In this document: positions 1 to 25,637 of the stretch, one piece after another | Layout: the number at the start of each line of letters is the position of its first letter | Numbering within the stretch: the first letter of the stretch is position 1 | Source of the DNA: a virus | Direction: 5' to 3' (one strand) | DNA: 25,637 nt | Virus record (IMG/VR): IMGVR_UViG_3300034061_001957 | Location: 1 to 25,637 of that record | Position numbers and translations under genes: made by a program | Notes under the pieces: generated by a model | The model's input: the letters and a program-made list of their open reading frames with translations, nothing else | Database searches by the model: none | What the model was told of the DNA's origin: nothing

Positions 1-360
1 ATTCTCTGATGCTTTTTCTGCAGCAATAATTTTATCCATTGTTGTCCCTGCTGGTTGGATACCTTGTCTGCGTGCTTCTTTATATCTTGCTAATTCGCCT
101 TCCCACTTACGCTTTGGCATAGCGGCTCTTCCATTAGCATCGCCTGTGCTTAACTGTAATCCCTTAGCCTTGCATCCAAAGCAAGGATTAAAATTACAAT
201 TGCTGTGGTCTGTTACGTAAACTTCTTCTTTGTTTACAAATGGTTTAGGTGATGTAGTATCACATTTAGTGCACCCATATAAAGATACATATTGATTCAT
301 CTGACCATTTTTTAATTCATATGCCCAATTAATAACTTTACTTATATGGTCACATTCCAT
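1..360 (-). CDS. Partial hypothetical protein with Cys-rich zinc-binding-like motif
   Basis: The reading frame starts at ATG 360 and runs open off the left edge of the window, so only the first 120 codons are seen. The start is preceded by AGGGGACAAC, the same kind of ribosome site found before the next gene upstream. The visible part has a GCTKC motif near residue 33 and later a run with NC, PC and FGCKAKG, spaced like a treble-clef or zinc-ribbon site, followed by a basic helical stretch (PKRKWEGELARYKEARRQG). It is the last visible gene of the late transcript, just downstream of the coat-protein region. I do not recognise the family. A head-completion or late regulatory role is possible from position only. 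Confidence 0.7.
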   Translation of the reverse strand, partial: MECDHISKVINWAYELKNGQMNQYVSLYGCTKCDTTSPKPFVNKEEVYVTDHSNCNFNPCFGCKAKGLQLSTGDANGRAAMPKRKWEGELARYKEARRQGIQPAGTTMDKIIAAEKASEN

Positions 361-368
361 GTTGTCCC

Positions 369-638
369 CTACTGTGCTGTAAAATTGTCTTCGGTAACTC
401 CAACACCACCAGCAATTAATGCGGCTTTAGTAGTTGCATTAACTACGTGTTTATTACCACCTAGATAAACTTCTTGATAACTTCTTAAATCTTCATCCGT
501 TAGATAACGGACCTGCATGTATTCCCCAGCATCTTTAACAATACTGATGCCAACATTTAATTTATAAAAACTGAATAAGCGGTGTCCGCCCGCTGGACCT
601 TCTCTAACTATTGGTGGCTCAAAAATATATGTAGTCAT
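369..638 (-). CDS. Small conserved-looking late protein, function unknown
   Basis: This is an 89-aa protein with an ATG start at 638 preceded by AGAGGACAAC at good spacing. It begins with a beta-like stretch (TTYIFEPPIV) and contains an aromatic/basic middle section (GHRLFSFYKLNVG) and a Gly/Ala-rich C-terminus. There are no cysteines, membrane segments or catalytic motifs. It follows the major coat protein directly on the same strand, where tailed phages often encode head-closure, decoration or head-tail joining proteins, but the sequence alone does not say which. Its stop is only 8 nt from the start of the next gene. Confidence 0.75.
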   Translation of the reverse strand: MTTYIFEPPIVREGPAGGHRLFSFYKLNVGISIVKDAGEYMQVRYLTDEDLRSYQEVYLGGNKHVVNATTKAALIAGGVGVTEDNFTAQ

Positions 639-658
639 GTTGTCCTCTGTTTAGAGAG

Positions 659-680
659 GGGCAGGGCTTGCGCCCTACCC
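659..680 (-). terminator. GC-rich hairpin downstream of coat gene, possible attenuator
   Basis: Read on the minus strand, GGGTAGGGC and GCCCTGCCC can form a 9-bp stem (one G-U pair) closed by a GCAA tetraloop, starting 10 nt after the coat-protein stop codon. No run of T follows, so it is not a canonical intrinsic terminator. It could act as a partial terminator or as a 3' stabiliser that keeps coat mRNA more abundant than the downstream messages. Confidence 0.4.
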
Positions 681-690
681 CCCATTGCTA

Positions 691-1884
691 CTAAAGAGCA
701 GCGATTGATGAGCCTGTTTCTAGGCGATACAATGCATCTTCACGGTAGATAGCAAAGCCAAGTACGCCGTACCAACCCATTGGGCGGTGACGCATCAACT
801 TGTCAACTACTGGTCCGATAACTGTGTGTGGCTCTTCAGCAACGGCTTGTGCCATTGCTTGCTGTCCACATACGATTGTGTTATAAACACGTGTTACTGG
901 AGTTACTGTAAGAGTATTAGTTCCTACGGTTCCTGAGTTAGCAACGTCTACAGTATATGTAGTGTTTGTTGCACCAACAGAAATTGCTGTAATCTTTGCA
1001 TCAGTACCTACGTTTGTACCAGAAATTTTATCTCCAACTTCAGCACGTCCACCGAAAGCAGCGTTTGCTGCTACGATTGTAAACGCACCTGAAGCACCGC
1101 TTACTGCTGATGCAGTTGCGAGTGCTGTCTGATTTGCACCAGTCTTAGCGTTGTACATACGTGCTGATTCAACATAGTATGCGCCTTCGTAGTTACCAAT
1201 TTCTCCTGCCCAGATGCGGTCCTGTGAAGAACCGTATTGGTTAGGAAGCAACCAGCCCTGTCCTGAAGAGGACTCGGCACGTAGGTCGTGTGAAACTTCT
1301 GGGTGGATACCAGCCCAGTAGAGTGAACCCTTGCGTCCAACAGCCTTGTTGGAACGCAATTTAGCAACTGCCTTGCGGATATCCGCTGAGTCAATTGTGT
1401 CTGAAGCATCAACTGTTGCTGTTGATGTAGCGTTACCACCGTAAATCTTATTGGTTCCAGCACGCAATGTTGTCATTGCGACCTCATCAATAGAATCTGC
1501 TAGGTTGAAAGCAATAATGTTTGCGATTGCTGGGTCTACATCAGCAAGGCTGAAGAGTTCCAGTGCGCGAGTTACCAACACAGAGTTTCCGTACTCGTTA
1601 AGAGTAATAGAAACGTTAGTTGGTGTTGATAGTGCTACTGCATCTGGGTCAGTTGTTTCTGTCAGAGGAGTAGTATTTTTAGCCAAGTCAACGTAGCGTT
1701 GTAGGACAACGGTTGAGCCTGGGATTGATTGACGGGCAGGTGTCTTATCTGCGACTGAACGGATTAGCGGTTCTGAACGAAGAGCAAACTCTAGCAAGCG
1801 GTCATACGCTTGCTGGACTAGACCTGCACCACCAGAGGTACCGCCGAGTGTGGCGGACCCTGTACTTGTGAATGCGTTAGGCAT
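691..1884 (-). CDS. Major capsid protein, HK97-fold, N4-gp56-like family
   Basis: This 397-aa protein is the probable coat subunit that builds the icosahedral shell. Residues 55-140 read like the N4 gp56-type capsid family: a GSTVVLQRY strand, then TPLTETTDPDAVAL, an EYGNSVLVTRALELFS segment and a long helix ending in RAGTNK. The C-terminus (333-390) has the expected coat ending with GWYGVLGFAIYREDALY. Residues about 248-332 differ in character, being rich in Thr, Ala, Gly and Val with alternating beta pattern, and look like an inserted surface or decoration-type domain. The start is ATG 1884 with a very strong Shine-Dalgarno GGAGGTGA, which lies in a hairpin (separate entry). The scaffold gene lies immediately upstream, the usual order. 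Family assignment is by recognition, not by search. Confidence 0.85.
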   Translation of the reverse strand: MPNAFTSTGSATLGGTSGGAGLVQQAYDRLLEFALRSEPLIRSVADKTPARQSIPGSTVVLQRYVDLAKNTTPLTETTDPDAVALSTPTNVSITLNEYGNSVLVTRALELFSLADVDPAIANIIAFNLADSIDEVAMTTLRAGTNKIYGGNATSTATVDASDTIDSADIRKAVAKLRSNKAVGRKGSLYWAGIHPEVSHDLRAESSSGQGWLLPNQYGSSQDRIWAGEIGNYEGAYYVESARMYNAKTGANQTALATASAVSGASGAFTIVAANAAFGGRAEVGDKISGTNVGTDAKITAISVGATNTTYTVDVANSGTVGTNTLTVTPVTRVYNTIVCGQQAMAQAVAEEPHTVIGPVVDKLMRHRPMGWYGVLGFAIYREDALYRLETGSSIAAL

Positions 1885-1887
1885 TTG

Positions 1888-1902
1888 TCACCTCCAAGGT
1901 GA
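1888..1902 (-). promoter_or_regulatory. Shine-Dalgarno-sequestering hairpin of the coat gene
   Basis: On the minus strand TCACCT and AGGTGA form a perfect 6-bp stem with a TGG loop, three nucleotides before the coat ATG. The right arm is the core of the ribosome binding site GGAGGTGA, so folding would hide it and unfolding would expose one of the strongest sites in the window. This fits translational control of coat synthesis, but no regulator is visible. Confidence 0.5.
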
Positions 1903-1921
1903 ATTGTGAAATTACTATGTA

Positions 1922-2401
1922 TTACTGTTTTTGAGAGTAGATAATTGAATGAAGTTCTTCTGCGGTTTCCGCACTATTAATTCTATTCAATAAATCATCT
2001 GCTCGGTCAGGGGTCATACCAAGTTGAGTAACTACATCTTGCTGCCGTAAGGCTGCACGATTTAGTTCTTGCTCTTGATTTACCTCTGGCTGTGTTAATC
2101 CAAACAAGTCTCCATTATCTTCAAGCCAAGAATTAACTGACTCTTCGGTAATATCATCCAAGTCTTTTAGGATTAATCTTTGTGCCTTTGGATTGACACC
2201 CTTCTTGTCTAGGACTTCTTTGACTGTACGCTCACGCTGCGTCTTGGATAATTGCTCAAGTTGCTCAGTGAGTTCTTTGATACGCTTTTCATCGTTGCGC
2301 TTGGCTTTCCGTAACTTTTTAAGTAAGTCACTTCCATCCATCTGCACTTCGTTGTCGGTATCTTGGTCGTCTTCGTCTTCATCCCAGTAGTTGTTGCTCA
2401 T
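1922..2401 (-). CDS. Capsid scaffolding protein
   Basis: This 159-aa acidic, helical protein probably guides coat assembly and is then lost from the procapsid. It begins with a run of Asp/Glu (MSNNYWDEDEDDQD), continues with a charged coiled-coil-like segment at about residues 24-60 (KLRKAKRNDEKRIKELTEQLEQ), and has the middle section typical of actinophage scaffolds: KKGVNPKAQRLIL, then an acidic ITEESVNSWLEDNGDLFG. I chose ATG 2401, preceded by GAAGGGTGGGTTGCT. A longer form would need a TTG at 2434 with no good ribosome site. It sits directly upstream of the coat gene. The family is assigned from composition, order and the WLEDNGDLFG-type segment. Confidence 0.8.
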   Translation of the reverse strand: MSNNYWDEDEDDQDTDNEVQMDGSDLLKKLRKAKRNDEKRIKELTEQLEQLSKTQRERTVKEVLDKKGVNPKAQRLILKDLDDITEESVNSWLEDNGDLFGLTQPEVNQEQELNRAALRQQDVVTQLGMTPDRADDLLNRINSAETAEELHSIIYSQKQ

Positions 2402-2516
2402 AGCAACCCACCCTTCTATTCGTTTGAATCGCAAGCCTCAGGTTCTAGTCGGGGAACTAGTCTGGCTCTTACTACCAGTCTTCTACGCTATCGGGGCTGG
2501 TGGGTCCGATAGGATT
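2402..2516 (-). other. Structured leader between two virion operon segments
   Basis: This 115-nt gap is unusually long for the left arm. It holds two inverted repeats: CTATCGG at 2488-2494 with CCGATAG at 2506-2512, and CTAGT at 2445-2449 with ACTAG at 2456-2460. No reading frame or tRNA fits. It may be the leader of a scaffold/coat transcript, or an RNA processing site separating it from the upstream message. Confidence 0.4.
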
Positions 2517-3719
2517 TTAGATTTGTCCCGCAGTTGTCTTATTTTTAAGACTTAGTTGCGATGTGCCAGATGAGCCAGCAAAAGTAGATGTTTCGCTTTC
2601 TTTCAAACGTTCACGTTTGCGTTTAGCAGAAGCCAATCCCTTAAACTCTTCTTCTTCACCTGTTGCTTTATTGTATGTAATGCCTTGTTCTTTATAAATA
2701 GAACTAAGTTTTTCTGATGTAGGTAAATATTCAGCAATCTTGGCATAGCCAGCAAGTGCCTCTGCTCTATCAATACCAAGGCGAGCAAGTTCTTCTGCTG
2801 TGCCAAGGCTTGTTTGACCCAGCCCTTGAGTAATAGATGCTGCACTAATTTCAGCAGCAGTTACTTTCTCTTTTAATCTATCAGAACCTTCTGCTGGATT
2901 TAAGAAATACTTAATTAAATCAGTATCAGTAATATTATAAAAAGCCTTAAGTTCGCTTTTGACATTTGCATCTGCCATATTTACACGTGTAACTACTGTT
3001 TTAATACGGTCTTTAAACTCTAGTGCTGATATGTTATTACCAATAACATCAGCCATTTTTTGCTGACGGGCAAGACGAGTAGTAGCATCTGTTGCTGTAC
3101 CAAAGTAATCTGCTATGCCATATGACCTAAGTGTTTCACTATAATCGTTTTCAAGTTCAAGATAGTCTACTTCACTAAGAGCATTAAGACCTTTACCAAG
3201 TCTTAATTCATTACCCTTAAATCTATCTTTATAAACTTGTTCAGTCTTAAGTTTAAGTTTAGCCTGCTCTACTCCAAGGTCATTTAACATATACCCACGG
3301 ATTGTTGAAACCAAACTATCTAAGCCGTATAATTTAAATGCTTCTTCAAGTAAAGCAAAGGCATCTTTAGTTTCTTTGGTAATTTCTTTAGTTTCTTTTG
3401 GGGCATTAGGTGTTGTTGATGTAACGCCCATACCCATTTCGCTTGGAGTTTTATATGCTGAAGGCGCTCCGCCAAATGTAGCAGTTGCTTGTGGGATATT
3501 TGGAATATAGCCAGCAGGAGCACCACCTATAGTAACGGTAGGAATAAACGGTGTTCCTGGTGGAACATTTGATGCATTTGCAGCAGCAGCAGACTTTTCT
3601 AATTTAGCAAGAGTAGACTTTTGCTTTGCAAGTAATGCCTGAGCCTGAGCAAGCATTTTTTGGTCTGTCGTTTTTTGCTTTGCCGCTGCTGCTTTCTTTT
3701 GTGCTGCTGTCTGCGCCAT
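2517..3719 (-). CDS. Probable virion protein with N-terminal coiled coil, unidentified
   Basis: This 400-aa protein starts at ATG 3719, which overlaps the stop of the upstream gene as TAATG, so translation is probably coupled. Residues 1-47 are Ala/Lys/Gln-rich and likely coiled coil. Residues 50-110 form a Pro/Gly/Thr-rich flexible linker with two related turns, GGAPAGY and GGAPSAY. Residues 115-365 are mostly charged helices, and the tail is Ser/Thr/Lys-rich. There is no enzyme motif, signal peptide or convincing membrane span. With the two larger genes upstream it forms a three-gene block between portal and scaffold, a place where podovirus-like phages carry internal or ejected virion proteins. 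That role is an inference from order and composition. Confidence 0.8.
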   Translation of the reverse strand: MAQTAAQKKAAAAKQKTTDQKMLAQAQALLAKQKSTLAKLEKSAAAANASNVPPGTPFIPTVTIGGAPAGYIPNIPQATATFGGAPSAYKTPSEMGMGVTSTTPNAPKETKEITKETKDAFALLEEAFKLYGLDSLVSTIRGYMLNDLGVEQAKLKLKTEQVYKDRFKGNELRLGKGLNALSEVDYLELENDYSETLRSYGIADYFGTATDATTRLARQQKMADVIGNNISALEFKDRIKTVVTRVNMADANVKSELKAFYNITDTDLIKYFLNPAEGSDRLKEKVTAAEISAASITQGLGQTSLGTAEELARLGIDRAEALAGYAKIAEYLPTSEKLSSIYKEQGITYNKATGEEEEFKGLASAKRKRERLKESETSTFAGSSGTSQLSLKNKTTAGQI

Positions 3720-5206
3720 TATCCCATCAATCCGAACGACTTAAGAATGTCAGTCGCATAGTTAGCGGCTTCTTCTTTAGCGTTCTTTGTATTAGCCCAT
3801 GCAGGGTTATTGCGTAGTCTTTTGTTGAAATCTGTCATAGATAAATTGCCAGTTAAACCATCTTGAATATCTTTATCGAATACATCAATGGCATCCATAT
3901 TAAGTTCAAGTGTCTGTGCCTTTTGGTATATGTAATTACCAGCAAGTTCTTTGACACTTACATCATTTGAAATCTTGTCTGCAATAGCAGCATACTGTGG
4001 CTGTGACTTAGCAATCTGTAAAATTTTTGCCCTAGTTGCATCTACGTTCTGACCCTTTTTAAGGTTAGTGGCTACATAACTCATAGCCTGTTCCTTAGTA
4101 AGAACGACCCCATAGTTCTTAGCATATGAAAGAATAGAGTTTACATCTTTAGCCGCCGCGCCTCCAGCAGTGAGCAATGTATCAATATCGCTACCTTGAA
4201 TAGCCTTGCCAGCAACCTTGCCAAGAAGTAAGGTTTTGTCCAACGCAGACATGAGTTCACCAGTCTGAGTACTACCCATCTTGTTACCTTCAGCGTCATA
4301 CTTAGTAACAGTAGCCTGAATTGCTTTCTTTTCTGCATCGCGAAGTAATTCATAATATGCGTTCTCTTCTTCTTTGGTTGCATTGCGACCAAGGTTAGTC
4401 ATAAAGAACTGGTCAGCATCTTCTGCTGCGTCCTGACGCTTAGTTATAATGGCATCATATGTAGTCTTTGATGTTGGCTTAGCAGGCTTAAAGCCACTAT
4501 CTAAGTAGTCAATAAAATTAATTGGCTTCTTAATACCATTAATTGTGTAGTTGTCTACAGTTTCAATTGAGAACTTACGCACAGTATAAAGCAAACTTTT
4601 ATTAAAGTCTTCTGCAGATACGTCACGCTTGTTGTATGTTTCTTTTGACAAGCCACCAGTCTTGTATAGTTTATCAAAGAGTTCATCCATGCCACCAGGA
4701 CGAGCAGTTGCATCTACAAGCATCTTCTTACGAAGAGCATCAAAATCAGTAAGTACTTCTACATCAGTATCTACACCTGCAGGTTTTTCTTCAAAGCCAC
4801 TTTTAAGAACTACGCTAGGCTTTTTGCGTGCAGCACTAGGACCTACATAAATAAAGACTTCACCGACATCATTCATAACCATTGTCTTACCCGTTTGAGG
4901 GTCAACGGTTACGCCAGGGTATCCACCCTTTATTTCATTAAATCCTTTTAGAAATGGGTCTTGTTCTTCTAGTTTTCTTTGCTCAAAAAAAGCATCTTGT
5001 TCTTTTTTGGCACTAGCCATTTGCTTTTCAAGTTGTACTTCTTCAACATTAGTATTAAGTTCGTAGAACTTACCACCACTCATGTAACCAAGAAGGTTAT
5101 TCGTTTCTTTATCTATAACCTGATTAACGAAACCAAGAGGAATACGCTTATCAACGCCATAGTTAATAACTGATACAACGCGTGAATTAGCAGGCTGCTT
5201 TGCCAT
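3719..5206 (-). CDS. Probable internal virion protein, unidentified
   Basis: This 495-aa protein starts at ATG 5206, with GAAAGGAT just before it inside the end of the 1692-aa gene. The N-terminus (SRVVSVINYGVDKRIPLGFVN) is beta-like. Most of the rest is helical and charged, with repeated short helices of the kind ILSYAKNYGVVLTKEQAMSY and a C-terminal stretch ending LRNNPAWANTKNAKEEAANY. There is no membrane segment and no catalytic motif I can recognise. The helical style resembles the neighbouring 400-aa protein, which suggests related jobs inside the particle or in DNA ejection. It ends in the TAATG overlap with that gene. Confidence 0.8.
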   Translation of the reverse strand: MAKQPANSRVVSVINYGVDKRIPLGFVNQVIDKETNNLLGYMSGGKFYELNTNVEEVQLEKQMASAKKEQDAFFEQRKLEEQDPFLKGFNEIKGGYPGVTVDPQTGKTMVMNDVGEVFIYVGPSAARKKPSVVLKSGFEEKPAGVDTDVEVLTDFDALRKKMLVDATARPGGMDELFDKLYKTGGLSKETYNKRDVSAEDFNKSLLYTVRKFSIETVDNYTINGIKKPINFIDYLDSGFKPAKPTSKTTYDAIITKRQDAAEDADQFFMTNLGRNATKEEENAYYELLRDAEKKAIQATVTKYDAEGNKMGSTQTGELMSALDKTLLLGKVAGKAIQGSDIDTLLTAGGAAAKDVNSILSYAKNYGVVLTKEQAMSYVATNLKKGQNVDATRAKILQIAKSQPQYAAIADKISNDVSVKELAGNYIYQKAQTLELNMDAIDVFDKDIQDGLTGNLSMTDFNKRLRNNPAWANTKNAKEEAANYATDILKSFGLMG

Positions 5207-5208
5207 TG

Positions 5209-8200
5209 TTATCCTTTCGGTATCGCAACATATGTGTCACGTGAATAGTAGTTAAGAATTGCACGGAAAATTGCACGATTGGCTTCCTTAAGCATAAGGT
5301 CACCAATAGATAAATCAGCAATTATTTCTTCAATTTGTTCTTTACGGCTACGCTTAATCTGAGAGAAGTTGGTTGCGCGGCGTGCTGTAGAATCAAGTGA
5401 AAGATTAATAAAATCACGAATTTGTGTAGTAACATTAAGCATCTTTGCACGTGTTTCTTTTGGCAAATTAACATTTATATCTACAAGCATCTGCTCCATG
5501 CTAACAAGCATGCGTTCTTCTGATGCAACCTCATTACCACCAGCAGTCAATGCTGCCTCAAGCAATGGGTTAGAAGCCTTCAATGCTGCACGGCGATTAG
5601 TAGAATCTTGAATAATAGCCCTGCGTTCAGAAATGCTAGATGTTTGTCCAAGTATTTCACGCTCTTGACGACCAATTTCGTAGTAAGCCTGCTTGTCCTG
5701 AGACACAAGAACATCTGCGTAATACTTATCTACATCTTTATCTTTAATAAATTCTGCTGCTTCTAGCCAAGCATATGTAGCAGCATCAAACTCTCCTACA
5801 TAAGGAGCCAAGATAAAGGCTGCTTCGCCATATGTCTTAATCATACCTTTGTTTTCAATAGCCCAGGTTTTTAATTCTTTAGTTTTTTGAATAATTGTAT
5901 TGGTTTGTTTTTCATCACGGGCTACTGTATAGACTAACTTGTTTGGGTTCTTGCCCACAAAGGTAGCAAGTGCCATTTCATATGGGTCTTGAACATCGCC
6001 ATTGTATGTCTTCATAACACCATTGACTAGGTCGTAGAACTCAGGACGTAGCCCTGTAATCCCAACATCCTTTAAGTAGTCTGGAACTCCAATGCTTTCC
6101 TGCATAGATGGAGCAAGCGGTGACAAGAATCCAAGAACTGCACGCATAGCAATAATGTTGTGAGCAGATATGCGAATCTGCTTTAAGTATTCATACTTCT
6201 CTGCTTCTGTAGCATTAGGGTCAAGACCGCGTCCTTGAGAAGCATTGTATGCAATTGCTGCCATAGCAGCAGTAGCCTCTTGACGGCTCTTTTCATTAAA
6301 GGGAAGTATAGTCCAAGCCTTTTGTAATGATGCAGGCACAACTGCACGAACAACATCCATGCCTTCACCAATATTACCTAATGCATAATTGTCTAGTTCT
6401 TCACCAAACTTTTCTCCTGCTGCACCAGTCTTACCTAGCAAAGCCTTCATTGTAATAACACCTAGTGCCGATATAGGTCCACTCAATGTAGGTAGACCAG
6501 CATCAGGGCTAAATGACGGGTTAGCCAACTTTAACTTCATAGTAAAGTCATTAAAGATAGGCTGCTGGAAAGCCCCATTGCCAGTAAGTGTACGCACTGT
6601 ACCATCAACAGTTTTAAAGATTACGTTATCCATAGGCATCATTACATATGGGTCGCCCTTGGCATCATTATGAATAAATCCAGATGAATCTAATCCAAGA
6701 TGCATTAAACGAATACGGTATGCAACTCTTAGTGGCACATCACGCATACGATAAATACGGCGATGGAAGTCTTCTGTAGCGCGATAGAATCGGCTTACGT
6801 TACGTTGAGCAAGTGCAAAGTTAGAACGAATAGATGGGTTATCTGCAAACTTAAGTACTGTATCTGCAGCCTGTTGTGTAGCAATCTGCACGTATCTACG
6901 CACTACAAGTTCGGTAGCGTTCTCTGTTGCTTCTTTAATCTTCCAAGTAGGTGCGTTATCACCTAAATCAGCAATTGCTCGGCTAACTGCCTTGCGTGTT
7001 TCTTCTTGCTGAAGAACCATCAGGTTCTTTCTAATACGAACATAGCCTAGCATTACTGCTGGCTGGCGAAAAGCGGCTGTAACCTGACGGTCCATAAGTT
7101 CAAATGCGCGATTACCGTACTTAGATAGTACGCTTTCAGCATCATCAGTTAAGCCTTCAATCTTTAAGGACGTAAACATCTTGCCCTTAGGCTGAAAGCC
7201 TTGTGTCAACTTCTCAAAGTCTTCAAATGTAATAGCCTTGGTAGACTTATGCCACTTATCAGTAACAGGCTTTAGGCTTTTAATTTCTTCATCAACCAGT
7301 TGTGCATGACGAGACTTTACTGCGTTAAACAGTTGGTCATTAAACTTGTTTGCTGAGCCATGGAAGGCTGAGTATAGGTCAAGAAGGATACGGTCAACCT
7401 GGTCAACAACAATATCAACTTGGTTAACACCACGCTGAGCCAATTCGCTACTGCGAGATGACATTTGAACAAACTGCTTGACAGCCTTAGGGTCCTGGAT
7501 AGTATATACAGAACTTGGCTTAAGTAACTTAACGCCATCTTCACCAATCTCTTCGACTAGTTCAGTATTACGGCGTATGCCAATAGCAGCAAGGGCTTCG
7601 TCTTTAGCCTTACGGAAATCCGCAGGAGTCTTTAATCCATTGTTAGCGAGGAAGTTAGTTGCTGGGTCAAACAAACGCTTTCCATCTGCACCATCTAGCG
7701 ACTTAGCATTTCCATAGAAACGTTTAATCCAGTTTTCAAAGTGAACTGCAGTTACTCCACGACCGCCAAAGATTTTTGCATCTGCTAAATCGGTGGTAGA
7801 TATAGCCTGTCCACCTCGACCAGATACTACATCAAGTTCTTTTAGCATTAAGTCATAGTTATTAGGGTCAATAAGTTCTTCTACAATTTCACGCTCAAAC
7901 TTACCTGTAATGCTAGCAGCACCAGCCATAGAACGTGTAGCAGAGTTAAGAAGGTGTGCGCTATGCGCTAATCCTTCAACAATTAAGTCAGCCTCTAGGT
8001 CATCAGCGCCTTTACGGAATGGCATCACAGCATCTTGTGCTGTACCAAATGCAACATCAATGTTGCGAACCATGTCTTCGCTTAAGCCAGGCTCTTTAGC
8101 AGCAATCTGTGCACGCTTAGAAGCACGCTGCTCAAGTGTTAGCATTTCTGATGTACGTGTTCCGCCAAGCCACTTCTTTAATGATTGGCGAAGTGGCTCT

Positions 8201-10287
8201 GCTGTTTTGCTACCAGTATAAGCAGTAGCCATTTTACCTAAACGGTGTCCCCTGCGAAGCGCAAGGTCAAATACTTCTTGTCCAGGTGCAGTAAGAAGGA
8301 ACATAAAACCTTCATCAATTGCACTTCGGATACCCAAGCGTGGGAACAAAGTAAGAACAGACCATGCGTTTACAAAATCATCGGCAATTTTTAACTGTGT
8401 TGCCCCACCCATTGCACCAATAAGGTTTTTCTTACTCTTAATTTGTCCAGCCATTTGTGCAATCTCAATATAATTGAGAGGACCAATAGCACCAGCCTCT
8501 TGAAATGGGTGAATAATTCCAGATGATTCATACTTAAGTACATCATCTTCTACTTTAAGCCCAACTTTACCAAGTTCATCAGCAAACGCTGGATTAACTT
8601 CTAGTTGAGAAACAATTGATAGACCTTCTTTGTCACCAAACTTAGATTTGAGAATTTCATCCATAAGTTTTTTACCATCTGCATGACCATCAAGACCAAA
8701 ACGCTGCATAATACCAACATACATATTACGCATAATAACAACTTGGTCATTTGCATCAGCAGTAATAAACTTTTGTGTCATAAAATCAGCCAAGTCACGT
8801 GGCAATACTTGACGCGCTACAGTACGAAAGTTATCTGCAGTTTTGTATGCATCTTCTCCAAGAAGAATTACACCACCTTGTGGGCTGCGTGCAAAACGCT
8901 GGGCTAATTTTTCTTTACGTGACATACCTTTGTAAAACTTTTTAATGTCATCAATGTTTTCAGCAAATAGTTCGCCTTCTTTACCTAATGTAGATAAGGT
9001 TTTAAATGCGTCTTCACCATCTGCAGCAATTTCTTTTGTTGTGCGACCAGTATAGTTAAGTTCTCTATCTAGCCAGCGACCCATGCCTTCACCTAAGCGA
9101 CGCTGACTACGTGCTGTAGCAACACCGTTACGGAAATACTGAACACCATCAACGCGACCAGAAAGAAATAGCGGTACGTTTTCTACTTGTTCAAAGTATC
9201 CAAGGGCAGCCTTAGCATCTGTAATGTCATTGCGTTCAAGTAATTTAATTGCTTCATCATTGTTGTATGCAGGAAAATTAGTTTTAATATTACGAATAAC
9301 AAGAGAACGTGCTGCAGTATCTGGAGCGTCTTTAAGACGCTTAATTTCTGAACCTAGTCCATCCCATAGTTTCACAACATCTGGTTCACTAGCAAAGATT
9401 TGTCGCACGCCAGCAGTACCATGTTTCTGAACAATAGCAGCAAGTTTATCTCCACGCTTAAGAAGAGCAGACGTGCCGAATGTTAGATATGTTAGTGGGT
9501 CAACTGCTAACTGATAAATAAAGTCAATAGCACCAGAAAGTTTTTTAGTCTTTCCGTCAATGTAATCCTGCTGCAAACTTGAGTTTGTTGTCTTTGTATC
9601 GAACATACGCAAGATGTCGCGACCAGGTGAAACCTGTGCGTACTTAACGCCATCCATTACTTGCTTAAACTTCTCTGGCTCGTTATATGCTTCTTGTAAA
9701 GCATCAAGCATTTTTTGCGTTACTTCTCCACCACTAGCAACAATTTCTCCTGGCTTTAATCCAGCAAGAAGACCCTTTGCTACATTCACGCGCTCTTCAC
9801 CAAAATACTTAATGCTTTCATCTAGTGCGCCATTGTCGTAAACACGGCGACCATCCCATGCATCAGTAAATGTTTGCTTATTAAAAAAACCTTCGCCCTG
9901 TGCAGCCTGTCGTGCCATAAGGTATGGAGTATTAATAACACGTGTCCATGCAGTAAGACCTTTAAACAAACCAATAAGCGGGCTTGCAGCAACCTTAGCG
10001 GTTGACTTTAAAGCAGCGACAGCGTAGTCGCTCATTGTATCTGCTTCTTCAGCATATGTAGCATCTGGATAAAGAAATTTAATTTTATCTTGTGCTTCTG
10101 TTTCTAGTTTAAAAAATTCTTTACGTGCATCTTCTACTGGAAGTTGCATTAAGTTTTTGTTTTTTTGAATAGTCCAACTAAACTGTTCTAGTTGTGTTCC
10201 TTGTTGAGCAGTAAGATTACCTTGTTTAGCAGCAGCATAAAGATTTGGACTCGTTTTTGCAACGATAGAGTTTACATTGTAAGCCAT
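5209..10287 (-). CDS. Giant (1692 aa) probable ejected or internal virion protein
   Basis: This is by far the largest gene, covering a fifth of the window in one uninterrupted frame from ATG 10287, overlapping the previous stop as TAATG. The protein is mostly helical and highly charged, with a few hydrophobic stretches: about residues 90-118 (including ASPLIGLFKGLTAW), about 254-276 (FIYQLAVDPLTYLTFGTSALL) and a later one around SVLTLFPRLGIR. These could insert into the host envelope. It lacks the repeats usual in tape-measure proteins and I see no lysozyme, polymerase or kinase signature. Its place between portal and scaffold, with two other helical virion-like genes, suits a podovirus-type ejection protein (compare the role of T7 gp16) or a large tail protein. 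The identity is unresolved. Confidence 0.85.
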   Translation of the reverse strand: MAYNVNSIVAKTSPNLYAAAKQGNLTAQQGTQLEQFSWTIQKNKNLMQLPVEDARKEFFKLETEAQDKIKFLYPDATYAEEADTMSDYAVAALKSTAKVAASPLIGLFKGLTAWTRVINTPYLMARQAAQGEGFFNKQTFTDAWDGRRVYDNGALDESIKYFGEERVNVAKGLLAGLKPGEIVASGGEVTQKMLDALQEAYNEPEKFKQVMDGVKYAQVSPGRDILRMFDTKTTNSSLQQDYIDGKTKKLSGAIDFIYQLAVDPLTYLTFGTSALLKRGDKLAAIVQKHGTAGVRQIFASEPDVVKLWDGLGSEIKRLKDAPDTAARSLVIRNIKTNFPAYNNDEAIKLLERNDITDAKAALGYFEQVENVPLFLSGRVDGVQYFRNGVATARSQRRLGEGMGRWLDRELNYTGRTTKEIAADGEDAFKTLSTLGKEGELFAENIDDIKKFYKGMSRKEKLAQRFARSPQGGVILLGEDAYKTADNFRTVARQVLPRDLADFMTQKFITADANDQVVIMRNMYVGIMQRFGLDGHADGKKLMDEILKSKFGDKEGLSIVSQLEVNPAFADELGKVGLKVEDDVLKYESSGIIHPFQEAGAIGPLNYIEIAQMAGQIKSKKNLIGAMGGATQLKIADDFVNAWSVLTLFPRLGIRSAIDEGFMFLLTAPGQEVFDLALRRGHRLGKMATAYTGSKTAEPLRQSLKKWLGGTRTSEMLTLEQRASKRAQIAAKEPGLSEDMVRNIDVAFGTAQDAVMPFRKGADDLEADLIVEGLAHSAHLLNSATRSMAGAASITGKFEREIVEELIDPNNYDLMLKELDVVSGRGGQAISTTDLADAKIFGGRGVTAVHFENWIKRFYGNAKSLDGADGKRLFDPATNFLANNGLKTPADFRKAKDEALAAIGIRRNTELVEEIGEDGVKLLKPSSVYTIQDPKAVKQFVQMSSRSSELAQRGVNQVDIVVDQVDRILLDLYSAFHGSANKFNDQLFNAVKSRHAQLVDEEIKSLKPVTDKWHKSTKAITFEDFEKLTQGFQPKGKMFTSLKIEGLTDDAESVLSKYGNRAFELMDRQVTAAFRQPAVMLGYVRIRKNLMVLQQEETRKAVSRAIADLGDNAPTWKIKEATENATELVVRRYVQIATQQAADTVLKFADNPSIRSNFALAQRNVSRFYRATEDFHRRIYRMRDVPLRVAYRIRLMHLGLDSSGFIHNDAKGDPYVMMPMDNVIFKTVDGTVRTLTGNGAFQQPIFNDFTMKLKLANPSFSPDAGLPTLSGPISALGVITMKALLGKTGAAGEKFGEELDNYALGNIGEGMDVVRAVVPASLQKAWTILPFNEKSRQEATAAMAAIAYNASQGRGLDPNATEAEKYEYLKQIRISAHNIIAMRAVLGFLSPLAPSMQESIGVPDYLKDVGITGLRPEFYDLVNGVMKTYNGDVQDPYEMALATFVGKNPNKLVYTVARDEKQTNTIIQKTKELKTWAIENKGMIKTYGEAAFILAPYVGEFDAATYAWLEAAEFIKDKDVDKYYADVLVSQDKQAYYEIGRQEREILGQTSSISERRAIIQDSTNRRAALKASNPLLEAALTAGGNEVASEERMLVSMEQMLVDINVNLPKETRAKMLNVTTQIRDFINLSLDSTARRATNFSQIKRSRKEQIEEIIADLSIGDLMLKEANRAIFRAILNYYSRDTYVAIPKG

Positions 10288-10709
10288 TAGTATCCTTCAT
10301 CAACTAATGCTCTGTAAATCATTTCAGTATCGCCACTTGGGTCATACTTAATAAGTTGTTGTAAAGTCTGCGCAAGTGTGTAAGACTGGTTAGGACGGTC
10401 CATCATAACTTCAGAACCTGGTCCAGGTCCAGAATTAATTCCAGCAGTTACTGGTTCATCTGGACGTTCGGTTGGAGCCATGAGTGGAGTCGGCTCTGGC
10501 ATCTGCAATGTTGGTTGCGCGGTATTATTACCAGCCATAGGAGCAGAAGTTTGTTGGTCATATGTTGCTTGTCCTTGTCCATAAGGGAGTCCAGAAATAT
10601 ATTGAGCAGGTTGTGTAGGTCCACCATCTGTGCGTTGTGATAGCGCACTAGGACCTGAAACTGGTGCTGGATTATTAGGCTGTCGATAGCCGCCTCTTCT
10701 TTCAACCAT
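10287..10709 (-). CDS. Proline/glutamine-rich disordered late protein
   Basis: This 140-aa protein has a largely disordered composition (Pro, Gln, Gly, Thr, Asn), for example PNNPAPVSGPSAL and QPTLQMPEPTPLMAPTERP. Only a short folded-looking C-terminal segment is present: SYTLAQTLQQLIKYDPSGD, then a helix ending in VDEGY. It starts at ATG 10709, two nucleotides after the stop of the small gene upstream, and ends in a TAATG overlap with the giant virion gene, so it is clearly part of the late operon. The C-terminal helix might dock on a partner such as the portal or the giant protein. The function is unknown. Confidence 0.75.
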   Translation of the reverse strand: MVERRGGYRQPNNPAPVSGPSALSQRTDGGPTQPAQYISGLPYGQGQATYDQQTSAPMAGNNTAQPTLQMPEPTPLMAPTERPDEPVTAGINSGPGPGSEVMMDRPNQSYTLAQTLQQLIKYDPSGDTEMIYRALVDEGY

Positions 10710-10711
10710 TT

Positions 10712-10939
10712 CTAATCCTCTTCTTCTTCAATATGATTTCTAATGTCATTCATTGTGACTTCTTGCATCCAATCAGGATGCGATTCTTTTGAGGCTAATA
10801 GCCATAGTGCGTTCTCTACAGAGAAGCCAGCCTTGCGTAAAGACTTATAGTATTCGTGTAAACCAATTGTATATTCATCTAGTCTTGAGTAGTTATCATC
10901 AACAACAGTACGTACTTTGCGCTTACGTTGTGCTGCCAT
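10712..10939 (-). CDS. Small helical late protein, unknown function
   Basis: This 75-aa protein starts at ATG 10939 behind a clear AAGGAG. It has a basic N-terminus (AAQRKRKVRTVV), a central helical region (HEYYKSLRKAGFSVENALWLLAS) and a very acidic end (HIEEEED). It lies between the portal gene and the Pro/Gln-rich gene on the same transcript. The size and the amphipathic helices would suit a connector or chaperone-type accessory, but nothing in the sequence identifies it. Confidence 0.75.
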   Translation of the reverse strand: MAAQRKRKVRTVVDDNYSRLDEYTIGLHEYYKSLRKAGFSVENALWLLASKESHPDWMQEVTMNDIRNHIEEEED

Positions 10940-10949
10940 AATTTACTCC

Positions 10950-12725
10950 TTAGATTGCTCGTTCTCTAGTTGTTCTTACGGCTGCTTGTCCTCGTCCATC
11001 ACCAGAAAGACTTGAAAGCATTGTTTGTAAATCTGGTCTTGCTTGTGGTTGCTCTAGCATTGGAGAACCTCCTGCTGGCGAGCCAGCGGGAGCAGGGGAC
11101 ATTTGCTCAACCGCATTAGTTGGTGCACCAGCAGGAGGAACTTGCTGCTGCGGAGCAAAGGTTTCTTCTATCGCGTCCTCTAATGCTTGTCCCTTTTGAC
11201 GAGCCTTTATTACCGCAGCAATCTTACGAACCACCTCTGAAGCATCCTGACCTTGAGTAGCCATTTGTGGAATTGCTTGTGTGTACGCCGTAAGTGAACC
11301 AAGGAGTGCTGAACGCATCTCTTCAATTTCAATCTTTTCTAATTCTTGTGTAACGTTAACAGTAAATGGTAGTTCTCTCATAGCCATATCTCGGCTGATG
11401 AGTTTTCCTCCAAGTGCTTGAAGCATAAAGATAAGACCTTGTGCTGGGTTAAGACCAGCAAGCATGCCATAGCGAACATCAGCAGAATAATCGCCCTTGA
11501 TGTCTTTAGTTGGCTTATAAGTAATTTCATAAGGTGAACCAGAATCTACTCCACGAATTGTTTTTTCTTCTGGATAAAGTAATTCATCTACATTAAAGCA
11601 AAGGCTAATAATGTCCCGAAGAGTTGCAGCAAAAATTGCTTGTGCAGATTTAACTTGTGTATCAAAGGCTCCCATAAGAGCCTGTACTCCCTGACCAGTA
11701 ACAATAGAAGCATCTATGTTTCCAGTACGAGATTCAGGATAGCGTGAACCAACACGCAGTTCTTGATTAAGGATTTCTTGTTCTGTAAAAGCACCTGGCG
11801 GAATGTTAAGTTCTACACGGCGTACACCTGCTGGGTTGGCTGTACGGATAACCGCATCTCCACCAAGCATAAGTTCTTGTACATCTTGTGGAAGTACGAT
11901 GGGTGCTTGAACAGACTTTTCTGCTGCTTCCATTGCAAGTAATGCAAATCTGTTGCGCAGTAATTGAATACCAAGTACGTCATCAAACTGTCCACGCATT
12001 TCACCATCAATAGATGGCTTACGTGCAACAACAACCATCATCTTGCCAAGTGGGTTTGCCGCTTGAGAAAGAACTAGATTGTTTCTACGTGGTACATAAA
12101 TTATAGATTGGTCTTTATCGTAATAACGAACCATCTCAATTTGTGCATTAAGGTCTTGGTTATAACCATCTTCACCAAGAAGTTCTCTATCATACTCTGG
12201 GAACTGAGATACCAGTTCACCAAGTGTTAGAGAATATCTCTTAGCAAATGCCACACAACGTCCATAGCGGTCAAACTCTGGGTAAGCCCCAATAGGATTT
12301 TCTATGCGAATACGTGGCAGTTTTGCTTCATCGTCTAATTCAATAATGAAAGGGACGAATCCATATGTAAGATACCAGTCAGCACCTGAGTACATTTGTA
12401 CTGCTAGGTCTGAGTGCTGGAAGTAGTTAGAGGCAATACGAGTACGCTTGTCAGCAAAACTACGAGCACGGTCAGATACTTGGTTGGCTGCAGAACAGTT
12501 AACTGCTGGAAGCGGAGCCATAACTTCAGATAGGTCACGTGCAACAATGTCAATAAAGTTTGCTACTACGTTGGCATCTACGCCTTCTGGAAAAAAGTTA
12601 GGATATACCTGAGAAATGTTTCCTTTACGGACTGCAAGTACGTCAAGATTACGCGCATCACGTTCGTGATTACGGTAACGAAGGGAATCAACCCGTGCCG
12701 TTACTTGCTCTATTGTTAATGCCAT
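10950..12725 (-). CDS. Portal protein (head-tail connector)
   Basis: This 591-aa protein probably forms the dodecameric ring at the capsid vertex through which the terminase packages DNA. The size, order (directly after terminase apart from one small gene) and content fit: an N-terminal helical part with DARNLDVLAVRKGN, an FVPFIIELDDEAKLPRIRIENP wing-like beta section, a long helical stem region near 255-300 with LLRNRFALLAMEAAEKSVQ, an SRTGNIDASIVTGQGVQAL segment around 340-360, and a C-terminal helical barrel. The last 70 residues are Pro/Gln/Ala-rich and probably disordered. ATG 12725 is preceded by TTAGGACAACA. The call rests on overall resemblance to actinophage portals and on synteny. 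Confidence 0.8.
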   Translation of the reverse strand: MALTIEQVTARVDSLRYRNHERDARNLDVLAVRKGNISQVYPNFFPEGVDANVVANFIDIVARDLSEVMAPLPAVNCSAANQVSDRARSFADKRTRIASNYFQHSDLAVQMYSGADWYLTYGFVPFIIELDDEAKLPRIRIENPIGAYPEFDRYGRCVAFAKRYSLTLGELVSQFPEYDRELLGEDGYNQDLNAQIEMVRYYDKDQSIIYVPRRNNLVLSQAANPLGKMMVVVARKPSIDGEMRGQFDDVLGIQLLRNRFALLAMEAAEKSVQAPIVLPQDVQELMLGGDAVIRTANPAGVRRVELNIPPGAFTEQEILNQELRVGSRYPESRTGNIDASIVTGQGVQALMGAFDTQVKSAQAIFAATLRDIISLCFNVDELLYPEEKTIRGVDSGSPYEITYKPTKDIKGDYSADVRYGMLAGLNPAQGLIFMLQALGGKLISRDMAMRELPFTVNVTQELEKIEIEEMRSALLGSLTAYTQAIPQMATQGQDASEVVRKIAAVIKARQKGQALEDAIEETFAPQQQVPPAGAPTNAVEQMSPAPAGSPAGGSPMLEQPQARPDLQTMLSSLSGDGRGQAAVRTTRERAI

Positions 12726-12750
12726 TGTTGTCCTAACGATTGATTAAAAA

Positions 12751-13131
12751 TTACTTAGACTTGCGCTTTACTGGAACCTTAGGTGTTTTAAATGGTCCTG
12801 TTCCTTTATTTTGTTCTTTATACTTTTTGTAATCTTTTTTAGAACTTGGAGCCATTTTATCGGTTACTTTTTTAATATTTCGTGGCTTAACTTTTTTAGT
12901 ACCAGAATTTTCAACTACTTCTTTTAGTTTACCTTTTTTATATTCATAACCAAATGCTCCACCACTACGATAATCTGCAATTTCATTAAGTCGATTAATT
13001 CGACTTTCTACTTTAGCCTTACCTTTTGAAGTCGCTTTTACTGCTGCTCTCTTTGCTGATTCTTTTGCAAGTTTTTTTGCTGCTAATTTTGCTGCAGAAG
13101 CAACTGCTATTCCTACTAATGGTGCTACCAT
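12751..13131 (-). CDS. Lys-rich basic small protein, possibly DNA-binding
   Basis: This 126-aa protein has a short hydrophobic N-terminus (MVAPLVGIAVASAAKLAAKK) followed by an extremely Lys-rich body and tail, including KKYKEQNKGTGPFKTPKV. I chose ATG 13131 because it has TAGGAATTAAA before it and lies just past the terminase stop. ATG 13161 would add 10 residues but overlaps the terminase end and has no ribosome site. The charge pattern fits binding to packaged DNA or RNA, or a small membrane-touching protein. It lies between terminase and portal, where no standard gene is obligatory. The function is unknown. Confidence 0.7.
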   Translation of the reverse strand: MVAPLVGIAVASAAKLAAKKLAKESAKRAAVKATSKGKAKVESRINRLNEIADYRSGGAFGYEYKKGKLKEVVENSGTKKVKPRNIKKVTDKMAPSSKKDYKKYKEQNKGTGPFKTPKVPVKRKSK

Positions 13132-13139
13132 TTTAATTC

Positions 13140-15044
13140 CTATCCATATGTTTCGTGCCATTGGTCTGCAAAGGCATCATCTAGGTTGATTGAGTATCTA
13201 TTATTTATCTGTGCTTTAGTAGCCCAACGATTGTTGGCATACATAGATGTATGACTATTAGACTGCATAAGTTCGCGGATGCGAATGACTGCAAACCACA
13301 GTGCCATAACAGTATCTGTTTTGCCTTTAGTATTTGGCTTCCAGGTCAACAGTTGTTGAGTAAGAGCCTTTATACCTTCACTGCCCTCAGAAGAAGGTAG
13401 TTCTATAATGTTGTTCTTTTGGAACTTTTCTTCTCGGATTGTGCCAAATAGGTTAGACATTGACGCAACGCCGAAGGATGTGTCCCACTTGTTTTTGCCT
13501 GTAAAGTGAGCATCAAGGCGTACGCCGTATCCAGCAAGCCAGTTTCGTAACTCGTCATCAAGGGAGTAGGCTTTTTGGTGGGCGTTGATTTCAACTCTAA
13601 ACTCTTGCGGTTTATATTTAATAACCAGTTCTTCAATTGTCGCCCTAATCTTTTGTGGAGTTGGCTCCGTCATGTTAATACAATCGTTAACGTAAATCTT
13701 GCCGTCTGCACGGTTGTAAGTACAAATTACAAATGCAGCGTTACCTGCCATAGCAGGGTCAAAGCCAACTACAATGTGAGGTTCTACTTGAGAAGGATGT
13801 CCAGCAGCACCAGGCTTTAGTGGACCTCGCTTGCGCATCCCGTTAGTTGACCCTTGCACCAACACGGGTGGGAAGATTGAATCCTCTTGTATATCCTCTT
13901 GCTGGTATACGAGTGCCCAAGTTGAGGGTGTGACTTCCGAGCGACGTCTAAATAAGGCTTGCCCGTCCCACTTGGGATAGAAGCCGTTTTCCTGAGGAGT
14001 GTCATCATCGCCATCCCACGGGACGTCCGACTCTTTCCAAAGAGTAACCCAATCTTGCGGTTTTTCTGAATACTCCAATACAGCAGGCATGCCCATATAA
14101 GTAAACGGAGTCTTGCCACCTGACCAATGCTTCGGATTGCGAAGTTCTTTATATAAATCATTTGATGCAATTCGTGTCCCAACGACTAGCAATTTACCAT
14201 TCTTACCCAAACGGGTAATAACTTCTTTCTGCAGCCAGTTAATCTGCTGTTCCCACTCATGAGCATTGGCTGTAGTTATACAGTCATCCAGAATAATTAG
14301 GTCAGCACGTGCACCGTAAATCTGACCACCCATACCTAACGCTTGGAGAGTCGGGTCTTTTTCACTTGAGTTACGCGCATCGCCCCCAAGATAGACAGTA
14401 TCGGTGCGCCAAGTATCTGCGTCCTGCTTCCAGCCGCCCTCTGGACCATATGCGGTCTGCAGTTTGAGCCAGCGTGGATGGGACAATCGTTGCTTTATAG
14501 CGTATACGAACTCTCGCGCCTTATTCAATGTCTTTGATACCACAATGATGCGGATGTTAGGATTGAGGGCAATGCGGTAAGTTGAATAGTTCACCGTGAT
14601 AACGGTGGACTTAGCGTGCTCAGGGGGCACATTAACCAGTAAGCGGTTTGACTCCCCTGGCTCATAAATCATACTAGGGTGTAACCACGAAGGTTCTTGC
14701 CCCTCAAGTAGGTCAACCCAATCTTGGTGATGTGGAAATACAGTTTGGTCTAAAAACAACTTTGAGAAGTCCTTAAAGGGAATTGACTCCTTCTCCATAC
14801 CAAGGCTGGCAAAAGATTTCTTCTCCGCGTCATCGCGGGCTTCCTCTAAGGAGCGAGCAAATGCTGGGTCGCGCATCATCCAGATTCTGGCGGTGTCTGG
14901 CTTCTTGCCTGCCTTAACCATTGCCGCCTGAAGAGACATTCCTGCCCTAACGGATTCTAGCACCTGCTCTTTGGCAACGGCTACACCCTTGGCGGCGAAG
15001 TGTTCCCCACCCTTTTGAAAACCACCTTTTGTCGCCACGTACAT
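13140..15044 (-). CDS. terL: Terminase large subunit (ATPase/nuclease DNA-packaging motor)
   Basis: This 634-aa protein packages DNA at the portal and cuts concatemers. The ATPase part shows a deviant Walker A at about residues 138-147 (NVPPEHAKST), Walker B at 249-254 (LIILDD) and a coupling GTR at 289-291. The nuclease part is RNase H-like with candidate metal ligands D429 (GFDPA), E485 (VEINA) and D577 (KTDTVMALWF). Residues about 25-75 precede the ATPase core and look like a helix-turn-helix small-terminase-type domain (VLESVRAGMSLQAAMVKAGK). No separate small terminase gene is seen nearby. It is the first gene of the leftward arm. ATG 15044 follows AGGGG with almost no spacing, so the exact start is less certain than the family. 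Confidence 0.93.
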   Translation of the reverse strand: MYVATKGGFQKGGEHFAAKGVAVAKEQVLESVRAGMSLQAAMVKAGKKPDTARIWMMRDPAFARSLEEARDDAEKKSFASLGMEKESIPFKDFSKLFLDQTVFPHHQDWVDLLEGQEPSWLHPSMIYEPGESNRLLVNVPPEHAKSTVITVNYSTYRIALNPNIRIIVVSKTLNKAREFVYAIKQRLSHPRWLKLQTAYGPEGGWKQDADTWRTDTVYLGGDARNSSEKDPTLQALGMGGQIYGARADLIILDDCITTANAHEWEQQINWLQKEVITRLGKNGKLLVVGTRIASNDLYKELRNPKHWSGGKTPFTYMGMPAVLEYSEKPQDWVTLWKESDVPWDGDDDTPQENGFYPKWDGQALFRRRSEVTPSTWALVYQQEDIQEDSIFPPVLVQGSTNGMRKRGPLKPGAAGHPSQVEPHIVVGFDPAMAGNAAFVICTYNRADGKIYVNDCINMTEPTPQKIRATIEELVIKYKPQEFRVEINAHQKAYSLDDELRNWLAGYGVRLDAHFTGKNKWDTSFGVASMSNLFGTIREEKFQKNNIIELPSSEGSEGIKALTQQLLTWKPNTKGKTDTVMALWFAVIRIRELMQSNSHTSMYANNRWATKAQINNRYSINLDDAFADQWHETYG

Positions 15045-15223
15045 CCCCTAACAGTTTATAGGCAGACTACGCCCATCCTACAGATAGTATTTTGTACAGT
15101 TGTTTGTACAGCATCTGAGCAAGGCTATAAAAGACTTGCGAAGATATTTACTGTTCTATATATACTTAATCCGTTCAAACAGTCTAAACGAACATATTCT
15201 ACAAAACTATTATAAAAGTGCAG
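15045..15223. promoter_or_regulatory. AT-rich divergent promoter region
   Basis: This stretch separates the leftward terminase operon from the rightward genes, so promoters must face both ways nearby. On the plus strand TTGTAC-N16-TATAAA (15104-15131) and TTGCGA-N17-TATATA (15136-15164) are plausible sigma70-like pairs. On the minus strand an exact TATAAT occurs at 15209-15214 but without a good -35. A direct repeat TTTGTACAG at 15091-15099 and 15103-15111, with the palindrome TGTACA in each copy, could be an operator. All are pattern matches only. Confidence 0.45.
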
Positions 15224-15960
15224 GTCAGACAGTATATTCCCCCTGTAACTATACTGACAGAAATATGTAGGTAGAGATACTGTAATATAACTGGTGCTGT
15301 ATTAAACAGTCTGGGGTCATACTGACCCTGTAGACTGTTTAATTGTGGTACAGATAGCAGTATGCTGGTGTAACAGTTACGGTAGTCTATCTGCTGGCAT
15401 GACTGCGGGACACAGTACTGTTCTGCATAAATGCCAGCATCTACCTGTGGCTGTGACTAAGACATGCCCATGCTGGGGTCTTGCCAGCACAGAGCCATGA
15501 CCTGTAGTCGGCATGCAAGCATGCCGATTCGCAGGCTCATGCTCTTGGCTCTCCAATCAGCAGAAGGCTCGGTGCCTTCTGATGTATTGGCTTAGGCTCA
15601 AGCACACCGAGTGTGCAAGTAGCAAGGCTGTCATGTTCAACGCTTCGAATGTCGAACTTAGTGAAGCGCTCCTTGCCATGGCTCGCGGAACATAAGGGCT
15701 ACCTCGGCATTGCCGTTGTCCAATCATGGTGTCCGCCAATTTCCTTGTGAGACTGTTCGCTCCGTTGCATGGGTAGAGTATTCGTCTTTGTGACCTCTTT
15801 CTACTATGGGTTTTCTGCGTGCTGCGGTGCTGCTACATGCAATCTGGCAGAGAACCTGCTGGTGTCAACCCCGCCGCGTCGTTCCTAGCGTCAGGGTCGG
15901 CGCTAGCGCCTTGACACTGGCGCAGAACCCCTGCCCTCATGCATTCTGCGCAACCGCGCA
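15224..15960 (+). ncRNA. Candidate large structured noncoding RNA (GOLLD/ROOL-like hypothesis)
   Basis: About 740 nt without a credible protein gene carry a dense chain of inverted repeats. Examples are CAGTATA 15230-15236 with TATACTG 15250-15256; CAGATAG 15351-15357 with CTATCTG 15387-15393; GCTGGCAT 15393-15400 with ATGCCAGC 15431-15438; AGAGCCA 15491-15497 with TGGCTCT 15546-15552, enclosing TCGGCATGC 15508-15516 with GCATGCCGA 15519-15527; CAGAAGGC 15561-15568 with GCCTTCTG 15574-15581; GCACAC 15602-15607 with GTGTGC 15611-15616; and GCAAGG 15622-15627 with CCTTGC 15671-15676, enclosing CGCTTC and GAAGCG. The 3' part nests ATGCA 15837-15841/TGCAT 15940-15944, GGCAG/CTGCC and GTGTCAA 15862-15868/TTGACAC 15911-15917 around the palindrome GGCGCTAGCGCC at 15899-15910. 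Length and phage setting match the GOLLD/ROOL class, but I cannot confirm the consensus. The plus strand is inferred from the downstream gene. A replication origin is the main alternative. Confidence 0.6.
15301..15343. repeat. Long composite hairpin, 12-bp plus 6-bp stems
   Basis: ATTAAACAGTCT at 15301-15312 is perfectly complementary to AGACTGTTTAAT at 15332-15343. Inside it GGGTCA (15314-15319) pairs with TGACCC (15323-15328) around a TAC loop, leaving only a single-G/TGT internal bulge. It is the strongest individual hairpin in the gap. No T-run follows, so a normal terminator is unlikely. It may be a domain of the candidate RNA or a protein-binding site between the two arms. Confidence 0.75.
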
Positions 15961-15993
15961 ACTTGAAAACTCCAAAGTGAAAGAAGGTCCACA

Positions 15994-16383
15994 ATGTCCG
16001 AACACATCTACTCCATTCACGGGGCTGAACTGGTCTCACTGAAAATAGGCGTCGCCAAGAATGGCAACGCTTATGCCAGCGGCATCCTGAATGTTCGCGA
16101 TGCGAATGGCAAGTTCGAAGCATCACATAAGTTCTTGTCATTCGATGCAGTTGACGCATTCCGCATCTTGCAACTGCACTACTTCGGTGAGCAATCACCT
16201 AATCCTGATACATCAGGCGGTGACCTCGCCTTCGCAGATGGTGAGCCTGAGAGCACCGAGACCCGCGAACGAACAGTTGCCAAGGCAACTGTTCGCCCAC
16301 AGGTTGATGTCTCTGGCTGGTTCAAGACCAGCAAGATGGGCAATGCTTGGGTCACATCCTACATGGTAGAGGCTGTGCAATAA
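15994..16383 (+). CDS. Two-repeat OB-like protein, possibly ssDNA-binding
   Basis: This 129-aa protein begins at ATG 15994 behind AGAAGG. It contains two similar beta-hairpin units: AKNGNAYASGILNV near residues 21-34 and SKMGNAWVTSYMVEAV at the end. They share K-x-G-N-A-aromatic-x-Ser/Thr and are separated by an acidic, Pro/Thr-rich linker. Such hairpins occur in OB-fold single-strand-binding proteins, so an SSB-like role is plausible but unproven. It is the first protein gene of the right arm, sits directly after the structured region and is closed by its own strong terminator. Its codons are richer in G and C at third positions than those of the following genes, suggesting high expression or a different origin. 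Confidence 0.75.
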   Translation: MSEHIYSIHGAELVSLKIGVAKNGNAYASGILNVRDANGKFEASHKFLSFDAVDAFRILQLHYFGEQSPNPDTSGGDLAFADGEPESTETRERTVAKATVRPQVDVSGWFKTSKMGNAWVTSYMVEAVQ

Positions 16384-16397
16384 GCAGAACAGAAAAA

Positions 16398-16423
16398 CCC
16401 TCTCCTTCGGAGAGGGTTTTTTT
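16398..16423 (+). terminator. Strong intrinsic terminator
   Basis: CCCTCTCC (16398-16405) and GGAGAGGG (16409-16416) form a perfect 8-bp stem with a TTC loop, followed by seven T. An A-tract precedes the stem, so it could also work leftward. It ends the unit containing the structured region and the two-repeat OB-like gene. Confidence 0.95.
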
Positions 16424-16464
16424 GTGCCCGCAGTTTGTGATGTGGGTTGAGGTGAGGGTTTGTA

Positions 16465-16493
16465 TTATCGGTAAATCACCGATAAGTACTAGA
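16465..16493 (+). promoter_or_regulatory. Operator/promoter element with palindrome, copy 1
   Basis: TTATCGGT (16465-16472) and ACCGATAA (16478-16485) form a perfect 8-nt inverted repeat with a 5-nt spacer. The right half begins the 16-nt sequence ACCGATAAGTACTAGA, which recurs with 14 of 16 matches at 18342-18357, again 15-20 nt before the first gene of an operon. Shared placement after a terminator and before a ribosome site suggests a phage promoter or a regulator site. Confidence 0.55.
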
Positions 16494-16507
16494 GAAAGGT
16501 AAGTGCT

Positions 16508-16678
16508 ATGAAATGTGTTGTATGTTTGTTTAAAGTTGATATGTTAACTGCGTTTGAGCGTGGCTTAACTAATGAAGTATGCCGTAGCCACAAGTGGCAT
16601 GAGCATACTTTGGGAGATGGGCATGCAATCGTTGCATGTTCTGAGTGTGGAGTGGATGAAGAAAGGATGTGGAAATAA
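16508..16678 (+). CDS. 56-aa zinc-ribbon protein
   Basis: A short gene from ATG 16508 (GAGAAAGGTAAGTGCT before it) to TAA 16678. The protein has two Cys pairs, CVVC at residues 3-6 and CSEC at 44-47, with histidines between them (RSHKWHEHT), so it most likely folds around one zinc ion. It is the first gene after the palindromic element and ends one nucleotide before the next ATG. Very small zinc-ribbon proteins in phage early operons often modify host transcription or bind nucleic acid, but no specific target is shown here. Confidence 0.75.
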   Translation: MKCVVCLFKVDMLTAFERGLTNEVCRSHKWHEHTLGDGHAIVACSECGVDEERMWK

Positions 16679-16679
16679 A

Positions 16680-16958
16680 ATGGATAATCATTATGTAGTT
16701 GTTGATTGTCGTATGTGTCAGAAATGGTACTACATTTCTGCTACGCCTGAGCAACAAGAGGAGATGGATAAGCCTCGTTCTGAGCGTAAGTTTATGCAGG
16801 ATATATTCCCTGAACTGCCTATTGAGGACAGGGAATTACTAATTAGTGGTACTTGTGGTACCTGCTGGGATAAGTTATTCCCTAAAGAAACAGAGGAGCA
16901 TGACGAGTTCGTCGATGCAGAGTTCCATCTGACGAGTGATAAAAAGGAGGAAGAATAA
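16680..16958 (+). CDS. Zinc-ribbon early protein
   Basis: This 92-aa protein starts at ATG 16680, one base after the stop of the previous gene. A longer frame from 16572 exists but overlaps that gene and lacks support. The CRMC motif near residues 10-13 and CGTC near 59-62 make a second CxxC/CxxC zinc-ribbon candidate. The middle is charged and helical (ATPEQQEEMDKPRSERKF) and the C-terminus is acidic (SDKKEEE). With the preceding gene and the one at 17423 it makes three zinc-ribbon genes in one short operon, flanking the NADAR gene. The function is unknown; protein or nucleic-acid binding is likely. Confidence 0.75.
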   Translation: MDNHYVVVDCRMCQKWYYISATPEQQEEMDKPRSERKFMQDIFPELPIEDRELLISGTCGTCWDKLFPKETEEHDEFVDAEFHLTSDKKEEE

Positions 16959-16959
16959 G

Positions 16960-17364
16960 ATGATAGATAGTATCAAAGGTACATTCCTATCTAACTTCTG
17001 GGAATGTAGTGTAGTGTATGAAGGTATGCACTATAGGAACGCAGAGGCTGCGTTCCAAGCGCAGAAGTGTACTAATCCTACCGATAAGTACAGGTTTATA
17101 TCAGCGAATGGTGCTGAAGCCAAGGCTATGGGTAAGAAGGTAGACCTGCGTGAGGATTGGGATGCTGTAAAACTAGACGTTATGTATAAAGTCTTACAGC
17201 ATAAGTTTGCGCAGAACCCTGAGTTATACAACCAGTTGAAGGATACAGGTACGGAAGAAATAGTTGAAGGTAACTGGTGGTATGACAAGTATTGGGGTGT
17301 GTGCAATGGTGAAGGACTGAATCACTTAGGCAAGTTGCTTATGTGGATTAGGGATAATGAATAA
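16960..17364 (+). CDS. NADAR-family N-glycosidase (YbiA-like)
   Basis: This 134-aa protein closely follows the NADAR (YbiA/COG3236) pattern: FLSNFWECSV at residues 9-18, the conserved helix with NAEAAFQAQK at 27-36 (E29 likely catalytic), DWDAVKLDVMYKVLQHKFAQNPEL at 66-89, TGTEEIVEG around 96-104, WG at 112-113 and NHLGKLLMWIR at 121-131. The full family length is present. Members cleave N-glycosidic bonds in NAD/ADP-ribose-like or riboflavin-intermediate substrates, and some remove ADP-ribose from guanine in DNA as partners of DarT-type toxins. In a phage it may reverse ADP-ribosylation defence or act in NAD metabolism. ATG 16960 has AAGGAGG upstream. The exact substrate cannot be told from sequence. 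Confidence 0.88.
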   Translation: MIDSIKGTFLSNFWECSVVYEGMHYRNAEAAFQAQKCTNPTDKYRFISANGAEAKAMGKKVDLREDWDAVKLDVMYKVLQHKFAQNPELYNQLKDTGTEEIVEGNWWYDKYWGVCNGEGLNHLGKLLMWIRDNE

Positions 17365-17374
17365 TGTTTCATTC

Positions 17375-17400
17375 ATCCGCTGAGCAAAGCGCCAGCGGAT
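17375..17400 (+). other. Intergenic hairpin after the NADAR gene
   Basis: ATCCGCTG (17375-17382) pairs perfectly with CAGCGGAT (17393-17400) around a 10-nt loop, between the NADAR stop and the next ribosome site. No T-run follows. It may be an RNA processing or stability element rather than a terminator. Confidence 0.6.
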
Positions 17401-17422
17401 TCATTCAATAAAGGAGAGAAAG

Positions 17423-17836
17423 ATGTACGACTATACAGATGACAATCTAACAATAAGTAATAGTTGCTATTCTTGCATGCTTCTGGATGCTATATGCCAG
17501 GAGTGTGAGGATAGCAAAGATGCTAAGTTAACAGACCGTGCTTGGGAGATAGTAGATGAGGGTAACCTGCAATACAAGTTGACCTTGTCTTATAATCAGG
17601 CTATGCCTAGTGGTCATGACTGGACAGAAAGAGATGGTGAGTTCAAGCCACCTATTGTACAGTTAGTTGATGGTATGAATGAGGAGTTGGCTATGCATCT
17701 TGGTTCTTTATGGGAACTAGATGATAGCCGTCAACGTCAACGTGAGGTTGAGTGTCAATGGTGTCACATATTAACACCTAAAGTTTTCAATGACTGTCAA
17801 TCATGTGATGGTGCATTGGAACACAACGTACGTTAA
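17423..17836 (+). CDS. Protein with four CxxC motifs (double zinc ribbon)
   Basis: This 137-aa protein starts at ATG 17423 behind AAGGAGAGAAAG. It has CYSC and CQEC near residues 15-28 and CQWC and CQSC near 112-130, suggesting either one zinc site built from both ends or two separate ribbons flanking a helical core (QLVDGMNEELAMHLGSLWEL). The core has no enzyme motif. The gene is separated from both neighbours by hairpins and is followed by the OB-fold gene. A nucleic-acid or protein adaptor is a fair guess, but the family is not recognised. Confidence 0.78.
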   Translation: MYDYTDDNLTISNSCYSCMLLDAICQECEDSKDAKLTDRAWEIVDEGNLQYKLTLSYNQAMPSGHDWTERDGEFKPPIVQLVDGMNEELAMHLGSLWELDDSRQRQREVECQWCHILTPKVFNDCQSCDGALEHNVR

Positions 17837-17847
17837 GTATGTTGTGA

Positions 17848-17888
17848 CTGCTTAGCCCGCTACGCCTACTGCTAGCGGGTCTAAGCAG
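17848..17888 (+). other. Long intergenic hairpin
   Basis: CTGCTTAG plus CCCGCTA (17848-17862) pair with TAGCGGG (17873-17879) plus CTAAGCAG (17881-17888), 15 bp with one bulged T and a 10-nt loop. It lies between the zinc-ribbon gene and the OB-fold gene and lacks a T-run. Like the hairpin at 17375 it may mark an RNA processing site or limit read-through. Confidence 0.65.
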
Positions 17889-17930
17889 GTTCGTTAACAA
17901 CTAATCAATCAAAGAGAGAGATAAAAACAA

Positions 17931-18275
17931 ATGGAAAATACAGTTAAACTAACAGGTAAAATCAAGAACATCAAGCAATTCTCAGGTAGCAAGGGAACCC
18001 TTGTTACAGGATGGTTTGACCAGCGTGAAATCAGTACCTTCAGTAATGGTGGTGCTGACCGTGAAGTATACGTAGTTGGAGTAAACATTGTAGCACTAGA
18101 TAATTCTACAGTAGCAGATATCCTTGGACTATCACGTGCAGGTACAGAACAAACAGACTTGGTTACACTATCAGGTCGTTTGATTACACGCTTTGACCGC
18201 CGACAGGATATTCCTGAAAGCCAACGCCGTGCACCACAACTTCAGTTCGAAGTACATTCAGTAGAGGTTAAGTAA
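17931..18275 (+). CDS. Probable OB-fold single-stranded-DNA-binding-like protein
   Basis: This 114-aa protein has alternating beta pattern throughout: VKLTGKIKNIKQF, then SKGTLVTGWFDQREI, VYVVGVNIVAL, then DLVTLSGRLITRF and a last strand LQFEVHSVEV. The LxGRL-type strand and the overall length suit a compact OB-fold as in phage SSBs, although it lacks the acidic tail of bacterial SSB. Its GTLVTGW hairpin resembles the GNAYASG and GNAWVTS units of the protein at 15994. ATG 17931 follows a GAGAGAG ribosome site at rather long spacing. It is the last gene before a strong terminator, which fits high, separately controlled expression. Function is inferred. Confidence 0.7.
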   Translation: MENTVKLTGKIKNIKQFSGSKGTLVTGWFDQREISTFSNGGADREVYVVGVNIVALDNSTVADILGLSRAGTEQTDLVTLSGRLITRFDRRQDIPESQRRAPQLQFEVHSVEVK

Positions 18276-18280
18276 TTAGA

Positions 18281-18320
18281 AACAGGTGGCTGGTCTACTA
18301 TGCCAGCCACCTGTTTTTTT
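18281..18320 (+). terminator. Strong intrinsic terminator
   Basis: AACAGGTGGCTGG (18281-18293) is perfectly complementary to CCAGCCACCTGTT (18303-18315), a 13-bp stem with a 9-nt loop that runs into a tract of seven T ending at 18320. It closes the zinc-ribbon/NADAR/OB-fold operon. Confidence 0.96.
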
Positions 18321-18341
18321 ATATAGTAAAGTAATCACATA

Positions 18342-18357
18342 ACCGATAGTTACTAGA
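18342..18357 (+). promoter_or_regulatory. Operator/promoter element, copy 2
   Basis: ACCGATAGTTACTAGA matches the element at 16478-16493 in 14 of 16 positions and lies 16 nt before the ATG of the first gene of the next operon, immediately after a terminator. The preceding bases (GTAATCACATA) also echo GTAAATCA of copy 1, but this copy lacks the left palindromic arm. It probably marks the start of the third rightward operon. Confidence 0.55.
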
Positions 18358-18372
18358 ACAAAGGAGAATATT

Positions 18373-18549
18373 ATGTATTTATCTATGTCTGAAGTGCTAG
18401 GTATGTCTATCGCCCTAGCAACAGCAATCATATTAATAATTGTAACTACGATTGCTAACTACAAACTACAACAGAATAATAAATTCCTACGCACAAGGCT
18501 TCGCCGTACTCGTGAACACTACGAGAGGACAACAGGAATCCGTCGATGA
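18373..18549 (+). CDS. 58-aa single-span membrane protein, holin candidate
   Basis: A short gene from ATG 18373 with AAAGGAG upstream. The protein has a hydrophobic helix at about residues 8-29 (including SIALATAIILIIVTTIA) and then a strongly basic cytoplasmic-type tail (FLRTRLRRTREHYERTTGIRR). That layout gives an N-out, C-in single-pass protein. Four genes downstream in the same operon is a lysozyme-like protein, so a holin or other lysis regulator is possible. Other small phage membrane proteins, such as superinfection exclusion factors, look similar. The stop overlaps the next ATG as ATGA. Confidence 0.7.
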   Translation: MYLSMSEVLGMSIALATAIILIIVTTIANYKLQQNNKFLRTRLRRTREHYERTTGIRR

Positions 18550-18764
18550 TGAATCTAAAAACAAGCATAGGAAAACTGCAAGTATCTACAGTAGCATTGC
18601 CTTTTGCCCATGGCTTAGACCTATATGAAACTATGGTCTTTGATGAGCATGATGCAGAGGTGCCAGAGTTTACACGCAGATACCAATCATATGATGAAGC
18701 AGAAGCAGGTCATCATAACACAGCAGATGTAATAGAATCTACCATAAGGGAGAAACTACTATGA
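18546..18764 (+). CDS. Small hypothetical protein, 72 aa
   Basis: The ATG at 18546 overlaps the stop of the membrane-protein gene (ATGA), and a second ATG follows immediately. The N-terminus is beta-like (LKTSIGKLQVSTVALPF) and is followed by an acidic part (VFDEHDAEVPEF) and a helix (SYDEAEAGHHNTADVIESTIREKL). It reads like a compact alpha/beta protein without metal or catalytic motifs. Tight coupling at both ends (the stop again overlaps the next start) shows it is translated with its neighbours. The function is unknown. Confidence 0.72.
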   Translation: MMNLKTSIGKLQVSTVALPFAHGLDLYETMVFDEHDAEVPEFTRRYQSYDEAEAGHHNTADVIESTIREKLL

Positions 18765-18892
18765 CAGAACCAAGACAAGAGGACGATATAGCATTAGGTA
18801 AAAACCAGGAGTGTGATGATTGCGATTACTTTATCTGGGAATGTATATGCAATGTGCCAGACGAACCGTTTGATGTAATCTATGCTGACTAG
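18761..18892 (+). CDS. 43-aa acidic Cys-rich protein
   Basis: ATG 18761 overlaps the previous stop (ATGA) and the gene's own stop overlaps the start of the lysozyme-like gene. The protein is strongly acidic and has CDDC at residues 18-21 and CIC at 28-30, enough for one zinc or other metal site. Position and overlaps support real translation; composition gives no function. It is too short for most gene callers. Confidence 0.65.
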   Translation: MTEPRQEDDIALGKNQECDDCDYFIWECICNVPDEPFDVIYAD

Positions 18893-19316
18893 TATCGTTA
18901 AGAAATACTTTGCAAGCATAAGCATTGCAATCCTAACGCTGGCTAGCCTTATTGGTATCCACAGTAAACATTTAGCAGAGCAGCAAAACTATGACCCTAA
19001 GTGTGTAGAGTTTGGTCCTACTATCTGGAGCAAGCAACGCGCTAAAGCATACGCTCTTGCATACATGAAGGTGCATCACCCAACATGGACTAGAGCAGAA
19101 TGGCGCTCACTAAATAAACTATGGGGTAAAGAGTCTGCATGGAATATGCATGCAGATAACCCTGAGTCTAGTGCTTATGGTATTGCGCAAGTCTTGAACA
19201 CAAAACCTGGCACTCCAGCCCCTCTCCAGATTGAGAAGGGGCTGTCGTATATTGTTCATCGTTACGATAAGCCATCAATTGCATGGTCACATTGGAGGAA
19301 AAATGGATGGTACTAA
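18882..19316 (+). CDS. Signal-anchored lysozyme/transglycosylase-like endolysin candidate
   Basis: This 144-aa protein has a hydrophobic N-terminal helix at about residues 10-27 (including ISIAILTLASLIG) after two lysines, then a muralytic domain of the actinobacterial lysozyme-like type: EWRSLNKLWGKESAWNMHADNPESSAYGIAQ (E84 likely catalytic) and a C-terminal block with QIEKGLSYIVHRY and AWSHWRKNGWY. Such domains cut peptidoglycan glycan strands. The uncleaved-looking anchor without a signal peptidase site suggests a SAR-type endolysin or an exported wall-degrading protein. It lies in an early-type operon rather than beside the virion genes, four genes from a holin-like protein. It may be the lysin, or be used in infection-stage wall remodelling. 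Confidence 0.8.
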   Translation: MLTSIVKKYFASISIAILTLASLIGIHSKHLAEQQNYDPKCVEFGPTIWSKQRAKAYALAYMKVHHPTWTRAEWRSLNKLWGKESAWNMHADNPESSAYGIAQVLNTKPGTPAPLQIEKGLSYIVHRYDKPSIAWSHWRKNGWY

Positions 19317-19464
19317 CATCTATAGCGTATGTATAGTGTTCAATGTCGAAGCATCGAATGATGAAGAGGCATTAAGAACGATAGCAGATGCACTACCCCG
19401 TAATCGCAACAACATGTCGTGGTCATGGGTATACACAACACTAACAGAAGGAGAGAGAATATGA
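19303..19464 (+). CDS. 53-aa hypothetical protein
   Basis: I chose ATG 19303, which has ATTGGAGG just before it and overlaps the end of the lysozyme-like gene by 14 nt. An earlier in-frame start at 19231 lies deep inside that gene. The protein is a short beta-alpha-beta-like unit: NIYSVCIVFNVEA, then SNDEEALRTIADAL, then MSWSWVYTTL. That pattern resembles small ferredoxin-like or ACT-like folds, as in several other tiny proteins of this operon. The stop overlaps the next start. The function is unknown. Confidence 0.7.
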   Translation: MDGTNIYSVCIVFNVEASNDEEALRTIADALPRNRNNMSWSWVYTTLTEGERI

Positions 19465-19967
19465 CACAGACAATGACAATGAGTGACCGACTCGTAGAGT
19501 TGGGTGATTTAGTAAGCAACGAGGATGTAACAATCCAGCGTGCTGGAGCAGAAATGATTGAGCATTTCTTTGAGACGCACAAGCAAGGAGACAATGTAGA
19601 TGAGGCTACAGTAGCCCAACTACTCTTCTACTTAACAGACATTCAAGTGCGTGACTATGCGCTAGGTCTACTAGATATAACACAGTATAGATTCGAGGAA
19701 GCACTACAGTTCTTGCTTGAGTCAGCACCAACAGATACTATCTACATCAGTGGACCAGCATGCTTGCTTGCTGCATTGCAGTATGAGCAGGGCAACACAG
19801 CAGATGCATTCCTTACATTAACAAATGCACAGCCAGACTACTCACTCAATAGACTATTGCAGCGTGTATTCCGGGCAAGTTGGGAACGCAATGGCTTTGC
19901 CAAGATGCGCGCCGAACTACATCCACAGGTAACAGCAGGTATCTTTGGAGATAGTACTGATGAGTAA
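19461..19967 (+). CDS. DUF4192-like protein
   Basis: This 168-aa protein starts at ATG 19461, overlapping the previous stop and preceded by AGAAGGAGAGAG. A longer frame from 19419 lacks a ribosome site. The C-terminal half resembles the end of DUF4192 proteins, which are common in actinobacteria and their phages: VRDYALGLLD, then CLLAALQYEQGNTADAFLTLT, then DYSLNRLLQRVF. The A-x-x-x-x-x-G-x-x-x-x-A pattern also resembles a TPR unit. The N-terminal half (VTIQRAGAEMIEHFFE) is shorter than in full-length members. The biochemical role of DUF4192 is not established. Confidence 0.75.
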   Translation: MTQTMTMSDRLVELGDLVSNEDVTIQRAGAEMIEHFFETHKQGDNVDEATVAQLLFYLTDIQVRDYALGLLDITQYRFEEALQFLLESAPTDTIYISGPACLLAALQYEQGNTADAFLTLTNAQPDYSLNRLLQRVFRASWERNGFAKMRAELHPQVTAGIFGDSTDE

Positions 19968-20160
19968 CAATACTCTAAAAATACGAGCACAAGCAGCAAG
20001 TTATGCTAAGACATTCCTTGCTAACAAATACCGCGATGAGTATGACGAACTGTATCGGGCATACTTAGTAAACCGTGGCGTTACTACTCGAACAAGCAGG
20101 AATATGGTAGACGAAAGAAAACTAACAACAGAAGGAGAGAACAATGCTGCAAGTAAGTGA
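19960..20160 (+). CDS. Small basic helical protein, 66 aa
   Basis: ATG 19960 is preceded by TTGGAGA and overlaps the end of the DUF4192-like gene by 8 nt. A TTG five codons earlier is less likely. The protein is helical and basic with many Tyr and Arg residues (AQAASYAKTFLANKYRDEYDELYRAYL, then RGVTTRTSRNMVDERK). It overlaps the start of the next gene by 17 nt. The charge and helix pattern would allow nucleic-acid binding, but no motif is recognised. Confidence 0.65.
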   Translation: MSNNTLKIRAQAASYAKTFLANKYRDEYDELYRAYLVNRGVTTRTSRNMVDERKLTTEGENNAASK

Positions 20161-21169
20161 AGAATATAATAACAAATCAGTGGCTAAACTAAACAAGCAG
20201 GCTTGGGTAAAGGCTGGCACTGCAGTTAATGCTGGCTCTGCATCAGAGGCTGCACGACAGGCTGGTCTTGATTGGAATGTAATGCTTGCAGATATGCAGG
20301 CATATGTTTCTAATGAGGTCAATGCATACGAGACAGTAACAGATTACTATCCCGTACCTAAGAAACAAGCAGTAATCAAACTTGGCAAAGACAATACCAA
20401 TGAAGTTATTGGTGTAGTTGGTGACAAGTACAAGGTAGTGCAAAACATGGAAGTATTTAGTGCGCTAGATACACTGGTAGATTCAGGTGATGCACGCTAT
20501 ACAGCAGCAGGTGAATACAATAACGGTGCTAACATCTGGATGGTTATGGAACTACCTATAGGTGTACAAGTAGCCAATGACCCACATGCTGCGTTCTTAC
20601 TAGTCCAATCATCACATGATGGTTCATGTGCAGTACGTATCCGCCCTATCATTGAGCGTTTGTATTGCATGAATCAAATCAACCGCATCATTAAGGGTAA
20701 ACATAAAAATGATTACACTTATACCATGAAGCACACTACTAACTCTGAGTTGTCAGTCAATGACATTCGCAACATCACTCAGTTAACTTATGATTCTATT
20801 CAACAGTATGAAACAATAGCAGGTACGCTATTAGAACGTAAGGTTGATGAGCGTCAGGTACGTAACATCTTTAAGTCTATCTGGGCATTGCCTTCAGAAG
20901 TTGAAGATGCACCTGACCATTTGTTATCACAAGGTCAACGTCGTCAACGTACCATTGCACTTAATGGTCGTGACTCTGCATGGAATATCTATAGCCAATC
21001 ACCTACACAAGAAAACATTAGAGGCACAGCCTTTGGTGTATGGCAAGCAGTCATTGAACACGCAGACCATTATGGTTCTGGTGGCGCTGACCGCCGTGCA
21101 GTCGCCACCATTAGTGGACGCAATGACCGCATCAAAGATAAAGCACTAGACCTAGTGCTTACAGTATAG
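20144..21169 (+). CDS. DUF932 / phage-plasmid TIGR03299-like protein
   Basis: This 341-aa protein matches the DUF932 family found in phages and plasmids: an N-terminal part with YYPVPKKQAVIK, then the hallmark GVVGDKYKVVQNMEVFSALDTLV near residues 89-112, followed by ANIWMVMELPIGVQV, an SSHDGSCAVRIRPIIERLYCMN block and a helical C-terminus with TAFGVWQAVIEHADHY. ATG 20144 follows GAAGGAGAGAACA. The precise role of the family is not established; it is often near DNA-metabolism genes, as here. A perfect 9-bp hairpin lies in its last codons (separate entry). Confidence 0.85.
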   Translation: MLQVSEEYNNKSVAKLNKQAWVKAGTAVNAGSASEAARQAGLDWNVMLADMQAYVSNEVNAYETVTDYYPVPKKQAVIKLGKDNTNEVIGVVGDKYKVVQNMEVFSALDTLVDSGDARYTAAGEYNNGANIWMVMELPIGVQVANDPHAAFLLVQSSHDGSCAVRIRPIIERLYCMNQINRIIKGKHKNDYTYTMKHTTNSELSVNDIRNITQLTYDSIQQYETIAGTLLERKVDERQVRNIFKSIWALPSEVEDAPDHLLSQGQRRQRTIALNGRDSAWNIYSQSPTQENIRGTAFGVWQAVIEHADHYGSGGADRRAVATISGRNDRIKDKALDLVLTV

Positions 21170-21189
21170 ATTTACCTAGCATGGGTAAA
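21141..21189 (+). other. Two hairpins around the end of the DUF932 gene
   Basis: AAGCACTAG (21141-21149) pairs with CTAGTGCTT (21152-21160) within the last codons of the gene. TTTACC (21171-21176) pairs with GGTAAA (21184-21189) just after its stop. Neither is followed by a T-run. Together they could be a weak terminator or a processing site between the upstream and downstream parts of the operon. Confidence 0.55.
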
Positions 21190-21232
21190 CGCAGAACTTA
21201 TATGATTAATCTTTTCTTATATAAGGGACATC

Positions 21233-21267
21233 CCATTGGGTTGCTCCGCCAATGGCGAACACGGAGC
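21233..21267 (+). promoter_or_regulatory. Possible H-type pseudoknot or RNA switch in leader
   Basis: CCATTGG (21233-21239) can pair with CCAATGG (21249-21255). The loop between them contains GCTCCG (21243-21248), which is complementary to CGGAGC (21262-21267) further downstream. This gives either a classical H-type pseudoknot or two competing hairpins, 24 nt before the next start codon. It could control translation of the gene at 21292. This is a sequence-pairing observation only. Confidence 0.5.
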
Positions 21268-21291
21268 ACACACAAACAACGAGAGGGAAAC

Positions 21292-21729
21292 ATGAACACA
21301 ATCACAATCAACACAACAAATGACGACGGTACTACACAATCAGCGGTAACATATACAGAAGCAGAAGTTCTGCATTTTAAAAAGAGAACGCAGGATATAG
21401 ATGCAATCCAACAAGTCAACGACAATCAGCGCAAAGAAATGCGTGAGTTACGTAACGCTGTCCGTGATTTCTTCAGTGAAGGTGAATGGAATGACGGTGA
21501 GCAGACAGTCAACAAGTCTGAAGTTAATGAGTTACTCGACGCTATCGGCTGCGCAAAACTTACAACCAAGTATCGTGGAACATTTACAATCACAGGTACA
21601 TTTGAAATAGATGTAGAAGATGAAGATGAGATTGACAATGTTATCAGTGAGAACATGTCAGTCGATTGCTATGCTGCAGATATAGATGTAGATACAATTG
21701 AAGTGCTTGATGTAGAAGAAAGAGACTAA
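21292..21729 (+). CDS. Hypothetical protein with acidic beta-rich C-terminus
   Basis: I chose ATG 21292, which has GAGAGGGAAAC before it, giving 145 aa. An in-frame ATG at 21181 would translate through the structured leader and has no ribosome site. The N-terminus is Thr/Asn-rich, the middle is a coiled-coil-like helix (QVNDNQRKEMRELRNAVRDFF), and the C-terminus alternates strands and acidic residues (GTFTITGTFEIDVED, then DIDVDTIEVLDVEE). I recall similar C-termini in unnamed actinophage proteins, but no function. The stop overlaps the next ATG as TAATG. Confidence 0.72.
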   Translation: MNTITINTTNDDGTTQSAVTYTEAEVLHFKKRTQDIDAIQQVNDNQRKEMRELRNAVRDFFSEGEWNDGEQTVNKSEVNELLDAIGCAKLTTKYRGTFTITGTFEIDVEDEDEIDNVISENMSVDCYAADIDVDTIEVLDVEERD

Positions 21730-21881
21730 TGCAAACACCAGTAATTACTCAAGCAATCTTTAATGAAGGCGCTGAGTATTTCTTAGTAGAGATACGAGCC
21801 GATGGAAAAATATCTCTCAAGCGTAAGGTAGATGGTTGGGGAGATATCTGGTCCTTGCCTCTTGATGAAGGACCATACTAA
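21729..21881 (+). CDS. 50-aa hypothetical protein
   Basis: ATG 21729 overlaps the previous stop (TAATG) and the gene ends immediately before the next ATG. The product reads as a small beta-sheet protein: ITQAIFNEGAEYFLVEIRADG, then KISLKRKVDGWGDIWSLPL. It has no cysteines and no motif I can name. The perfect fit between two stop/start junctions is the main evidence that it is translated. Confidence 0.65.
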   Translation: MQTPVITQAIFNEGAEYFLVEIRADGKISLKRKVDGWGDIWSLPLDEGPY

Positions 21882-22256
21882 ATGAGTAGTGCATACGTAC
21901 CATACAACGGTACTGCTGGCTGGTCAGGCACAGATACTAGTAAAGAGAGAGCACTAGTAAATCTGCGCACTGGCAAGGAATATAACAACCAGCAAAAAGC
22001 GTTAGCCTATATAAAACAAGCAGGCAGTCAAGGCTTAACCTGGAAAGAGTTAAGCCAACTAACAGAGATGCATCATGGCACTGCTAGTGGCGTGCTATCG
22101 GTCTTGCATAAATCTGGTGCTATACTTAGAACAACAAGAGTACGAGACAGATGCAAGATATATATGGACATTATGTTTACTGATAAAGTTATGCATGAAC
22201 TATATATAGAAAAGAAAAAACTGTGTCCGCATTGCGGCAATGACGTCAATGCATAA
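21882..22256 (+). CDS. Winged-helix DNA-binding protein with C-terminal zinc motif
   Basis: This 124-aa protein has a winged-helix pattern at about residues 38-90: a first helix KALAYIKQAG, then GLTWKELSQLT, a recognition-type helix HHGTASGVLSVLHKSG and a wing AILRTTRVRDRCKIYM. The tail carries CPHCGNDV, half of a zinc knuckle. Similar HTH proteins are frequent in actinophage early regions and probably act as transcription regulators or replication accessory proteins. The start ATG 21882 follows AAGGACC at moderate spacing and directly abuts the previous stop. It precedes a leader region and the nuclease/helicase genes, which it may control. Confidence 0.78.
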   Translation: MSSAYVPYNGTAGWSGTDTSKERALVNLRTGKEYNNQQKALAYIKQAGSQGLTWKELSQLTEMHHGTASGVLSVLHKSGAILRTTRVRDRCKIYMDIMFTDKVMHELYIEKKKLCPHCGNDVNA

Positions 22257-22267
22257 GCCGTTCCTTA

Positions 22268-22332
22268 TGCTATGATGGGACAGTCAGATGGGCGGTAGGT
22301 TTTGGCTCTCTCCTTGTCCTACCCCCACTGAC
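22268..22332 (+). promoter_or_regulatory. Candidate extended -10 promoter and leader hairpin
   Basis: TGCTATGAT at 22268-22276 fits an extended -10 box; no convincing -35 is present. Downstream, GTCAG (22283-22287) and GGTAGG (22294-22299) pair with CCTACC (22318-22323) and CTGAC (22328-22332), making a two-part leader stem around an 18-nt loop. The ribosome site AAAGGAG of the nuclease gene lies just after it. This may start a separate replication transcript. Confidence 0.45.
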
Positions 22333-22351
22333 ATCTAATCAAAGGAGAAAC

Positions 22352-23125
22352 ATGGCAGAGTTAGAGATACCTAGAGATAGGTACGGCAGACCAATGGTCG
22401 TGCCACCTAAAGGTGGTAAGCCAGTACCATACACACGTACTACTACAGTCGCAGGTTCATTAGATGATGGCACTGCATTAGTAGCATGGAAGTTACGAAT
22501 GGCAGCAGCAGGTTTAACATTGCGACCCGACCTGTTGCTTGCTGCATCAGCACAACGTGACAACAAGTTGGAGATGGACAAGTTAGTTGAAGATGCAATG
22601 GAAGCAGCAGGTGCTACCAAGCAGGCTACAATTGGCACAGCCATACATACACTGACAGAAAAACATGATAGAGGTCAGGACTTAGGTGTCATACCAGAGG
22701 ATTATGTTGCAGACATACAAGCGTATGCTGATGCAACTAAAAACTTTGAGAATGTAAACATCGAACAGTTCTGCGTTTTGGATAAATACAAGATAGCAGG
22801 TACGCCTGACCGCATAGTTAAATACAAAGGTGAACTGTTTATCTCTGACTTAAAAACTGGTAGCATTTCTTATCCTAATAAGATAGCAATGCAGTTAGCA
22901 GTTTACGCACACGGCTTGCCGTATGACCCTGCTACGGCAACCCGTGGCAGTTGGGGTGATGTGAATCAAGATAGAGGAATCATCGTCCACCTACCAGCAG
23001 GTTCAGGTAAATGCGAATTACATTTCGTTGATATCAAAGAAGGTTGGAAGGGTATACAACTAGCGATGAAGGTTAGAGCCTTCAGAGACACTAAGAAAAA
23101 TCTAGTCACATCAATCAAGGAGTAG
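22352..23125 (+). CDS. Cas4/RecB-like PD-(D/E)XK exonuclease
   Basis: This 257-aa protein has the motifs of the Cas4/RecB nuclease superfamily: IGTAIHTLTE (H99) near residues 94-103, GTPDRIV with D153, ISDLKTG with D166-x-K168, and QLAVY (Q181, Y185). These make the metal-binding and catalytic core for trimming DNA ends. The four cysteines of the iron-sulphur Cas4 proteins are absent, so it is a cluster-free phage type. ATG 22352 has AAAGGAGAAAC. The following small gene and helicase are its usual neighbours in actinophages, which points to recombination or replication. There is no CRISPR array nearby, so an adaptation role is not indicated. Confidence 0.85.
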   Translation: MAELEIPRDRYGRPMVVPPKGGKPVPYTRTTTVAGSLDDGTALVAWKLRMAAAGLTLRPDLLLAASAQRDNKLEMDKLVEDAMEAAGATKQATIGTAIHTLTEKHDRGQDLGVIPEDYVADIQAYADATKNFENVNIEQFCVLDKYKIAGTPDRIVKYKGELFISDLKTGSISYPNKIAMQLAVYAHGLPYDPATATRGSWGDVNQDRGIIVHLPAGSGKCELHFVDIKEGWKGIQLAMKVRAFRDTKKNLVTSIKE

Positions 23126-23126
23126 T

Positions 23127-23576
23127 ATGTCATCAACAGAAGCACCTATTAGCATTACCGCTAAGACAGCAGCAGGTACATTAGTTACTCTGCGTGCAGA
23201 AACAGCAGAAGACTTGGGCAACTTAGTTGCACAAGGTATCTTTGCAATTGCAGATGCAGTTAAAGAGATTGAAACTAATGTACGTGGAGCAGGCAATGCT
23301 GCAGTACCACCATCACCAGTAGTTGGCATGATTGCTAACACACTAGGTGGCACAGTAATTAGTGAAACACCAGCACCTATGGGTAGTGGAACAGGTCAGC
23401 GTATGTGTCCTCACGGAACAATGACACGTATACACGGACTAACAGGTAAGTTTGGTCCATACAAGGGTCACTTCTGTCCAGCACAGCAAGGCGACCCAAC
23501 TAAGTGCACAACCCAGTACATTAAGCAGAATCAACCTGAGTGGAACTCATTCCAACCAGATAGTACAAAGGGATAA
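23127..23576 (+). CDS. Small protein with C-terminal zinc-like motif, nuclease neighbour
   Basis: This 149-aa protein starts at ATG 23127, behind CAAGGAGTAGT and one nucleotide after the nuclease stop. Residues 1-50 look like a small alpha/beta unit (GTLVTLRAETAEDLGNLV). A Pro/Gly-rich linker follows, then a C-terminal zinc-ribbon-like segment with C94, H96, H115, C117 and C127 (MCPHGTMTRIHG, GHFCPAQ and KC). Proteins of this design accompany Cas4-like nucleases in actinophages and may bind DNA for the nuclease, though this is inference. It ends directly before the helicase ATG. Confidence 0.75.
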   Translation: MSSTEAPISITAKTAAGTLVTLRAETAEDLGNLVAQGIFAIADAVKEIETNVRGAGNAAVPPSPVVGMIANTLGGTVISETPAPMGSGTGQRMCPHGTMTRIHGLTGKFGPYKGHFCPAQQGDPTKCTTQYIKQNQPEWNSFQPDSTKG

Positions 23577-24392
23577 ATGAAAACATTACGCCGTAGTATC
23601 GGCAAGCCAGAGGTGGGGGGAGAACCATTACCCCCACCTTTTCAGGCTTTCCAGCGAGAAGGAATCATTCTGCGTAGAGCAGAAGTAACCGTCATAGCAG
23701 GTACTCCAGGCGCAGGTAAGTCATCTATTGCATTGCATATCGCAGCAAGACTAAAACAACCAACATTATATTTCTCTGCTGATACCAATGCACATACAAT
23801 GGCAATGCGTTTGCTTGCTATGAAGGCTAAGATAACTCAGGCACATGCTGAGTATATGCTCAAGACAGACCCATACAAAGCAGAAGCACTCCTTCGGGAG
23901 TTCAGTAATCTTTACTGGTCGTTTGAGCCTAGCCCTACCCTTAAGGATTTAGATGAAGAAGTATCTGCATTTGAAACCATGTGGGGTAGAAGCCCAACTC
24001 TTATAGTTGTAGATAACCTTATGGATATTGCAATTGATGGGCATGAAGAGTTTGCTGGTATGCGTCAAGTTATGAAAGAGTTAAAGTATCTTGCACGTGA
24101 TACCAATGCAGCAGTACTAGTGTTACACCATACGCAGGAGAGTGCACCAGGTTATCCGTGTCAGCCACGCTCAGCGTTGCAAGGCAAGGTCGCACAGATT
24201 CCTGCTATGGTGTTAACTGTGGGTCAGATGATGCAGGGGCAAGATGCATACTTGTGTGTAGCCGCTGTTAAGAATCGCTATGGTAAAGCAGACCACACAG
24301 GTGCTACGTATCTTTCATTATCATTTGAGCCTGGCTCTATGTATCTTGAGGATGTAGTGCGTGACTATAGACAACCAGAAATGACAGTATGA
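23577..24392 (+). CDS. RecA/DnaB-type P-loop ATPase, probable replicative helicase
   Basis: This 271-aa protein has Walker A GTPGAGKSS at residues 42-50, Walker B LIVVDN at 142-147 (D146), an HHTQE motif at 184-188 like motif H3 of DnaB-family helicases, and KNRYG at 232-236 near a likely arginine finger. It covers essentially only the ATPase domain, without the N-terminal domain of DnaB, as in many phage helicases. The adjacent primase and resolvase genes support replication; a RadA-like recombination ATPase is the alternative. ATG 23577 follows AAAGGG and abuts the previous stop. Confidence 0.85.
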   Translation: MKTLRRSIGKPEVGGEPLPPPFQAFQREGIILRRAEVTVIAGTPGAGKSSIALHIAARLKQPTLYFSADTNAHTMAMRLLAMKAKITQAHAEYMLKTDPYKAEALLREFSNLYWSFEPSPTLKDLDEEVSAFETMWGRSPTLIVVDNLMDIAIDGHEEFAGMRQVMKELKYLARDTNAAVLVLHHTQESAPGYPCQPRSALQGKVAQIPAMVLTVGQMMQGQDAYLCVAAVKNRYGKADHTGATYLSLSFEPGSMYLEDVVRDYRQPEMTV

Positions 24393-24547
24393 TTGAAGTT
24401 AAGTTTGTATACACTGGTTACATAAACATAGCAGACACAGAAGATGACGTTATGGAAGCGGCTATCGAACATGTACGAGATGAATATAGCAGTCAAATAG
24501 CCGACTATGCAGATTTCGATATAGTAGGAGAAAAAAATAATGAGTAA
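24389..24547 (+). CDS. 52-aa acidic hypothetical protein
   Basis: ATG 24389 overlaps the helicase stop (ATGA) and the end overlaps the next gene by 8 nt. The protein begins with a strand (MIEVKFVYTGYINIA) followed by a helix (DTEDDVMEAAIEHVRDEY) and another strand (DFDIVGE), the same small alpha/beta style as other minor genes of this operon. No function is recognised. Confidence 0.65.
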   Translation: MIEVKFVYTGYINIADTEDDVMEAAIEHVRDEYSSQIADYADFDIVGEKNNE

Positions 24548-24701
24548 GACTTACTACAAACCATATACAATTGGTGAATTAGTAACTTCAATATGGGAAG
24601 AAAATGATTCTCATTTTGAAGAGATGGAAAAAGTAGGAGGAGATTGCGATTGCAGTCTTCATATTGCAGTTACTATTATTATGAAATACTGGGGAGAATA
24701 A
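24540..24701 (+). CDS. 53-aa hypothetical protein
   Basis: ATG 24540 is preceded by TAGGAGAAAAAAATA and overlaps the previous gene; the stop shares a base with the start of the resolvase gene (TAATG). The product is helical (IGELVTSIWEENDSHFEEMEK) with a CDC pair near residues 36-38 and a C-terminal helix (LHIAVTIIMKYWG). The overlapping starts and stops indicate coupled translation. The function is unknown. Confidence 0.62.
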   Translation: MSKTYYKPYTIGELVTSIWEENDSHFEEMEKVGGDCDCSLHIAVTIIMKYWGE

Positions 24702-25051
24702 TGAGTAACGCAGCCAAGGCTAAAGGTTCTGGAGCAGAGCGAGATGTGGTTGCATATCTCAAAGAGAATGGCTTTCAGTATGCCGATAGACGATTGGCTG
24801 GTGCTACGCTAGATAAAGGTGACATCTCAGGTATACCTGGAGTTACAATTGAAATCAAAAACCACGCGACAATGAAGTTGTCAGAGTGGACAGAAGAGTT
24901 GATAGTTGAGATGGCTAACGACAAAGCATGGACAGGCGTGGTGTGGCACAAGCGCAAGGGTAGGGGAAGTCCTGGCGATTGGTACTGCACCATGCCTGCT
25001 CATATATGGGTAGACTTACTAAGGAGAGCACTTGGAGAAGCCAAGCATTGA
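24701..25051 (+). CDS. Holliday junction resolvase-like PD-(D/E)XK nuclease
   Basis: This 116-aa protein starts at ATG 24701, preceded by GGGGAGA and overlapping the previous stop. The longer frame from 24644 is not supported. It has the compact Hjc-like nuclease pattern: GSGAERDVVAYLKENGF with E13, DKGDISGIPG with D41, and the catalytic EIK at 51-53 (VTIEIKNHA), then an amphipathic helix and the VVWHKRKGRG strand. Enzymes of this type cut branched DNA during phage replication and packaging. The size is close to that of archaeal-type resolvases. It lies between helicase and primase. Confidence 0.85.
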   Translation: MSNAAKAKGSGAERDVVAYLKENGFQYADRRLAGATLDKGDISGIPGVTIEIKNHATMKLSEWTEELIVEMANDKAWTGVVWHKRKGRGSPGDWYCTMPAHIWVDLLRRALGEAKH

Positions 25052-25409
25052 AGAATACCTTCATTACATAGGCGCAGCCGTGCCTTCTATGGGCAACGGC
25101 TGGCGCAAAATGAAGTGTCCGTTTCATGTAGACACACATGCAAGCGCAGCAGTTAACTTTGATAAAAATGCTTTTGTTTGCCACGGATGTGGCGTTAAGG
25201 GTGATACGTTCTCTCTAATTATGTATAAGGAAGGTGGCGATTATCGTGAGGCTGTCAAATTCGCAGCGTCAGTTCTTGCTTCAGGCAACACAGAGGTACG
25301 CAGGAACGATAGAACTAGCAACAGAGTATCTGTCAAGCCGTCATCTCTCGGTAGAAGAGGCAAGCATATTTCATCTGGGAGTGGTCGTAGACCCTCTACC
25401 AGGGCATGA
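25032..25409 (+). CDS. DNA primase, zinc-binding domain part (TTG start)
   Basis: The start is TTG 25032 with an excellent AAGGAG 6 nt before it, inside the end of the resolvase gene; no ATG in this frame fits. The first 60 residues are a CHC2-type primase zinc domain: CPFH at 29-32 and CHGC at 50-53, with ASAAVNFDKNAFV between. This domain recognises the template for primer synthesis. After about residue 95 the frame reads Arg/Ser-rich sequence to a stop at 25409, while the next primase domain is in the +1 frame. Either this is a free zinc-domain protein, or the gene is frameshifted, or ribosomes shift here. Confidence 0.8.
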   Translation: MEKPSIEEYLHYIGAAVPSMGNGWRKMKCPFHVDTHASAAVNFDKNAFVCHGCGVKGDTFSLIMYKEGGDYREAVKFAASVLASGNTEVRRNDRTSNRVSVKPSSLGRRGKHISSGSGRRPSTRA

Positions 25410-25512
25410 GCCTTACAAGGGCAGATTAGCAATTCCATACATCACACCATCAGGTGTAGTTGATATACGATTCCGTGCTATGCATAACGAAGACCCTAAG
25501 TATATGGGATAA
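25234..25512 (+). pseudogene. Primase middle region in shifted frame, ending in TAA
   Basis: From about 25310 this frame encodes primase-like sequence: ELATEYLSSRHLSVEEASIFHLGVVVDPLPGH, then YKGRLAIPYITPSGVVDIRFRAMHNEDPKYMG, matching the linker-to-polymerase region of phage primases. It is +1 relative to the zinc-domain frame and ends at TAA 25510-25512. The nominal GTG start at 25234 has no real ribosome spacing, so independent translation is doubtful. A frame change between about 25290 and 25330 would join it to the zinc domain. Confidence 0.6.
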
Positions 25513-25637
25513 GTTGGTGCTAAGACTACAATGTTTAATACCAAGGCTTGCTTTGTAGCAGACAAATACATTTGCGTAACCGAAGGCGAGTTTGATTGTA
25601 TTATGATGGGTGTCAAGACTCAACATCCAACCATTGG
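25513..25637 (+). pseudogene. Primase TOPRIM-region fragment, cut by window end
   Basis: Straight after TAA 25510-25512 the same frame continues with primase sequence: GAKTTMFNTKACFV, then YICVTEGEFDCIMMG, the glutamate motif of the TOPRIM catalytic domain. It is open to the end of the window. An ATG at 25531 has no ribosome site. So the TAA appears to interrupt a once continuous gene, or to be an assembly or sequencing error. Confidence 0.6.

Follow-up and report, generated by a model that had tools for sequence, protein, structure and literature searches.

The window analysed here, a virus record of 25.6 kb, carries two gene arms separated by a frame-free gap of about 700 nt. The left arm, on the minus strand, encodes TerL, portal, a 1692-aa protein and the major head protein; the right arm, on the plus strand, holds small genes, an exonuclease and a DnaB-type helicase. 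TerL is an ordinary large-subunit terminase, and none of the scanned proteins could be recognised as a small terminase. The features flanking the gap are:

13140 to 15044, minus strand: terL, which opens the left (late) arm (PHROG 38, E 7.8e-67), co-directional with the RNA proposed below
15166 to 15193, no strand assigned: inverted element TTAATCCGTTCAAA-N6-AAACGAAC in the divergent promoter block, found in >100 relatives
15273 to 15318, no strand assigned: AGAGATAC followed at a constant distance by GGGGTC, with 41 nt between AGAGATAC and the start of GGGTC
15994 to 16383, plus strand: gene for a 129-aa protein of no known family, first gene of the right arm
16395 to 16425, no strand assigned: terminator-like, bidirectional hairpin 3' of the gene at 15994

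Within the gene at 15994, a hairpin GAACAGTTGCC/GGCAACTGTTC at 16270-16295 coincides with strong folding on both strands. Further into the right arm lie genes for a NADAR protein (16936-17364; Pfam, E 5.7e-25), a DUF4192 protein (19419-19967) and a DUF932 protein (20144-21169). The nearest isolates are the Planktophila phages LanE43AprE7 (E7) and AprF5 (F5) (OX376640/OX376641), with TerL 63% identical, whilst blastn against phage records gave no match and no TerL relatives were found in GTDB genomes. Given the DUF4192 protein and the isolation of E7 and F5 on Planktophila (PMC10202952), this phage and its relatives probably infect freshwater Actinobacteriota belonging to the order Ca. Nanopelagicales.

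The sequence-only reading had taken 15224-15960 for a gene-free stretch dense in inverted repeats, and both observations held. No ORF is conserved there on either strand, the ORF clusters in the gap being overlapping frames of near relatives only, and the inverted repeats are real, several of them perfect (15301-15312 pairs with 15332-15343 at 12 of 12 positions). The whole region folds with minimum free energies of -302.8 (plus) and -279.3 (minus) kcal/mol, corresponding to z-scores of -4.7 and -6.0 against dinucleotide shuffles of each strand. In 200-nt windows the strongest folding fell at 15251-15450 (z -9 to -4 on the plus strand), and 15601-15750 showed no excess (z about 0 to +1 on the plus strand). 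Because of this, and because the stem 15622-15627/15671-15676 is lost in relatives L084-L086, the nested domain suggested at 15622-15676 is unsupported. Two other suggested domains fared better: the inner stem of 15491-15552 changes on both sides in relatives, and 15837-15944 proved to be merely the apex of a rod that extends over 15778-16008. That rod overruns the start codon at 15994, so that the hairpin-rich region is borne out but its right end had been placed wrongly. We resolve the element into the following parts, all placed on the minus strand as the more probable one:

15288 to 16008, minus strand: whole structured element as a predicted RNA, 5' end at the right; delimited from folding, conserved place and the strand bias of mismatches
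15301 to 15343, minus strand: P1, the leftmost helix, a long hairpin closed by GGGTC/GACCC, with perfect 12-bp arms and two-sided covariation
15392 to 15439, minus strand: P2, a two-part stem-loop (inverted repeat I1), retained within the close clade, where changes touch one side of the stem
15446 to 15470, minus strand: P3, a hairpin from the fold with Watson-Crick pairs only, mostly kept in the clade
15491 to 15552, minus strand: P4, a nested domain with an inner hairpin (15508-15527) whose stem varies on both sides
15553 to 15590, minus strand: P5, a hairpin with a 15-bp stem, one pair of which varies in the clade, the rest being invariant
15602 to 15616, minus strand: P6, a small hairpin partly changed in L084-L086
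15778 to 16008, minus strand: P7, a rod of ~230 nt with regularly spaced single mismatches, drawn from folding and two-sided changes in relatives

The arms of the P4 inner stem change in L084-L086 from CGGCATGC/GCATGCCG to TGGCATGC/GCATGCCA to TGGCACGC/GCGTGCCA. The right arm of P7 spans the start codon of the plus-strand gene at 15994 together with its ribosome-binding site. An internal loop GAAC/GAAC, reading GUUC/GUUC on the minus strand, is conserved in the rod.

To place the gap in its family, we collected 343 relatives by TerL in IMG/VR and fetched 80 of them, adding more through the 15994 gene and an operator-like pattern. In about 100 distinct relatives, terL is likewise flanked by a gap that lacks reading frames and is rich in hairpins, 207-1484 nt long (median 647, n=97). 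The gap sequence diverges quickly among relatives while the hairpins persist: across 76 non-redundant gaps we counted 192 perfect stems of length at least 8, compared with 33 in shuffles and 109 in adjacent coding sequence. The first gene after the gap is Cys-rich in 54 cases, of the 15994 family in 20, SLOG-like in 12, DUF4326-like in 8 and something else in 3, where the labels SLOG and DUF4326 were assigned by eye. There are thus at least four unrelated kinds of first right-hand gene, and the element is unlikely to be a private leader of the 15994 gene. Together with the NADAR protein in the window, the SLOG-like and DUF4326-like genes may possibly reflect a counter-defence related to NAD or ADP-ribose. 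One locus of the 60 scanned has a tRNA-Arg between the conserved block and terL (L076:5902-5974). A second recurrent module, GTCAAATC-stem-CTATTC(A/G)GCAGAGC..GATT(G/T)CTC with variable inner hairpins, was seen in the gaps of L022, L040, L128 and others.

Homologous gaps show two-sided covariation at three places, in each case above shuffled and/or slid controls, as generally expected of a structured RNA. One unit is a module we call R1, which in the minus reading consists of a variable stem of 9-12 bp (TTGTCAAG..CTTGACAA), a symmetric purine-rich internal loop with the conserved unpaired motifs GGAATGAA/GAAGGGA, and a variable outer stem. A model of R1 gave 49 hits with 34 distinct sequences. 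Two-sided change was found in 14/18 pairs, and covariation was 0.323 compared with 0.105 when shuffled and <=0.088 with slid partners (34 distinct rows), in an alignment (A4) fitted to its own model, which favours the structure. At loci holding the operator-like element, R1 copies lie 304-319 nt from it, with one at 242. The R1-context matches of a pattern search in viral contigs all came from this phage family; other matches look like chance hairpins. The window itself has no R1 match; the P4 inner hairpin, which changes on both sides, sits at a similar place and is roughly the positional counterpart of the variable 9-bp hairpin of relatives. R1 and the exact operator sequence were not found in E7 and F5. 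P1 gave a covariation of 0.166 compared with 0.037 for shuffles (30 distinct sequences, registers picked by Watson-Crick pairs alone). The rod is common to relatives with the 15994 gene, with z-scores of -4 to -15 (16 sequences), and its two-sided Watson-Crick changes reached 0.198 against <=0.093 in slid controls.

Nearly all relatives share a conserved promoter-like block with that at 15061-15289. It includes the inverted element at 15166-15193, a probable operator, of which E7 and F5 carry a similar version. GGGTC starts exactly 41 nt from AGAGATAC in 91/96 distinct phages having AGAGATAC, and this spacing is constant though the intervening sequence is largely hypervariable and indels are common elsewhere; the pair may possibly be a bipartite protein site or a promoter for a phage sigma factor. 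A plus-strand promoter-like site at 15254-15281 overlaps the AGAGATAC element, and such plus-strand sites showed no enrichment in the family. Sigma-70 promoters were nowhere above shuffles, with none enriched on the minus strand at the right end of the gap; intrinsic terminators at the gap ends were scattered and none was common to relatives. A small hairpin at 15119-15139, in the terL leader, has a closing part GNAAG..CTTNC that covaries across relatives.

Folding z-scores did not distinguish the strands, and GNRA and UNCG tetraloops, which are rare in the gaps, unlike in most ornate RNAs, were too few for a strand test. We also counted single (1x1) mismatches in folds free of G.U pairs. In plus-strand letters these comprised 69 A.C, 19 G.T, 45 C.T and 15 A.G, against shuffle values of 18.7, 14, 20.7 and 10.7, respectively. 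The excess of A.C and C.T means that the mismatches are mainly G.U and G.A on the minus strand, and G.U and G.A are the mismatches best tolerated in RNA helices. The A.C to G.T counts were 60 versus 12 in the first 500 nt of the gap and 8 versus 7 further on; with duplicated contexts counted once, the gap gave 48 versus 16. The bias is absent in the right-hand gene (24 versus 27) and in the terL leader (9 versus 5). Within helices the minus-strand reading gave 20 G.U versus 2 A.C cells in R1 and 22 versus 3 in the inner pairs 3-13 of P1. Thus, G.U is preferred over A.C on the minus strand, more weakly so in pairwise change events (A.C 25 versus G.T 17), and the window's own clade shows no mismatch bias (30 versus 33 cells). 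Hairpin loops are A-rich on the plus strand, and hence U-rich on the minus. The sequence-only reading had named no strand; selection has likely acted on structure in the minus strand, in the same direction as terL. We go no further than this because related sequences are non-independent, change events counted pairwise show the bias less clearly, and a similar bias would be expected of single-stranded DNA.

The hairpins could instead act in DNA, as single-stranded minus-strand structures serving as a replication origin, primosome or packaging-initiation site. A position adjoining terL at the minimum of cumulative GC skew would suit this, as would the good tolerance of DNA for G.T mismatches, the scarcity of stable RNA tetraloops, the T-rich minus-strand loops and the failure to find a promoter. 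However, the skew minimum is confounded by the switch in gene direction, and the length, the number of separate covarying helices, the purine-rich symmetric internal loop and the G.U pairs within helices all look like RNA. We consider a DNA-level element unlikely. A plus-strand RNA or 5' leader of the early arm, made from the conserved promoter block and using the rod to hide the ribosome-binding site of the first gene, was our first idea and was dropped after the mismatch test. Although the promoter-like site at 15254-15281, the fixed 41-nt spacing to P1, the A-rich plus-strand loops and the pairing of the ribosome-binding site and start codon of the 15994 gene in the rod are in its favour, the mismatch bias favours the minus strand and the first right-hand gene varies within the family, making such a leader rather unlikely.

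An RNA for DNA packaging, like the prohead RNA (pRNA) of phi29, is improbable: the element is far longer than that RNA, the terminase is a large subunit of the usual type, and location is the sole functional hint. What speaks for it is that the gap adjoins the gene for the packaging ATPase and is co-directional with it, that shape is kept as a hypervariable sequence drifts, and that a small terminase went unrecognised among the proteins scanned. Perfect inverted repeats might also be upheld by template-switch repair during replication, with no selection on structure; many stems are indeed perfect and mosaic, and modules recur across phages. This is highly improbable given the conserved unpaired motifs of the R1 loop, the fixed distance to the operator, the conserved mismatches of an imperfect rod and the confinement of the mismatch bias to the gap.

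Our preferred reading, with a probability of about 0.6, is that the gap encodes a large structured RNA on the minus strand, directed towards terL, which is probably untranslated and is either a standalone RNA or a late leader. Its location, the missing frame, the folding and the covariation are observed directly, the minus strand is favoured rather than proven, and we infer that the gap is transcribed and that its product binds protein by shape. The RNA would be about 700 nt long in this phage, within a family range of about 300-900 nt, and would be read leftwards towards terL and the DNA-packaging genes. It would act through its shape, whether standing alone or heading the late operon as a 5' leader, and would most likely bind a phage or host protein during infection. 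Co-direction with terL, and the lack of a tie to one right-hand gene, make a private leader of that gene unlikely. A more specific proposal, which is speculative and distinctly unlikely, is that this is an RNA of freshwater actinophages whose helices are almost wholly rewritten between phages, with no change of shape or location, forming part of a phage machine (e.g. for packaging or late transcription) of which each phage has a private version. GOLLD and ROOL are among the few large structured RNAs known from phages; the element here would add another. With >100 sequenced relatives, two cultured phages with the same locus plan, and hosts that are probably Nanopelagicales, abundant in freshwater, the quick compensatory change should make the structure solvable from sequence and the function testable in culture.

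Family-wide covariation, and a place conserved without a reading frame, give good support to the earlier suggestion that the phage encodes a large structured RNA, whereas its tentative link to GOLLD or ROOL is not: the window and 13 relatives gave no match to the Rfam models of GOLLD, ROOL, HEARO or OLE at gathering score, and 15000-16500 gave none even at E up to 5. The observation that no tRNA lies beside the element was correct, as there is none in the window. The phi29 pRNA keeps its shape as its sequence drifts and is encoded near packaging genes; RNAs of this type are about 120-174 nt and belong to phages with protein-primed replication. The element here likewise adjoins the packaging ATPase gene and conserves shape over a drifting sequence, but its gap is far longer (median 647 nt) and the phage has an ordinary TerL and a DnaB-type helicase. 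GOLLD is often encoded near tRNA genes. Like GOLLD, the element is large, structured, untranslated on our reading, found in phages and lake metagenomes, and part well conserved and part variable; unlike GOLLD, it lacks an Rfam match, is not beside tRNA genes and has few GNRA loops. GOLLD forms an RNA-only nanocage and is expressed at phage lysis (PMC12286853). ROOL is similarly phage-encoded, ornate and several hundred nt long (PMC12286853), but here there is no Rfam match and no tRNA island, and the stems are almost wholly variable at a constant location. The element is most likely a new family of large RNAs encoded by phages, although absence from the open-access literature searched is no proof of this; the available text of the E7/F5 paper (PMC10202952) does not mention such an RNA. 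The closest likeness in cultured phages is in E7 and F5 themselves, which have a gap in the same place, an operator-like repeat and a TTAAACA..GGTC element.
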